From Acidimicrobiia bacterium (GTDB taxonomy: Bacteria > Actinomycetota > Acidimicrobiia > Spongiisociales > ZC4RG35), in contig JACCTH010000030.1 in assembly GCA_013812505.1 (NCBI GenBank), positions 1 to 57,127 on the forward strand: a stretch of DNA of 57,127 bases. The letters are read 5' to 3'. A model generated the notes under the pieces. That model was not told the DNA's origin. It saw only the letters and a program-made list of their open reading frames with translations, and did not search any database. Below are positions 1 through 57,127 of the stretch, in pieces; position 1 is the stretch's first letter; every line of letters begins with the position of its first letter. The translations under genes and the position numbers were made by a program.

Positions 1-109
1 TATGAAACGTCTCCCAACACTTGACTACTGGGTATGACATTGCGACCGTTCGTGACCTGTCAGCCCCAGGCTTACACCTCCCTGGCGGAACCCGGCCCGG
101 CGCGCCGCT

Positions 110-152
110 TCAACTGATGCCGTGGCATCAGTTGATAAGTGCTTATCAACTG
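110..152. repeat. Two overlapping perfect palindromes (cap TCAACTG)
   Basis: Positions 110-135 form a 26-bp palindrome: cap TCAACTG, inner arm ATGCC, 2-nt centre GT, complementary inner arm GGCAT, cap CAGTTGA. Positions 129-152 form a second 24-bp palindrome that reuses the right cap: CAGTTGATAAG, centre TG, CTTATCAACTG. The two hairpins are mutually exclusive because they share 129-135. Confidence 0.9.
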
Positions 153-346
153 TGCCGGTCACGGGCCTCGATGGCAAGAAATACCCTGCCACGCGATCTT
201 CTGCCAACGTTTCGAGTCGTCACGGTGGATACCGAGGTCGGAGAGACTCGGTGCAGCCTGCGCCTTGAGTCCTGAGCCGCGTTCGACGCGTTCCCCGTTG
301 GCTTTCATGTCGCGGAGGATCTCTCCACCTTTACGCTCGGGCCGAG

Positions 347-392
347 CTGGTGCAGGCTGCACCAGGTGCAAGGTCATCTCGCGAGATGACCT
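347..392. repeat. Two adjacent perfect hairpins
   Basis: Positions 347-365 form CTGGTGCA, loop GGC, TGCACCAG. Positions 371-392 form a 22-bp palindrome with 11-bp arms starting AGGTCATCTCG. They lie 5 bp apart and are preceded by the 13-bp hairpin GCTCGGGCCGAGC at 335-347. No U-tract follows, so these are not classical terminators. Confidence 0.85.
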
Positions 393-582
393 GCGTCATG
401 ACCGCGGGGGAATCCCCAGGGCGTAATTATCGCCATGTTCTTCCACGAGAGGCCCCTAGAAGCCCCGTAGAGCGATTCTTTGATCGCCTCTGGCACCGGA
501 GCCCGGAAAAGAGGAGCCTGGCCCCAAAGAAGTGGCTTGTGCCCGGGCCGAGGCTGGATAACCGGTGACCCTTTCAGGCACC

Positions 583-598
583 TGTCCGATTTCGGACA
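583..598. repeat. Short perfect palindrome
   Basis: Arms TGTCCGA and TCGGACA flank a 2-nt TT centre. It is a weaker member of the hairpin series in the first kilobase and does not share the TCAACTG cap. Confidence 0.7.
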
Positions 599-763
599 CC
601 TGATCGGCCACCGGCGCACTTGGAGTATCTCAAGGGTTCGTTAGCAATCAGCTTGCCGGACTGACTCCGGGCTGCTGCCGATCTTCTCGGCGATTTGCGA
701 AGACGGAACATAGCCAGGAAGCACGGCATCCCACTAGCCGATGCGCAGATCGTCGCCGAATCA

Positions 764-789
764 TCAACTGATTTCGCGAAATCAGTTGA
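764..789. repeat. 26-bp perfect palindrome (cap TCAACTG)
   Basis: The cap TCAACTG and inner arm ATTTC are followed by the centre GC and the fully complementary GAAAT and CAGTTGA. The caps are identical to those of the palindrome at 110-135, while the inner arms differ and remain perfectly paired. Confidence 0.9.
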
Positions 790-902
790 CCTCCCTGACA
801 GCCGCGCCGATCAGATCGGGCCCCTTGCTGAGACCGGCCACAAGTAGACGTTTGGCCGGGCGAGACTTGCCGTCGAGACCCGTTATACGATCTTGCCGTC
901 GG

Positions 903-928
903 TCAACTGTTTCATCTGAAACAGTTCC
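903..928. repeat. 22-bp palindrome with TCAACTG-type cap
   Basis: Positions 905-926 are perfectly self-complementary (AACTGTTTCA, centre TC, TGAAACAGTT). Aligned with the members at 110 and 764, the left cap is intact and the last two bases of the right cap have diverged (CC instead of GA). Confidence 0.85.
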
Positions 929-1218
929 GATCTGCGTACCTGGCGGCGGATCCCGTGAGCGTCACAGGCCTCGAGCCGCCGAGCCTTCCGGGGGACGGAT
1001 GGTTTCCCCGGTGGAGTGCTTGTCATCACTCTGTCCGAGTCGACCGGGGGGGAAGTTGGTCTACGCCAACGATATCGTCATCACTCCACTGACCCAGGAC
1101 CCGGCCGGGGCGCTCAAGAAACAACACTCGCACGTGCCTATGACAGCGGATAACTTGACTACTGGCGCAGCGCGATGATGCAACAGTGACAAGGGTTTTC
1201 GCCTGTCTGCTTAGCGCT

Positions 1219-1271
1219 GGGGCGATCCTGGTTATGAGTCCGGCGCTCTGACCAGATTGAGCTACGGGCCC
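1219..1271 (-). pseudogene. Truncated tRNA-Met (CAU), 5' half only
   Basis: On the minus strand the sequence starts with acceptor strand GGGCCCG, then TA, the D-stem GCTC/GAGC with an AATCTGGTCA loop, and the anticodon loop CTCATAA, whose CAT anticodon indicates elongator Met or lysidine-Ile. The 3' side of the anticodon stem is CCAGG, with two mismatches to CCGGA. After about 1220 neither a T-arm nor a 3' acceptor strand follows. It is therefore a degenerate 5' half tRNA, cut near the variable loop, and not a functional gene. Junctions of this kind arise where elements integrate into tRNA genes. Confidence 0.6.
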
Positions 1272-1333
1272 CTCGTTGGAAGCTTACGAATCTTTCTGGG
1301 AAGATTTCGAAGCCAACCAATAGGAGGATGTGA

Positions 1334-2404
1334 GTGGGCTCAGTGACGGATCTAGCAGGGCGCGTTTTCGAAGGGGTCCTGGGCACGTTCGACACCTGGT
1401 CGATATATGTTGGGGACAAGCTGGGCTTCTATCGGACTATGCGTGATGGTAAGCCTTACGCCGCAGCCGAACTGGCAAAATCGTCTGACGTCGACCCGCG
1501 CTATGTCCGGGAGTGGTTGGAGCAACAGGCCGTGACGGGCTTGCTGCTTTGTGACAACCCTGGTGATCCCACAGAGGCCCGGACATATCGCCTCGAACCG
1601 GCCGGCGCCGAGGTGTTCACCGACGATCGGAGCCTCAACTTCCTCGCACCATTCGTCCGCCTGGTCACGAGTGCAGGTATTCAACTCCCCGAGTTGCTTG
1701 CGGCCTATCGCAGCGGCGGTGGGGTCGGCTGGGAGCAATTCGGCGAGGACATGCGCACGGGACAGGCGGGGATGAATCGGCCGTGGTTTCTATCTGTGTT
1801 AGCCAAGGAATGGTTCCCGGCCGTGCCCGAGATTCAGGCTCGCCTCGAGGCTGGCGCCCGCATCGCCGACATCGGGTGCGGCGAAGGATGGTCATCGATC
1901 GGCTTTGCGCAGGGATATCCGAAAGTCACCGTAGACGGATACGACCTCGACCAAGCTTCGATCAACGAGGCCACGAAGCATGCTGCGGAGACGGGCTTGT
2001 CGGAGAGGGTGCGATTCGAATGCGTTGATGTCGCGACTGTGGATCGCGCCGGGACTTACGACCTGGTCACCGCTTTCGAGTGCATCCACGACCTCTCCCA
2101 GCCAGTTGCGGTGCTAGCGGCAATGAAGCGGTTGGCCAAACCCGATGGCGATGTCGTGGTGATGGATGAGAAGGTGAACGAAGAGTTCCTTGGGTCCGAG
2201 GCGGGCGACGTCGAACGGGTCATGTACGGCTTTTCCTTGTTCACCTGTCTCCCCGACGGGATGTCTCGGCAGCCGTCGGCCGCGACCGGGACAGTAATGC
2301 GTCCGAAGACTCTTAAGTCTTACGCTAAGGAAGCAGGTTTCTCAGGAATCGAAGTCCTTCCCATAGAGAACGACCTATGGCGCTTCTACCGCCTCGTGCT
2401 TTGA
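1334..2404 (+). CDS. Class I SAM-dependent methyltransferase, Rv2258c-like
   Basis: This 356-residue protein has the two-part layout of mycobacterial Rv2258c. An N-terminal winged-helix dimerisation region (about 1-110, including the LAKSSDVDPRYVREWLEQ segment) is followed by a Rossmann methyltransferase domain. SAM-binding motif I is ADIGCGEGWSSIGFA near residue 178, and an acidic loop follows at GYDLDQASI. The GTG start at 1334 sits 6 nt after a strong AGGAGG. The gene stands alone, and a hairpin immediately downstream (2413-2450) probably ends transcription. The substrate cannot be predicted; a small-molecule methyltransferase is most likely. Confidence 0.85.
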   Translation: MGSVTDLAGRVFEGVLGTFDTWSIYVGDKLGFYRTMRDGKPYAAAELAKSSDVDPRYVREWLEQQAVTGLLLCDNPGDPTEARTYRLEPAGAEVFTDDRSLNFLAPFVRLVTSAGIQLPELLAAYRSGGGVGWEQFGEDMRTGQAGMNRPWFLSVLAKEWFPAVPEIQARLEAGARIADIGCGEGWSSIGFAQGYPKVTVDGYDLDQASINEATKHAAETGLSERVRFECVDVATVDRAGTYDLVTAFECIHDLSQPVAVLAAMKRLAKPDGDVVVMDEKVNEEFLGSEAGDVERVMYGFSLFTCLPDGMSRQPSAATGTVMRPKTLKSYAKEAGFSGIEVLPIENDLWRFYRLVL

Positions 2405-2412
2405 ACAACTCG

Positions 2413-2450
2413 GCGCGGATCTACCGCCTACAAGGCGGGCAAATCCGCGC
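2413..2450 (+). terminator. Nested hairpin, probable terminator
   Basis: Outer arms GCGCGGAT (2413-2420) and ATCCGCGC (2443-2450) enclose an inner hairpin CCGCC/GGCGG. It lies 9 bp after the methyltransferase stop and lacks a U-tract, as is common for high-GC terminators. The right arm recurs as a one-mismatch direct copy at 2503-2516. Confidence 0.6.
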
Positions 2451-2572
2451 AGAACGGATGGGCGAGTGCTTCTGTGCGGATTCGTCAGTGCTCTACACGG
2501 AGAAATCCACGCAGAAGGACCCGGGGCTGTGACAAACTTGGCAACGACACTCGAGAAGCACGGAGGTTTCTA

Positions 2573-2689
2573 GTGGCGAGTAAGGACAAGGGCGGCCGGA
2601 ACCAGAAGAAGGTCGCGACCAAAGATCCCAAGCAGAAGCGTCAGGAAAAGAAAGAGAAGAAGGCCAAGGACAAGTTGCGCCCCGCCTGA
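2573..2689 (+). CDS. 38-aa lysine-rich conserved actinobacterial protein
   Basis: A GTG start at 2573 follows CGGAGG by 7 nt and encodes a 38-residue, extremely basic peptide (MASKDKGGRNQKKVATKD..., ending in a run of KEKK/KAKDK). Nearly half the residues are Lys or Arg, and there is no hydrophobic core. Peptides of this style, with the DKGGRN-KK opening, recur as short hypothetical proteins in actinobacteria. The function is unknown; the composition suggests nucleic-acid or ribosome association, which is inference only. Confidence 0.7.
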   Translation: MASKDKGGRNQKKVATKDPKQKRQEKKEKKAKDKLRPA

Positions 2690-2765
2690 GCGCGTAACTC
2701 TTTTCGAGCTCCGGGGCCGCAACCCATGTTCTACGTGGGTTGCAGCCCTGGGTTCGTGAGGCCGA

Positions 2766-3623
2766 CTAGGGGCGGCGGAAGTCGCCCGGGACCCGGGCGA
2801 CAAGCACGTCGCAGGGCATCGTTTCGAGCACTCCATCGGCAACCGTGCCGAGCAGGATCATCTTCGTCGCCCCCGCCCCCCGGTTGGCGACGACGACCAG
2901 GTCGACCCCCCGTCGTCGGACAACCTCGTCGATAGACGTGGCTGGCGAGCCGTCAACGACTAGTGGCTTCACCTTGCCCGGCCAGCGCGCGACATACTCC
3001 TCCATCCGTTCCACGGCTTTCCGCAGGCGCTGACTCCGCGCCGCTTCGACTTCGACCTCGAACAGGCCGCTTTCGACCAGCGCAGTGTCCCACCGGTCGG
3101 GCAAGGAGAAGATCGCGGACAGCTCGGCCTGAGGGCACCAGCGCAGTGCGGCTTCCACCGCGGTCTCGGAGTGGACCGAGAAGTCGACTGCAGCCAGAAC
3201 CTTTCGATAGGTGTTGCGGGGCTGGCGCCTCACCACTAGGACGTCGCCGCTCGACATGATCGCGACCCGCCGCGCGATGGGCCCACACCGTTCGACATCA
3301 ACCGCTGAGGTCCCGACCACCACGATGGCCGCCTTCTTGGCCTCTCTCACTAGCTCCCAACCAATCGACCCCCGGATCGCCTGATAGGTGATGGGCACCG
3401 TCGCCCGCGCTCCAATCCACTTGGCCACATCAACCAAATTCCGCTGGTAATGCTCGGCGAGGATCCTTCCCAAGCCATCGTCGAGAAAAGCGTCGCTCGA
3501 CGACTCGTTCACCGAGACCAGATGCAACGGCAACTCGTGCAGGTCGGCGAGCAGACGGGCACGTTCGGCGACGCGACGACCAATCGGCGACAAGTCGATG
3601 CCTGCCACCACACGATTGGTCAA
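2766..3623 (-). CDS. Tandem universal stress protein (UspA family)
   Basis: The protein has two Usp domains. The first begins RVVAGIDLSPIGRRVAERA and the second begins KVLAAVDFSVHSETAVEAA (around residue 142). The second domain ends in the nucleotide-loop pattern ANRGAGATKMILLGTVADGVLE, a G-2x-G-9x-G-like ATP-binding signature. The TTG start at 3623 overlaps the aat stop (TTGA) and has GGAGG 8 nt upstream, so translation is probably coupled to aat. About 285 residues is typical of tandem Usp proteins. The likely role is cytosolic stress survival; no specific partner is indicated. Confidence 0.85.
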   Translation of the reverse strand: MTNRVVAGIDLSPIGRRVAERARLLADLHELPLHLVSVNESSSDAFLDDGLGRILAEHYQRNLVDVAKWIGARATVPITYQAIRGSIGWELVREAKKAAIVVVGTSAVDVERCGPIARRVAIMSSGDVLVVRRQPRNTYRKVLAAVDFSVHSETAVEAALRWCPQAELSAIFSLPDRWDTALVESGLFEVEVEAARSQRLRKAVERMEEYVARWPGKVKPLVVDGSPATSIDEVVRRRGVDLVVVANRGAGATKMILLGTVADGVLETMPCDVLVARVPGDFRRP

Positions 3624-4294
3624 GGCAGCTCCCTCCAAGGCCCTTCGACTCTAGGAGCGCGCAGTGCGCGGGCAAGACGTCGGAAATACTCCGACCGATC
3701 GACGCCGAGGGCGCCCAAGGATTTCAGATGCGGCGTGGCCCATTGAACATCGAGCAACCCCGAGGGAATCGCGCTGAGAACGCCCACCAGAGCCACCAAT
3801 ACCACCTTGGACGCGTCGCGTTCGCGGCTGAACATCGACTCACCGGCAAACAAGCCTTCGATCTTTACCCCATACAACCCGCCGGCAAGCGCCCCCTCAG
3901 AGTTCCAAGCCTCGATTGAATGGACCCAACCAAGCCGGCCCAGCTCCAGGTAGGCACTCCTCAGGTCTTGGGTAATCCAACCGTCGGGGCGATTGGGATC
4001 GGCGCAGCCGTCGATCACCCCCGCGAGTTCTTGATCGAATGTGACTCGAAAACGGCGAAGCGATTTACGCAGCGACTTCGAGATCACGAGGCTCTCAAGG
4101 GGGATGATCCCCCGTTCCACCGGGGACCACCAGCCCAAGCGCCCATCTTCGAGATGCATCGGGAATAGACCTTGGCGATACCCGGCGATGATCGATCCCG
4201 GCGACAGATCCCCGCCGACCGCGACTAGGTCGCCGTCGCCATAGTTGTCCGGGTGGGGGAATTCCCAGCGGGACCGCTCGGGCTCAATCGGCAT
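3620..4294 (-). CDS. aat: Leucyl/phenylalanyl-tRNA--protein transferase
   Basis: Aat transfers Leu or Phe from charged tRNA to N-terminal Lys/Arg of proteins, creating N-degrons for ClpAP/ClpS. Family hallmarks are all present: GDLVAVGGDLSPGSIIAGYRQG near the N-terminus, then WWSPVERGIIPLE, then the core segment IEAWNSEGALAGGLYGV and IEGLFAGESMFSRERDASKV. I chose the ATG at 4294 (MPIEPERSRWEFP), which gives a family-standard N-terminus. An upstream in-frame ATG at 4336 would overlap the divergent acyl-CoA dehydrogenase start. The stop overlaps the start of the downstream UspA gene by 4 nt (TTGA). Confidence 0.9.
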   Translation of the reverse strand: MPIEPERSRWEFPHPDNYGDGDLVAVGGDLSPGSIIAGYRQGLFPMHLEDGRLGWWSPVERGIIPLESLVISKSLRKSLRRFRVTFDQELAGVIDGCADPNRPDGWITQDLRSAYLELGRLGWVHSIEAWNSEGALAGGLYGVKIEGLFAGESMFSRERDASKVVLVALVGVLSAIPSGLLDVQWATPHLKSLGALGVDRSEYFRRLARALRAPRVEGPWRELP

Positions 4295-4324
4295 TAGCCA
4301 CGGTATACCCTCGGATGCGAAGCG

Positions 4325-5920
4325 ATGACGACCCATGACGTGCTCAATCAGGTTCCGCCACTGGTCGACTACGACCTGGCGGCGGCCGATCCGCTCTTGT
4401 TACGTCTCCTCGAAGCTGAGGCCGCTTGGGCGGTGAAGGACACGGTTCGCTTCGGTCGCGAAGTGGCGAGCACCGAGGGCTATGAGCTCGGGTTCGCCGC
4501 CAATGAGAACCCGCCCCGGCTCCGCACCCATGACCAGCGCGGACATCGCGTCGACCAGGTCGAATTCCATCCCGCCTGGCACCACCTGCTGAAACGGGCG
4601 GTGGAGGCCGGTCTTCACTCGCTTCCCTGGGAACCGACCGCGCAACCCGGAAGCCATCTCGCCCGGACCGCGCTCGGCTTTCTCGCCAGCCAAGTCGAGG
4701 CCGGTCATTTCTGTCCGATCTCGATGACCTACGCCGTCGTCCCGGCGCTGCGCGAACAGCCTGACCTCGCTGCGGCCTGGGAGCCGAAAATCGTGAGCCG
4801 GGTCTACGAACCGGAATTCGCCCCCCCGCCCGAGAAAGAAGGTGTGTTGCTGGGGATGGGGATGACCGAGAAACAGGGCGGCTCCGATGTGCGAGCCGCG
4901 ACCACGACTGCCCAGCCCGACGGCGATGGCTACCGGGTGACCGGCCATAAGTGGTTCACGTCGGCGCCGATGAACGACGCTTTCCTGATCCTCGCCCAGG
5001 CACCAAACGGCCTTACCTGTTTCCTGCTTCCCCGCCATGTCCCCGACGGCTCGGTCAACCAGATTCGGATCATGCGGCTCAAAGACAAGCTCGGCAACCG
5101 CTCCAACGCCTCGGCCGAGCTGGAGTTCGAAGATGCCTGGGCGGAGCGAATCGGAGAGGAGGGACGAGGGGTGGCCACCATCATCGAGATGGTCAACGGG
5201 ACCCGGCTCGACTGCGTCAGCGGCTCGGCCGCCCTGATGCGACAGGCGGTCAGCCAGGCCATCCACCATTGCCGCCACCGAAAAGCTTTCGGATCGGCGC
5301 TGATCGACAAGCCCGCCATGATCAATGTGCTGGCCGACCTCGAGATCGAAACGGAAGCTGCGGTCGTGCTGATGGCTCGGCTAGCAATGAGCTTCGACCG
5401 CGCCGATGATCCTCACGAGCAGTCGCTGCGAAGGATCCTCACCCCAATTGCCAAGTTTCTCGTGACCAAACGCTGCACCGAAGTAGTCCACGAGTCCCTC
5501 GAATGCCTGGGTGGGAACGGGTTCGTCGAGGAGTCGATCTTGCCACGGCTCCTGCGCGAATCGCCGTTGAACGCGATTTGGGAAGGTTCTGGCAACGTCA
5601 TCGCTCTCGACGTGCTGCGGGCCGCGCGCAGCCATCCCGAGTCGGTCGAGGCGCTCCGATCCGAGTTGGCACGCGGCCCGAGCAGTGGCGTTCGAGAAGT
5701 AGACAGGCTCGTCGCCGCCACGGATGGAGAAGCTCGACAGGTCACTGACCAGCTCGCGATCCACCTCCAGGCCGGACTCTTGTCCGAGTTCGCATCCGAC
5801 GAAGTGGCAACGATCTTCATATCGACTCGGATACTCGACGTCAGAGGCAATCGCCTTTACGGGACGCTCCCCTACAGCACTGCCCTTGCTTCGATCGTGG
5901 AGCGAGCGATCCCGGCATGA
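4325..5920 (+). CDS. Acyl-CoA dehydrogenase, AidB/isovaleryl-type
   Basis: This 531-residue flavoprotein has the extended N-terminal region of AidB-like acyl-CoA dehydrogenases and the diagnostic MGMTEKQGGSDVRA at about 178-191, which contacts the FAD. Further family segments are HKWFTSAPM, the helical domain SGSAALMRQAVSQAI and the C-terminal CLGGNGFVEES. E. coli AidB binds DNA during the alkylation response and has weak isovaleryl-CoA dehydrogenase activity, and the actinobacterial homologues are usually annotated only by family. It overlaps the next gene by ATGA (5917-5920), so the two form an operon. Whether it acts on acyl-CoA or in DNA protection is unresolved. Confidence 0.9.
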   Translation: MTTHDVLNQVPPLVDYDLAAADPLLLRLLEAEAAWAVKDTVRFGREVASTEGYELGFAANENPPRLRTHDQRGHRVDQVEFHPAWHHLLKRAVEAGLHSLPWEPTAQPGSHLARTALGFLASQVEAGHFCPISMTYAVVPALREQPDLAAAWEPKIVSRVYEPEFAPPPEKEGVLLGMGMTEKQGGSDVRAATTTAQPDGDGYRVTGHKWFTSAPMNDAFLILAQAPNGLTCFLLPRHVPDGSVNQIRIMRLKDKLGNRSNASAELEFEDAWAERIGEEGRGVATIIEMVNGTRLDCVSGSAALMRQAVSQAIHHCRHRKAFGSALIDKPAMINVLADLEIETEAAVVLMARLAMSFDRADDPHEQSLRRILTPIAKFLVTKRCTEVVHESLECLGGNGFVEESILPRLLRESPLNAIWEGSGNVIALDVLRAARSHPESVEALRSELARGPSSGVREVDRLVAATDGEARQVTDQLAIHLQAGLLSEFASDEVATIFISTRILDVRGNRLYGTLPYSTALASIVERAIPA

Positions 5921-7038
5921 GAAAACCGACGGTGGTGGTGATCGGCGGCGGGATCGCCGGAGTGGGAGCAGCGTACGCCCTCGCCAATGCCGGTTGCCCG
6001 GTGACTCTGGTCGAGGCGGAATCGTCGCTGGCCTATCACACCACCGGTCGCTCGGCTGCGATCTATTTCGAGAACTACGGGGCAGCGGCCATCCGCGGTC
6101 TCACCACCGCTAGCCGCTCTTTTTTTGACGAGCCCCCAGCGGGGTTGATCGATCATCCGCTACTCGAAGGTCGAGGCGCGTTGTGGATCGGCACGCCCGC
6201 GAAGGAAGCCAGCCTCCGTTCCCATCTGGCCGACTCGGAGATGACCAAGCACCCGGGACGCTGGCTTGGCCCGCTCCAGGCGGCCGCGATGGTGCCGGTG
6301 CTGCGTCCCGAATATCTGCTCGGAGCGGTTCTGGAACCGGAGGCGCTGGACCTCGACGTGGCCGGCTTGCACCAGGCTTTCGTGCGTGGGCTGCGGGCGG
6401 CCGGCGGTGAGATTCGAAACTCGACACGAGTTGATCACCTCGAGCGGAGCGCCAACACCTGGTCGATCACCGCCGGAGCTGACGAGCTGGCGGCGGACGT
6501 CATTGTCAATGCGGCCGGGGCCTGGGGAGACGTGGTTGCGGTGATGGCTGGCGCCACTCCGATTGGGCTCGAGCCGATGCGCCGGACCGCGTTCATGGTC
6601 CCGGGCAATCTCGCCTACCGCAGCTGGCCGCTGGTTGGCGACACCGACAATGACTTCTACTTCCGGCCCGATGGATCGCAGGTGCTCTGCTCGCTCGCCG
6701 AGGAGAAGGTTTCCGAACCTGAGGATGCGCGGCCCGACGAGTTGGACATTGCCCTCGCCATCGATCGCATCAACATCGCCACCACGCTCGGGATCCGCGC
6801 CGTCCGTTCCTCTTGGACCGGGCTCCGCACCTTCGCGCCCGATCGGGCGATGGTCATCGGTTGGGATCCGAAAGTCGCAGGTTTCTTCTGGCTCGTTGGG
6901 CAGGGGGGTACCGGAATCCAGACCGCCCCCGCAGCCGGGCGCCTGACGGCCGACCTCATCACCACCGGCCAGGTGAGCTCCGAGCTCGCCGAGCAAGGTG
7001 TGGATGTTGCCGGGCTCAGTCCCGACCGATTTACCTGA
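5917..7038 (+). CDS. FAD-dependent oxidoreductase, DAO family
   Basis: This 373-residue enzyme starts with a dinucleotide-binding fold, VVVIGGGIAGVGAAYALA followed by VTLVEAE, the GxGxxG...E pattern for FAD. A TTGRSAAIYFENYG segment follows, typical of D-amino-acid/glycine/sarcosine-type oxidases. The C-terminal GQGGTGIQTAPAAGRLTADL closes the FAD site. The ATGA overlap with the acyl-CoA dehydrogenase shows co-translation. The family oxidises C-N or C-O bonds of amino or hydroxy acids; the substrate is unknown. It converges on and overlaps the DmpA gene by 8 bp at the 3' ends. Confidence 0.85.
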   Translation: MRKPTVVVIGGGIAGVGAAYALANAGCPVTLVEAESSLAYHTTGRSAAIYFENYGAAAIRGLTTASRSFFDEPPAGLIDHPLLEGRGALWIGTPAKEASLRSHLADSEMTKHPGRWLGPLQAAAMVPVLRPEYLLGAVLEPEALDLDVAGLHQAFVRGLRAAGGEIRNSTRVDHLERSANTWSITAGADELAADVIVNAAGAWGDVVAVMAGATPIGLEPMRRTAFMVPGNLAYRSWPLVGDTDNDFYFRPDGSQVLCSLAEEKVSEPEDARPDELDIALAIDRINIATTLGIRAVRSSWTGLRTFAPDRAMVIGWDPKVAGFFWLVGQGGTGIQTAPAAGRLTADLITTGQVSSELAEQGVDVAGLSPDRFT

Positions 7039-8098
7039 GTTCCTGACGTTGCCAGATATCGACCAACCGGTCAAGCGGCAACGCATTAGCGGTCCGACCC
7101 TTGTAACCGGTCATGGTCTCGGCCGCGCAGAGGGCGTTCCAAATCGCCTCCTCGGTTGCTTCGATCGTCGCCTCGAACAACCGATCCATGTGATCGGGAG
7201 GAAGCGCGTGGATCGCGTACGGGCCTTTGTGACCGGCGGGGAAATGATTCCCGGTGGCAAAGGCCAAGAAGATGTCGCCGGAGCCGTTGTGACCGTTCCC
7301 GCCGACCCGTCCCAGCCCGACTGTTGCGCGCTTCGCCAACCGATGGCACTGGTCGGAAAGGAGAGGAGCATCGGTGGCGATGACGATGATGATCGAACCG
7401 TCGCTGCGCGTGTCCGGCCAGGGCGCGGGAACCTCGTCATAGGGCAGCATCCGACCGACCGGAATCCCGTCCAGACGCAGGTCGTGGCGCGACCCGTAGT
7501 TGGCCTGGACGAGAACGCCGACGGTATAGGTGTGCATGGCCAGATCGACCACCCGTGATGACGTGCCGATGCCGCCCTTGAACTCGTGACAGATCATCCC
7601 CGTCCCGCCGCCGACGGCGCCTTCTGAAACTTGGTCGTAGGAGATCTCGGTTAGGGCCGCCAACACGTGCGCGCGTTCGAGGGCGAAGGCGTCGATGTCC
7701 GACAGCCAACCGTCGTAGGTCTCAGCCACCACCGGCAGCAAGAAGCCGTCGATCACTCCGCGATCGACGGCGTACTTGACCATCGTGTCCCTGACCAGAC
7801 CGACCTGGTGGGTGTTGGTGATCCCGATCGAGGAGCCGAGCAGCCCCGACTCCTCGATCCAAGGAAGTCCCGTCATCTCACCGTTGCCGCTAAAGGAAAA
7901 CCAACTGCAGGCGGCGTAGTCGGTCCAGATGTCGTCACGGCGTGGGACCACCGTCGTCACTCCGGTGCGGACCACTCGCGGCTCGTCAGTGATGAGAGTG
8001 CTGTGCCCGACGCCGATGTCGGCGACGTCGGTGATGGCATTCAGCGGGCCCGGAGGGAGCCGGCCGAGGTTGATCCCCAGGTCGCGGAGCCGGCTCAC
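7031..8098 (-). CDS. P1-family (DmpA/BapA) aminopeptidase
   Basis: This is an N-terminal-nucleophile hydrolase of the DmpA/BapA family, which self-cleaves to expose a catalytic serine and hydrolyses D-/L-aminopeptides or beta-peptides. The signature EGAVGGGTGMICHEFKGGIG occurs near residues 159-178. The predicted autoproteolysis site is Gly234-Ser235 in DGSIIIVIATDAPL. I set the start at GTG 8098 because it overlaps the upstream stop as GTGA and gives the standard N-terminus VSRLRDLGINLG; longer frames upstream read through the small gene at 8095-8310. There is no signal peptide, so it is cytoplasmic. Confidence 0.9.
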   Translation of the reverse strand: MSRLRDLGINLGRLPPGPLNAITDVADIGVGHSTLITDEPRVVRTGVTTVVPRRDDIWTDYAACSWFSFSGNGEMTGLPWIEESGLLGSSIGITNTHQVGLVRDTMVKYAVDRGVIDGFLLPVVAETYDGWLSDIDAFALERAHVLAALTEISYDQVSEGAVGGGTGMICHEFKGGIGTSSRVVDLAMHTYTVGVLVQANYGSRHDLRLDGIPVGRMLPYDEVPAPWPDTRSDGSIIIVIATDAPLLSDQCHRLAKRATVGLGRVGGNGHNGSGDIFLAFATGNHFPAGHKGPYAIHALPPDHMDRLFEATIEATEEAIWNALCAAETMTGYKGRTANALPLDRLVDIWQRQELR

Positions 8099-8310
8099 TT
8101 GTCGTCGTTCCAGGCGGGGTCTTCCTCCCATGCCTGGTTGCGCTTTTCCACCGTTTCGAGGGCATTGGCTGCCTCTTCGCGAGTGGGATAAGGCCCGAGC
8201 CTCACCTCGCTTCGGCAGCCGTCGACCGGTTCGACAGTTTGGTGATCCAAGCAATAGAACCATTGCTGATCGGACGGTTCGAGCTCGCCGGAAATGTCGT
8301 TAGGTGCCAC
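8095..8310 (-). CDS. 71-aa conserved hypothetical, SPOR-like helix
   Basis: This small acidic protein has a WFYCLDHQTVEPVDGCRS segment, whose two cysteines are 15 residues apart, followed by RLGPYPTREEAANALETVEKRN. The second part resembles the strand-helix unit of SPOR domains. Similar short proteins are common in actinobacteria, without known function. It is translationally coupled to the DmpA peptidase through a GTGA overlap, so the two are probably made together. No membrane segment is present. Confidence 0.65.
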   Translation of the reverse strand: MAPNDISGELEPSDQQWFYCLDHQTVEPVDGCRSEVRLGPYPTREEAANALETVEKRNQAWEEDPAWNDDK

Positions 8311-8372
8311 CTACCCCATCGTAGAAGCTAGGTTTATGGAAGCCTGGATGGGCATCAGAAGGAGAAACAGAC

Positions 8373-8603
8373 ATGACCGACCCGAGAGACCCCGGAGTCC
8401 AAAGGGAGCCCGAAGTCCACAGAGAACGAGAGGTCATCGTCACCAACAGCGGCGGTGGTGGCAGCAGCGCGGGGATGATCCTGGCCGCCGTCATTTTGGT
8501 GCTCGGTGTGATCTTCGCGATTTGGTATTTCAACAACAGCGGCGCCGGCGACTCGATCCCAAGCGAGATCGACGTCAACGTCAGCACGGCGACAACGAAC
8601 TAG
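8373..8603 (+). CDS. 76-aa single-pass membrane protein
   Basis: The ATG at 8373 follows AGAAGGAG at 11 nt spacing. About 38 charged cytoplasmic residues are followed by a Gly/Ser linker, one membrane helix (SAGMILAAVILVLGVIFAIW, about 37-56) and a short exported tail. No family is recognised. The organisation resembles small actinobacterial envelope proteins with an N-in/C-out topology. A strong hairpin just after the stop ends the transcript. Confidence 0.65.
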   Translation: MTDPRDPGVQREPEVHREREVIVTNSGGGGSSAGMILAAVILVLGVIFAIWYFNNSGAGDSIPSEIDVNVSTATTN

Positions 8604-8606
8604 AGA

Positions 8607-8633
8607 AACCCGCGAACCCTGGGTTCGCGGGTT
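8607..8633. terminator. Bidirectional terminator hairpin
   Basis: AACCCGCGAACCC and GGGTTCGCGGGTT pair over 13 bp around a single T. The hairpin sits between the convergent membrane-protein and DUF3105 genes and overlaps the first bases of the DUF3105 stop codon, so it can serve both strands. Confidence 0.8.
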
Positions 8634-9246
8634 ACGCGCCGTCGTCCACCGAAAAAGGACACTGGACCCCAGCTTCGGGGCCGGCTTGGGCGAACTGGCC
8701 GTAGAAACCCTCGATGGCAGCCAGGTCGACCGTGTCCATGGTCATCAGCTTCGTCCAGGCAGTGACCGCGATCATTGAGTCCATTCCCTCGCGGGGAGCG
8801 ACGATCACGTGCGATGGGGCATCGCGGCCGAACTCCTCGAGCTGATCTCGTTGTTCGTCGCCGATCGCCGGGTCGTATTGGACTATCACCACCCCATGTT
8901 CGAGGTCGTGACCCTGGACGATGTCAGATACCGGCGAGCGGTAAATCCCGCACGGGGCTGGGGTTGGCGAATGTGGTCCACTCGTGGGCGGGTTGGAGTT
9001 GTACTCCGGGGCTGGTTCGTTGGCTACAAGGTGTGCCTGGCCCAGATCGGGGAAGGTTTGAACGTTGGCGAGCGCCGGCGGCGGGGGGCGGGTTGCAAAG
9101 AAGACAATCGCGCCGATCAGGACAGCGGCGATGACCAATCCAGTGATGATTCGGCGATTGCGCAGCCGGCGCTCCGCCGCCACCCGGCGGGCAGCGGCCT
9201 CCTCAGCGGCACGTTCACTTGGTCTGCGGGCTCCCGTCCGGGCCAT
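8632..9246 (-). CDS. DUF3105 membrane-anchored extracytoplasmic protein
   Basis: This 204-residue protein has an Arg/Ala-rich cytoplasmic N-terminus, one membrane helix (IITGLVIAAVLIGAIVFFA, about 34-52) and an extracytoplasmic DUF3105 domain. That domain carries the family signature YNSNPPTSGPH, with a following conserved Cys, and LEHGVVIVQYDP. DUF3105 proteins are widespread in actinobacteria and have no proven function. The conserved His residues in SGPH and LEHG suggest a metal or haem site (inference). It stands alone. Confidence 0.8.
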   Translation of the reverse strand: MARTGARRPSERAAEEAAARRVAAERRLRNRRIITGLVIAAVLIGAIVFFATRPPPPALANVQTFPDLGQAHLVANEPAPEYNSNPPTSGPHSPTPAPCGIYRSPVSDIVQGHDLEHGVVIVQYDPAIGDEQRDQLEEFGRDAPSHVIVAPREGMDSMIAVTAWTKLMTMDTVDLAAIEGFYGQFAQAGPEAGVQCPFSVDDGA

Positions 9247-9309
9247 AAGCGATCAAAGGTACTTTCAACGGTATGAACCCTCCATGGTACGGCCCGACCA
9301 CTCGTTAGG

Positions 9310-10719
9310 TCACGACGCCTTGCCGAGGTTGGCGACTCCCCTTCTCTGCATGTCGCCCCAGCCGTGCGTCGAGCCACCCCCGATGAGCGCTCTGACCCGC
9401 CACCAAACGGTCTGTTGACGCAGACCGAAGTTCTCCACAAAGACAATCAGCACCAGACGGAGCGCGGCCAAGGGCCGATTGAAATACCCGTACCGCTCGT
9501 CGAGCAACAACGCGATCAGCGAGGTGAACGCACCTGCCAAGAAGGCGAGCGCCAACATCAACAGCGCATTCTCCCAAGCGACCGCGCCGAGAATGATCGC
9601 GATCGGGACGATGAGATAGCCCGCCATCTCAATGATTGGCGCCAAGTACTCGAAAAGCACCATCGTCGGCCAGCTGATCATGCCCACCGCGCCGTGGTGG
9701 GGGTTGAAGAACGAGCTGCGGAAGTCATGCGCCGCGGTCATCAACCCTCGGTGCCAGCGGATGCGCTGTCGGCGAAGGACTTGGCGCGTCGAGGGAACTT
9801 CGGTCCACACCAGAGCGGACGGCGCATACACCATCCGATAGGGCTCGCCGCGGGAGCGGTAGTAGCGGTGGATCCGCATCGTGAGATCCATGTCCTCGCC
9901 CATGTGGCCTGAGGTGAGACCGCCAACATTGACCACGGCTTCGCGAAGATAGATCCCGAAGGCTCCCGACACCAGGGGAAGGCCATTGAAGCTCGCCCAA
10001 GCCGGCCGGGCGGCGACGAAGGAACGCACATACTCGAGCAGCTGCCAGCGCTCGATGAACGATTCGGGAACGTTGGCTTCGACGATGTGCCCGAACTTGA
10101 CGACGCAGCCGTTGAGCGGGCGAATATTTCCTCCCACCGCCACAGTCCGGTCGCGATCCTCGACGACGTGGCGCATCGCATTGACGAGGGCCTTGCCGTC
10201 GATCAACACGTCGGCGTCGGTCAACATCACATACGGAAAGCGGGCGACGTTGATTCCCGCGTTGAGGGCATCGGCGCGACCGCCATTCAGCTTGTCGACC
10301 ACCGTGATCGACACCGGACGGGTGGAGTGATAGACCTGGCCGACTTGGGCGGTCGGGATGTTGGCTCGAAACGGGAGCGGCACCGGCACCAGGTTGAAAG
10401 TGTCGATCAGCTTCTGCAGCGTGCCATCATTCGATCCGTCGTTGACAACCACGATCTCGAACCGGGGATAGCTGATCATCGCAACCGAGCGGACCGACTC
10501 GACCACGCCCACCTCTTCGTTGTAGGCGGGTAGCACGATCGAGACTGGCGGGCTCACATCGCTCACCAGCATGTCGTCGATGCGGCCAAATCGTTCCAGC
10601 ATCCGCTCCTTGTCAAGCGCAAAGGCAGAAATCAACGCGAGGGTCAGGAGGTAGAGCTGCATCAGGACGAAATAGCCGAGCACCCCAACCGAGGCGACCG
10701 CGATGATGCGGTGGATCAT
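9310..10719 (-). CDS. Processive family-2 glycosyltransferase, membrane-embedded
   Basis: This 469-residue GT2 is of the PgaC/hyaluronan-synthase type. It has one N-terminal membrane helix, a GT-A domain beginning PPVSIVLPAYNEEVGVVE, the acceptor DAD in VMLTDADVLIDG, the catalytic GEDMDLTMRIH, and the processivity motif RRQRIRWHRG (Q-x-x-R-W). Two or three C-terminal helices probably form the polymer channel. Its ATG overlaps the stop of the HEAT-repeat gene (10716-10719). A secreted polysaccharide is the likely product; the sugar is unknown, and no PilZ domain is present. Confidence 0.85.
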   Translation of the reverse strand: MIHRIIAVASVGVLGYFVLMQLYLLTLALISAFALDKERMLERFGRIDDMLVSDVSPPVSIVLPAYNEEVGVVESVRSVAMISYPRFEIVVVNDGSNDGTLQKLIDTFNLVPVPLPFRANIPTAQVGQVYHSTRPVSITVVDKLNGGRADALNAGINVARFPYVMLTDADVLIDGKALVNAMRHVVEDRDRTVAVGGNIRPLNGCVVKFGHIVEANVPESFIERWQLLEYVRSFVAARPAWASFNGLPLVSGAFGIYLREAVVNVGGLTSGHMGEDMDLTMRIHRYYRSRGEPYRMVYAPSALVWTEVPSTRQVLRRQRIRWHRGLMTAAHDFRSSFFNPHHGAVGMISWPTMVLFEYLAPIIEMAGYLIVPIAIILGAVAWENALLMLALAFLAGAFTSLIALLLDERYGYFNRPLAALRLVLIVFVENFGLRQQTVWWRVRALIGGGSTHGWGDMQRRGVANLGKAS

Positions 10720-11807
10720 TGAGTTTCCACTGAAAGCCGCGGACTCACTCCTGCGGGCAAGAGCCGAAGCTCGGCCAACTGGTTGCGGGCGGCGTCGGCC
10801 GCGAAGTGGTCCTCAGACTCCAGAGCCTTGGTAAGCTCGACCACCCCGCCGGGGAGCTCGCCCAGAGTCTCGGCCGCGTTCTGTCGCACCCACCATTGCG
10901 AGTCTGACAGGAGACCGGACACGATCGGGGCCACTGAACCATCTGCGAGATAGGCGAGCGCACGAACGGATCGCGCTCGCACTTCCCACGACTCGTTCCG
11001 AAGGGCTCTCAGCAATGCAAACCGAGACGAATCCGAGCCAATCCGCCCTAGCGCCGAAGCAGCGGCAATCCGCCATTCCCTGCGATCGCTCTCGAGGAGC
11101 TCGAGCAATGTCATCTCCGCGTCGAGATCACCTATGAGTCCCAGAGTGCGGGCCGCCTCGGCCACCGCCTGTTCAGTTGAATTCGGGGACTGCCAGGCGA
11201 GATCGATCCACCGACAGATCGGATACACCGCTTCCCGACCAAACAGGGGAAGCGAATCGGCCAGCTTCGCCACCTCCCAAGCACGGACCCGCACACAGAG
11301 GTCGAGGATCAAGGGAACCGAGGCCACGTCGCCCAAACGGCCCAATCCATGTGCCGCGTGGAACCGGACGAATTCGTTCCGATCCGTAAGCAAGCTCCGC
11401 AGGTGTGGAATCTCTTGCTGCGAAGCGAGCTCGACATAGGAGCCGATCGCCCGCAAGCGGATGGCGTTGAGCCATGGCGGTTGAATACATCTCCGGAGGC
11501 TCGGTAGGACCTTCGATCGTTTGATCAACTCGTCGACGAATTCGCCATCTTCGCCGCTCAACAACCGCCTGTAGTCGATGATCGCCTGGTGGAAAAGGCG
11601 GTCGCGAGCCCATTGCCGCGGCATGTGACTGGGGAGGAGCTTGGTGGCAATCATCTCGCCCAAAGCGGCGATATAGATGGCGCTCCGCACTCCGCGGCCA
11701 ACCAGGATGATGCGATGGGCGAGCTTCACCGCGACCAACGTCAGCGCCGCAATTAAGGTCGCCGTGGCCATTAGCAAGGTGATTACAGGGAGAAGCCCGT
11801 CCACCAA
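10716..11807 (-). CDS. Membrane-anchored HEAT-repeat protein
   Basis: The 363-residue protein has an N-terminal membrane helix (LLPVITLLMATATLIAALTL) and then about seven HEAT/PBS-lyase-type repeats, for example RFHAAHGLGRLGDVASVPLI, RIAAASALGRIGSDSSRFAL and WVRQNAAETLGELPG. It begins with GTG and precedes the GT2 with an ATGA overlap. HEAT solenoids are protein-binding scaffolds, so here it may assemble or gate the glycosyltransferase (inference). A single-domain response regulator gene lies just upstream in the same direction. Confidence 0.8.
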   Translation of the reverse strand: MVDGLLPVITLLMATATLIAALTLVAVKLAHRIILVGRGVRSAIYIAALGEMIATKLLPSHMPRQWARDRLFHQAIIDYRRLLSGEDGEFVDELIKRSKVLPSLRRCIQPPWLNAIRLRAIGSYVELASQQEIPHLRSLLTDRNEFVRFHAAHGLGRLGDVASVPLILDLCVRVRAWEVAKLADSLPLFGREAVYPICRWIDLAWQSPNSTEQAVAEAARTLGLIGDLDAEMTLLELLESDRREWRIAAASALGRIGSDSSRFALLRALRNESWEVRARSVRALAYLADGSVAPIVSGLLSDSQWWVRQNAAETLGELPGGVVELTKALESEDHFAADAARNQLAELRLLPAGVSPRLSVETQ

Positions 11808-11842
11808 AGAAGAATCGGCGCTGAAAACGCGCCGATTAACTC

Positions 11843-12206
11843 CTATTTGAACCGCAGACGGCCGTTGATTCGTGCCGTCAATTCAGCCATATTGACCGGC
11901 TTGCGCACATAGTCGGCGGCGCCCATTTCGAACGAATGCACCACCGTGTCGACGTCGTCGATGGCGGTGAGGAGGAAAACCGGGAACTCGATCCCCTGTC
12001 TTTGCCAGGCAGCAATCACCTCGGTGCCAAGCATCCCCGGCATAAGTTGATCGAAGGACGGCAAGGTCAATCTCGCGGTTCAAGCCCGCTTCGAAGGCCG
12101 CTGGCCCGTCGCCGACATCGACGACCTCATGCCCGGCCGCTTGCAGATGCCGGACGAGCAACACGCGGACCGGAGCTGCATCGTCGGCAACCAAAATCCG
12201 AGCCAT
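11843..12206 (-). pseudogene. Single-domain response regulator (frameshifted)
   Basis: The N-terminal part (from ATG 12206) reads MARILVADDAAPVRVLLVRH with the acidic pair DD. The C-terminal part is in another frame: DQLMPGMLGTEVIAAWQ with the phospho-acceptor Asp, LLTAIDDVDT, and the conserved Lys in YVRKPVNMAEL. The frames meet near 12050-12060, after DLAVL, and one indel in a short C/T run would restore an intact receiver of about 121 residues with no output domain. A sequencing error is likely. It lies upstream of the HEAT/GT2 pair and may act on them by protein-protein contact. Confidence 0.75.
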
Positions 12207-12305
12207 TTTTCATGAGAGTACGCAGCCGCGAGACCTTCAAGGGGTTTTTCGGGCGTAGCTGCCAGCGCTGGAACCAGATAGCCATCTCACGGCGTCCCAA
12301 TAGTC

Positions 12306-12734
12306 ATGAGAGTGGTTGCCAAGTTGATGGCGGTAGGGCTTATCTTGATCTCCTGTGGAGACCCGGTTTTGACCGATGCAACCGAGCCGTCGGAGCCGGC
12401 GAGCACCACCTCGGGGACCAGGCCGGCCTTTGAGACGATGCCGCCCCTCACGACACTCGGGGGTGTTCCCGGGGACCTGCCCGCAAGCCACTGGGAGGCA
12501 ATCCTCGCCGACCTCTCCTCGCGCGAGGTCGCGACGAATGGCGTTGCGTTGATCGAAGCGCTCGAGGTCACCTGGAACGACGGCGCATTGGGTTGTCCCC
12601 AGCCCGGGGTTGCCTATACCCAGGCCCTCGTCGATGGGATGAAGGTGACCGTTGAGGCCGACGGTACGCGATACACGTATCACTTCGGCGCCAACGGTCC
12701 CCCGATCCTTTGTGTTAAAGGCCGCCCTGCCTAG
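12306..12734 (+). CDS. Small secreted lipoprotein
   Basis: This 142-residue protein has a type II signal peptide ending in the lipobox LILISCG, with Cys at about residue 17. A Ser/Thr/Pro-rich linker leads to a compact C-terminal domain, VTWNDGALGCPQPGVAYTQA then KVTVEADGTRYTYHFG. This W-x-D-G-x-L-G-C-P pattern recurs in many actinobacterial extracytoplasmic proteins, sometimes fused to proteases. The function is unknown. It converges on the PA2169-like gene with a 4-bp overlap. Confidence 0.75.
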   Translation: MRVVAKLMAVGLILISCGDPVLTDATEPSEPASTTSGTRPAFETMPPLTTLGGVPGDLPASHWEAILADLSSREVATNGVALIEALEVTWNDGALGCPQPGVAYTQALVDGMKVTVEADGTRYTYHFGANGPPILCVKGRPA

Positions 12735-13180
12735 GTGGTGGCGTCCCGCAACGCTCGGACGTCATCATGCGCAGCTTGCACGACCGCGAACTGGCGCTCG
12801 ATCACGTTGCGCAGATCGATCGAGATGTCAGTCTCGTCTAGAGCCTTTTCGTACTCCGAAACGGCATGGTCTTCACCTTGCTCGGCAACGTCGAGCACAC
12901 CTTCGGCATCGGACCCGGTCAGCGCATCTTTGATCGCCATCCATCCGCGATGGAGGGCGGCACCTGCCGAACCGGACTCGGTCAGGGAGTCGTCGTCAGA
13001 CCCCGCCATATTTCTGAGCTCGGATGCGAACTCACCTCGCTGCTCCGAGTAATCGCGGAACTTCGCTACGAGATCCATGCGGTTTGACTCGGCGAGCTTG
13101 TCCGCGGCCTCGGCGAAACCTTTCTTCCCATCCTCGAGCACCTCAATGAGGTTCTTACGAACCTGTTCGTCAGTTGACAT
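12731..13180 (-). CDS. PA2169-family four-helix-bundle protein (DUF2383)
   Basis: This 149-residue, entirely helical, acidic protein starts MSTDEQVRKNLIEVLEDGKKGFAEAADKL and contains the family's conserved YSEQRGEFASELR and ALHRGWMAIKDALTG helices. Members adopt a ferritin-like four-helix bundle, possibly with a di-metal site, and are often stress-induced. I selected the ATG at 13180 because AAGGAAGG lies just upstream; the frame remains open far beyond it but without family-like sequence. Confidence 0.8.
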   Translation of the reverse strand: MSTDEQVRKNLIEVLEDGKKGFAEAADKLAESNRMDLVAKFRDYSEQRGEFASELRNMAGSDDDSLTESGSAGAALHRGWMAIKDALTGSDAEGVLDVAEQGEDHAVSEYEKALDETDISIDLRNVIERQFAVVQAAHDDVRALRDATT

Positions 13181-13344
13181 AGGCCCCTTCCTTTCTTGAC
13201 CTGAGCGACAACGCTGTGTTGCGACGCTGGTCTGAGATCCCAGATACCCCGCTTCGGTGGCACCGAAACGGTCGATGTGCCACGAGGACAGCAGGGACCG
13301 GACGAACGCTCGTAATGTGGCGAGGTTCAAACTTGGAGGAAGCC

Positions 13345-13524
13345 TTGACGGATCCGCGAAACGATGACAAGAAGGACGGAAGCAATTGGGTTGGTGGCTC
13401 GGTTCTCGGCGTGGGGATCGGAGCGGGAGTTGGCGCCATCGTCGGAAACCTCGGCAACGGGATCTGGATCGGCGCCGTGATCGGAGTCGGGCTCGGCTTG
13501 CTGATGATGCAGCTTCGCCGCTAG
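13345..13524 (+). CDS. 59-aa glycine-zipper membrane protein
   Basis: A TTG start at 13345 follows GGAGGA by 4 nt. The encoded peptide has a charged N-terminus and then a glycine-repeat hydrophobic segment (VGGSVLGVGIGAGVGAIVG, then GIWIGAVIGVGLGLLMM), typical of glycine-zipper transmembrane hairpins. An ATG at 13316 in the same frame is an alternative start. No specific function can be given. Confidence 0.6.
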   Translation: MTDPRNDDKKDGSNWVGGSVLGVGIGAGVGAIVGNLGNGIWIGAVIGVGLGLLMMQLRR

Positions 13525-13568
13525 TCGGGTGCTCGAGCAAGGCATCAGATCTCCATACCAAGGAACCT

Positions 13569-14072
13569 ATGGATAGTGCCGACATCGCAGTGTTGATTCT
13601 CCGAGCCTGGATCGGAGGGGTGATGTTTGCCCACGGTTTCAACCATGGCCGCAATCTCAAAGGCACCGCTTCTTACTTCGAGTCGAAGGGCTTTAGCCGC
13701 TCGGATCTGCTCGCCCCAGCGTCGACCTACGGCGAGATCGCGATCGGGATCGGCCTCGTCCTTGGCCTTTTGACGCCCGTTGCCGCTGCCGGGCTGATCA
13801 CGACCATGACCGTGGCGTACGGCTCGGTGCATCGCTTTGCCGGCTTCTTCGTTTTCAAACGGCCCGACGAGGGTTGGGAATACGTTGCGACATTGGCGGT
13901 GGCGGCGCTCGTCCTCGCGACGTTGGGTCCGGGGCGGATCTCGCTCGACGCGGTCATTGGTCTCGATCTTCGTAGCTGGACCGGCTTCCTGATCGCCCTG
14001 GCCGGAGTGGCGGCGGGGGTCGCCCAGTTGGCGCTCCTCTGGCGCAAGCCCTCGGCGCCTACCGTGGAATAG
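13569..14072 (+). CDS. DoxX-family membrane protein
   Basis: This 167-residue protein has four predicted membrane helices. It opens with the DoxX signature IAVLILRAWIGGVMFAHGFNHG and continues with YGEIAIGIGLVLGLLTPVAAAG. An extra basic cytoplasmic loop (FVFKRPDEGWEY) is also typical of the family. DoxX proteins are linked to thiosulfate:quinone oxidation or thiol-redox complexes, but most actinobacterial members are unassigned. The ATG at 13569 has AAGGA 4 nt upstream. Confidence 0.8.
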   Translation: MDSADIAVLILRAWIGGVMFAHGFNHGRNLKGTASYFESKGFSRSDLLAPASTYGEIAIGIGLVLGLLTPVAAAGLITTMTVAYGSVHRFAGFFVFKRPDEGWEYVATLAVAALVLATLGPGRISLDAVIGLDLRSWTGFLIALAGVAAGVAQLALLWRKPSAPTVE

Positions 14073-14115
14073 CGCAGGCGAAGGTCTCGTTTCCCCATAA
14101 CCGAAGGAGGATTGT

Positions 14116-14520
14116 TTGACGGATTGGAATCAGAACACAATCGAGGAGTTCCGCGCCAACGAGGGCAAGGTGGGCGGTTACTTCGAGGGACGCCCCATCC
14201 TGCTGCTCCATCACAAGGGAGCCCAGTCGGGAGTCGAGCGTGTGAACCCGGTGATGTACGAGACGCTCGATAACGGTTTTGCGGTTTTCGCCTCGAAGGC
14301 CGGGGCGGACACCAACCCGGACTGGTATCACAACCTCAAGGCCAACCCCGAGACGACGGTTGAAGTCGGTAGTGAAACCATACCGGTCAAGGCCCGAATC
14401 GCAGATCCCCAGGAGCGCGAGCCGATTTAGAGCAGATGGAAGCAGGCCAATCCCAACTTCGCCGAGTACGAGACGAAGACTTCGCGAGAAATCCCGGTCG
14501 TCATCCTCGATCGCCGCTAG
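14116..14520 (+). pseudogene. Deazaflavin-dependent nitroreductase (Ddn-like), internal amber
   Basis: The frame begins with TTG 5 nt after AAGGAGG and reads the DUF385/Ddn fold: GGYFEGRPILLLHHKGAQSG, NGFAVFASKAGADTNPDWYH and NLKANPETTVEVG. The family binds F420 and reduces quinones or nitroaromatics. A TAG at 14428-14430 interrupts it after EREPI. The same frame then continues SRWKQANPNFAEYETKTSRE IPVVILDRR to a second TAG at 14520, which is exactly the normal C-terminus. Family members generally have Trp at the interrupted position, so TGG to TAG is the simplest explanation. The product would be truncated by 31 residues unless the amber is read through. Confidence 0.8.
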
Positions 14521-14848
14521 TTCGGGGCGCCGCCGTTGATCCCTCGAGTGCTCGGAAGGCGGGATTGAAGAATCCGAATCCGGTCACACCCAAGTAGAGG
14601 GGCCATTGCAATAAGGTCACCAATCACCCCGAAGAAAGATCAGAAGGACGGCGGCATCAAGCTGACGACTTAGCGCCCACGGTTTTCCCCCCTGATCGAC
14701 CATCGTTACTAAGTCCACCACCCGACCATACCCCTTGCCTCAGTGGCTCTACAGAATCCGCGACCGTCCCTAATTCCGTAACTGAGGACTCAATCGGCGT
14801 CGAAGGCTGGGAGCGATCGCTTGTTCTCAACGCAGTCACCACGGCTCG
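14521..14848. other. Gap without recognisable gene
   Basis: Between the Ddn-like gene and the convergent LLM oxidoreductase no frame has both a start with a ribosome binding site and a recognisable sequence. A short tail (ITPKKDQKDGGIKLTT) near 14620-14675 could be the end of a lost gene. No strong hairpin is seen. Confidence 0.4.
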
Positions 14849-15781
14849 TCAATCGGCGTGGAGCAGTTCCAGTACGGGCGCCATCGCTTCGAAGGCCTCA
14901 ATCGTGCCCGGGCCCAGCATGATGTCGACTTGAGTGAAGCCCGCTTCGCGGAACGAGCGCAGGCCCTCCGCGATCTCTTCCGGCGGACCGGATATCACTG
15001 ACTCCCGCCTTTCCGACGGCTGGAGCGGGTTCACCGATATCCCAGCAGCGCGACCGATGGTCCATGGGTCGCGGCCGAGCTCCTCGCAGATCGCGTTGAG
15101 CGTCGCCAGCCGTGGCGCCAGCTCGTCAACGTGGGCGCGCTCTTCCGCGTATCCGCTCCAGGTGTCCGCGTGGAGCGCGGCATGCCGTTGGCCCTTCGGC
15201 CCGTTACCACCGATGAGGAGCGGGATCGCATTCGGGCGCGGCCCCACTGGCAGCTGCGGCAGGTCACGGGCAGCGTAGAACTGGCCTTCAAAGTCAGCGT
15301 GCCCGGTGCGCATTAGTGGGATGATGACTTGGAGCGCCTCCTCGAACCGGGCGAAGATCCGGTCCTCCGGGAGACCGAAAGCCTTGGCTTGCCCCGGCCA
15401 CTCGTGGCCGGCACCCAAACCGAACACGAAGCGCCCGCCGCTGATCTCGTCGAGGGTTTCGGCTGTTTTGGCGATGATGCCGGGGTTGCGGTGTAGCGCG
15501 GACAGCACCCAAGTGCCGACCTTGACCCGGGAGGTCGTCGCCCCCACTGCGCCGGCCATGGAGACCATCCCACATGCCCGAGGCGCCGCGCCCTCAACTC
15601 GCCACAGGAGCTCGTCCGGCGTCCAGAGCGTGTCGAACCCCATCGTCTCAGCCAGCAAGGCCATCTCGCGGATATCGGTCCAGCGCGGCGTAACCCGCTC
15701 GGGTCCGAACTGAACGATGGGCAACACAACGCCAATCTCGAACGGGCGCAACGATCTCTCCTCCGGAACAGGAGTCACCAT
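14849..15781 (-). CDS. LLM-class F420-dependent oxidoreductase
   Basis: This 310-residue TIM-barrel protein is of the bacterial-luciferase-like superfamily. The N-terminal IGVVLPIVQFGPERVTPRW, the central KTAETLDEISGGRFVFGLGAGHEW and PLLIGGNGPKGQRHAALHADTWSG are typical of F420-dependent members. The RFVFGLGAGHEW segment lines the cofactor site. The GGRF.FGLG motif and the nearby Ddn-like gene suggest that the host makes F420. The substrate cannot be named; redox conversion of an aldehyde, alcohol or cofactor is typical. Confidence 0.85.
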   Translation of the reverse strand: MVTPVPEERSLRPFEIGVVLPIVQFGPERVTPRWTDIREMALLAETMGFDTLWTPDELLWRVEGAAPRACGMVSMAGAVGATTSRVKVGTWVLSALHRNPGIIAKTAETLDEISGGRFVFGLGAGHEWPGQAKAFGLPEDRIFARFEEALQVIIPLMRTGHADFEGQFYAARDLPQLPVGPRPNAIPLLIGGNGPKGQRHAALHADTWSGYAEERAHVDELAPRLATLNAICEELGRDPWTIGRAAGISVNPLQPSERRESVISGPPEEIAEGLRSFREAGFTQVDIMLGPGTIEAFEAMAPVLELLHAD

Positions 15782-15879
15782 TCTTTAGGCAATTCTGGTC
15801 GCTATGAAACCACCGGAACCGAGGGTTCGCAATGCGACTAGGTTCGCCCGCGGTTGGCCCTGGCCGCGCATCGAGCGCC

Positions 15880-15911
15880 ACTGGTCCCACGGCTCGGGCC
15901 GTGGGACCAGT
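15880..15911. terminator. 14-bp perfect hairpin
   Basis: ACTGGTCCCACGGC and GCCGTGGGACCAGT pair perfectly around a TCGG loop, about 100 bp upstream of the LLM oxidoreductase start. There is no T-run. It could insulate the LLM gene from the degraded sigma-factor region to the right. Confidence 0.6.
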
Positions 15912-16044
15912 CGGACAACCCCCCGGTTGCTCAGAACGATTAGTGCCCGGATGCGGCGGATGGTCACTTCAATTGCGAAACGCCACCGAGGGCGTTCGCG
16001 AAAAATCCAGTGACCTGTCGAGCTAGCCGGGCACAAGAATCCAC

Positions 16045-16257
16045 ATGGAGGTTGTTATCCGAAAGCGGCTGACTGGCTCGGAGAAAGAGGTGAGATTCGC
16101 CGAGGTCTACCGTCTCTATGGCAAGCACATTCGCGCCTACTGCACCCGCCGCACCGACCATTCGGACGTTGCCGACGCGGTCGCCGAAACCTTTCTGGTG
16201 GCGTGGAGGGACGCGGCAAGAGAGCTGTTTGCTCTGATGGCACCTTTGGCGACATAG
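16045..16257 (+). pseudogene. ECF sigma factor fragment, region 2 only
   Basis: From ATG 16045 the sequence reads EVRFAEVYRLYGKHIRAYCTRR and then DVADAVAETFLVAWR, the helices of sigma-70 region 2 (core binding and -10 recognition). After VAWR, near 16208, similarity ends abruptly, and the frame stops at 16257 without region 4. The sequence that follows belongs to an unrelated protein in another frame, so this is a truncated gene fused to foreign sequence by deletion or recombination. Confidence 0.65.
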
Positions 16258-16679
16258 CCTTGACCGACCTTCCAATAGTCCTCGACCATGACCGCGCGGT
16301 CGGGTGGGACTACACAAACCAGGGATGCGAGGAGAGCTCCAGTGGCACCGACGGCACCGTCGTCATCTGCCCCTATCTCTTCGAGAACGATTGGATGCGG
16401 GCCCTCGACCTCGAGCCGGTGCCGGGGAGTCACGAGATCCTGGTCACCCAGGGGCAAATCCAATTCGTGCGTGAGATCGACATCGTCAGCCCCCAAAGCA
16501 ACGGAATCGGCGTGGCGTATCGTGCGTTCCGAACCTGGGTCAACGCGAACCATCCTGATGACATTGCAACGATGTTCGGCTCGGGCGATCAGATCCTTCG
16601 CAACCCGGGTTCGATCCCACTCTACGAGCAGTGCACCGACGAGTTCGTGGCGGCATCCACTTCGTCGACATCCCCATGA
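16203..16679 (+). pseudogene. Fragment of a secreted SnoaL-like hypothetical
   Basis: The frame reads SDGTFGDIALTDLPIVLDHD, DIVSPQSNGIGVAYRAF and FRTWVNANHPDDIATMFGSG. The last segment, with QILRNPGSIPLYEQCTDEF after it, resembles SnoaL/NTF2-like extracytoplasmic domains found in actinobacterial lipoproteins. No signal peptide or convincing start exists; the 5' end is fused to the sigma-factor fragment. The C-terminus is followed by a frame change near 16660. It is probably a remnant. Confidence 0.45.
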
Positions 16680-16837
16680 TCCGGACCACACATGGGGACG
16701 GGACCAGCTTTGAGGTATTCGCGCTGATCGACTGGGTTGTGAGGTTTTCCTCGGCTGATCCATCGTGGCCAAGAATCCCGTCATACGTTCGGGCAATCGC
16801 TTGCCTTTATCGGATGTGAGTACCCGCGGGGGCCGGA

Positions 16838-17355
16838 TTGCTGCCTGACAAGACGAGAGTTGATGGGTTTACTGATTTCGTTTTAGCGAACGAACGGAGG
16901 CTGCGCCACGCGCTTACCGCTGCCCTCGGGTACGACCTCGGCAAAGACGCCGCAGCAGAAGCGCTGGCTTACGGATGGGAGCATTGGGAGCGGGTGGGAG
17001 CGATGGAGAATCCGATCGGCTACCTGTTCGTTGTTGGACGCGCCCGCGGTCGGAGGATGGGTCGGTTGATTCGGGTTGCGTATCCGGCAGTACCCGAGGA
17101 GAAGACTCCCTGGTGTGAAGCCTTCCCGCTGCGCTCGCCGGCTTACCAGAGAAGCAGCGGATAGTGGTGCTACTTGTGTATGGCTATGACTGGCGTCTAA
17201 GCGAAGTCGCGGAAACTCTCGGCGTGTCCAAGAGCACAGTCCAAACCCACGCCGATCGGGCCATGCGCAACCCTGGCCGGGCGCGAACCGCGCTCAATAG
17301 CGCGGCAACCAATCGAGTGAATGCTCGGTTGGCACGCGTTCTTATCAGGTCGTGA
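16838..17355 (+). pseudogene. ECF-like sigma factor, frameshifted
   Basis: The first part (from TTG 16838) resembles sigma region 2: FTDFVLANERRLRHALTAAL, DAAAEALAYGWEHWERVGAM and ENPIGYLFVVGRARGRRMGR. The second part, one frame over, reads AALAGLPEKQRIVVLLVYGY and WRLSEVAETLGVSKSTVQTH, the region 4 helix-turn-helix. The shift falls near 17125-17140. Repairing it would give a factor of about 172 residues. It could be a sequencing error or real decay; the neighbouring fragments favour decay. Confidence 0.65.
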
Positions 17356-17821
17356 CGATCAGCTTGCCGTGTTTGCCCGGACTGAACGCCTCCAGAGCAG
17401 CGCCCATCTGATCCAGCGAGTGCACGTTCTGGATCGGGACACGCAGCTCACCGGACGTCGCCATGGCGCCAAGACGCTGCAGTTTCTCGACGGTCGCGAC
17501 CGCGTTGACGTTGGTGGCGTGGACGTCGCGTCCGGCGAAATATTCCACATCGGCGACACCGAGAAGCGACGCCACCCGGCCGCCCGGGCTCACGACGACA
17601 CAGATATCGGTGAGGGCATCGCCCTGGCTGGCCACATCGATCAATGTCGTGATCCCATCGGGGTAGAGACCACGGACGGCCTCGACGACATTTCCGCCGG
17701 TGTGGGCGACAACATGAGTGGCGCCTAGGTCACGGACGAAAACGTCGTCAGCGGGGGCGGCGGTAGCGATCAGGGTTGCCCCTTCACGAAGACGAACGGC
17801 TCGGCAGTTGACCCTGATGTT
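17345..17821 (-). pseudogene. Zinc-type (MDR) alcohol dehydrogenase, C-terminal remnant
   Basis: On the minus strand an open frame reads EGATLIATAAPADDVFVRDLGATHVVAH and later SPGGRVASLLGVADVEYF, ending ALEAFSPGKHGKLIVTT. This is the NADP-binding half and C-terminus of a quinone-oxidoreductase-like MDR enzyme. Upstream of about 17821 the conserved GAAGGVG nucleotide loop and the whole catalytic N-terminal domain are missing, and no start codon is available. It is a 5'-deleted gene. Confidence 0.65.
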
Positions 17822-18135
17822 GTATCACAGAGATTCGACCGCCTCGTCGCTCGAGTACTACCGCTTCAACAAGCGGACGCAGTCGAACGTCTCGCTGCGA
17901 AGCTCCTTCCGCCAGGATGACCTCGTTACCGCTGACGCAGATGTAACCGGAGTCGCCCGTGATGGTTGCATGGGCACTTTGGAGCCTCGTCCGCGAGCGG
18001 AAGCGGGTAACAAGCGTCAATTTCGGAGCACCGACATTCGCTTAAGCGGAGCCCGGCCATACTGATTGTCATTGTCAAGTCTCGGTACCCGGGCGACATT
18101 TTGGCTTCGGCTCGTACACGACACTTCCCCGGGGG
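17822..18135. other. Gap without recognisable gene
   Basis: This stretch lies between the dehydrogenase remnant and the short peptide next to the tRNA fragment. A minus-strand frame at 17784-18020 contains GYICVSGNEVILAEGASQRD, which I could not assign, and it lacks a ribosome binding site. I see no structural RNA here. Confidence 0.3.
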
Positions 18136-18204
18136 TTAGGAGGCAGCGTTGATCCGCTTGGCCTTGCCTCCAGGGTTGGCGAAGGCTCCGTTGGTTAACC
18201 CCAT
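18136..18204 (-). CDS. 22-aa possible leader or remnant peptide
   Basis: ATG at 18204 follows GAGGTG by 6 nt and encodes MGLTNGAFANPGGKAKRINAAS. It starts only 15 bp after the tRNA-Asn 3' end. It is too short to classify; it may be the start of a gene truncated when the att site formed, or may not be real. Confidence 0.25.
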   Translation of the reverse strand: MGLTNGAFANPGGKAKRINAAS

Positions 18205-18218
18205 TAATCACCTCTTCG

Positions 18219-18260
18219 CTCCGGGGGCGAGAGTCGAACTCGCAACCTACGGATTAACAG
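18219..18260 (-). pseudogene. tRNA-Asn 3' half (att-like site)
   Basis: Reading the minus strand from 18260, the sequence begins with the anticodon loop CTGTTAA (anticodon GTT, Asn), then TCCGT and AGGTT. It continues with the T-arm GCGAG-TTCGACT-CTCGC, whose stem is perfect, and the acceptor strand CCCCGGA with discriminator G. Upstream of 18260 the 5' half (acceptor TCCGGGG and D-arm) is absent. The cut is exactly at the anticodon loop, where tyrosine integrases usually cross over, so this looks like an att remnant left by an integrated element. Confidence 0.7.
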
Positions 18261-18481
18261 ATGGCTTGGAAGCGTCGGATGACCATGAAGAATCACCGGA
18301 GAGCCAGTCGTAAGAACGGTTTTCGATCGCGTTGATTCCGGTCAACTCGCGCCAGTGCTCGTCCTCTGACGGACAAAATACGGACAAGAGTTCTCGTATC
18401 CGAGGAGCGTTGGAGATAGCCGTTCTCCGCGATCTCAAGATGCGCGGAGGTCTTCTGACCCGTCGGTAACCTCAAACGCCG

Positions 18482-19105
18482 ATGGCCACGACCGTGTACA
18501 TCGACGGGTTCAACCTTTACTACGGCGCTCTGCGTGGCACGCCCTACAAGTGGCTCGATCTTGAATCGCTATGCCGCCGGCTGCTTCCCAAGGACGAGAT
18601 CACCAGGATCCGCTATTTCACGGCCCGGATAACCGCCCGTCCTCAGGATCCCCAACAAGCCCAGCGGCAGGAAACCTATTTCAGGGCATTGCGCACTCTC
18701 CCACTGGTATCGATCCACTACGGCCACTTCCTAACCAGAGCTGTGCGCATGCCGCTCACCGAGCCGGGTCGTTACGGTCAAAGGACGGCTGAGGTTCTCA
18801 GGACCGATGAGAAGGGCTCCGATGTCAACCTGGCATCACATCTTCTTCTCGATGGTTTCCAGGGCGCCTGCAATACGGCCGTTGTTGTCACCAACGACTC
18901 TGACCTCCGTGTGCCGATTCGGATCGCCGAGCAAGAGCTCGGCCTCACGGTCGGAGTCATCAATCCGCACCTCCCGGAGTTCAGGTCCCGCGCGCTTCGG
19001 GGGACCTTTTTCAAGCAGCTCCGCACCTCTGCTTTGGCGAGCAGCCAGCTGCCAGAGGTACTCGTCGATACACACGGGGAGATTCGAAAGCCCACAGGGT
19101 GGTAA
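18482..19105 (+). CDS. NYN-domain (LabA/PIN-like) RNase
   Basis: This 207-residue NYN-domain protein carries the acidic residues expected of PIN-like, metal-dependent RNases: TTVYIDGFNLYYGAL at the N-terminus, then EKGSDVNLASHLLLDG (about 119-134) and VVVTNDSDLRVPIRIAEQEL (about 145-164). NYN proteins of this size often occur on mobile elements and near restriction or defence genes. The gene lies 220 bp from the tRNA-Asn att-like fragment, on the side where an integrated element should be. It is probably cytoplasmic; the RNA target is unknown. A strong hairpin follows. Confidence 0.85.
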   Translation: MATTVYIDGFNLYYGALRGTPYKWLDLESLCRRLLPKDEITRIRYFTARITARPQDPQQAQRQETYFRALRTLPLVSIHYGHFLTRAVRMPLTEPGRYGQRTAEVLRTDEKGSDVNLASHLLLDGFQGACNTAVVVTNDSDLRVPIRIAEQELGLTVGVINPHLPEFRSRALRGTFFKQLRTSALASSQLPEVLVDTHGEIRKPTGW

Positions 19106-19113
19106 CAAACGCA

Positions 19114-19138
19114 GAGACCCGCCCCAAAGGCGGGTCTC
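19114..19138 (+). terminator. Hairpin terminator after the NYN gene
   Basis: GAGACCCGCC and GGCGGGTCTC pair over 10 bp around CCAAA, 9 bp downstream of the NYN stop. No long T-run follows. Confidence 0.7.
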
Positions 19139-19315
19139 GCACCCAACCACCAAAGCAGCTGGGGGGATATGCCGACATCATACCCAACTCGGACGGAGAG
19201 TCCACCTTCTCGGGTCCGGTCATCAAAAACGCTGACCTAGCCAACCACGACGAGCGAGGTTCTCCTACACGACAACAAGCGAGTCGGCTGACAAGGAGAT
19301 GAATGACGTCAGTCT

Positions 19316-19747
19316 TCACTCAACCTGTAAGGACCCAAACCAGGACCCTGCAATGGTGGTGACTATTGCCACAACAGCCACGGCGGTTACGAGGATCGAG
19401 CGATACTCGGCCAAGAAGTTGGGGATCACCTCGGACTCGCTCCTGGCCAAGCGAAATGCTTCACGCAATCGGCGACGACTGTTGATTTTGGTAAACGAGC
19501 TCGTCAGAAAAGACCAACGCCGAAATGGTCGAAGCCCCGCCCGCTTTGCGACCCGCCTGGCCCGCGCGTGATTGACGGTTACGCCAATACCAAAGGCGCC
19601 CCAGGAAATTAACGAAGGAACCAAGGAGAAATCCGTCGCGAACAAGGTGCCAATGCCGCTAAGCCAGCCGATTGCCATCAGTCCGCAGCTGAGAAGCTGC
19701 GCCACCGCCTCTGCTCCGTCCTTCACGCCAAACGGATCATCAACCAC
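19316..19747 (-). CDS. Small membrane protein, unknown
   Basis: This 143-residue protein has two membrane helices in its first half (AVAQLLSCGLMAIGWLSGIG, LISWGAFGIGVTV), a strongly basic loop (HARARRVAKRAGLRPFRRW), an amphipathic region and a C-terminal helix (ILVTAVAVVAIVTTIAGSWF). The family is not recognised. It is divergent from the small gene at 19761. Its codon use matches its neighbours, so it is likely a real gene. Confidence 0.5.
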   Translation of the reverse strand: MVDDPFGVKDGAEAVAQLLSCGLMAIGWLSGIGTLFATDFSLVPSLISWGAFGIGVTVNHARARRVAKRAGLRPFRRWSFLTSSFTKINSRRRLREAFRLARSESEVIPNFLAEYRSILVTAVAVVAIVTTIAGSWFGSLQVE

Positions 19748-19760
19748 CGCGAAACCCTAT

Positions 19761-19943
19761 GTGCGGCGGGGCGTCGAGACCTGGGCCAAGGCTACGCGAG
19801 AACTACTCGCCGCATCAAAGAGCGAGCAGGATCCGCAGTCGATGACCGCCTCCATTGATCAGGCCTACACGTCGGCCGTCGCCGCGCTCGACGAGCAACG
19901 GTCTTTCATGAAGCGACTCATCAGCGCCACCCAATCAAACTGA
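19761..19943 (+). CDS. 60-aa helical protein upstream of XRE regulator
   Basis: The frame from GTG 19761 reads VRRGVETWAKATRELLAASK followed by YTSAVAALDEQRSFMKRLIS. It is amphipathic and helical, reminiscent of short phasin-like or regulator-partner proteins. No clear ribosome binding site precedes the GTG, and the open frame extends further upstream, so the start is uncertain. It ends 19 bp before the XRE gene and may share its transcript. Confidence 0.4.
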   Translation: MRRGVETWAKATRELLAASKSEQDPQSMTASIDQAYTSAVAALDEQRSFMKRLISATQSN

Positions 19944-19962
19944 CGCTGGTCGCGACCATCGC

Positions 19963-20325
19963 GTGACCGAGCGTCGCCCCTGGCAGGCTCAGCGAGCCGC
20001 GTTGGGCGCGATTATTCGTGCCCAACGCGAGTTCGCGGACCTGTCGTTACGACAGCTGGCCGAATCGGCCGACGTTTCCAACGCCTATCTCAGCCAGGTC
20101 GAGCGGGGAATTCACGAACCGTCGGTACGGGTGCTGCAAAGCATCGCCGAGGCGTTGGGACTGTCGATGCAGGCCTTCCTCCGTCAAGCCGGAATCATCG
20201 AAGGAGAAGACGCCCCGGCCGGAGTGGAGACAGCGATTAGCGTTGACCCTGACCTCAGCGACTCCCAGAAGAAAGCCCTCATTGCGGTCTATCGAACCTA
20301 CCTGGTAGAGGCGCGGAACGCCTGA
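19963..20325 (+). CDS. XRE-family helix-turn-helix regulator
   Basis: This 120-residue protein starts at GTG 19963. The Cro/CI-type HTH spans about residues 14-70: IIRAQREFADLSLRQLAESA, then DVSNAYLSQVERGIHEPSVR and VLQSIAEALGLSMQAFL. The acidic C-terminal tail (VDPDLSDSQKKALIAVYRTY) may be for dimerisation or protein contact. Regulators of this exact form are frequent in actinobacteria. The target is probably the adjacent small gene. Confidence 0.8.
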   Translation: MTERRPWQAQRAALGAIIRAQREFADLSLRQLAESADVSNAYLSQVERGIHEPSVRVLQSIAEALGLSMQAFLRQAGIIEGEDAPAGVETAISVDPDLSDSQKKALIAVYRTYLVEARNA

Positions 20326-20575
20326 GCTGGAAGGCGAACCAATCGGGACCAAGGGAGATAGAGCGTTGCTCAACTCGGATCGCTTCGCCGAAATCACGGC
20401 CATGGCTACAAGAAGGCCGTCCAGGAGTTTTCTCGCCTAGGTCCTGCAAGAGGGCCAGGGAGCGCGCATCACGGAATCCATCTCCGCCGACACCGTACCT
20501 TTCCACTCCAATTGGCCCAGGGCGCCCAGCTGTATCCAGATGAGTCAAGAAGTTTTCTGGAGGGTCTCCCCTCCC

Positions 20576-21052
20576 TCAGGTCGGGAGCCGGCCGCTGACT
20601 CGTCCTTGTGGAGACATTGACGATCTCTCGGGCGGATCGCCCCAGTCGCTGGCCAGTGCCCGTCGGAGTTGGTCGACCGGCCGGTCGCCGATTCGGGTCC
20701 GTAGCTCGGTCTCGACCTGGCTGAAGGTCTCTAGCGCCAGACGGACACTCTTTCGGCCCCGAGCGGTAGGACGTACGAGCCTTGACCGGCGACTGTCCGG
20801 GTCGGGCACAACCTCAACTAAGCCTTGTCGTTCGAGTCCTTGTACAAGTTCGTTGATCGCCTGCCGGCTCACACCCAGTCGGCGCGCCAAGTGAGCTTGA
20901 CGGATGCCATCGAAGGGGAGATCGGCGAACAGAAGCGACTGGGCGGAGGTGACCTTTAGCCCCATCCGGTCGTTCAGCGCCATGAGGAGCGCCTGGTCGA
21001 ACCACCGGAACCGGTCCAGGAGCAGACGGGCCAGGTTCATTGATTTGGACAT
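20576..21052 (-). CDS. MarR-family repressor
   Basis: The winged-helix domain is clear: DLPFDGIRQAHLARRLGVSR then QAINELVQGLERQGLVEVVP, with the wing DPDSRRSRLVRPTARG (about 53-110). An N-terminal helix and a C-terminal helix for dimerisation flank it; 158 residues is normal for the family. It is divergent from the SRPBCC gene, and the intergenic region carries two matching inverted repeats over a promoter (21075-21117). It most likely represses both itself and the SRPBCC gene until a ligand binds. Confidence 0.85.
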   Translation of the reverse strand: MSKSMNLARLLLDRFRWFDQALLMALNDRMGLKVTSAQSLLFADLPFDGIRQAHLARRLGVSRQAINELVQGLERQGLVEVVPDPDSRRSRLVRPTARGRKSVRLALETFSQVETELRTRIGDRPVDQLRRALASDWGDPPERSSMSPQGRVSGRLPT

Positions 21053-21074
21053 ATCAACAGCCTAGGGGGAATAC

Positions 21075-21117
21075 CGTCAGGTAGCTTGACGTTATTAAAA
21101 CGTCAGGTATCCTGACG
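21075..21117 (+). promoter_or_regulatory. Double MarR operator over the SRPBCC promoter
   Basis: Two 17-bp copies of CGTCAGG-N3-CCTGACG lie 26 bp apart: 21075-21091 (one mismatch, CTTGACG) and 21101-21117 (perfect). A promoter for the plus-strand gene reads TTGACG at 21086-21091, then 16 bp, then TATCCT at 21108-21113. One operator therefore covers the -35 and the other the -10, a layout that fits repression by the divergently encoded MarR protein. Confidence 0.8.
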
Positions 21118-21143
21118 CTTCCGAGGAGAGAAGAGGAGTAGTC

Positions 21144-21557
21144 ATGGCCACCACGGTCACCGACACCGCACGGATCACGATCGACGCGCCCTTCGAGCAG
21201 GTCACGTCCGACCTCGCCGACCCGATCACCCACCCGGAGTGGGCCACCGAGTTCTTCTCGGGACAGGCGCGGACGACAAGCGAACAGGAAGTGTTGGCAA
21301 ATGTGCCCCGGATGGGAGGCGAGGTGCATATGAAAGTCGACGGCGACCCCACCACCGGGCGAATCGACATCTACCTGGCACCCCTTGGGGTGCCCTTCGG
21401 TCCGCCCCTGCCAGTCAGGGTGCTCCCCAACGGCGACGGGGTCGACGTGCTGTTCACCTTGGCCCGAGCACCCGGTCTCACCGATACCGAGTGGGAGGCG
21501 GGTCTGGCCTCGATGCAGCGAGAGCTCGAAAACCTAAAGCGGCGTCACGAGCAATAA
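21144..21557 (+). CDS. SRPBCC-superfamily (START-like) protein
   Basis: This 137-residue protein starts ATTVTDTARITIDAPFEQVTS, the first strand and helix of the Bet v1/START helix-grip fold, and contains VHMKVDGDPTTGRIDIYLAP. Family members bind hydrophobic ligands or act as cyclases. The ATG at 21144 has a long GA-rich ribosome binding site (GAGGAG). The MarR operators upstream suggest ligand-induced expression, so it may bind or modify the MarR inducer (inference). Confidence 0.75.
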   Translation: MATTVTDTARITIDAPFEQVTSDLADPITHPEWATEFFSGQARTTSEQEVLANVPRMGGEVHMKVDGDPTTGRIDIYLAPLGVPFGPPLPVRVLPNGDGVDVLFTLARAPGLTDTEWEAGLASMQRELENLKRRHEQ

Positions 21558-21569
21558 GTAGGTCTCGCG

Positions 21570-22538
21570 TCACGCCGACGCAAACGCGTTAACGCCCGTC
21601 AGTTCGGCCGACACGGTCCAGAGGCGGGCAGCAGTGCCGGGGTCGATCGCGTGCGCGTCGACGCCCTCGGTGCGCGCGGTCGGCGACCCGACCACCGTCG
21701 GCTCCGCCACGTCGCAGTTCTCGCAGTACACCCCACCCTTACCCGTCAGCGCCGTTGTGGTGGCTGCCCAGGTCGAGGTCGATGCGCCCTGCTGGAGCGT
21801 CTTGAAGCGCTGGTTGAGGTTCCCCTCCTCATCCATCCACCCCATGGCGATCATCTCCTCTCGTGCGAGGTGGCGCTGAAGCGGAGTGAAGATGCCGCCA
21901 GGGTGAACGGCGAAAGCGCGTACCCCGGCGTCCTGGCCCAGCGAGTCGAGGTGCACCGCGAACAGGCTGTTGGCCGTCTTGGCCTGTCCGTAAGCCTGCC
22001 ACTTGTCGTAACCGTCCTCGAACTGCAGGTCGTCAAAACGGATCGGTGAGAGCTTGTGAGCGGTGGAAGACAACACCACGACACGCCCGCCGCCGGCGAC
22101 CAAGCTCGGCCAGAGGGAGGTTCGACAGCGCGAAGTGGCCGAGGTGGTTAATAGCAAACTGCGCCTCCCAGCCGGGCCCGACGCGGGTTTCAGGGCAGGC
22201 CATGATCGCTGCATTGTTGATGAGGATGTCCACCCTGCGCCCGGTATCGAGGAACCGCCGGGCGAAAGCGTGGATGCTGTCGAGGTTTCCGAGATCAAGA
22301 TCGTCGACCTCTACGCGGTCGAGCCCGTGAAGGGCCTCCTTGGCATGGGGCGGCGTCGCGCCGGCACCACCACCCGCGCCCCGGCGCTCGCAAGAACGCG
22401 TACCGTTTCGAAGCCAAGCCCCGAGTAATCGCCGGTCACGATCGCGAGCTTGCCTGAGAGATCGATGCCTTCTAGGACGTCGCTAGTCGTGCTGCGCGGG
22501 CCGAAACCCGAGTCGATGGGCTGCTGGGGAGTAGTCAC
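21570..22538 (-). pseudogene. Short-chain dehydrogenase (two frameshifts)
   Basis: Starting at 22538, frame one reads GIDLSGKLAIVTGDYSGLGF with the TGxxxGxG cofactor loop. Frame two reads AKEALHGLDRVEVDDLDLGN, VDILINNAAIMACPETRVG and INHLGHFALSNL. Frame three reads GGGRVVVLSSTAHKLSPIRF and DKWQAYGQAKTANSLF, with catalytic Ser, Tyr and Lys. Both shifts (about 22345 and 22105) fall in C-runs, so single-base errors are plausible. Repaired, it would be a retinol-dehydrogenase-like SDR of about 320 residues. It converges on the SRPBCC gene. Confidence 0.8.
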
Positions 22539-22567
22539 GACGCCGCGCTGACACTCCTGGCGCCGTT

Positions 22568-23641
22568 CACGAGAGCGGGTAGGGCGACTGCACCCACCAG
22601 GGAACGTTGGATGTCTCTATCCGCACCACCCATTTCACCCACCAGAAGCCGCGCCGGTCCGGTGCCACCAGCCGGGCGGAAGCGACGGGCGTAGCCGGTG
22701 ACCGACCAAACCGCGATGCTGCGCCCCTCCCCCGGGTTGATCAGCTGATCGAGACGGACCCCGCTCCAGAGCTGGCGTGACTGCTGTCGGAGAGAAGCCG
22801 CTCTCGGCCGGCCACGGTTTCCCCCCGTTCACCGATCTCGGCCGCTTGTGGCTCGCGGCTAAACCAGCCGCTCGTGCAGTCGAGTTCGGCGGTGATCGTC
22901 TCGTTCTCCATCGCGGTCAGCTCCGACAAAGTCAGGGACCGTCGACCCGAGGAGTCATCGATGTCGACTTGCCACGAGGAGGCGTCGAGGCTCGGAGTGC
23001 GATCGTCGAGCCAGGACGTCAACGGGACTCCTTCCGGAACGAACGAGGAACGCTCGTGGGATCCGCTGAAGCGGCGCTTAGCGCCCGGCAGTTGGGCGAG
23101 CGCGATCGCGCGATCGCCGCTCCACCAGAGCAACGCTGCCGCCGAGGCCAGACCGCCCAACCGGATGAGGTTGCGCCGTGACACATCGACTGCTCGTGGC
23201 GTCATCTTTCGGGCCCAAACATGCCAGATCGCCAGCGGGATGATGAGCAGAGCGGTGGCGAAATGCACCCAGAGCACGGTGAAGGGGCCGATGTGGGTTA
23301 GGCACTCCGATGGAGTGGAGGATGCCTGTGGCGAGCAGGATCACCGCCAGCAGAGCCATAAGGAGGGAGAGGGCTCGCTTTCGGTTCTGGCGGGCTATCC
23401 CCCGCTGAGCCACCCTCGTCTTCCAGGGGGCAAGAAGCACGACCGACAGGCCAACCACGCCATGCACGATCGCCATCCAGCCCCCGACCAAAGGGGTGCC
23501 CAAAGCCTGGGTAGTTAGGCCGGTGGCGAAGGCAGAGATCAAGAGGACAAGAAGGGCAAGGTTGGTGCGTCGTCCTTGCGCGCGCGGGCCGGGCCGATTG
23601 GCGGGCTCGGATCCGCCAATGGAGACAGTTCGCTGTCTCAT
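22568..23641 (-). pseudogene. Sulfite-oxidase-like molybdopterin protein, rearranged
   Basis: From ATG 23641 the product has an N-terminal membrane domain (RRTNLALLVLLISAFATGLT, VHGVVGLSVVLLAPW), continued in another frame by WVHFATALLIIPLAIWHVWARK and SRRNLIRLGGLASAAALLWW. It then resembles membrane-fused sulfite-oxidase-like enzymes: LDCTSGWFSR carries the molybdenum-ligand Cys. QLWSGVRLDQLI, WSVTGYARRF and RLVAPDRRGFWWVKWVVRIE follow in further frames, ending WWVQSPYPLS. The core between LDQLI and VTGYARRF is missing, and a segment encoding GEKPLSAGHGFP is present in the opposite orientation at 22780-22824. It is non-functional as it stands. Confidence 0.75.
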
Positions 23642-23680
23642 GGCCAACCTCATAACGAGCGTTGGAGTACCGGGTAGTAG

Positions 23681-24331
23681 ATGAAAAGCGAACCAACCCG
23701 GCGCAGCGATGAGGTGACGGATGCCCTTCTCGACGCCGCCCGTCATGTGTTGGACCAGCAGGGTCCGGGGGCGCTGACGGTACGAGCAATCGCCCAGAGG
23801 AGGCCGGCACCTCGACTATGGCGGTGTATAGCCGCTTTGGCGGGAAGGATGCGATCCTCGAAGCGCTCTATCGGCGTGGGTTCGAGATCCTGCGTCGATA
23901 TCTCGCCGGAGGTACCTCCGGCCGAGTCCGGGCGGGCCGTCATCATCGAGTTGGGGCTTGGCTACCGGCGGTTCGCCCTGGTCAACCCTGCGCTTTACGG
24001 ATTCATGTTCGAGCGTCCTCTGCCCGGCTTCGACCCGCCGATGGAACTCCGACAACAGAGTTTGCTCGAGACGTTCGGCATCTTGGTGACCGCCGTCACC
24101 CGATTCCTGGATGAAGAGATGAACCGCGAAGAGGACCCGGTAATGGTGTCGTATCTGATCTGGTGCGCTCTGCACGGGGCAATGAGCCTCGAGTTGACCC
24201 AAGCCGCGCGTTCCCCTTTTCCCGGCTGGATCCCAAGTGAGCCCGACACTGCCGAACGGGCATACCTACGCCTGGTCGCAACGGTCCTCGACGGACTCAC
24301 CAGCACCGACCGAGCGGCGAGAGACCGCTGA
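23681..24331 (+). pseudogene. TetR-family regulator with compensating frameshifts
   Basis: The N-terminus reads SDEVTDALLDAARHVLDQQG then ALTVRAIAQ, the start of a TetR HTH. The recognition helix EAGTSTMAVYSRFGGKDAILEALYRRG lies in the next frame (23803-23920), after which the original frame resumes with RAVIIELGLGYRRFALVNPA and ends with a normal ligand-binding domain. Two small indels (about 23795 and 23915) therefore scramble the DNA-binding part in the main frame. It is divergent from the sulfite-oxidase-like gene and was probably its regulator. Confidence 0.7.
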
Positions 24332-24346
24332 TGGCATTTCTTCCCC

Positions 24347-25300
24347 TCACTCCACCGGGCGCGTTCGAGAGGCGATTACGTGGAACGCCTCTTCGGCGGC
24401 GGACTTGAGGCTGAGCTGGCCCGAGAGGACCTGTTTGGCAAGGCTTTCGAAATCAGGTTCCTCGCTCACATAGGCCGAAGCAAGCTCGGCAACGGCGGCG
24501 GCCAGTTGTTGTTGGGCACGGACAGTCGCCGCTCGCGCGCATTCGCTCGGGTCGAGTTGGGCCCAATGCTCGCGGACTTTGGCAAAAAGCTCCGACACGC
24601 CAGTGTTGTCGATCGCCACGGTTGAGATGATCGGCTGGCGCCATCCGCCTCCCGACGACGCAGGTAGGGCCTCGTGGAGGCTGCGGTCCGCCTTCTTCGC
24701 CATGGGATGGTCAGCTTTGTTCAGAACGAATATGTCGGCGATCTCGAGGACCCCGGCCTTAACCGCCTGCGTCTCATCGCCAAATCCGGGAGCCGCGACG
24801 AAGATGACGGTCTGGGCAAGATGCATGATGCTGATCTCGGCCTGACCCGCACCGACGGTCTCGACGATCACGCTGTTGAAACCAAAGCCGTCGAGTACGT
24901 CAACCACCCGGGCTGTTGCACTCGACAATCCGCCGAGCTGTCCGCGGGAAGCAACAGAGCGGACAAAGACCTCGTCGTCAAGAGCGTGGTCCGACATGCG
25001 GATACGGTCGCCGAGAATTGCTCCACCCCCGTATGGGCTTGACGGGTCGACTGCAACCACAGCTACGGAAAGCCCAGCCCGCCGGTGCTCTCCGATCAGG
25101 GCATTGACCAGCGTGGACTTGCCTGCGCCGGGGGGACCGGTGACACCCACGACGTGTGCTTTTCCGGTTCGTCCGTACACCGCCGCCAGCACTGCTTTCG
25201 CCTCAGGACGATCATTCTCAACGGCCGAGATCGCTCGCCCGAGAACCCGGCGATCGCCTCCCGCGAATCGGTGCTGGTCGAAACCACGATTGCGAGTCAC
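24347..25300 (-). CDS. meaB: MeaB/ArgK-type GTPase, mutase chaperone
   Basis: MeaB-type GTPases load adenosylcobalamin into acyl-CoA mutases and protect them from inactivation. The 317-residue protein shows Walker A VVGVTGPPGAGKSTLVNALI, switch region VDPSSPYGGGAILGDRIRM, the family-specific ETVGAGQAEISIMHLAQTVI, and NKAD for guanine recognition. The GTG start at 25300 overlaps the TetR stop by GTGA and gives the standard N-terminus RFAGGDRRVLGRAISAVEN. It is the last gene of the operon carrying both mutase subunits. Confidence 0.9.
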   Translation of the reverse strand: MTRNRGFDQHRFAGGDRRVLGRAISAVENDRPEAKAVLAAVYGRTGKAHVVGVTGPPGAGKSTLVNALIGEHRRAGLSVAVVAVDPSSPYGGGAILGDRIRMSDHALDDEVFVRSVASRGQLGGLSSATARVVDVLDGFGFNSVIVETVGAGQAEISIMHLAQTVIFVAAPGFGDETQAVKAGVLEIADIFVLNKADHPMAKKADRSLHEALPASSGGGWRQPIISTVAIDNTGVSELFAKVREHWAQLDPSECARAATVRAQQQLAAAVAELASAYVSEEPDFESLAKQVLSGQLSLKSAAEEAFHVIASRTRPVE

Positions 25301-25866
25301 GCCGGGAGGTCGAGGCAGCTTCGCAAGTTGGTGACGAAGCGGAAGGCGAGGACGGCCGGTGCTGGGCCTTCGTGGGGCCGCCACCACGTGAAGGTCCAGT
25401 TCATGGCCCCCAGCAGCATAAGGCGGAGAGTCCCTCGGTCCGTCTCGGGAGAGAGCTCGAGGTCGGCGATGAGGTCGGCGAAGATGCGTTCATAGTCGTC
25501 CCGCAGTTTGAAGATCAGCTCCCGTCCTTCGACCGCGCTCGGCACGTGGCGCATTACGGCCTTGAAGAAGGTTCCTCCGGTGAGAAGCATCTCGAGGTGA
25601 GCGGCACAGGCGGCCTCGAGCCTGTTCCACTCCCCCTTGACGTCCATCAGCGCGGCATTGACGGCCTCCTGAATTCGGTGGAGCGCCTCCTCATGAACCG
25701 CCACCAGCAACGCGTCCTTACTTTCGAAGTGGTAGTAGATCGACGCGGTGCGCATGCCGGCCTGTTCGGCGATGAGGCGCATCGAAGCAGCATCGTATCC
25801 TTCCCGATAGAAGCAGGTGGCGGCCACTTCGAGCAGCTGCTGTCGTCGGTTGTTTGAGTTGGTCAT
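25297..25866 (-). CDS. TetR-family regulator of the mutase operon
   Basis: The HTH is at residues 8-55: RRQQLLEVAATCFYREGYDA, then RLIAEQAGMRTASIYYHFES and KDALLVAV. The C-terminal ligand domain is helical and about 130 residues long, resembling KstR2/FadR-like acyl-CoA-responsive regulators. The ATG at 25866 overlaps the preceding stop (ATGA), and its own stop overlaps MeaB (GTGA). A palindrome matching TetR operators lies at the divergent mutase/thiolase promoter (28930-28945) and is the probable binding site. Confidence 0.85.
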   Translation of the reverse strand: MTNSNNRRQQLLEVAATCFYREGYDAASMRLIAEQAGMRTASIYYHFESKDALLVAVHEEALHRIQEAVNAALMDVKGEWNRLEAACAAHLEMLLTGGTFFKAVMRHVPSAVEGRELIFKLRDDYERIFADLIADLELSPETDRGTLRLMLLGAMNWTFTWWRPHEGPAPAVLAFRFVTNLRSCLDLPA

Positions 25867-26774
25867 CGAGACTCGCTCGACCGATCCACACCTAAGAAGT
25901 CGTACCATCCGCCCCGGCTTCCCGGCCTCAGTTCGGCAGAGCCGAGATAACCGGCCTTGAAAACCTGATGGGCCAGGGAGGGCACCGCATACCTCTCACC
26001 GCAGGTTTGATGCAAGTATTCCTGGGCGTGGTAAAAGGCCTCGAAGCTTGAGGCATCAAGAAGCTCGAACACACCCATCGGCCATCCAAGTCCGGTCTTG
26101 ACCATCTCGTCGATCTCGGCCGGTCCCGCGATCCCCAATTCCAGAAGCCGGATGGCTTCGGCGAGGTAGTTGTTGATGAAGCGGGTCATGAAGAATCCCG
26201 GCGAGTCCTTCACCACCACCGGTCGTTTGCCGATGCTGCGCAGGAAAGCGAGGGTATCCGTCAGGGCCTTGTCATCGACGAAGGCAGAACGGGCGACCTC
26301 GACCAAAGGAAGCACGTTGGCGGGATAGAACCAATGCGCTCCGACCAGACGGCTCGGATCCTCGAGCGCCGAAGCCAGCTCGGCGATCATGATGGACGAG
26401 GTGTTGGTGGCGAGCACCGCGTCTGCGGGTCCCAGCGACTCGGCTTTTTGCAGGACCTCGCGCTTGACCTCGATGAGCTCGGGCACACTCTCGAAGATCA
26501 AGTCAGCGCCGTCCAATCCCTCTTCATAGCTAGTGGTGCCGGTTAACCGCGCTCGCGCGTCTTTAGCCTGTTCCTCGGTGAGCCGGCCCTTCTCGACCGC
26601 GCCCGCCAGCCCGAACCGGCTGTGGGTGATCAGCCCGAGCCCGTGCTCAACGGTCTGCTCGCGATGCGACACAATCGAGACTCGGGCGTTGGATCGCTGG
26701 AGGCAGGCCAGGGCGATGCCGTGGCCCATGACGCCGCCGCCACCGAGGACGGCGACCTTCTGGGGCCATGTCAC
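25863..26774 (-). CDS. 3-hydroxyacyl-CoA dehydrogenase
   Basis: The start is GTG 26774, overlapping the B12-subunit stop as GTGA. The Rossmann loop is KVAVLGGGGVMGHGIALACL. The catalytic segment is ATNTSSIMIAELASALEDPS followed by GAHWFYPANVLPLVEV, where the His of GAHWFYP aligns with the catalytic base. The second domain holds VVVKDSPGFFMTRFINNYLA and the substrate-binding GWPMGVFELLD. It oxidises a 3-hydroxyacyl-CoA with NAD+, and its position suggests that it acts on the product or substrate of the neighbouring B12 mutase. Confidence 0.9.
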   Translation of the reverse strand: MTWPQKVAVLGGGGVMGHGIALACLQRSNARVSIVSHREQTVEHGLGLITHSRFGLAGAVEKGRLTEEQAKDARARLTGTTSYEEGLDGADLIFESVPELIEVKREVLQKAESLGPADAVLATNTSSIMIAELASALEDPSRLVGAHWFYPANVLPLVEVARSAFVDDKALTDTLAFLRSIGKRPVVVKDSPGFFMTRFINNYLAEAIRLLELGIAGPAEIDEMVKTGLGWPMGVFELLDASSFEAFYHAQEYLHQTCGERYAVPSLAHQVFKAGYLGSAELRPGSRGGWYDFLGVDRSSESR

Positions 26775-27190
26775 GACGAGACCGTGGCTAGCCGACGCTT
26801 GATCATCGCGATCGCTTGCTCGGCATTGGTACCCGGACCGAAGATCGCTTCGACCCCCCAACTCCGCAACGTCTTCTCATCATCGGGGGGAATGACCCCG
26901 CCGCCGATCACCACCGCGTCGTCGCGGCCATGTGCGGCCAAGCCCGCGAGCAGATCCCCGAAGAGCGGGAGGTGGCCTCCCGACGAGGTTGAGATCCCGA
27001 CGACGTGAACGTCCTCGTCGAGGGCGGCCCGAATGACCTCCTCCGGGAGAAGGAAGTTCATGAAGATCACTTCGAAGCCCGCATCCCGCATTTTTTTGGC
27101 GACCAGACGAACTCCGCGATCGTGGCAGTCGTGGGTCGGCTTGGCGAGCAGAACCCTGATCGGCTCGCCGGGGGCGATCTCAGTACTCAT
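26771..27190 (-). CDS. B12-binding subunit of acyl-CoA mutase
   Basis: This 139-residue cobalamin-binding domain has the DxHxxG base-off signature in KPTHDCHDRGVRLVAKKM, with His as the lower cobalt ligand. VVGISTSSGGHLPLFGDLLA (the S-x-G of the nucleotide loop) and VVIGGGVIPPDDEKTLRSWG follow. It is the small-subunit equivalent of the C-terminal half of methylmalonyl-CoA mutase. The ATG at 27190 overlaps the large-subunit 3' end by 11 nt, so the two chains are probably made in equal amounts and form the holoenzyme. Confidence 0.9.
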   Translation of the reverse strand: MSTEIAPGEPIRVLLAKPTHDCHDRGVRLVAKKMRDAGFEVIFMNFLLPEEVIRAALDEDVHVVGISTSSGGHLPLFGDLLAGLAAHGRDDAVVIGGGVIPPDDEKTLRSWGVEAIFGPGTNAEQAIAMIKRRLATVSS

Positions 27191-28904
27191 GGGGCGCTCT
27201 CCAGCCGAGCGCAGACTTCAGCGCTCCCATCATCTCCCCGGTTGTCGCGTCGGCCCGGGCCGCCTCGATGGCTGCCTCGATGAGGCTGCCGTCAAGCTCG
27301 GAGTAATCCTTGGTGGCCAACGCCTCAGCCGCCTGACCGAAGCTCGCCAGCGCCCGTTCCCACCGCCCGTGGTCTCTGTTGGCGCGTAGCTCTTCCACGC
27401 GCTTGATGGCGATCGCTTCCGCCTCGGGATCGATCTTGAAGAGATTGGCAGTCGGCGGTTCGTCGGTCTGATACTTGTTCATGCCAACGACGGTGCGCTT
27501 TCCCGTGTCGACGAGGTCGCGCCAGCGCTCGGCTGAATCCTCGACCTTCCGCCGCAACCAACCTGACTCCTGGGCGGCGATATAGCCGCCCTGCGCTTCG
27601 ATCTGTTGCACGAGCTCGAGGGCGGCTCCGGCGATCTGGTTGGTGAGCGATTCCACGTAATACGAACCAGCCAGCGGATCGGAGACCGAAGTGATGTTGG
27701 TCTCCTCCTGGATCACCTGCTGGACCCGGAGGGCGAGGGTGGCCGCCTCCTCGGTGGGGATCGCTAGCGCTTCGTCGTAGGAGGACACCTCCATAGCCTG
27801 GGTTCCCGACAACGCCGCTCCGAAAGCATGCAGGGTCGTCCTGATGAGGTTTACGAGAGGCTGCTGGGCCGTCAGGACGGCACCTGAGGTGTGAGTGTGG
27901 ATCCGCACGTGCATCGATCGTGCGTCCTTCGCCCCGAACCGTTCCTTCATGGTTGTTGCCCAGATGCGTCGCAGCGCCCGGATCTTGCAGATCTCCTCGA
28001 AGAAGTCGTTCGCCTGTGCAATCTGGAACCCAAAGCGCACGAGCGCCTCGTCGGCTGTGAGCCCTGACTCCACACAAGCATCGACCAGGTCGATGCCATA
28101 GGCGAGCATGAAACCAATCTCTTCGACGGCGGTCCCTCCCGCCTCCTCCACTCCGTAGCCGAAGAAGTTGGTGGTGTTCCAACGCGGCATGTTCTTCGAG
28201 CAGTAGTTGATCAGCTCGACCGCCAGCTTGTGGCCCTGGCGCGGAGGAAAGGCGCTCATGCCGACATAGGCGGATTGGTGGTACCAGTTCATCGTGTTGC
28301 CGCGCAATTGCTCTGGTGACACACCTCGCTCCTCGGCGAGGGCGACGTATTGGGCAAGGGCCGGCACCACCTGGTAGTACGTGATGTGGACCACGTTCAT
28401 TTGGGTGAGGTCCATCCCGGCAAAGAGACGCGCCATGTCGGCCTTGGAGTACACGCCCATTCCGCATTGACCAACCCGGCCCCGCGCGGCCGGGTGGTCT
28501 GGGTCGAGACCCTCGTGGGAGACGAGGTCATAGACCAGGTTGTAGAAACGCTGACCGAAATAGCCGACCATCCCCTGTTCGGCCAGCATGTCCATCCGGG
28601 CCCTGGTGTCCTCGGCAAGGCCATAGCCAATGACGGGCTGATTCGCCCAATTCATCAGCTGGTATTGGGCTGCCAGATTGCCGCGGGTGAACGGATAGGC
28701 ACCGGGCGCGCCGATGGCGTCAAGATCCAAGTCATCGACGTCATGCGGGAAATACGCCGACTTGAGGGGAATTCCAGAGTGGGTGGTCGCATTGGTCGCT
28801 CGTTCGAGAACTGCATCGCCGAACTTTGCCACCAGTCGTTCGTACGCCTCTTCCCAGGCGCTACCGATCTCCCTCGATCGAGCCAGGGTTGCATCATCAA
28901 ACAC
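27180..28904 (-). CDS. Divergent B12-dependent acyl-CoA mutase, large subunit
   Basis: The 574-residue TIM barrel is that of methylmalonyl/isobutyryl/hydroxyisobutyryl-CoA mutases: GAYPFTRGN, SKNMPRWNTTNFFGYGVEEAGG, AQANDFFEEICKIRALRRIW, and RIHTHTSGAVLTAQQPLVNLIRTTL. Usual active-site residues differ. SGYHI is FGYGV here (Gly251 at the His244 position of methylmalonyl-CoA mutase). TIQND is TMNW, losing the substrate Gln, and the Arg of YIARG is absent. The RQYAGFGTAEE loop is replaced by NQPVIGYGLAEDT. The substrate is therefore probably not methylmalonyl-CoA. Start GTG 28904 follows GAGGAGG. Confidence 0.85.
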   Translation of the reverse strand: MFDDATLARSREIGSAWEEAYERLVAKFGDAVLERATNATTHSGIPLKSAYFPHDVDDLDLDAIGAPGAYPFTRGNLAAQYQLMNWANQPVIGYGLAEDTRARMDMLAEQGMVGYFGQRFYNLVYDLVSHEGLDPDHPAARGRVGQCGMGVYSKADMARLFAGMDLTQMNVVHITYYQVVPALAQYVALAEERGVSPEQLRGNTMNWYHQSAYVGMSAFPPRQGHKLAVELINYCSKNMPRWNTTNFFGYGVEEAGGTAVEEIGFMLAYGIDLVDACVESGLTADEALVRFGFQIAQANDFFEEICKIRALRRIWATTMKERFGAKDARSMHVRIHTHTSGAVLTAQQPLVNLIRTTLHAFGAALSGTQAMEVSSYDEALAIPTEEAATLALRVQQVIQEETNITSVSDPLAGSYYVESLTNQIAGAALELVQQIEAQGGYIAAQESGWLRRKVEDSAERWRDLVDTGKRTVVGMNKYQTDEPPTANLFKIDPEAEAIAIKRVEELRANRDHGRWERALASFGQAAEALATKDYSELDGSLIEAAIEAARADATTGEMMGALKSALGWRAPHEY

Positions 28905-28929
28905 GCCCGCCTCCTCTGCGGAAGTTTTC

Positions 28930-28945
28930 TAACGAACGTCCGTTA
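28930..28945. promoter_or_regulatory. TetR-type operator between mutase and thiolase
   Basis: TAACGAACGTCCGTTA is a 16-bp palindrome with one mismatched pair. It lies in the middle of the 80-bp divergent promoter region, 26 bp from the mutase start and 40 bp from the thiolase start. The size and the ACG..CGT pattern fit actinobacterial TetR operators; the TetR encoded inside the mutase operon is the obvious candidate. Confidence 0.6.
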
Positions 28946-28984
28946 TTGTAACTGGCCGAAGACTGAGAAGAGGAGTAGAGCACC

Positions 28985-30178
28985 ATGGCCCGGGACGTTT
29001 TCCTGGTCGACGGACTCAGGAGCCCGATCGGCCGGTTTGGCGGCTCCTTGCAACCACTACGGGCTACCGAGTTCGGGTCAACGGTGGCCGCCGCATTGCT
29101 TCAGCGACTGAACCTCGAGCCTGAATCGCTCGATCTCATCATCGGCGGCATGGTCCTCCAGGACATGACCGAATCCAACCCGGCGCGCGTGGTCGGGATG
29201 CGAATAGGTGTGCCGCACCGGGTCCCCGCCTTCACGATCAACATGCAATGTTGCTCGTCGATGGCCGCCCTGATCCAGGCTGCCTATCAGATCGTCGTCG
29301 GGGCGGTGGATTTGGTGATGGTTCTCGGGCTCGAATCGATGAGTAACGCCCCCCACATGGTTCCCGGCTCAAGGTGGGGACATCGCCTCGAGAGTGGCAC
29401 GTTCCTCGACACCTTGCGCGAGTGCACACTTGCCGGATCGGGGATGTGGGGCGATCCCAAGTACATGATCGATGTCGCCGAGCATCACGCCAGGGTTGAC
29501 GGCATCGGCAGACAACAGATGGATGAATATGCCGTGGTCTCCCACCAACGGGCGCTTGATGCGATTGTCGGCGGACGGTTCGGAGACGAGACCGTTCCGA
29601 TCGAAATCCCCTCAAGCAAAGGGCCGTTGACCTTCGATGTCGATGAGAACCCGCGAGCCTCGTCGACCATCGTCTCCCTGGCCGAGCTTCCGCCCATCCA
29701 ACCTGGAGGTGTCATAACGGCCGGGAATGCGGCAAGCATCAATGACGGTGCGGCGGCAGCGATCATCGCCAGTGCCGAGGCGATGAACAAATATGAATTG
29801 GAGCCGATCGCCCGCATCGTGACCGAGGGGCTCGCCATGGTCGGGTGCGACCCGAACCTGATGGGCTATTCCTGTGTCGACGCCCTCAACGCCGCGCTAG
29901 CGGGAGCAAAGAAGACTGTGGACGATCTCGATCTCCTGGAATGCAACGAGGGCTTCGCGGTCCAGCTCCTCGCCTGTGAGGAATTGGGCGGCTGGGACAG
30001 GGAAAGACTGAATGTTGACGGTGGTGCGATCGGTCTCGGGCATCCGGTCGGCATGTCCGGACTACGGATCTCGATCCATCTGGCCAAAGCGCTCAAGCAG
30101 CGCGACCTAACACTGGGCGGGGCGACCGTGCCGGCAGGCTCCGGACTCGGCACCGCCATCCTCCTCGAATCCGTCTAG
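28985..30178 (+). CDS. Thiolase-family protein with altered second Cys
   Basis: This 397-residue acetyl-CoA acetyltransferase-like protein has the acylated cysteine at Cys89 in TINMQCCSSMAAL and the catalytic His in GGAIGLGHPVGMSGLRI. The usual C-terminal Cys (CxGGGxG, acid/base in condensation) is replaced: the sequence reads GATVPAGSGLGTA with Pro383 at that place. NEAFA is also changed to NEGFA. The start has AGAGGAG upstream. The operon context suggests cleavage of the 3-ketoacyl-CoA made by the neighbouring hydroxyacyl-CoA dehydrogenase, although the substitution may mean a different acyl-transfer chemistry. Confidence 0.85.
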   Translation: MARDVFLVDGLRSPIGRFGGSLQPLRATEFGSTVAAALLQRLNLEPESLDLIIGGMVLQDMTESNPARVVGMRIGVPHRVPAFTINMQCCSSMAALIQAAYQIVVGAVDLVMVLGLESMSNAPHMVPGSRWGHRLESGTFLDTLRECTLAGSGMWGDPKYMIDVAEHHARVDGIGRQQMDEYAVVSHQRALDAIVGGRFGDETVPIEIPSSKGPLTFDVDENPRASSTIVSLAELPPIQPGGVITAGNAASINDGAAAAIIASAEAMNKYELEPIARIVTEGLAMVGCDPNLMGYSCVDALNAALAGAKKTVDDLDLLECNEGFAVQLLACEELGGWDRERLNVDGGAIGLGHPVGMSGLRISIHLAKALKQRDLTLGGATVPAGSGLGTAILLESV

Positions 30179-30255
30179 GTGAGGTGAGGCTCGCCTGAGC
30201 GATCACACTTCGAGGGTGACGAGTTCGCCGATCAAGGCGACGATGGTGTCACGAC

Positions 30256-31198
30256 TCATGACTGGCCGGCGCTGGATTTTAGTGCTGTCGCGGTGGAGCC
30301 AGCGGGAATCACGGTTTCAGGTCGCCCGACGCATCCTGGGTCGGCCACGAACAGCGTGCCTGCCTGCGCGTTGGCCTCGTCAGCGAGATCGAGTCGGTGG
30401 CACGCCGTGGTGATGAAAAGAGTTTCGAAGTGCGGACCACCAAAAGTGCACGATGTCACCTGGGAAGTGGCAACCTCAATCTGAGCTATGACCTCGCCGT
30501 TGGGCGCATAACGACGGACAATGCCACCTCCGAAGATGGCAACCCAGAGGCAGTTCTCGGCGTCGAGAGCCACACCGTCGAGCCCCCTCCTCCGGATCGA
30601 TCGACACATGGCGACGCCGATTGGTCATCGTGCCGTCAAGAAGGTCGTAGTCGAAAATGTCGACTCCGTGGGTAGCGCTGTCCACGTAATAGATAGTCTC
30701 ACCTGTGGCCGACCAGGCGAGTCCGTTGGAAATGGTGACCCCATCGATCAGCGTACGAAGAGTCCCGTCCACCTCCCGCAGGTAGAGTTGGCCCCGACCC
30801 GCCGATGCGTCATAGGCCATGGCGCCAACAACAAATCGGCCCAATGGATCGACCGAGCCGTCGTTCATCCGGAGCGCAATGTCATCGAAAGCCGGGGCCA
30901 CGGGACCCATGGTTTCGCCGTCAAGAACAGCGAAGCCGTCCCTCACCGCGAGCAGATAGGCCGATTCGGCGTAGAGAGCGACAGCCCCAACATGCCGGTC
31001 GACCGGGATGGTGGTCGTATTCCCTGTTTCCGGCTCGGTCACATGGACCAGACCACTGAGAATGTCTACCCAGACCAAGCGGTTGATCCGGTGATCCCAA
31101 CGTGGGCTTTCCCCGAGTTCGGCCCGACACCGCGTAAGAGGCTCCGCTGTAGACGAGGAATTTCTCACCTTAGGAAGCCACGGGTGGGCGGTCGCCAC
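30256..31198 (-). pseudogene. SMP-30/gluconolactonase-like sugar lactonase (frameshifted)
   Basis: The N-terminal half reads AELGESPRWDHRINRLVWVD (metal-ligand Glu), DDIALRMNDGSVDPLGRFVV and TISNGLAWSATGETIYYVD (Asn ligand). After SIDPEEG near 30600 the frame changes, and the rest follows as GLDGVALDAENCLWVAIFGG (metal-ligand Asp), GEVIAQIEVATSQVTSCTFG and GTLFVADPG. Together they make a complete six-bladed propeller, so a single indel separates two good halves. The enzyme would open aldonolactones to aldonic acids, feeding the dehydratase encoded next to it. It is divergent from the dehydratase gene. Confidence 0.8.
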
Positions 31199-31556
31199 CG
31201 CCCACCTGCTGAGGCGACCCCGGCTTGGCGGTCGGCTCCATCATTACCAAAGCTTGCCCACACGCTGAGATGGCGATGGGATGGGCAACGAGGCGCCCGA
31301 CGCGTACGTGCAATTGAGGGTCGCACCTCTGTACTTTGACGTTGTGGGGCAACACTTCGACAATAGGTTGGTATGACCGGTAAGACCATGACAAGATCGG
31401 AGCTTTGCAACCTTCATGAGGAACGACGAATTATGGATGGTGAGTTCCGGCTGGACAGCAAAGTGAAGTTCACCGTCGCAAACGTTGGGCCGAATCAGCC
31501 GACAGCCGTCGAGTCGATTTGGCGGTGGCGGGAGCTAGCCACCGGGGACGCATGAT
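31199..31556. other. Divergent promoter region, possible 60-aa frame
   Basis: This 358-bp gap separates the lactonase and the dehydratase genes. One plus-strand frame (31373-31555) encodes MTGKTMTRSELCNLHEERRI... and ends one codon before the dehydratase start. It has no recognisable family and no ribosome binding site, so I do not call it a gene. I see no clear operator here. Confidence 0.35.
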
Positions 31557-32801
31557 TTGAAGATCACCGGCGTGTCCACCGCGGTTGTCGAGGCGAATTT
31601 CGACTACACGTTCGTTCGGGTCCAACTCGACGATGGAACCTATGGAATCGGTGAATGCTTCTTCGCGCCTGGCCTGCCGGCGATAGCCCGCGATGTTGGA
31701 ACTCTTCTGATTGGTGGTGACCCTCGGGACATTCGCACTCTCACAACACGAATGCACCTTGCGATCTCCGCCTCGAGCGGGTCGGGTCATGCGGGAGCAG
31801 CCCTCCATGCTGTTTCGGGTCTCGAGACGGCCCTATGGGATCTCTCAGGCAAGATATACGGGGAGCCTATTTGGCGCATATTGGGCGGGAGCTTCCGCCA
31901 AGAGATACCTGTATACGCAGATCTTCACGCCGGCGAAGCACTCGTTAGTGTCGACAGCCTCTTGCGGTCTCGCCGTCCTTTCTGGGCGTCCGATGACGGC
32001 GTCACCTCGATTGGTGACTTCTACTGGACCGGCGAAACCACAGACCACGTCTCGAACGAGGCCATTCTGAAAAGGGTCCAGACCGCTGCCGACAACGGCT
32101 TTGGTTGTGTCAAACTCGATATCGACGTCTTCGAGCATGGGCGTCTCGCCACCGACGCCACGCTGCCGTCTGCTACCGCTTTGCGCTTGGCCGAGAGCGC
32201 GTCATGGCTCCGCTCTGAAACCAATAGGGCCGTCGAGATCGCCTACGACTGCCACTGGCGGTTCGATATACCAACAGCAAGGGCTCTCAACGGAGCACTC
32301 GCCGAAGCGGCGCCCCTGTGGCTTGAGGATCCGGTGCCACCTTCGGGTCGCGCGCTCGCCGCGGTCGCCGAAGCGGGGCCGATCGCCATCGCTAGCGGTG
32401 AGAACGCGTATCGACTTGAAGGCATCGAGGAACTGGCAACCCATGGAGGCCTGCACATCGCCACCCCCGACGTCCAGAAGGTGGGTGGAATTCGTGAGGC
32501 CCAGCAAATCGGGGACTGGTGTTCAAGGACGGGAATCGGATTTGCCCCTCACTGCATCGCTAGTCCGATTGGGTTCATGGCAGCAGTCCACGTCATGGCG
32601 ACGATCCCGAGTGTCATGTTCCTCGAGTTTCACGGGTCCGACTTGCCTTTCTGGTCCGATCTGGTCGCGGAGGAGGTGATCCGAGACGGAAAGGTCGCAT
32701 TGCCCGACCGCCCCGGCCTGGGTGTCACCCTAAACATGGATCTCGTTCGCCAGTATTCGAGACCGGGCGAGCCGGTCTTTGAAGAAGGACCGGCCAATTG
32801 A
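31557..32801 (+). CDS. Enolase-superfamily sugar-acid dehydratase
   Basis: This 414-residue mandelate-racemase/muconate-lactonising enzyme has an N-terminal capping domain and a TIM barrel. Metal ligands are visible as Asp in EIAYDCHWRFDIP, Glu in PLWLEDPVPP and Glu in IAIASGENAYR. The catalytic base region is GFGCVKLDIDV. A His follows in FAPHCIASPIGF. The DCHWRFD signature is seen in D-gluconate/D-galactonate-type dehydratases. It would convert an aldonate to a 2-keto-3-deoxy acid. The TTG start gives the standard N-terminus, and the stop overlaps the next gene (TTGA). Confidence 0.85.
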   Translation: MKITGVSTAVVEANFDYTFVRVQLDDGTYGIGECFFAPGLPAIARDVGTLLIGGDPRDIRTLTTRMHLAISASSGSGHAGAALHAVSGLETALWDLSGKIYGEPIWRILGGSFRQEIPVYADLHAGEALVSVDSLLRSRRPFWASDDGVTSIGDFYWTGETTDHVSNEAILKRVQTAADNGFGCVKLDIDVFEHGRLATDATLPSATALRLAESASWLRSETNRAVEIAYDCHWRFDIPTARALNGALAEAAPLWLEDPVPPSGRALAAVAEAGPIAIASGENAYRLEGIEELATHGGLHIATPDVQKVGGIREAQQIGDWCSRTGIGFAPHCIASPIGFMAAVHVMATIPSVMFLEFHGSDLPFWSDLVAEEVIRDGKVALPDRPGLGVTLNMDLVRQYSRPGEPVFEEGPAN

Positions 32802-33847
32802 AGGCTCTTCGTTGGCACGGCAGGGGTGACGTTCGACTCGATGACGTCAAAGCGCCCCAGCTCATTACGTCCGATGACGTGATTATCGAAGTGGAGGCCA
32901 CCGGCATTTGTGGTACCGATCAAGAGGAAGCCCGGCATGGACCCGTCTCGATACCCACTTCCTCGCCGCATCCGCTCACCGGTTTCAGGGCGCCAATAAC
33001 TCTCGGCCACGAGATAGTGGGCCGCGTCATCGCTGCTGGACCCGAAGCAGGTGTGGCGGTGGGCACCCGTGTCACTCCTACGCCCGTAATTTGGTGCGGC
33101 AAGTGCAATCAATGCCTGGCCGGGGCCATATCGCGCTGCGAAGTGCTGGCGGTGACCGGACTGAGCGCCGACGGGGGCCTGACGGATTTCGTCCGGGTCC
33201 ACGCCTACCAATGCCTACCCGTCCCCGAGGGTATAGCGGCCGCGACGGCCGCCCTAGTCGAGCCGTACGCCGTGGCCGTGCACGCTCTCGACGGAGTCGA
33301 CGTCTCAGGGCTCCTCGTTTCGGTGGTGGGATTCGGTTCTGTCGGATCATGTATCGCTGACGTGGTACTCAGCCGCGGTGCCGACGCGGTGATCGCTATA
33401 GACCCTGATCCATGGTCAAGGCAAAGGGCTATCGACGGAGGCGCGGCGGCGGCGCTCGAGCCGGATCAGGCCCGATCGATGCGGGCCTCGCTAGTGATCG
33501 AAGCCTCCGGTGCCGAACGCGGGCTGGCCACCGCTCTTTTGGCCGCTGAATCCGGAGGCGCCATCGTCGTCGTGGGGCTCCGGGGAGGCGAGGTGCCTAT
33601 CCCCCTTCCGACACTTGTATTCGGCGAGCTGACCATTCGGGCCCGGGTCGGACACGACGTCGAAGCCATGAAACAGTCCGTCGCCGGGATAGCAAGCGGC
33701 TCCTTCGGGACCAGATTCCACGAGATCGATGTGGTAGATCTCGAGACGGCCCGCAGCTATATCTTGGATCAGACATCTGACCGGCGCGGGAAGAAAATCG
33801 TCTTTAGCCCGCGGGCGGAACCAACATTCCGGAAGCCCCGGCGATGA
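32798..33847 (+). CDS. Zinc-dependent sugar/polyol dehydrogenase (MDR)
   Basis: This 349-residue medium-chain dehydrogenase shows the catalytic-zinc Cys in TGICGTDQEEARHGP, GHEIVGRVIAAGPEAG, the structural-zinc cysteines in CGKCNQCLAGAISRC, and the Rossmann loop VVGFGSVGSCIADVVLSRGA. It is of the threonine/L-idonate/sorbitol dehydrogenase type. It overlaps the dehydratase and aldolase genes by 4 bp on each side, so it is an integral part of that operon. It could oxidise the sugar to a lactone or act on a keto-deoxy intermediate. Confidence 0.85.
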   Translation: MKALRWHGRGDVRLDDVKAPQLITSDDVIIEVEATGICGTDQEEARHGPVSIPTSSPHPLTGFRAPITLGHEIVGRVIAAGPEAGVAVGTRVTPTPVIWCGKCNQCLAGAISRCEVLAVTGLSADGGLTDFVRVHAYQCLPVPEGIAAATAALVEPYAVAVHALDGVDVSGLLVSVVGFGSVGSCIADVVLSRGADAVIAIDPDPWSRQRAIDGGAAAALEPDQARSMRASLVIEASGAERGLATALLAAESGGAIVVVGLRGGEVPIPLPTLVFGELTIRARVGHDVEAMKQSVAGIASGSFGTRFHEIDVVDLETARSYILDQTSDRRGKKIVFSPRAEPTFRKPRR

Positions 33848-34540
33848 CCCGCCTCACCGACGTCTTCCCCGGGCTCAAAGTGACTCCCGTCATCGGTATC
33901 TTGCGGGGCCTGGGATCGGAGGAGGCCGAAATGGCTGCGGGGCTAGCCCTCGAGGCGGGTATCCCGCTGATCGAGGTAACACTCGATACCGAAGGTGCTT
34001 TCGACCAGATCAAACGGCTCACCGATCGCGGTGTAACCACAGGAGCAGGCTCGGTGTTGACCGAAAACGCCGCAGAAAGGGCCTTCTCAGTGGGGGCGGC
34101 TTTCATCATTACACCGGCGGTTGTTCCTTCGGTTGTCCGGGCCTGCGCAGAGGCTTCGATCCCCTGCATCCCCGGAGCGGCCACACCGACCGAAATCACG
34201 ATGGCCCTCGACCTGGGTGCTGCTGCCGTCAAGGTTTTTCCGGCCGACTTGCTTGGAGGTCCGGCCTACCTGCGGGCTATCCGCCGGCCGTTGCATGATC
34301 CACCGTTGATCCCGACCGGGGGAATCGGGCCTGATAACGCTGCCGAATAGCTACGCGCCGGTGCTTTGGCGATCGGGATCGGATCGAGCGTGTTTGCCCC
34401 GGGCAGCAACAGTGACGAGTTGGAGCGGCGAGTTGGCCTACTCATCGGCTCGCTGGGGGCTCCGACGAGTCGGGCAGGAGACCCGGGCCCTCTGGTGCCA
34501 CAGCGCTCTCAGGTCATCGGCGGACCTGGCGGCATCTAAC
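33844..34540 (+). pseudogene. KDPG/KHG aldolase with internal amber codon
   Basis: The class I aldolase fold is clear: VTPVIGILRGLGSEEAEMAA, catalytic Glu44 in PLIEVTLDTEGAF, GVTTGAGSVLTENAAERAFS, and Schiff-base Lys130 in AAAVKVFPADLLGG. After PTGGIGPDNAAE a TAG occurs at 34348-34350. The same frame then continues LRAGALAIGIGSSVFAPGSN and on to a TAA at about 34540, exactly the normal C-terminus. Most family members have Tyr or Trp at that site, so it is a point nonsense change or a recoded amber. The enzyme would split KDPG to pyruvate and glyceraldehyde-3-phosphate. Confidence 0.85.
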
Positions 34541-34567
34541 GACTTAGCCCGGCCCAATACCGATTAC

Positions 34568-36367
34568 TCACATGCCAAGCGTGCGGTCTGGATTCTCTGA
34601 GAGTTCGACGCGACCACCTTCCCGCCTGAAAAGAGGGATCTGTTCTAGCGGAGCTGGCACCTCCCGCCAACCGGTGCCTTCCCAGCGGGTGTCGTCCCAC
34701 CACGAGATCCATACTCCGGGCGGAAACCATACCCGGCGAGATACCGCGCCCTTGATCGTCACCGGGGCAACCAGAAGATCGGCCCCGAGCAGGTATTGGT
34801 CATTGATCGACCACGCCTCCGGATGGTCGGGGTATTCGATCAGAAGTGCCCGGAGGATCGGGATCCCGCTGTCGCTTGCCTCGCGTGCCAAGCGCCACAG
34901 ATAGGGGAACAGGGCGAGGTGCAAACGCGCGTACGTGCGGAAAATGGCGACAGTGCGGTCGCCCGACCACATGTCGATCGCACCACCCGCGTATTTGAAG
35001 CCGAGATGGTCGCGCATGATTGGCGTGAGAGCACCGTATTGGCACCATCGAATCCACAGCTCTTCGTCCCTGACCCCGGCGCCTCCATCGCGGCCGTCGA
35101 TCAAACCCCCAATGTCCGGACCCCATGCGGTAACTCCCGCCAACCCGATACTGGGACCAGCCGGAATGACAGACGGCAACCCGCGATCCGAGGTCCAGTC
35201 GGCGTGCTGGTCGCCGGGCCACATCGCATTGACTTTGGCAATGGAACCGAGCGCGCCGGATCGGGCGAACACGGTTACATCCTTGCGGTGAGACCAGACC
35301 TCGTGCGCTGCTTGGTGGTAGAGCTCGGCGTAGCGATTGCGCGCCGCAGCACCGAGAGATCCATCGGCCAGCTGGGCTCGGTCGCCGAGATGCTCACCCA
35401 TATCCTGCATCCAGCCGTCGAAGCCCATGTCCAGCGCACCTTGCAGCATGTTTTGGAACCACGAACGGGCAGCAGGGTTCGTCATGTCAATATATGCCGC
35501 ACCCGGTTCGGAGAACCAGGGTATGTCAGGGCGCAGTTTCGGGTTGTTATAAGGAAACAGATTCGGCTCCCCGTTGGCTCGACGGACCAAATAGCCCTCT
35601 CGAGACGCCTCATCGAACGGCTGGGATCCTACGAACACGGCCGGTTGCACATAGCCCAGCACCCGGTAGCCGAGATCGTGCAGCCTGTTGCTCAAATTCG
35701 AGAGATTCGGGTAAGAACCGGACGGATAGGAACCCGACAACCCGCATCCCGTGTTGGTGGCTTCGTCGTAGTAGTCGTAAGTCCAGCAGGCGGTCACCGG
35801 GATATCGGCTTGCATAATCGCCCGGGCCTCGGACAGGATTGCCTCAGTCCCACTCAGGGTGGTCTTCCACACGCCGTATGCCCAGGGTGGAGCCAGTGGG
35901 GGGCGGCCGATGACCTTCGTGGCCGCGGCGATGATTGCCTTCGGTTGGCCCCTGAAAACGCGCAACTGAAAGGGTGAGGCGGCCACACTCACACTCCAAG
36001 CCCTCGGGTCCGTGGCTTTCAAATCCCACAGGGCTCGTGCCGACGTCTCGAGTAGGACGCCATAGCCGGCTGAACTGAGCAGAAACGGCACATAGCAATA
36101 AGTGTCTTCGGGATGGCCGTGCAGAAGATCGGTGATCGCCGCTTCCCAGCGTCGACCGGTTTGCTCTAGCTGGCCAAACCTCTCGCCCAAACCCACCAGC
36201 AACTCCGTACCCGAGATCTCAAAACGGAGGACCACTGGGAGACCGCCATCTGCTCTGAGGCGTAGCTCATTGGAATCTTCAGCCAGGACTTCCATATCTG
36301 CCCCTGAGGAGACAGAGAGAGTCCCGCCTTGAACCTCTAATTGGTACATCTGCCTACCCGAACCCAC
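34568..36367 (-). CDS. GH31 alpha-glycosidase, YihQ-like subgroup without sulfonate site
   Basis: This 599-residue GH31 enzyme has no signal peptide, so it is intracellular. An N-terminal beta-sandwich ends with [19 protein letters not shown]. The barrel has the nucleophile Asp322 in [18 protein letters not shown] and the acid/base Asp386 in [20 protein letters not shown], preceded by [12 protein letters not shown], and [11 protein letters not shown] after it. The WxGDQxxDW pattern resembles E. coli sulfoquinovosidase YihQ. The QDWSGxR sulfonate pocket of that enzyme is absent, replaced by [12 protein letters not shown]. It is therefore an alpha-glycosidase of unknown specificity, divergent from the GntR operon. 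Confidence 0.85.
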
Positions 36368-36498
36368 ACGGGATCGTCACCTTCTTGCTCCTACAACCAG
36401 GCCTTCGGTCAGCCGCTTCTCGCTAGCCAGAAAGGCCGCCAGCACTGGAAGCGCAACCAAGCAGCCATCGCCATCAATCTCTCCCATTCGATGCGACA

Positions 36499-36533
36499 AT
36501 GGTACATACCAATCGTACCATGCGCGCTATTAT
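36499..36533 (+). promoter_or_regulatory. GntR operator and leaderless-type promoter
   Basis: ATGGTAC (36499-36505) and GTACCAT (36515-36521) form a perfect 7-bp inverted repeat with a 9-bp spacer. The -10 element TATTAT follows at 36528-36533. The A of the GntR ATG at 36540 is 7 nt after it, so transcription probably starts at the start codon and gives a leaderless mRNA. There is no Shine-Dalgarno. The operator sits between the GH31 and GntR genes and can control both. Confidence 0.65.
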
Positions 36534-36539
36534 CTGCCC

Positions 36540-37286
36540 ATGTCGAGCCTTTATGAGGAGGTGGCGAATCGCCTCGAGAGGGCGATCCGGTCGGGGCGGT
36601 ACGTCCCGGGTGACAGGTTGTCGCCTGAGCGGGAGCTATGTGCCCAGTTTGGGGTGTCGCGGGCAACGCTTCGCAATGCACTCGACGAGTTGGAGCGGAG
36701 CGGGCTGATCAACCGCCACCAAGGTCGAGGCACCTTCGTCGCTCGAACGAGAGTGGAAACCGATCTACTTTCGCACTTATCGATCGGAGCCGCCCTCCGG
36801 GCGCGAGGCCTTGACCTAAAGAACAAGGTGATCGAGCTCTCAGGAGGCCATGCTGATCGGCCGACAGCCCAGGACCTCGGTGTCTTTCCGGGCAGCCCAG
36901 TCATCCGATTGGTGCGGCTACGGTTGCTCGAAAGTGAGCCGCTCATCCTGGAGACCACGTATCTTCCCTCGTCTCTATTTCCCGGATTGGTGGATCATGA
37001 CTTCTCCGCACTTTCCCTCTACGACCTGCTCCGGGACCACTATGGACGGGCGCCGATATCAGCTGTTGAGACCATCGAACCGGTCGTGCTCACCCTGATC
37101 GAAGCACGTGTCTTGGGGGTGCCGAATCATGCGCCTGCACTCCTGGTCCAGCGGGTTGCTAGAGACAGAGAGGCGGTTCCGGTCGAACTCTCACACCAGC
37201 TGCTGCGAGGGGACCGAGCCCGGTTTCTCCTACAGCTCGACTTTTCGAACATCGATCTCGAGCCTGTCGGGAAGGAGAAAAGATGA
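36540..37286 (+). CDS. GntR/HutC-family regulator with UTRA domain
   Basis: The winged helix (about 5-70) reads [63 protein letters not shown]. The C-terminal UTRA ligand domain (about 85-240) has the usual [20 protein letters not shown] and [11 protein letters not shown] segments. It is typical of sugar-responsive repressors such as NagR, which sense phosphosugars. It is the first gene of a six-gene operon; its TGA overlaps the SIS gene start (ATGA). The palindrome at 36499-36521 is the likely operator. Confidence 0.9.
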
Positions 37287-38089
37287 GCATCGCCAGCCGA
37301 TCATGGCTCGATGAAGCACGCAAAGTCCTCGACTTGGTCGCTGTCCAGGAAGCACAGATCGATCGTGCCGCGGATCAGCTCGCTGACGCCATTGCCGCTG
37401 ACGCTCTCGTGCACGTCTTTGGGTCCGGTCACTCACGCATGAACACCGAGGAGCTGTTCCCACGCATCGGATCGTTTCCCGGGTTTTATCCGATCGCAGA
37501 GCTGGCGCTGTCGAATCACGTTGGAGTGGTGGGCCCCAACGGTCTTCGGCAGGCGATGTTCGTGGAACGGGTCGAGGGTTTCGGGAGAGTGATCCTTCAA
37601 CAATTCAAGATCCATCCGGGCGACACATTTCTCATCTTCTCGTCCACCGGAATCAACGGGGTGGTAGTCGAGATAGCCCTGTACGCCAAAAAGATGGGGC
37701 TGCCCGTTGTCGCCGTGACGTCGCTTCAGCATGCGAAAGCGACCGAGAGTCGGCATAGCTCGGGCAGGAAGCTGGCCGAGATCGCCGACATCACGATCGA
37801 CAACGGATCGCCTGCCGGCGACGCAGTTACGGCCATCCCAGGTCTCCGATACCGGGTAGGTCCTACCTCGTCGATCGGAGCCATTGCGGTGGTCAACATG
37901 CTGAAGACTGCGACAGCCGAGAAGCTCATGGAGCGAGGCGTGGAACCTGTGGTTCTCACGTCTCCCCACTTTGTGGGCTCCGACGAGGGTGCGCAGCAGC
38001 TCGAGCGGGTTTACGAAGAGTACTTCCGGCGAGTGGGTCGAGCCTACGACCCGGTGGGCGCTATCGCAGTCCCGGAGAGTTGGGAGTGA
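37283..38089 (+). CDS. SIS-domain phosphosugar protein (UPF0309-like)
   Basis: This 268-residue single SIS domain has the sugar-phosphate pocket [20 protein letters not shown] at the N-terminus and [20 protein letters not shown] at the phosphate loop. Further family blocks are [20 protein letters not shown] and [20 protein letters not shown]. It belongs to the UPF0309 group, whose members occur with ROK kinases, GntR regulators and phosphotriesterase-like proteins and have no proven reaction. It could isomerise or bind a phosphosugar made by the ROK kinase of this operon. Confidence 0.8.
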
Positions 38090-38907
38090 GTTCCTTACCG
38101 CTTCAAGGTCGGTCTGTGGTCGTCACGGGCGCAAGAGGGATCGCAGCTGCTTGCGCTCGCACTGCGGCTGCAGACGGAGCGCGGGTGTTTGTCGTCGCAA
38201 AGAACTCCGTCGAGTGCGCCGAACTGCTCGCCGAGCTAGGGGGAACCGATCACGGATATGCCCTCGCCGATCTCACCTCGGAGGCACAAGCGGTGGAGGC
38301 ATTCGATCAGGCGCATCAAACCCTGGGCCGAGTGGACGGACTGCTGGCGGTGGCGGGTGGTAGTGGGCGCCGGTTCGGAGATGGCCCTACCCACGAGATC
38401 ACATCTGAGGGGTGGCAGGAAACCCTCGCCCTCAACCTAACCACGACCTTCCTGGCGGCACGAGCAGTTGTAGGCAAGATGATCAATCAGAAGCGAAACG
38501 CTGGGGGTAGGGGCTCGATCGTCCTCATGTCCAGCATCCTGGCGGTGGCGCCCGATGGAGTGCACTTTCCCACTCATGCCTATGCCGCCGCGAAGGGGGC
38601 GATCATCGCGCTCGGGACGACCATGGCCGCTTACTACGCACCGCACGGAGTTCGGGTAAACGTTGTCGCGCCGGCGCTTGTGGACACTCCGATGTCGACC
38701 CGGGCAGCCAGTGATTCGGCGACGCTGGGCTATGCGCGTTGGAAGCAACCGCTGTCTCGCGGATTGCTAGACCCAGATGCAGTAGCCGCAACGATGGTGT
38801 TTCTGCTCTCCGACCGGGCCCGGAACGTGACCGGGCAATTGATTGGCGTAGACGGTGGATGGTCGGTAACAGCGGCACCTCCCGAGGAAGAATCAGATGT
38901 GGGATAA
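38086..38907 (+). CDS. Short-chain dehydrogenase/reductase
   Basis: The start is GTG 38086, overlapping the SIS stop as GTGA. The 273-residue SDR has the cofactor loop SVVVTGARGIAAACARTAAA, where the usual third Gly is Ala. VDGLLAVAGGSGRRFGDGPT corresponds to the NNAG strand. The catalytic Ser is in IVLMSSILAVAP and the Tyr-Lys pair in HAYAAAKGAIIA. The tail NVTGQLIGVDGGWS is typical of classical SDRs. It probably oxidises a sugar or sugar derivative as part of the GntR operon; it overlaps the next gene by 11 bp. Confidence 0.85.
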   Translation: MSSLPLQGRSVVVTGARGIAAACARTAAADGARVFVVAKNSVECAELLAELGGTDHGYALADLTSEAQAVEAFDQAHQTLGRVDGLLAVAGGSGRRFGDGPTHEITSEGWQETLALNLTTTFLAARAVVGKMINQKRNAGGRGSIVLMSSILAVAPDGVHFPTHAYAAAKGAIIALGTTMAAYYAPHGVRVNVVAPALVDTPMSTRAASDSATLGYARWKQPLSRGLLDPDAVAATMVFLLSDRARNVTGQLIGVDGGWSVTAAPPEEESDVG

Positions 38908-40237
38908 GTTCCCCGTGATAGCCGAAGCCGACGTTGTGATCGTAGGGTCGGGGTCCGCCGGGTCATCGGCTGCAATCGCCGCAGGTCGATCGGGCGCCGA
39001 TGCTGTCCTCATCGAGAAGCTGCCCTTCCTCGGCGGGACTTCTACCGCGGTGCTGGACACTTTCTATGGGTTCTTCACCCCAGGGAATGTCTCCAAGAAG
39101 GTGGTCGGGGGGGTCGGCGATGATGTCGTGACCGGACTCAAGGCCCTCGGACCCGTGATCAGGCGCCCCAACACATTCGGCGCAGGAATGGGCATCACCT
39201 ACGTGGCTGAACATCTCAAAGTGGTGTGGGAGCGACTGGTGCGGGAGGCAGGGGTCAGGGTGCTGCTGCACACTTTCCTCCAACATGCCATCGTGAACAA
39301 CGGATGGGTCGACGAGATCGTCGTGGCAACCAAAGCCGGGCTGAGACGAGTGAGGGCAACGGTGTTCGTCGATGCCTCGGGCGACGCCGATCTGTGTCAC
39401 TTCGCTGGGTTCGGATATGAGCGTGCCGGGGACGCAGGACCGGTACAAACGCTCACCACCACCTTCCGGATGGCCAACGTCGATCGAGCCCGCCGCGCCT
39501 CCATCGACACCAAAACGCTGCACGGCTTAATGGCCGAGGCGGCCAGCGGCGGTGGCTACGACCTCCCTCGACGGGAGGGCAGTGATCACATCACTCCCAT
39601 AGACGGTGTCACTGCAACGATCATGACCAGGCTGCCGTCGTACGAGCGTCATGCCGACGGCACAGCTGTCAACGCCACAGACCCGGACTTTCTGACAAAC
39701 GCCGAGATGGATGGGCGGCGCCAGGCATTGGAGTATGTGCGATTCCTGCGGGACCACACGCCGGGCTACGAGAGTGCTCAGCTGGTCGCTCTCGGTACTC
39801 AGATCGGGGTGCGGGAGACGAGACGGGTCTACGGAGATTATCGATTGACCGCCGAGGATGTGCTGGGTGCAGTGAGCTTTGACGATCAGATTGGTCTCTG
39901 TGGCGCGCCAATCGAGGACCATCATGAAGGAACGGACACACGATGGCGCTATTTGCCTGATGGAGCGACCGTGGGAATCCCCTACCGGTCCCTCGTGGTC
40001 CGTGACGCAGGCAATGTGCTGGTAGGGGGTCGGTGTTTCTCAGCTACCCACGACGCGCACGCCTCGGTCCGGTCAATGGCCCAATGCATGGCGATGGGTC
40101 AAGCTGCCGGAGCAGCGGCGGCCATGGCCGTCGCCGACGGAGTATCGGCCCGTGACGTGGATGTCCACCGGCTGCAGTCCGCTCTATCGCGCGGGGGGGC
40201 CATCATCGAGTCCGACGACGCCGTAGTGGCGCCATGA
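38897..40237 (+). CDS. FAD-dependent oxidoreductase (FAD_oxidored type)
   Basis: This 446-residue flavoprotein starts with ADVVIVGSGSAGSSAAIAAG and EKLPFLGGTSTAVLDTFYGF, the FAD-binding blocks of the family that often includes sugar-processing or heterodisulfide-like proteins. Mid-protein RVRATVFVDASGDADLCHFA and the C-terminal GRCFSATHDAHASVRSMAQC MAMGQAAGAAAA complete the FAD site. Homologues are frequent next to GntR, Gfo/Idh and TIM-barrel genes in carbohydrate loci. It may oxidise a hydroxyl of a glycoside or cyclitol. It overlaps the ROK gene by ATGA. Confidence 0.85.
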   Translation: MWDKFPVIAEADVVIVGSGSAGSSAAIAAGRSGADAVLIEKLPFLGGTSTAVLDTFYGFFTPGNVSKKVVGGVGDDVVTGLKALGPVIRRPNTFGAGMGITYVAEHLKVVWERLVREAGVRVLLHTFLQHAIVNNGWVDEIVVATKAGLRRVRATVFVDASGDADLCHFAGFGYERAGDAGPVQTLTTTFRMANVDRARRASIDTKTLHGLMAEAASGGGYDLPRREGSDHITPIDGVTATIMTRLPSYERHADGTAVNATDPDFLTNAEMDGRRQALEYVRFLRDHTPGYESAQLVALGTQIGVRETRRVYGDYRLTAEDVLGAVSFDDQIGLCGAPIEDHHEGTDTRWRYLPDGATVGIPYRSLVVRDAGNVLVGGRCFSATHDAHASVRSMAQCMAMGQAAGAAAAMAVADGVSARDVDVHRLQSALSRGGAIIESDDAVVAP

Positions 40238-41208
40238 GCGCTCCTTTTATCATCGGCTTCGATATCGGAGGGTCGCGTCTCAAATCCGGGGTGGTGAGGC
40301 TCGATGGAACGGTGGAACGTCCGACTCTCGACGACACGGCCGACCGGACCTTCTCTGAAATACTTGAAGGCGCTCGGAGGCGTGGAGCCGAGCACATTGC
40401 GGCCTGCGGCGACACCTTCGTTGGAATCGGAGTCGCTCTCCCTGGCATCGTGGAGGCGGGGTTCGGTTCCCGATACCTACCCGGGAAGGTGATCGGAATC
40501 GAGGGCTTTCCGCTCTGCGAGACGCTCGAGGACGAGTTCGGAAAGCCGGTCCGCTGTGTGAACGACGGCACCGCCGCCACGTTGGCCGAATGGCAGTTCG
40601 GAGCCGGTCGCGGGCTGGATGATCTGGTGGGTCTCACCATTGGAACCGGGCTCGGCAGCGGCGTGATCGTCAACGGTGCCCCGCTCGACAGCGCCAACCT
40701 GGGCACCGGCACCTCGGTTGGGCATTTCACCATCGACACTGATGGTGTGCTGTGCCTGTGCGGCAATCGCGGGTGCGCCGAAACCCTGGTCTCGGCAGAC
40801 GCGGTCGCCGGCAAACTGAGGGATGCACTCACTCGCCGGGTCCCATCCATCCTGGCCGATCGGTTCGCCAAAGACCCGGCATCGGTCGATTTCACCACGC
40901 TGGTAGAGAGTGCGCGGGCCGGTGACCGGGTTTGCGTCGAGATCCTCGAACACTTCAAACGAAACCTTGGAGCCGTAATCGTCTCGGCCATTCACGCCTA
41001 CAACCCATCTGCGGTGGTCTTGGGCGGCGGCGGCATGGCGGCAGCCGACCTGTTCCTCGCAGATGTCCAGGCATATGTCGACCGATACGCCTTTGTCTTT
41101 CCAAAGGATCGAACCGTCGAGTTGCGTCCAGCCCAGCATGAGGCACATTCCGGGGTTCTTGGGGCCGCCGCGTCGGTGCTCGCCGCCCTCGACCTATCCA
41201 ACCTGTGA
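40234..41208 (+). CDS. ROK-family sugar kinase
   Basis: This 324-residue sugar kinase has the ATP phosphate-1 motif PFIIGFDIGGSRLKSGVV, the catalytic Asp in VRCVNDGTAATLAEW, the phosphate-2 motif LVGLTIGTGLGSGVIVNG, and the ROK zinc site GHFTIDTDGVLCLCGNRGCAE (His plus three Cys). There is no N-terminal HTH, so it is an enzyme and not a regulator. The likely reaction is ATP-dependent phosphorylation of a hexose or aminosugar released by the GH31 enzyme. It overlaps the following gene by GTGA. Confidence 0.9.
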   Translation: MSAPFIIGFDIGGSRLKSGVVRLDGTVERPTLDDTADRTFSEILEGARRRGAEHIAACGDTFVGIGVALPGIVEAGFGSRYLPGKVIGIEGFPLCETLEDEFGKPVRCVNDGTAATLAEWQFGAGRGLDDLVGLTIGTGLGSGVIVNGAPLDSANLGTGTSVGHFTIDTDGVLCLCGNRGCAETLVSADAVAGKLRDALTRRVPSILADRFAKDPASVDFTTLVESARAGDRVCVEILEHFKRNLGAVIVSAIHAYNPSAVVLGGGGMAAADLFLADVQAYVDRYAFVFPKDRTVELRPAQHEAHSGVLGAAASVLAALDLSNL

Positions 41209-42158
41209 CCGTTGTCCGCACCGTCCTGGGCGATATCGACGCTGCCGAAATGGGCATCACCTACTCCCACGAGCATCTCATCATCGACGGCGGGAGACCT
41301 GTCGAGTTGTTCCCTGACTTCCTCCTCAACGATGTCGATGCGGCGGTTGAGGAGTTGGCTTCCGTCACTGCGCTTGGCCTGAGAACCGTTGTGGATGCGA
41401 TGCCATGTGACGCCGGACGCAACGTATTGAAGCTCGCCGAGATCAGCCGTCGCGCCGGAGTACACATCATCGCTCCCACCGGTCTCCACCACGAAAGGTA
41501 CTACGACTCCCTTCACTGGTCGCGGGTCGCCTCCGCCGACGAGATCGCGGACCTGCTCAGCGCCGACATCGACCAAGGCATTGACGAACGCGACTACGGA
41601 GGACCGCTGGTAAGGCGAACTCCACACCGGGCCGGTGTCATCAAGGTCGCCGGGTCCCTCAATCGTCTCAGTGGGCTTGAAGAGAAGGTGTTCGAGGCGG
41701 CGGCATCTGCACACAACAGGACGGGGTGTCCGATCCTCACCCACTGCGAGGAGGGAACGGCAGGAACGATCCAAACGGACCTGCTCGTGTCCCATGGCGT
41801 CGACGCGGGGAGCGTGGCGCTGTCCCATGTCGACAAAGTGGTCGACCGCGGATACCACCGTGAACTCTTCGACCGGGGCGTGTTCGTCGAGTACGACCAG
41901 GCGTTTCGTTGGCCGAAGGAGAACCACACACTAAAACTGCTCGAGTGGGCGGCCGAAGACGGCCACCTCAACCAGGTGGTCCTCGGGCTCGACGCCGCAA
42001 GACGCGGCTACTGGCGAGTCCACGGTGGCTCGCCAGGCATGACCTACCTCCTCGACCACTTCATCGGAGCAATGACAGAACGAGGTCTGGATACAGAGGT
42101 GCAGCGACGTCTCTTCGTTACCAACCCCGCGCTGATGTACTCCTTCTCACAGTCCTAG
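41205..42158 (+). CDS. Phosphotriesterase-family metal hydrolase
   Basis: The start is GTG 41205. The 317-residue amidohydrolase-fold protein has the N-terminal HxH in ITYSHEHLIIDGG (His22, His24), the bridging Lys in RAGVIKVAGSLNRLSG (about 147), His in CPILTHCEEGTAGT, SHVDKVVDRGYHRELFDRGV, and the metal Asp in VLGLDAARRGYWR. Bacterial members such as E. coli Php (YhfV) are lactonases or carboxylesterases rather than true phosphotriesterases. At the end of a sugar-oxidation operon, hydrolysis of a sugar lactone or phosphosugar lactone is the most plausible role. Confidence 0.85.
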   Translation: MTVVRTVLGDIDAAEMGITYSHEHLIIDGGRPVELFPDFLLNDVDAAVEELASVTALGLRTVVDAMPCDAGRNVLKLAEISRRAGVHIIAPTGLHHERYYDSLHWSRVASADEIADLLSADIDQGIDERDYGGPLVRRTPHRAGVIKVAGSLNRLSGLEEKVFEAAASAHNRTGCPILTHCEEGTAGTIQTDLLVSHGVDAGSVALSHVDKVVDRGYHRELFDRGVFVEYDQAFRWPKENHTLKLLEWAAEDGHLNQVVLGLDAARRGYWRVHGGSPGMTYLLDHFIGAMTERGLDTEVQRRLFVTNPALMYSFSQS

Positions 42159-42172
42159 ATTCGGGGAGCGAA

Positions 42173-43879
42173 TCAGGGAGCCGGGCTCTCTCCGTCGGGG
42201 ACGAAGGCCGCCTCAATGCGAAGGTGGGTGTTAGGAGCCAATCCGGTAATCGTTGTTGTCTGGCCCAAAGGCCAGGACACCGTCAGCTCCGAGACTTCAG
42301 CTACTTTGGAAAAACCAAAGTGCGCCGTGGTCGGGTCGCCTGATAGATAGCCACTCACCGCCGTCAGCTCTCGGGTAAGGGTCCCGGCTGACGTGTACAG
42401 CGTCAATACCGATCCCACGACCGGTCGGTTGGAGACGAGTTCGACCTCGAGCGAGTCGCCTCCACAAATCTGGTTCTCGAACAACTCGCTGGGGCTATTG
42501 AGGTTGTTCACCACTATGTCAAGGTCGCCGTCACCGTCGAGATCCCCCATCGACATCCCTCGGCCACTGGAGATGCTGTTCAAGTTCCACTCTGGTCGAG
42601 GTACGAAGCCGTCCCCGCGATTGGCCAGTGCCACATTTTCCTCAACCAGCTCGCCGCCGGGGAGATGCGGGAAGACATCCATGGCCATCATCCCGTTGAC
42701 GACGTACAGGTCGAGGAGCCCGTCGTGGTCGAGGTCTCCGAACTTGGCCGACCATGACCACCCGGTGGCGGCCAGGCCCAGCCCAACGGCCTCGTTCTGC
42801 AAACCATCACCACCATGGTTGCGGTATAACGCATTGGCCATCTCTTGTCCGGGTGCTCCGCCCTGCATGCTGTCGAAGACCGGTTGCCATGCGGCGGCAG
42901 TCTCGGGATCATCCGAGGTTGGCCGCATGTCGGTCGCGAATATTTCGGCGACGCCATCATTGTCGATGTCCCCTGTGCTGAACCCCATGGTGGACATCGT
43001 TGTGCTGCGGGGAAGTGTGCCGGGCACCCAGCCGAAGTCGGAGTGGCTGAGGATGACGTCGGGGAACCCGAAGTCGTTGCCAATCCAGATCTCGCTCGAA
43101 CCGTCGCCGTCGAGATCCCGCACCAACATCGCTAGCGCATGTGAGGAATCGACGATTGTGTTCCCGACGAAAGCACCGTCGACGTTCTCGTAAACCACAA
43201 CCCCGCTTCGGTTCCCGCCCGCCGTGCGGCCGGCCGAGACATTGAGTTCGGCGTCGTAGGACGCCGTGACGAGATCCAGATCGCCGTCGCTGTCGAGATC
43301 GCTCCAGTCCATTGCGTAGGCGGCTGCGTCGACCCCTCGCATTGCCTGGATGACAAACTCTGCCCCGGATTCGTCAACTTCCTGGCGCAGCAACAGGGGA
43401 GGCAGGCTCCCCCGACTGAGAACGATGTCGGACAGACCATCGGCGTCAACATCGACGATGGCAACGGCTCGTCCCGAGTGAGCTATCCGCTGGGACGTGA
43501 ACTCAAGGCCCCCACGGTTCCAAAGCACGGTGGAGTCACCAATCATGGCGGCGAGGACTATGTCGAGGTCGCTGTCGTCATCGAGGTCGCCGATAGCGAC
43601 TCCACTGCCATTCGACTCAAAGAGCACCGCCGGCCCTTGGGTTCGGGTCTCATGATCGAGACGGTGCGATACGAACGACCCCGAGCACGCTTCTTCTTCA
43701 TAGGAAGAGACGTGAACCTCAATCTCGCTCCTGTCCGGGGACGATTCCACCACAATCGCTGTATCCGTAGGGCCACTACAGGCCGAGAGTGCGAGGAGCA
43801 TCACCACGCCGAGAGACCGTCCCGGAGCGGCAGCACTGAGCCGCGCTCCGGGACGGCGATTCGCCCGGGTATCAGCCAC
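42173..43879 (-). CDS. Secreted FG-GAP/ASPIC-UnbV lipoprotein
   Basis: The 568-residue protein has a lipoprotein signal (LGVVMLLALSACSG) and about seven calcium-loop FG-GAP/VCBS repeats, including IGDLDDDSDLDIVLA, WSDLDSDGDLDLVTA, RDLDGDGSSEIWIG, GDLDHDGLLDLYVV and MGDLDGDGDLDIVVN. A C-terminal ASPIC/UnbV domain follows (LTRELTAVSGYLSGDPTTAHFGFSKV). It is a CRTAC1-like beta-propeller, probably attached to the outside of the membrane. Its start overlaps the end of the ABC binding-protein gene by 8 nt, so it belongs to the importer operon. It may capture a glycan on the surface. Confidence 0.85.
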   Translation of the reverse strand: MADTRANRRPGARLSAAAPGRSLGVVMLLALSACSGPTDTAIVVESSPDRSEIEVHVSSYEEEACSGSFVSHRLDHETRTQGPAVLFESNGSGVAIGDLDDDSDLDIVLAAMIGDSTVLWNRGGLEFTSQRIAHSGRAVAIVDVDADGLSDIVLSRGSLPPLLLRQEVDESGAEFVIQAMRGVDAAAYAMDWSDLDSDGDLDLVTASYDAELNVSAGRTAGGNRSGVVVYENVDGAFVGNTIVDSSHALAMLVRDLDGDGSSEIWIGNDFGFPDVILSHSDFGWVPGTLPRSTTMSTMGFSTGDIDNDGVAEIFATDMRPTSDDPETAAAWQPVFDSMQGGAPGQEMANALYRNHGGDGLQNEAVGLGLAATGWSWSAKFGDLDHDGLLDLYVVNGMMAMDVFPHLPGGELVEENVALANRGDGFVPRPEWNLNSISSGRGMSMGDLDGDGDLDIVVNNLNSPSELFENQICGGDSLEVELVSNRPVVGSVLTLYTSAGTLTRELTAVSGYLSGDPTTAHFGFSKVAEVSELTVSWPLGQTTTITGLAPNTHLRIEAAFVPDGESPAP

Positions 43880-45311
43880 CGGTTGCTTCGTTGACCTGGC
43901 TGTTGGCCTCGGTTAGCAATGCTTGGATGTCGTCGGTGGAGCCGAAGATCCGGTCCTCGAAGTCGGTCATGATCGTCGAAACTTCGGCGAAGGCATCACC
44001 GATAGGGTTGAGGAACGTGCCCTCGGGATCGGCCGACTGATCGACGAAAGCCGAAATGTCGACACCTTGCTCGGCACGCAGATCGAGGACCAACTGGGTT
44101 CCTGAATCAATTGACGGGAAGACCACTCCGGTGGAACCGACCACGTCCAGACATGCGGGCGACGCGAGGTACTTCACGAATTCCCACGCGGCCTCCTGAT
44201 TCGGGCTCCCCGACCAGATCGAGTCGGCCAGGGAGTTGGTCGCACTTCTGCGGCCAACCGGACCCTCGGGTAGCCTCGCGAAGCCGCTGTTGATGTCCTC
44301 TGCATCGACGTAGCCGTTGATCATCCACGAGCCGTCCGGAACCAGGGCACCCTCCCCGGCGAGATACAGAGCGGTCGCGCCGAGACTCGACACGTCTGCG
44401 TAGGGGGGTGCGTAGCCTTTCTCATTCCACAGTGATCGCAACCACTCCAACGTCTCGACGAGCTCGGGAGCGTCATAGTTGTAGGTGTTGGACCACGGCT
44501 CGGGCTGGAACGTGAAACCGTTAGACACGGCGAGCCAACTCCAGTCCACATTGCCGATGCCATTGCCGTTGCCCTGCGGGATGAATCCATACTGGACGAC
44601 ATTCTCGGGATCGAAGTCGGGGCTGAGCCCATTGTTGCCGTTGGCATCGAGGGTCAACCGAGCGATGATCTCTTCGAACGTGCCACCGTCGGTGGGGTTC
44701 CATGTCGCCGAGTTGAGCTCTTCGGCCGTCACTCCGGCAGCCTCGAGCATGTCCACGTTATAGACAATCGCCACCGTATCCCAGTCCTTCGGCAGACCCC
44801 ACTGCACTCCGTCACGGACCCACAGGTCGACCAGTCCGGGTCGGTAAATGCCGAGATCGACATTGTCACGCTCGATCAGCGGCGCCAGGTCGACTAGGAG
44901 CCCTTTGTCGGCGAACTCGGGAACCTGCCCGATGTAGTTCGTGAAGATGTCGGGAGCATTCCCGGCAATCGTCGACGTCTGCAGGCCCGTCCAATAGTCA
45001 CCCCAGCCTATTTGTTCGAGAGCAATGGTGACGTTTGGGTTCGCTGCCATATAGTCGTCAGCGCACTGTTGGTACGCCGGCTGTTGGTTGGCGTCCCACA
45101 TCGCATAACGCAGGGAAACCGGCTCGCCGGTTGCAGCGGTTCCGCCGGTTGTAGCGGCTCCGCCGGTGGTCGCGGTTGGGGCGGCCGTAGTGGCGGCCGT
45201 CGAATCCACTCCTGTCTCACCAGTCCCGCTTCCACCGCACGCAATGGCGATGAGAGCAAAGACGGCGAGAAATGCGAGCCTTTGTTGCCTTCGATTTCCT
45301 AACTGAATCAT
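43872..45311 (-). CDS. ABC sugar-binding lipoprotein
   Basis: This 479-residue extracellular solute-binding protein (family 1) has a lipoprotein signal AVFALIAIACGGSG and a low-complexity Ala/Thr/Gly linker. The mature domain begins VSLRYAMWDANQQPAYQQCA, with PNVTIALEQIGWGDYWTGLQ and the domain-crossover blocks typical of maltose/raffinose/chitobiose-type receptors. The ATG at 45311 overlaps the stop of a 21-codon mini-frame upstream that is a partial tandem copy of its own 5' end. It feeds the two permeases encoded upstream. Confidence 0.9.
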   Translation of the reverse strand: MIQLGNRRQQRLAFLAVFALIAIACGGSGTGETGVDSTAATTAAPTATTGGAATTGGTAATGEPVSLRYAMWDANQQPAYQQCADDYMAANPNVTIALEQIGWGDYWTGLQTSTIAGNAPDIFTNYIGQVPEFADKGLLVDLAPLIERDNVDLGIYRPGLVDLWVRDGVQWGLPKDWDTVAIVYNVDMLEAAGVTAEELNSATWNPTDGGTFEEIIARLTLDANGNNGLSPDFDPENVVQYGFIPQGNGNGIGNVDWSWLAVSNGFTFQPEPWSNTYNYDAPELVETLEWLRSLWNEKGYAPPYADVSSLGATALYLAGEGALVPDGSWMINGYVDAEDINSGFARLPEGPVGRRSATNSLADSIWSGSPNQEAAWEFVKYLASPACLDVVGSTGVVFPSIDSGTQLVLDLRAEQGVDISAFVDQSADPEGTFLNPIGDAFAEVSTIMTDFEDRIFGSTDDIQALLTEANSQVNEATGG

Positions 45312-45373
45312 TGATCGATCCCTCCTTCTCGCAATGCGAGCTCTTTCTGCCTTGGGGTTCCTAACTGAACCAT
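45308..45373 (-). CDS. 21-aa leader frame from tandem duplication
   Basis: The frame MVQLGTPRQKELALREGGID Q starts at ATG 45373 with AGGAGG 8 nt upstream and ends with a TGA that overlaps the binding-protein ATG (ATGA). The 62-bp unit repeats: AGAAGGAGG(A/G)ATCGATCA, ATG and TTCAGTTAGGAA occur twice, and the binding protein begins MIQLGNRRQQRLAF. It is therefore a duplicated translation start, likely translationally coupled to the binding protein. Confidence 0.6.
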   Translation of the reverse strand: MVQLGTPRQKELALREGGIDQ

Positions 45374-45426
45374 TGATCGATTCCTCCTTCTAGTGGTTGG
45401 TGCTTGGTCTGATCGCGGTCCGGTCG

Positions 45427-46356
45427 TCATTTCAGCCCCGTGTAAGTGAGGGCATTGATCATCCGACGCGCCGCGAACATGAAGACGATGAGGATGGGCA
45501 CCGCCGACAAGAGTGAGCCCCCCATGAGCCCACCCCAATCGGGCGCACCCTGAGGAGTCGAGCTGCGGAACACGCCGAGCGCAACTGTCAGGGTGCGAGT
45601 TCCCTCGCCCTGGCCGACGATGAATGGCCAGAGGAAGTCGTTCCACTCGGTGACAAAGGTGAGGGTCGCCAGAGTGGCGATCGGGCCGACACTGAGCGGG
45701 ACGATGATGGAGGCGAACGTGCGGATTCGACCTGCACCGTCTAGGCGTGCCGCTTCCTCGAGTTCGCTCGGGAGCGTCAAGAAGAACTGGCGAAGGAAGA
45801 AGACCGCGAAAGGCGTCATCAGGAAGTGCGGTGCGACGATCCCGGCGTAGGTGTTGATCCACCCCAGGTCGCGCATGAGAACGAAGTTGGGGATCAAGGT
45901 GACGATCGGGGGCACCAGCAGCGCGCCGACGAACAAATAGAAGATGGCGTTCCGTAACGGGAACGAGAGACGCGCGAACGCGTATGCCGCCATCGAGCTG
46001 AACGACACCATGGCGACAGTGATCAGCGTCACAACGATGAACGAGTTCTTCAACGCAGAGGGAAAGTCGAGCTGGGCAGCGGTCCCTGATGCTGCAACTG
46101 CCTCCTCGGTGGTCATCAGACCGAGTACTCGCTCGAAGTTGTCATCGGTCACAGTGGGCGGCGTCAGCGACTCGGGGCTGGAGTAGATCTGGGCAGGCGG
46201 GGTCAGGGCAGTGCGGAGCACCCACAGCAACGGGAGGACGGTGACCAGCAGAAAGAACGCGATGGTCAGCCAACCGAGCGCGGATCTGCTCTTCCGCCGT
46301 CGCCGCAGGACGAACTTCGGCAGAGCAGGCTCAACCGCGGCCGGCGCGTCAAGCAC
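45427..46356 (-). CDS. ABC sugar permease, MalG-like
   Basis: The start is GTG 46356, which overlaps the end of the other permease gene by 8 nt. The 309-residue protein has six membrane helices, starting LGWLTIAFFLLVTVLPLLWV. The ATPase-contact loop (EAA motif) is ELEEAARLDGAGRIRTFASI IVPLSVGP. The C-terminus ends MFAARRMINALTYTGLK, typical of carbohydrate-uptake-1 family inner-membrane components. It pairs with the upstream permease. No ATP-binding subunit gene is in the window, so a shared MsmK/UgpC-type ATPase elsewhere is likely. Confidence 0.9.
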   Translation of the reverse strand: MLDAPAAVEPALPKFVLRRRRKSRSALGWLTIAFFLLVTVLPLLWVLRTALTPPAQIYSSPESLTPPTVTDDNFERVLGLMTTEEAVAASGTAAQLDFPSALKNSFIVVTLITVAMVSFSSMAAYAFARLSFPLRNAIFYLFVGALLVPPIVTLIPNFVLMRDLGWINTYAGIVAPHFLMTPFAVFFLRQFFLTLPSELEEAARLDGAGRIRTFASIIVPLSVGPIATLATLTFVTEWNDFLWPFIVGQGEGTRTLTVALGVFRSSTPQGAPDWGGLMGGSLLSAVPILIVFMFAARRMINALTYTGLK

Positions 46357-47269
46357 GGTTGTCTCTCCCGAATACACGGAACTGGAGGACCGAAACGATG
46401 GCTGCGATGACGAATAGGGCAACTGCAAGCGTGGTGGCGTAGCCGAAGTCGAATCGCTTGAACGCCAGTTCGTAGATGTACCACATGAACACCCGGGTGG
46501 CTCCACCAGGCCCGCCTTCGGTAGTCACCGCGATCGTGTCGAAGATCTGCAGCGAGCCGACCACGCTTGTGACTGTGACAAAAAGAAGCACCGGGCGCAG
46601 CATCGGGACCGTCACTCGACGGAACTGTTGCCACTCGCTGGCGCCGTCAACTTTCGCTGCCTCGTACAAAGCGCGGTCGATGGTCGCGATGCCCGCCACG
46701 AGGAGCAGGGTGGAGAACCCGAGGTGCCGCCAGACGTTGATAAACGCGATGGTCGGAATGGCCTGGGTCTCAGAACCGAGGAACGCCTGGGAGCCAACTC
46801 CAACGAGGTCAAGGAAATGATTGACGATGCCGATGGCGGGATCCAGGATCCACAGCCACACCAGCCCTGCCACGACGTTTGAGATCAGGAACGGGAGGAT
46901 CAGCACGGCCCGGACGAGGATCGAAGCGGTGACCTTGTCCAGGATCGCGGCGAGGCCAAGAGCTATGCCAACTTGCACCGGAACGTTGATGACCACATAC
47001 GTCGCCGTCAAGCGGATCGCGCGTAGGAACTGATCGTCGGAGAACAGTCGCGAGTAATTGTCGAGACCTACGTTGGTTGGGTCACTGAACAAGTCGAAGT
47101 CGGTAAACGTGTAACCCACCGCGCGCCACAACGGAAGTATGTGGAACACAAACAGTCCCACAAGTGCAGGCAGCATGAACAACCATGCGGCGCCGGCTTC
47201 CCTTGTCCCCCACGAGGCCAGCCATCTCCTCCCGACGCCGTCAACCCGGGCGTGGGCGACTAAGGCCAT
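46349..47269 (-). CDS. ABC sugar permease, MalF-like
   Basis: This 306-residue permease has six membrane helices, starting GAAWLFMLPALVGLFVFHIL, and the EAA loop YEAAKVDGASEWQQFRRVTVPMLRP that docks the ATPase. Short N-terminal and P2-loop regions resemble those of UgpA/LacF-type sugar permeases. Its start overlaps the end of the Gfo/Idh gene by 10 bp and its stop overlaps the second permease, showing a tightly packed operon. Confidence 0.9.
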   Translation of the reverse strand: MALVAHARVDGVGRRWLASWGTREAGAAWLFMLPALVGLFVFHILPLWRAVGYTFTDFDLFSDPTNVGLDNYSRLFSDDQFLRAIRLTATYVVINVPVQVGIALGLAAILDKVTASILVRAVLILPFLISNVVAGLVWLWILDPAIGIVNHFLDLVGVGSQAFLGSETQAIPTIAFINVWRHLGFSTLLLVAGIATIDRALYEAAKVDGASEWQQFRRVTVPMLRPVLLFVTVTSVVGSLQIFDTIAVTTEGGPGGATRVFMWYIYELAFKRFDFGYATTLAVALFVIAAIVSVLQFRVFGRDNRA

Positions 47270-48471
47270 TGCTTTCCAACCTCCACCGGAGGGGCGCCGA
47301 GGTCCGGTACTTCAAGCACTTTGCCTTCTTGCGCAGATGACTCATGAGCCACGATTCCCGGCAGGCAATACCGGGCAGAATCCCAGACGTTGTTCGGAGG
47401 CATGGTCCCGTCGACAACAGCTCGGATGAAGTCGTCGACGAGGAAGTGATGCGACCCCTCATGGCCATTCGGTATGCCCGAGAAGGTGTGAGGCAGCCGG
47501 CTGACGTCATGGATCGGCGCGAATCCCGAAAGTGACCCTACGAGCCCCTTCGAGACGGGTTCGTCCAGCTCGCTAGGCCCGGGCGCGGTGCGCAACAACT
47601 CCGTGACGTCGAGGAACTCACCATCAAGAGTGTTCCACGACGCTGCGCTCGTCTGCTGCTCGAACGATGCGCGTGTGCCGAAGAGGCTCAGCCGTACCTC
47701 GGGCTGGGGATAGGCGTGGTATCCGACCCGTCGGAATTCATTGATTCTGCACATCCCCCCGTCTGAGGTTCTGAACAGAGCCGTCTGATTGCTCATGGCG
47801 TTCCCCCAAACGGACACGGCCTGGTCGAACACCCCGTCATCGTGAGAGTCGACCTGGCCCAGGCACGACACTGATGTCATGCGAGCGCCGGTGACCGACA
47901 GCACCATCGCGATGCTGTGAGTCGGGTACAACATCGGAGGGAAGCTGGCAGTCGACTTCCAGTTCCTACCGCCGCTGTGTTCGTACGCCTCATAAAAGCC
48001 CAGGCTCATGTCGTGGAGGTATTCGCCCTCGCCATAGACAAACCGGCCGAAGTCACCACGAGCGAACCGCTCCCGGCTGAATATGGCTGCCGGGTAGTAG
48101 TAGCTCGTCTCACCGACCATGTATGTGAGCCCGGTCTCCACCACCATCTCCGTCAGTAGTCGCAACTCCTCAGCCGTAGTGGCAGCCGGTACCGCTGAGT
48201 AAACGTGCTTACCGGCGGAGAGTGCAGCAATGGCTATCGGGGCATGCGTCCAACGCTGCGTGAAGATGGCTACCGCATCCACGCCAGACGCCAACAACTC
48301 CTCATGCGAATCGAACAGCCGCTCGATCCCAAACTGGCGAGCAGATTGATTTCGTCGCTCAGAGACGGGCTCCGCCAAAGCTATCTCGTCGACGTCCGGA
48401 TGGGCCCCGAACAGCGTTATGAATCTGCTCCCAAACAGACCGGCTCCAATGAGACCGACTACCAGCCCCAA
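47260..48471 (-). CDS. Gfo/Idh/MocA-family dehydrogenase
   Basis: This 403-residue NAD(P)-dependent sugar or cyclitol dehydrogenase has the nucleotide loop VVGLIGAGLFGSRFITLFGA. The second strand and loop are GVDAVAIFTQRWTHAPIAIA and SAGKHVYSAVPAATT, where Val-Pro replaces the usual EKP lysine. The catalytic-domain start is VGETSYYYPAAIFSRERF. Loss of the EKP Lys departs from the standard active site. It is the first gene of the importer operon (start TTG 48471 after AAGGAGG), divergent from AraC. Confidence 0.8.
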   Translation of the reverse strand: MGLVVGLIGAGLFGSRFITLFGAHPDVDEIALAEPVSERRNQSARQFGIERLFDSHEELLASGVDAVAIFTQRWTHAPIAIAALSAGKHVYSAVPAATTAEELRLLTEMVVETGLTYMVGETSYYYPAAIFSRERFARGDFGRFVYGEGEYLHDMSLGFYEAYEHSGGRNWKSTASFPPMLYPTHSIAMVLSVTGARMTSVSCLGQVDSHDDGVFDQAVSVWGNAMSNQTALFRTSDGGMCRINEFRRVGYHAYPQPEVRLSLFGTRASFEQQTSAASWNTLDGEFLDVTELLRTAPGPSELDEPVSKGLVGSLSGFAPIHDVSRLPHTFSGIPNGHEGSHHFLVDDFIRAVVDGTMPPNNVWDSARYCLPGIVAHESSAQEGKVLEVPDLGAPPVEVGKQWP

Positions 48472-48560
48472 GATAGGCCTCCTTCTCGTCGAAACGTAGC
48501 GAGGTCAGGATCTAGAAGTCCTCCTCGATCCTGTTGTATTCATGCAGTATTCTGACTTTT

Positions 48561-49442
48561 GTGGACGTTTTGGACACCGTCGACGACTCTGGCGAATATG
48601 GCTTCCAGGTCTGGAAAGCGCGGTGGGGCGGCACGATCCGGGCGCATCGCCACAACGATGTAGAGGTGAATCTGATCGTTAGCGGCTGGGCTGAATACCT
48701 GATGGCCGGAGTCCGGGTTCGGTTGGAGCCGGGGCGCCTGGGAGTGTTTTGGGCCGCAACCCCGCATCATGCATTCGGTCAACACCCCCAAACCGAGGCG
48801 TGCTGGTTGCTGCTACCAATGTCATGGCTCTGGAAATGGGGCGCTCCCCCAGAACTCAGAGCCGCGTTGCTCGCCGGCAAGTTGCTACTGGAATCGGAAT
48901 CCGAGTCGGGCGACGTCGGAGCAATCGAACGTTGGTCGGTGATGCTCGACCGGGGCGAGCTCCCGTGGCGTCGGATCGTCGAACTCGAGGTCGAGGCGCG
49001 GTTTCGGCGGCTATTCCTTCGCGGGTTCGAACCCTTGGGACCGGAGGGAGGAACGGGAAAGCTCGAAACCCCCGGCCACGGTGCAAGAGTGATTCCTCAG
49101 CGAAGTGGCGACCTGTCCGAGAGCACCGTTGAGCAAATGGCGTGGTACCTGAGCACGCGATTCGCCGAACCGATCAAAGTCGAGGATATCGCGCGCCACG
49201 TCTCCCTTCATCCGAACTATGCGATGCGACTCTTCCGTCGGCAAGCCGGTATGACGCTGATCGACTACCTGACCCGTCAGCGGGTCGCCGAAGCCCAGCG
49301 ACGGCTAATCACGACGTCGGACGACGTGTTGAAAATCGCAATCGACAGTGGTTTCCGCTCGGCCAGCCGGTTTCACGAGGCTTTCCGACACCAAACAGGC
49401 ACAACACCCGGCCGCTACCGCCGTGCCAACGCCTTGGCATGA
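48561..49442 (+). CDS. AraC-family transcriptional regulator
   Basis: This regulator of about 293 residues has an N-terminal cupin-like sensor (IRAHRHNDVEVNLIVSGWAE, RLGVFWAATPHHAFG) and a C-terminal double HTH: AEPIKVEDIARHVSLHPNYA then MRLFRRQAGMTLIDYLTRQR, and DDVLKIAIDSGFRSASRFHE AFRHQTGTTPGRYR. The start is uncertain: GTG 48561 gives a family-like opening, while a TTG at 48534 would add nine residues. It is divergent from the Gfo/Idh and importer operon and is its likely sugar-responsive activator. Confidence 0.85.
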   Translation: MDVLDTVDDSGEYGFQVWKARWGGTIRAHRHNDVEVNLIVSGWAEYLMAGVRVRLEPGRLGVFWAATPHHAFGQHPQTEACWLLLPMSWLWKWGAPPELRAALLAGKLLLESESESGDVGAIERWSVMLDRGELPWRRIVELEVEARFRRLFLRGFEPLGPEGGTGKLETPGHGARVIPQRSGDLSESTVEQMAWYLSTRFAEPIKVEDIARHVSLHPNYAMRLFRRQAGMTLIDYLTRQRVAEAQRRLITTSDDVLKIAIDSGFRSASRFHEAFRHQTGTTPGRYRRANALA

Positions 49443-49492
49443 TCGACGGTGGGATCCACGTTCGAGCTTACGAATTGCAGACCCAAAGGTGA

Positions 49493-49506
49493 ACGTCTTC
49501 AGACGT
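49493..49506. terminator. Small palindrome downstream of AraC
   Basis: ACGTCT, TC, AGACGT is a perfect 6-bp-arm hairpin 50 bp after the AraC stop, between two convergent genes. It is short and lacks a T-run, so the assignment is tentative. Confidence 0.4.
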
Positions 49507-49536
49507 AAACACGGAAACCCGATGCTGACGAGGGTC

Positions 49537-50201
49537 TTAGGCGGGCGCTAACGCCGGGGAGCTGGTACTGAGCAGCAAGGTCTCCCAGGCGTTGGTGGCC
49601 GGCTGCAGCCATGGCCAAAGCTGAGATGCCAGGCTGGTCAGCTCGGTGGTGACGGCGGTGGGAAGTCCCGCCAGGTAGGTGCCGCCCGCCTTGCGAAGAG
49701 CCCTCACCCGGCCGGGCCCCGTAAGGCGGGCGCCCCCATACGGGAGTGAGTTCGTGTCACCCAACCGAATGGTCGGCCGACGTCCCGCGGACCGGAGCGC
49801 CGACACGGTCGTGAACGAGCCTTCGCCTCTCCGACCCACAAGATGGTCTGCCCATCCTCAAGCTCCGAAGCTATCAACTCGGCCACGGGCCTGTGGCCGA
49901 ACGACGGCACGGAGACGATCACCAGCGCCACACCCTTTATCGCAGCTGCGGGATCGAGCGAGGTTCGAGCAACCGATGCGAGCCGCTCCTCCCCAACATC
50001 CTCGAACGTCACCCGCACCCCTCGAGCGGCGGCGACAGCTTCGACACTGGCGGAAAAACGAGGCTGGTCGGCCACGGTGACCTCGACGCCGGCCAGACTC
50101 AGCTCGGCCGCGATCGTCAGCGCGCCCCGCCGCTCCCAAGAACTACGGCGCGGTCCGGAAGCCGAATCATCGACCCAGGCTTCATTCCCAACATCAATCA
50201 T
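49537..50201 (-). pseudogene. NAD/octopine dehydrogenase-like gene, broken and truncated
   Basis: Pieces in three frames join into the N-terminal domain of an opine-dehydrogenase-like protein. MIRLPDRAVVLGSGG is followed by ALTIAAELSLAGVEVTVADQ, then DPAAAIKGVALVIVSVPSFG and ELEDGQTILWVGE, and after a shift near 49840 by GEGSFTTVSALRSAGRRPTI and GGARLTGPGRVRALRKAGGT. The shifts lie in G/C runs. The protein ends around 49537 with NAWETLLLSTSSPALAPA, lacking the catalytic C-terminal half. It is decayed, or truncated at a rearrangement, and its start lies 8 bp from the end of the MgtC-like gene. Confidence 0.65.
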
Positions 50202-50880
50202 GAAGGTCGTAGTGGCGCCGCAGCTCGACGTGTCTCACCTCTCCCCACCCACGCATCTCGTTGGTTAAGTCGTCAAGCTCGGAAAGCTTGCGGCCGGCCA
50301 CAGTTACGAACACCTGCCGAAGAGATGTCTCGGTGTCGTCTCGTATCTTCAGATCCTCCACCCGCAGGTGGTGGCGCTCAAGAGAGTCGAGGACTGGTCG
50401 CAGAGTTCCTTTGCCCTGCTCGTACTGGATCTCAATCGTGACGATCTTTGAGCTCAATGATGCCACCGAGGGTTTGGCCACCCGCAGGCCGACCAGCGTC
50501 ACGAGAACTATGGCGGTGGCGATGATCGTGGCCAATGAAGCCCCGGCGCCGGCGGCTACGCCCAAGGCGCCGGTGAGCCACAGTGTTGCCGCCGAGGTGA
50601 GACCGCGGATGGACGGTCCCTGGCGGATGATCATGCCGGCCCCGATGAAGCCGATACCGCTGGCCACCTGGGCGGCAACCCGGGCCGGGTCGACATTGGG
50701 AGTGCGAGCGACATCAGCAAAGCCGTACGCGCCGGCGATAGTGAACATAGCGGCCCCGAGGGCAACGAGAGCATGAGTTCTCATCCCTGCCTCGTGCTGG
50801 TTGAGTTGACGCTCGAGCCCTATGACAAGCCCAACCAGCGCTGCCAAGCCCAGGCGGCTCCCGAGTTCTAAGCCATCCAT
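50194..50880 (-). CDS. MgtC/SapB-family membrane protein
   Basis: This 228-residue MgtC/SapB-family protein has the signature LAALVGLVIGLERQLNQHEAG then MRTHALVALGAAMFTIAGAY. Further helices include VASGIGFIGAGMIIRQGPSI and LWLTGALGVAAGAGASLATI. The C-terminal about 80 residues are a soluble ACT-like domain (VTIEIQYEQGKGTLRPVLDS). MgtC proteins affect magnesium homeostasis and ATP synthase in pathogens; environmental homologues are of uncertain function. It is adjacent to iolB, but separated by a gap with its own ribosome binding site, so any functional link is unproven. Confidence 0.85.
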   Translation of the reverse strand: MDGLELGSRLGLAALVGLVIGLERQLNQHEAGMRTHALVALGAAMFTIAGAYGFADVARTPNVDPARVAAQVASGIGFIGAGMIIRQGPSIRGLTSAATLWLTGALGVAAGAGASLATIIATAIVLVTLVGLRVAKPSVASLSSKIVTIEIQYEQGKGTLRPVLDSLERHHLRVEDLKIRDDTETSLRQVFVTVAGRKLSELDDLTNEMRGWGEVRHVELRRHYDLHD

Positions 50881-50896
50881 GCTGATCCTCCTCTAT

Positions 50897-51796
50897 TTAT
50901 GATGCGTTTCCCCGAACCTGGTCACCCCGCGGCGAGTTCGAACCGCTCATCGGGAGTCTGGGATCGACCGGAGCTTGAGACCACGCCTCGGACAGCCATT
51001 GGTGGGCGGGGTCGTAACACACCTTCCAGGCTCTCTCTTTGCCTGGACCCGCCATGACGTTGAGGTAATACATGTCGTAGCCGGGGGCGGCGGCGGACGG
51101 TCCGTGATACCCACGAGGCACGAGAAAGACATCGCCGTCGGCCACTGTGACGGTCTCGTCGATGGCGCCATCGGCGGTGTAAGTCCGATGGTGACCGAAG
51201 CCGGCTTCGCCGCCGATGCGGAAGTAGTAGATCTCCTCCAGGGGCACTTCGTGGGGCGTCGATTCGTCGTGTTTGTGGGGCGGATATGAGGACCAGTTGC
51301 CAGACGGCGTGAGGACTTCGACAACGATCAGATTGTCGGGTCCGTCCACGTCCGCTCCGAGCAACCGGTTGATCTGGCGTGATGCTGGTCCCGCCCCGCG
51401 TATCTCAACGGCAACATCCGCGGCCTCTCGGTAGAAGGCAACCGTTCGCCTCTGACACCGTGCTGAAGCCACGGCGAACTCTCCGCCCTCAGCGCTTTGA
51501 ATTGTGAACTCGATGTCACGGGGCAAGTAGCAAAGGTCGGGCACCGCGTCGAAAACATCGACGCGTCCTCGAAGCTCGAAGTGCTCACCATCACTCGTCT
51601 CGACCCGACAACCACCACTAATCGGCACGACGCAACCTTCAGTATCACCGAGTGGTATGGACCGTGTTTCGCCCGACGCCAAGCGGACGACGTGCAGACC
51701 GCAATAGCTCCATCCGGCATCGTCGGTGGTAAGCCTGACCGGATCGTCTCTTGTGGAAAGCGACCCGGCGGGTCGGTGCAGACTCGAAAGGGTCAC
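50897..51796 (-). CDS. iolB: 5-deoxy-glucuronate isomerase
   Basis: IolB converts 5-deoxy-D-glucuronate to 2-deoxy-5-keto-D-gluconate in inositol degradation. The 299-residue bicupin has metal-binding histidines in SSYPPHKHDESTPHEVPLEE, followed by IYYFRIGGEAGFGHHRTYTA and VFLVPRGYHGPSAAAPGYDM YYLNVMAG, all classical IolB blocks. I chose GTG 51796 because it overlaps the aldolase stop (GTGA) and starts VTLSSLHRPAGSL; a longer frame upstream runs through the aldolase gene. It is the last gene of the iol operon in this orientation. Confidence 0.9.
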   Translation of the reverse strand: MTLSSLHRPAGSLSTRDDPVRLTTDDAGWSYCGLHVVRLASGETRSIPLGDTEGCVVPISGGCRVETSDGEHFELRGRVDVFDAVPDLCYLPRDIEFTIQSAEGGEFAVASARCQRRTVAFYREAADVAVEIRGAGPASRQINRLLGADVDGPDNLIVVEVLTPSGNWSSYPPHKHDESTPHEVPLEEIYYFRIGGEAGFGHHRTYTADGAIDETVTVADGDVFLVPRGYHGPSAAAPGYDMYYLNVMAGPGKERAWKVCYDPAHQWLSEAWSQAPVDPRLPMSGSNSPRGDQVRGNAS

Positions 51797-52683
51797 GGTG
51801 CGTGGACGATCTCCGCGGCCTGGTCGACCCATCGGGTCACGTCTCCGTCTTGGGGGTAGAGGAGGCTGCGGCCGACTACGAGACCTCGAACGTTGGGGAC
51901 GAGCATCGCTCGCCGCCACTGCTCAACGACCACCGATGCCTGATCTCCCGGGTCGCCACCAAGCATCAGCGATGGCAGGCTGGTGGCGCCAAAGACTCGC
52001 TCGGGATCCTCGGGGGCGGGGACCTTCAACCAGGTGTACGCGGAGGTCGCTCCCAGTGCGGACGCAACGGCGATCGCACCGATGAGAGCCTCAGCGTCAG
52101 TATCGAGATGCAATCGGCCTTGCGGATCACGGGAAACCGACAAAGGCTCAACCAGAGCTAACAGGCGCCGCGCGGCGAGGTCAGAGATCGCCTCGGCGCA
52201 GGCTTGGAGCGTATTGATGGTCCCAGTATCGGAGTAATCGAGCCGGAGGAGCATCTTCCCGCCATCCAACCGTCCCTGCTCGATCGCGGCAGGTGAATAG
52301 GCGCTGAAGCGGTCGTCGAGTTCCCACGCAGAGCCGGTGAGCCCACCCCTATTCATCGAACCAAAAACGACTTTGTTGTCAAGCTCATCGAGCAGCAAAA
52401 GATCTTCGACGATGTCGGGAGTAGCCAGCAATCCGTCGACACCGGGCCTGCGCAGAGCCGTCACCACCCGGTCGAGTAGCTGATATCGGTCAGCCATGGC
52501 CATCTCGTTAGTGCCCACCCGCAGGATGCGTCGGGCGGGGTGATCGGCCGCGATGATCATGAGGTTGCCGTCCTCTCCGAGCAGCGAGCTCCGCTGGCGC
52601 TCACCAGCCTTGACGGCGATGAGCTCCGGATTCCGAGCCCTGAGCTCGTTGAGTCCGGCGTATCGGCTCTCCGACAAAATCAA
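51793..52683 (-). CDS. Cgl0159-type class I aldolase of inositol pathway
   Basis: The start TTG 52683 overlaps the iolC stop (TTGA). The 296-residue beta/alpha-barrel is of the Cgl0159/DUF2090-like family encoded in corynebacterial inositol operons, where it stands in place of IolJ. Blocks include NLMIIAADHPARRILRVG, GVDGLLATPDIVEDLLLLDE, FGSMNRGGLTGSAWELDDRF and the probable Schiff-base Lys in SAYTWLKVPAPEDPERV. It is inferred to split 6-phospho-5-dehydro-2-deoxygluconate into dihydroxyacetone phosphate and malonate semialdehyde. An adjoining IolC supports this. Confidence 0.85.
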   Translation of the reverse strand: MILSESRYAGLNELRARNPELIAVKAGERQRSSLLGEDGNLMIIAADHPARRILRVGTNEMAMADRYQLLDRVVTALRRPGVDGLLATPDIVEDLLLLDELDNKVVFGSMNRGGLTGSAWELDDRFSAYSPAAIEQGRLDGGKMLLRLDYSDTGTINTLQACAEAISDLAARRLLALVEPLSVSRDPQGRLHLDTDAEALIGAIAVASALGATSAYTWLKVPAPEDPERVFGATSLPSLMLGGDPGDQASVVVEQWRRAMLVPNVRGLVVGRSLLYPQDGDVTRWVDQAAEIVHAP

Positions 52684-53648
52684 GACACTTCCTCCTTGGT
52701 AGCCAATAAGGATCTGACCTGCTCCTCGGTGGGCATGGCATCGGCACAGGCGAGGCGTGCCGCGACATAGGCCCCGGCCGCGTTGGCGAAACGGATCGTC
52801 TCGACCGGATCCCAGCCCTGGAGTAGTCCGTGGCAAAGAGCGCCCCCAAACGCATCCCCGGCCCCAAGCCCGTTGACCACGTTGACGTGGACGGGAGGGA
52901 CTTGCTCCCACGTGTCGCCCCACGCAACCATCACGCCTTCTGGACCGAGTTTCACTATTGCCAGCTCCAAGCCGAATCGCTCGCGCATCCTGGCCGCCTG
53001 CTCCTGCGGGGAGGCCTCCCCGACGACAACGGCGCACTCCTCGCGATTGCCAACCGCCACCGTCGCGTGCATCAAGGCATGTCGCTGCAGGTCGGCGGCC
53101 TCGGCGGGATTCGGCCAGAGGGTTGGCCTGTAGTCGAGGTCGTGAATCGTGATCGGCCGCCCCGTCCTTGCCTCTAGGGCGAGCATGGTCGTTTCACGAC
53201 TCGGGGCGTCGGCGAGGCCGGTTCCGGTCGTCCAAACGATACGCGCCGATGCGAGCTCGGCGGCGGGCAGATCCGAAGGCACAAGATTCATGTCCGGCGC
53301 CTTCGGCTCCCGATAGAAGAGGATGGGGAAGCGGTCGGGCGGGAAGAGCTCACAGAACACGATCGGCGTGCGCAACTTGGGGTCGGTGGTGACCCATTGG
53401 CTGTCGACGCCGAAGTCGGTGAGCGCGTTCTTGACATATGGGCCGAAGGGATCGTCACCCACTTTGGTGACTACGGCCACGTGGTGGCCATATCTGGCGG
53501 CTGCTACCGCGACATTGGTCGGGCTGCCACCGAGCGACTTGGCAAACGTTCTCACCTCGGCGAGTGGGACACCGGACTGGAGAGGGTAGAGGTCGACTCC
53601 GACGCGACCCATCGTGATGAGGTCGTAACGATCCGTGGTGTCGCTCAT
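52680..53648 (-). CDS. iolC: 5-dehydro-2-deoxygluconokinase
   Basis: This 322-residue PfkB/ribokinase-family enzyme opens with YDLITMGRVGVDLYPLQSGV, the IolC signature. VRTFAKSLGGSPTNVAVAAARYG is the N-terminal substrate motif and VNGLGAGDAFGGALCHGLLQGW holds the catalytic Asp and anion hole. It phosphorylates 2-deoxy-5-keto-D-gluconate using ATP. Overlaps with iolD upstream (ATGA) and with the aldolase gene downstream (TTGA) show coupled translation. Confidence 0.95.
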   Translation of the reverse strand: MSDTTDRYDLITMGRVGVDLYPLQSGVPLAEVRTFAKSLGGSPTNVAVAAARYGHHVAVVTKVGDDPFGPYVKNALTDFGVDSQWVTTDPKLRTPIVFCELFPPDRFPILFYREPKAPDMNLVPSDLPAAELASARIVWTTGTGLADAPSRETTMLALEARTGRPITIHDLDYRPTLWPNPAEAADLQRHALMHATVAVGNREECAVVVGEASPQEQAARMRERFGLELAIVKLGPEGVMVAWGDTWEQVPPVHVNVVNGLGAGDAFGGALCHGLLQGWDPVETIRFANAAGAYVAARLACADAMPTEEQVRSLLATKEEVS

Positions 53649-55492
53649 ATCCCGATTCGTTGGCGTTTGCGCTCCGCTTCATGTTGCGCCCTGGCGAGAC
53701 GCACCGATGGCTGATCGCTGACCTCGGGAACACCGACGTCCCACCACGCGTCACCGCCGGTCCAGACGTGGGGGTCTGTCTTGATGACAAGGACAGTCGT
53801 GCGGTCGCTGGAACGGGCTCGGGCCAGCGCTGAACCAAGTTCGGCCACGGTGGCAACGTCCTCGGCATTCGCCCCCAGGGAACGGGCATGGCTCGCGAAG
53901 TCGACGACAACCGAGTTACTCCGGCGGACGTTCTCGAGAAGATTGTTGAACGAGGCGCCGCCCTTGGCGGTCTGGAGGCGGTCGATGACGGCATATCCGC
54001 CGTTGTCGCAAAGAACGAGGATGAACTTGTGACCGGTGAGAACCGAGCTGTAGATCTCCGAGTTCGCCATCAGATAGGAGCCGTCTCCGCAAAAGGAGAT
54101 CACCTGCCGCTCCGGCTGCGCCATCGCCGCCCCCCAAGCTCCCCCGATCTCATAACCCATACAGCTGAAGCCGTATTCGCAGTCGAACGTGCGGGGGGCG
54201 AGACTGCGCCAGCCTTTGTTCAACTCGCCGGGCAGGCCACCGGCAGCCGACAGGATGTAGTCAGTCGGCAAAGCATTGTCCCAAACGGTCTTTATCACTG
54301 CTTGATACGAAGGCCATTCCCCCGAAGGGGCACGCGACGACAACTCGTCCAGATATCGGTTCCATTCGCTGTACAACCCTTGCGCGGCGCTCAGCCAGGC
54401 GTCCGGTGCTTGCCACTCGGCGAGGGTGGCCGACAAATCTTCCAGGCCTCGGTTCGCATCCCCGATCAAAGGCGTGGCCTGGTGCTTGACCGCGTCGAAT
54501 CGCGCGGTGTTGATCGAAACGAGCCGCATCCGCTCGTTCTGGAACACCGACCACGATCCAGTGGTGAAGTCCTGCAGACGGGTCCCAACGGCAAGGACGA
54601 CATCAGCGTCGGCCGCCACGTCGTTGGCCGAGGACGATCCGGTGACACCAATGGGTCCAACAAAATTCGGGTGATCCCAGACCAGGGACGACTTGCCGGC
54701 AACGGTCTCAACAACCGGGAGGTTGTGTTGCTCCGCAAACCATTGCAGGGTGCTTTCCGCTTTTGCATAGTGAACGCCACCGCCGGCGATAACGATGGGC
54801 TGTTCTGCCGCGCCGAGGATCGCGGCAGCGGCGGCAATATCGCCCGGGTCGGGTCCGGGGCGGCGAACCTTCCAAATCCGCGGGTCGAAGAACTCCAGCG
54901 GATAGTCGAAGGCTTCGGCCTGAACGTCCTGAGTCAACCCGATGAAGGCGGGACCACAGTCGGCCGGATCCAGCATGACAGCTGTCGCTTGTGGCAGTGA
55001 GGAGAGGATCTGAGCGGGATGCGCGATCCTGTCCCAGTAGCGAACGACAGGCTTGAAGGCATCGTTGACGTTAATCGTGGGATCACCGAAATGTTCGGCT
55101 TGTTGGAGGACTGGATCGGCCAGACGGTGGGCAAACGTATCTCCGGAGAGAATGAGCAGCGGCAGCCGATCGGCCATGGCGATGCCGGCCGTGGTCACCA
55201 TATTGGCGGCTCCCGGTCCAATCGAAGAGGTGGCGACCATCACCTGGCGGCGGAGCCGCGCCTTGGCGAAGGCGACCGCCGCCATCGACATCGACTGCTC
55301 GTTCTGACCGCGCCACGTCGGCAGGCGATCCTGAACCTGCTCGAGCGCCTCACCGAGGCAGGTCACGTTGCCGTGACCAAAAATCGCGAAGACTCCGGCG
55401 AATAACGGCAAAAGCTCTCCGTCATCCTCGATCATCTGTGACAGGAGGTAGCGAACGATTGCCTGCGCTGTCGTCAAACGAACCGTTTCCAC
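53645..55492 (-). CDS. iolD: 3D-(3,5/4)-trihydroxycyclohexane-1,2-dione hydrolase
   Basis: This thiamine-diphosphate enzyme opens the inosose-derived ring to 5-deoxyglucuronate. The protein is about 615 residues with three ThDP-family domains. The catalytic-Glu region is PTWRGQNEQSMSMAAVAFAK, the central Rossmann-like domain holds EQPIVIAGGGVHYAKAESTL, and the diphosphate/Mg site is ISFCGDGSYLMANSEIYSSV followed by LVLCDNGGYAVIDRLQ. GTG 55492 follows GGAGGA and is the preferred start. It is followed without a gap by iolC. Confidence 0.95.
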   Translation of the reverse strand: METVRLTTAQAIVRYLLSQMIEDDGELLPLFAGVFAIFGHGNVTCLGEALEQVQDRLPTWRGQNEQSMSMAAVAFAKARLRRQVMVATSSIGPGAANMVTTAGIAMADRLPLLILSGDTFAHRLADPVLQQAEHFGDPTINVNDAFKPVVRYWDRIAHPAQILSSLPQATAVMLDPADCGPAFIGLTQDVQAEAFDYPLEFFDPRIWKVRRPGPDPGDIAAAAAILGAAEQPIVIAGGGVHYAKAESTLQWFAEQHNLPVVETVAGKSSLVWDHPNFVGPIGVTGSSSANDVAADADVVLAVGTRLQDFTTGSWSVFQNERMRLVSINTARFDAVKHQATPLIGDANRGLEDLSATLAEWQAPDAWLSAAQGLYSEWNRYLDELSSRAPSGEWPSYQAVIKTVWDNALPTDYILSAAGGLPGELNKGWRSLAPRTFDCEYGFSCMGYEIGGAWGAAMAQPERQVISFCGDGSYLMANSEIYSSVLTGHKFILVLCDNGGYAVIDRLQTAKGGASFNNLLENVRRSNSVVVDFASHARSLGANAEDVATVAELGSALARARSSDRTTVLVIKTDPHVWTGGDAWWDVGVPEVSDQPSVRLARAQHEAERKRQRIGI

Positions 55493-55535
55493 GGTTCCTC
55501 CCAACCGAGCGCCAGCCCGTCAATCGTCACCGGCA

Positions 55536-56492
55536 TCAACCATCCCCCTCCAGAGCCAAGGATTGATTGACCCGGCCCACCATTGCGGGATCGCCCCGGA
55601 ACCGGTCACCGTGCCAACCCATCGTCAGGGCAGCCATCGCTGTTCCCGTCTTGATCCCCTGTTGGATATCACCTTCGAGAACTCCAACAACAATTCCAGC
55701 GGCAAAGGCGTCACCGGCACCGATCTCATCGACCACAACAGTCGGCACGGCAGGCGTCGCTCCCTCGTTGCGATCAATCGACCAAACACAGCCTCGGTCA
55801 CCAAGAGTCAGCACGATCGCGTCGGTTGCCAGCGCGGATCTGAGAGACGCGAGAGCTGTGGACGATTCGCCGTCGACACCAAAAAGAACGCTGGCGTCTT
55901 CTCGCCCAATGATGGTCAAGTTCGACTCCCGGCTCAGGGCCACGACATGTCGGCGGGCTGCCTCCGCCGGCCAGAGTTGGGATCGGTAGTTGACATCAAA
56001 GGTCACAAAGACGCCGGCGACACGGGCACGGCGAACCAACTCGCGCGTCACCTCGGCCAGCGTGTCGGACAAAGCAGGCGTGATACCGGTGACATGGACC
56101 ACTGCCGCGTCTTCAACCTGGGTCCAGGGGACATCGTCGACCGTCAGATCACACACCGTCGAACAGTTCCGATCGTAGGTCACCCGACTCCCGCCGGGTG
56201 TAGCGGACGGCTCCAGGTAATAGATTCCGACCTTGCCCTTAGGAACCCACCTGATCGTCGAGACGTCAACGCCCTGAGTGGCAGTGGCCGCCGCGATCCG
56301 TTTCCCAAGCGGGTTGGCGGGGAGTTGAGAAAACCAGGTGGCCGCGTAGCCCATTCGCGCCACTGCCACCGCCACGTTGGCTTCTGAGCCTCCTTCGTGA
56401 ATCTGCACGGATCTCGCGTCGTCTAGCCGATCGCCTCGCGGTACCGAAAGCCGGAGCAGGCCCTCGCCCAGCGTGAACAGGCCACGGGTCAT
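55536..56492 (-). CDS. PfkB sugar kinase, 2-keto-3-deoxygluconate kinase-like
   Basis: This 318-residue PfkB enzyme starts LFTLGEGLLRLSVPRGDRLD and has VQIHEGGSEANVAVAVARMG, KGKVGIYYLEPSATPGGSRV, and the anion-hole motif VVVDEIGAGDAFAAGIVVGV. The GEGLLRLS/GGSEANVA pattern is that of KdgK rather than IolC. It lies between the IolE-like gene (ATGA overlap) and iolD. KDG phosphorylation would supply the KDPG aldolase encoded at 33.8 kb, linking the inositol operon with the sugar-acid module. A dedicated inositol-related substrate is also possible. Confidence 0.85.
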   Translation of the reverse strand: MTRGLFTLGEGLLRLSVPRGDRLDDARSVQIHEGGSEANVAVAVARMGYAATWFSQLPANPLGKRIAAATATQGVDVSTIRWVPKGKVGIYYLEPSATPGGSRVTYDRNCSTVCDLTVDDVPWTQVEDAAVVHVTGITPALSDTLAEVTRELVRRARVAGVFVTFDVNYRSQLWPAEAARRHVVALSRESNLTIIGREDASVLFGVDGESSTALASLRSALATDAIVLTLGDRGCVWSIDRNEGATPAVPTVVVDEIGAGDAFAAGIVVGVLEGDIQQGIKTGTAMAALTMGWHGDRFRGDPAMVGRVNQSLALEGDG

Positions 56493-57127
56493 CTCGGTGG
56501 GCGCTCACCATTCGCAATGAGCTGTTGGACCAACCATTTGCGGTTTCTCTCCTCGGCCTTGGCGACGCTGCGATACGAATCGACACGGCTCGGGCTCCGG
56601 TCCTGCTCGATCACCAACCAACCCTGATATTGGGCTCGACTCAGCTCAGCGATGAACTCCGTCAGATCGACGTCGCCTTCACCCAGCGGCGACGACACGT
56701 CTGCCCACCACTCGTCGAAGTCTTTCCGTTGGGTTTCTCGAGCCTTGATCAGGACGTCGACGTGCACGTCTTTGACATGGACATGATTGATTCGATCCCT
56801 CCAAGCCCTAAGACACTCCGAGGCAGCTGCACCGGCGAGGCGAAGGTGACCGGTGTCAAGAGTCAGACCAACCTCGGTTAGAGCAAGCAGGCGCTCGACC
56901 TCCCAAACCGACTCCACGTAGGTACTGATGTGGGGATGGAAGGACAGTGGCACGCCAGCCTCCCCGGCCATGGTTTCGAATCGTTTGACGACCTCGACCA
57001 GCCGCCGCCAGCCGTCGGCCTCGAGGGCCTCGGTGCGGTCCCACCAGGGGCGGGCCGGGTTGGCAAGCAAGGCATCTGCTCCCCCATCGGCAAGGATCAA
57101 AGGCGCTCGGGCGTTGCCCACCGCCGC
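56489..57127 (-). CDS. IolE/sugar isomerase-like TIM barrel, 5' end outside window
   Basis: The available part (about 210 residues) is the C-terminal portion of an AP-endonuclease-2-fold protein: GVPLSFHPHISTYVESVWEV (metal His), VGLTLDTGHLRLAG (metal Asp and His), INHVHVKDVHVDVL (metal His) and GWLVIEQDRSP (metal Glu). KDFDEWWADVSSPLGEGDVD resembles the insert of inosose dehydratases (IolE) and IolH. The frame is open to the window edge, so the N-terminus is missing. Operon position makes inosose dehydratase (IolE) the best candidate. Confidence 0.8.
   Translation of the reverse strand, partial: AAVGNARAPLILADGGADALLANPARPWWDRTEALEADGWRRLVEVVKRFETMAGEAGVPLSFHPHISTYVESVWEVERLLALTEVGLTLDTGHLRLAGAAASECLRAWRDRINHVHVKDVHVDVLIKARETQRKDFDEWWADVSSPLGEGDVDLTEFIAELSRAQYQGWLVIEQDRSPSRVDSYRSVAKAEERNRKWLVQQLIANGERPPR

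Follow-up and report, generated by a model that had tools for sequence, protein, structure and literature searches.

The parS site inside parB of Bacillus subtilis occupies codons for the linker that follows the DNA-binding domain, where it encodes the peptide NVPRET. A second point of reference is the inverted repeat GTTCRACTG(N11)CRGTYGAAC, which we take to be the published StrR operator. The parB (spo0J) gene of B. subtilis contains a parS (PMC4333373), and the sites described here resemble it in being palindromes of a ParB-family binding type within the gene of their own, in our case predicted, binding protein. Chromosomal parS sites (consensus taken from PMC7022226) have one near-universal sequence in several copies, whereas in the present family the inner arms differ from homologue to homologue, and as a rule a single copy lies within the gene. 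The parS and NBS sites of ParB and Noc offer another likeness, as these related symmetric sites have halves that differ at set positions as specificity changes (PMC7383237), but they are spread over the chromosome, whereas the present sites are tied to one codon position. StrR-family regulators combine a ParB-like N-terminal region with a tri-helical helix-turn-helix (HTH; PMC10886168). The site of the StrR-like Bbr/Dbv4, GTCCAR(N)17TTGGAC, has the same 29-bp length as GTTCRACTG(N11)CRGTYGAAC, but different caps (PMC6022936).

We analysed a stretch of 57,127 nucleotides (hereafter the window), which is contig C54 of a 2.8-Mb genome of an Acidimicrobiia bacterium in 115 contigs (G000). The palindromes lie at its left end and comprise the following features.

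110 to 135, plus strand: palindrome W1, TCAACTGATGCCGTGGCATCAGTTGA, with 12-bp arms, translating as S T D A V A S V (D).
129 to 152, no strand assigned: palindrome CAGTTGATAAGTGCTTATCAACTG, with a half-site in common with W1 and its caps facing outward.
371 to 392, no strand assigned: perfect palindrome AGGTCATCTCGCGAGATGACCT without caps, from the palindrome scan.
764 to 789, no strand assigned: palindrome W2, TCAACTGATTTCGCGAAATCAGTTGA, perfect with 13-bp arms, and encoding S T D F A K S V D whichever strand is read.
903 to 929, plus strand: palindrome W3, TCAACTGTTTCATCTGAAACAGTTCCG, reading S T V S S E T V P.

The initial annotation had placed the caps TCAACTG and CAGTTGA at 110-135, 764-789 and 903-928. 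All three pairs are present, the third only in part: W3 is perfect over 905-926 (10-bp arms), but neither the TC at its outer end nor the C at 927 is paired. The palindrome at 129-152, which reuses a cap in reverse orientation, lies where it had been described and has 11-bp arms. Of the further hairpins proposed (335-365, 371-392 and 583-598), the first was found at 347-365 and the second as stated, while the third is short and unremarkable. The palindromes are genuine and far more numerous than chance would give, with five in positions 1-1330 versus 0.013 expected (arms of at least 10 bp, loop of at most 8; first-order Markov resampling). No CRISPR-type repeat family occurs in the region. Like 371-392, the palindrome at 347-365 is uncapped, and the reading as intragenic sites developed below covers neither of these, nor the outward-facing palindrome at 129-152.

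The palindromes are all contained in a short segment that ends at a partial tRNA gene.

1 to 1231, no strand assigned: decayed integrated element (prophage- or ICE-like), truncated by the contig end, containing all palindromes and bounded by the tRNA half.
1232 to 1272, minus strand: 5' half of a gene for tRNA-Met(CAT) that breaks off in the anticodon loop; a left attachment remnant, identified by its match to relatives.
1334 to 2404, plus strand: Rv2258c-type winged-HTH methyltransferase (Pfam), a host-flank gene outside the element.

The tRNA half matches intact tRNA-Met genes of relatives at about 90-95%, and gives a weak Rfam tRNA match. In one relative (G021), about 3 kb separate such a half tRNA from an intact tRNA-Met, which is preceded by an integrase-like frame, likely a tyrosine integrase judging from its sequence. 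Given this arrangement, positions 1-1231 are most simply explained as the terminal part of an element integrated at a tRNA gene, the remainder being cut off by the contig boundary. The segment of the relative itself (L010, contig C2, 2002-5182), flanked by half and whole tRNA-Met, forms a compact element of some 3 kb that includes the integrase-like frame. Six-frame translation of 1-1231 revealed remnants of frames and no intact gene; no parA was seen in this segment, and a comparison with phages and plasmids gave no meaningful DNA similarity.

Among these remnants, the palindromes can be read as codons. Six-frame translation of 110-135 gives STDAVASVD, followed in frame by VTGLDGKKYPATR (110-196 reads STDAVASVD...VPVTGLDGKKYPATR), and 903-971 reads STVSSETVP...GGGSRERHRP. 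The remnants concerned are as follows.

158 to 196, plus strand: VTGLDGKKYPATR, with a 'GxDGK' motif that comes after the palindrome in intact homologues too.
192 to 329, minus strand: gene fragment GGEILRDMKANGERVERGSG...PSLSDLGIHRDDSKRWQKIA, fused head-on to the W1 fragment (six-frame translation).
942 to 971, plus strand: GGGSRERHRP, probably a decayed 'GxDGRERxRP' motif after W3 (six-frame translation).

The GxDGK context is present after W1 and decayed after W3, and W2 has no clear one. No HTH could be read upstream of W1-W3 in the remnants. The fragment at 192-329 presumably resembles a common phage/ICE protein; it had no Pfam match, and Pfam recognised none of the window fragments.

A scan of viral contigs for TCAACTG(N12)CAGTTGA gave mostly chance matches, but led to contig L096, where the pattern scan found TCAACTGATGCAAATGCATCAGTTGA, whose 11-bp arms are common to window 110-135. 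Both L096 and the phage contig L152 read STDANASVD at this point, ahead of a GxDG motif, and in L152 this peptide comes directly after an HTH. The half-site spacing of the window sites is 12, the same as in L152 and L096, and the peptides of W1 and W3 match the linker after the HTH of ParB/StrR-like DNA-binding proteins. Since L096 and L152 share this reading with the window, the window palindromes are most likely coding sequence or remnants of it. It is unlikely that they are instead ordinary intergenic operators or terminators of a phage or ICE, in non-coding DNA with an incidental coding reading. The region has decayed and retains hardly any intact gene, and in L096 extra sites of the form AACTG(N3)CAAATG(N3)CAGTT cluster beyond a truncated frame, both as an intergenic origin would have it; against this, VTGLDGKKYPATR follows W1 in frame, and intact homologues have the site at the same codons. 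L096 also has another family of inverted repeats, GAGGGGTTCATCGGTTGAACCCCTC, with four or more copies (468-494, 2019-2083, 2314-2338).

Within the genome, the exact cap pair is confined to the window, and a second locus, on contig C95, has related sites: positions 130-152 recur there as an identical 23-nt copy, next to a further palindrome with caps, GAACTGTCCAATGCCATTGGACAGTTC, in the same contig. The 23-nt palindrome AGTTGATAAGTGCTTATCAACTG, identical at window 129-152 and C95:36422-36444, has its caps outward and unrelated flanks at the two places. The element on C95, a prophage-like contig, shares short segments with the window (window 450-531 and 526-562; C95 near 36857-36898, 37171-37254 and 39914-39950), which contain a coding-like ...KESLY... 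and a possibly promoter-like AAAGAAGTGGCTTGTGC...GGATAAC, and it has uncapped palindromes as well. It is an integrated element (C95:36365-40652 / C70:1-867) that interrupts comM, of which the N-terminal part lies on C70. At the break, both comM parts carry the same 9-nt ATGAGCGAG, which is probably the attachment core of the element. It encodes a WhiB-like gene and a protein that, by eye, resembles an HK97-type capsid; the latter had no PHROGs match and no relatives in viral contigs or in the same order.

Beyond this genome, a check for the cap pair in 138 genomes of the same order yielded no second locus of the family. The pair occurred in eight of these genomes, and outside G000 never in the family context; one palindromic-looking match (G083) was rejected, as it falls in a TPR-like reading frame. 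The pattern AACTG(N4)AAAT(N4)CAGTT gave two chance-like matches in 296 genomes, a masked profile (A2) run over 396 genomes retrieved mostly generic HTHs, and a comparison of the SgcR1-like regulator with solved structures gave no match. Homologues of the intragenic site were found only beyond the order. A tblastn search with the phage peptide as query led to a gene of an Agrobacterium phage-plasmid, which resembles ParB (NCBIfam parB_part, E = 1e-4, below its cut-off), and through it to homologues in Leptospira, rhizobial phages and Streptomyces. The set comprises parB-like genes of Leptospira, MT-A70 proteins of rhizobial phages and StrR-like regulators of Streptomyces, among them the regulator of the C-1027 plasmid.

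Most of the homologues retrieved by protein similarity have a palindrome between the HTH and GxDGK, at the same linker codons. The sequence is TCAACTGGGGAAATTCCCCAGTTGA in Leptospira, GTAACTGGGGAAATTCCCCAGTTAC in Agrobacterium, AGTCGACTGGGGAAATTCCCCAGTCGACT in Nitrobacter, TGGTGGGGAAATTCCCCACCA in phage Rivra and its relatives, TGGTGGCGAAATTAGCCACCA in a Mesorhizobium phage, and GTTCAACTG-N11-CAGTTGAAC in a Streptomyces regulator (L388). An actinobacterial phage is likewise among the intact relatives with a palindrome at these codons. Several StrR-like genes (L389, L392, L393) have a weak palindrome or none. The earlier observation that the caps are constant, and that the inner arms vary yet stay complementary, extends to relatives in several phyla. 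Changes are paired across the two arms: where GEIPQL becomes GEIPQS (Leu to Ser), the opposite arm changes from TCA to TCG, and where GEIPH becomes GEISH (Pro to Ser), it changes from GGG to GGC. In a Leptospira plasmid, where parA is linked to the parB-like gene, the palindrome occurs twice in the same operon, in the parB-like gene and about 90 bp upstream of parA, and the latter copy has 17-bp arms.

Paired changes would also be expected if the palindromes acted as RNA, i.e. as mRNA hairpins involved in translation control, termination or protein binding, since a stem would likewise keep its pairing while its sequence changed; most sites could indeed fold with a small loop. Several observations make this quite unlikely. 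The caps are conserved in sequence and not in pairing alone, a second copy lies upstream of parA, and the mismatches in the homologues inspected by eye are of types such as C-A and C-T, not G-U. In some sites the symmetry reaches the centre (764-789 has no unpaired loop), which fits a dimer site and is of no use to an RNA hairpin. Moreover, no Rfam family was found at the gathering threshold; at a relaxed E-value threshold, only chance-level matches and the half tRNA appeared.

We evaluated the palindromes against a null in which each peptide is fixed and synonymous codons are drawn at the local third-position GC content. At p < 0.05, 20 of 32 homologues were more palindromic than this null, many of them being closely related. 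We picked 21 representatives by protein similarity, with the exception of L376 (the L152 phage gene), which was found through its palindrome. Ten of these were individually significant and 11 were not; combined by Fisher's method, the 21 representatives, which are not fully independent, gave P = 4e-15 at the site. In contrast, control windows in the same 21 genes gave P = 0.80 (25 codons upstream) and 0.82 (25 codons downstream). For the window sites p was 0.003 (W1), 0.0045 (W2) and 0.0055 (W3), values that show only that the coding reading fails to explain the pairing, as W1-W3 were found because they are palindromic. The proposal that selection acts on the nucleotides is thus upheld in relatives of several phyla.

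These results also bear on two further explanations. It is scarcely credible that a conserved protein motif such as GEIPQ or STVxxETV produces the palindrome incidentally: the peptide motif is indeed conserved inside each clade, but such palindromes hardly ever result when the same peptides are recoded with random synonymous codons, and silent changes opposite match the protein changes (GEIPQL/TCA versus GEIPQS/TCG). A mutational origin without selection, by template switching that perfects quasi-palindromes or by a mobile mini-palindrome inserted in frame, would suit the several different perfect palindromes close together in decayed DNA, and the uncapped ones on C95. We regard it as very unlikely, given that gene position and caps are constant across phyla, and that the sequence 25 codons to either side in these genes shows no excess.

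The caps themselves point to a class of protein-binding site. TCAACTG and CAGTTGA are half-sites of GTTCRACTG(N11)CRGTYGAAC, and this consensus occurs with 0-1 mismatches at the homologous codon position in five intact StrR-like homologues (L388, L316, L385, L387, L391). The window sites resemble the StrR operator in their inverted half-sites with caps TCRACTG/CAGTYGA. However, the spacing is 11 in the StrR-like, Leptospira and Nitrobacter sites versus 12 in the window, where no site has the 11-bp spacing, and the inner arms in the window are perfectly or nearly perfectly complementary. Fitted at spacing 12 to GTTCRACTG/CRGTYGAAC, W1 and W2 have three mismatches and W3 has five. Furthermore, known sites of the StrR family have been described in promoter regions, whereas here they lie inside the regulator's own codons. 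Of the window sites, W3 comes closest to parS: 908-923 is identical to canonical parS TGTTTCACGTGAAACA at 14 of 16 positions. Against the parS consensus TGTTNCACGTGAAACA, W3 has two mismatches in the central CACGTG, and W1 and W2 do not match. The genome as a whole (93% complete) contains no canonical parS within one mismatch, and W3 is its best match.

Taken together, the capped palindromes are probably intragenic self-operators, parS-like sites predicted to be bound by the ParB/StrR-like proteins in whose genes they lie. Coding context, palindromicity beyond codon choice, gene position, covariation, the operator-type consensus and the parA-upstream copy are computed from the sequences; from these we infer protein binding, autoregulation and a partition function of the sites. 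The linker codons just after the DNA-binding HTH would double as a symmetric DNA site. The homodimeric protein would most likely bind the site in its own linker codons and so control the operon that encodes it; where ParA is linked, the site may also serve as a centromere. The caps would be constant as the part of the site recognised throughout the family, and the inner arms would differ between homologues as specificity drifted, remaining complementary since a dimer with two-fold symmetry would read the two halves in the same way. A symmetric dimer site with drifting inner specificity would explain constant caps, covarying arms and a fixed position without RNA. The genes that hold the sites in the window would be broken remnants on a decayed element at tRNA-Met, with the sites surviving inside them.

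Two suggestions of the initial annotation are not supported by this comparison. The window sites are not a new free-standing element, as the palindromes lie within genes for ParB/StrR-like DNA-binding proteins, or what is left of their coding sequence. Likewise, there is no need for a machinery that writes inverted copies, since the caps match StrR-type operator half-sites and a symmetric protein-DNA site would account for the covariation.

A more general design, for which we consider the chances about even, is that ParB/StrR-like regulators of mobile elements carry their operator or centromere in the linker codons adjoining the DNA-binding domain. Domain exchange would then carry the address along, and the linker peptide (STDANASVD, STVSSETV, GEIPQ, RSTAESPQLN) would be shaped more by the DNA site than by protein function. 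If the self-operator reading is true, the sites of uncharacterised ParB/StrR-like regulators could be read from the regulator's own gene, which would apply to activators of antibiotic clusters (C-1027 plasmid) and to partition proteins of phages and plasmids. The co-evolution of operator and protein would become traceable across phyla by sequence alone, and a protein motif would be explained as the shadow of a DNA site.
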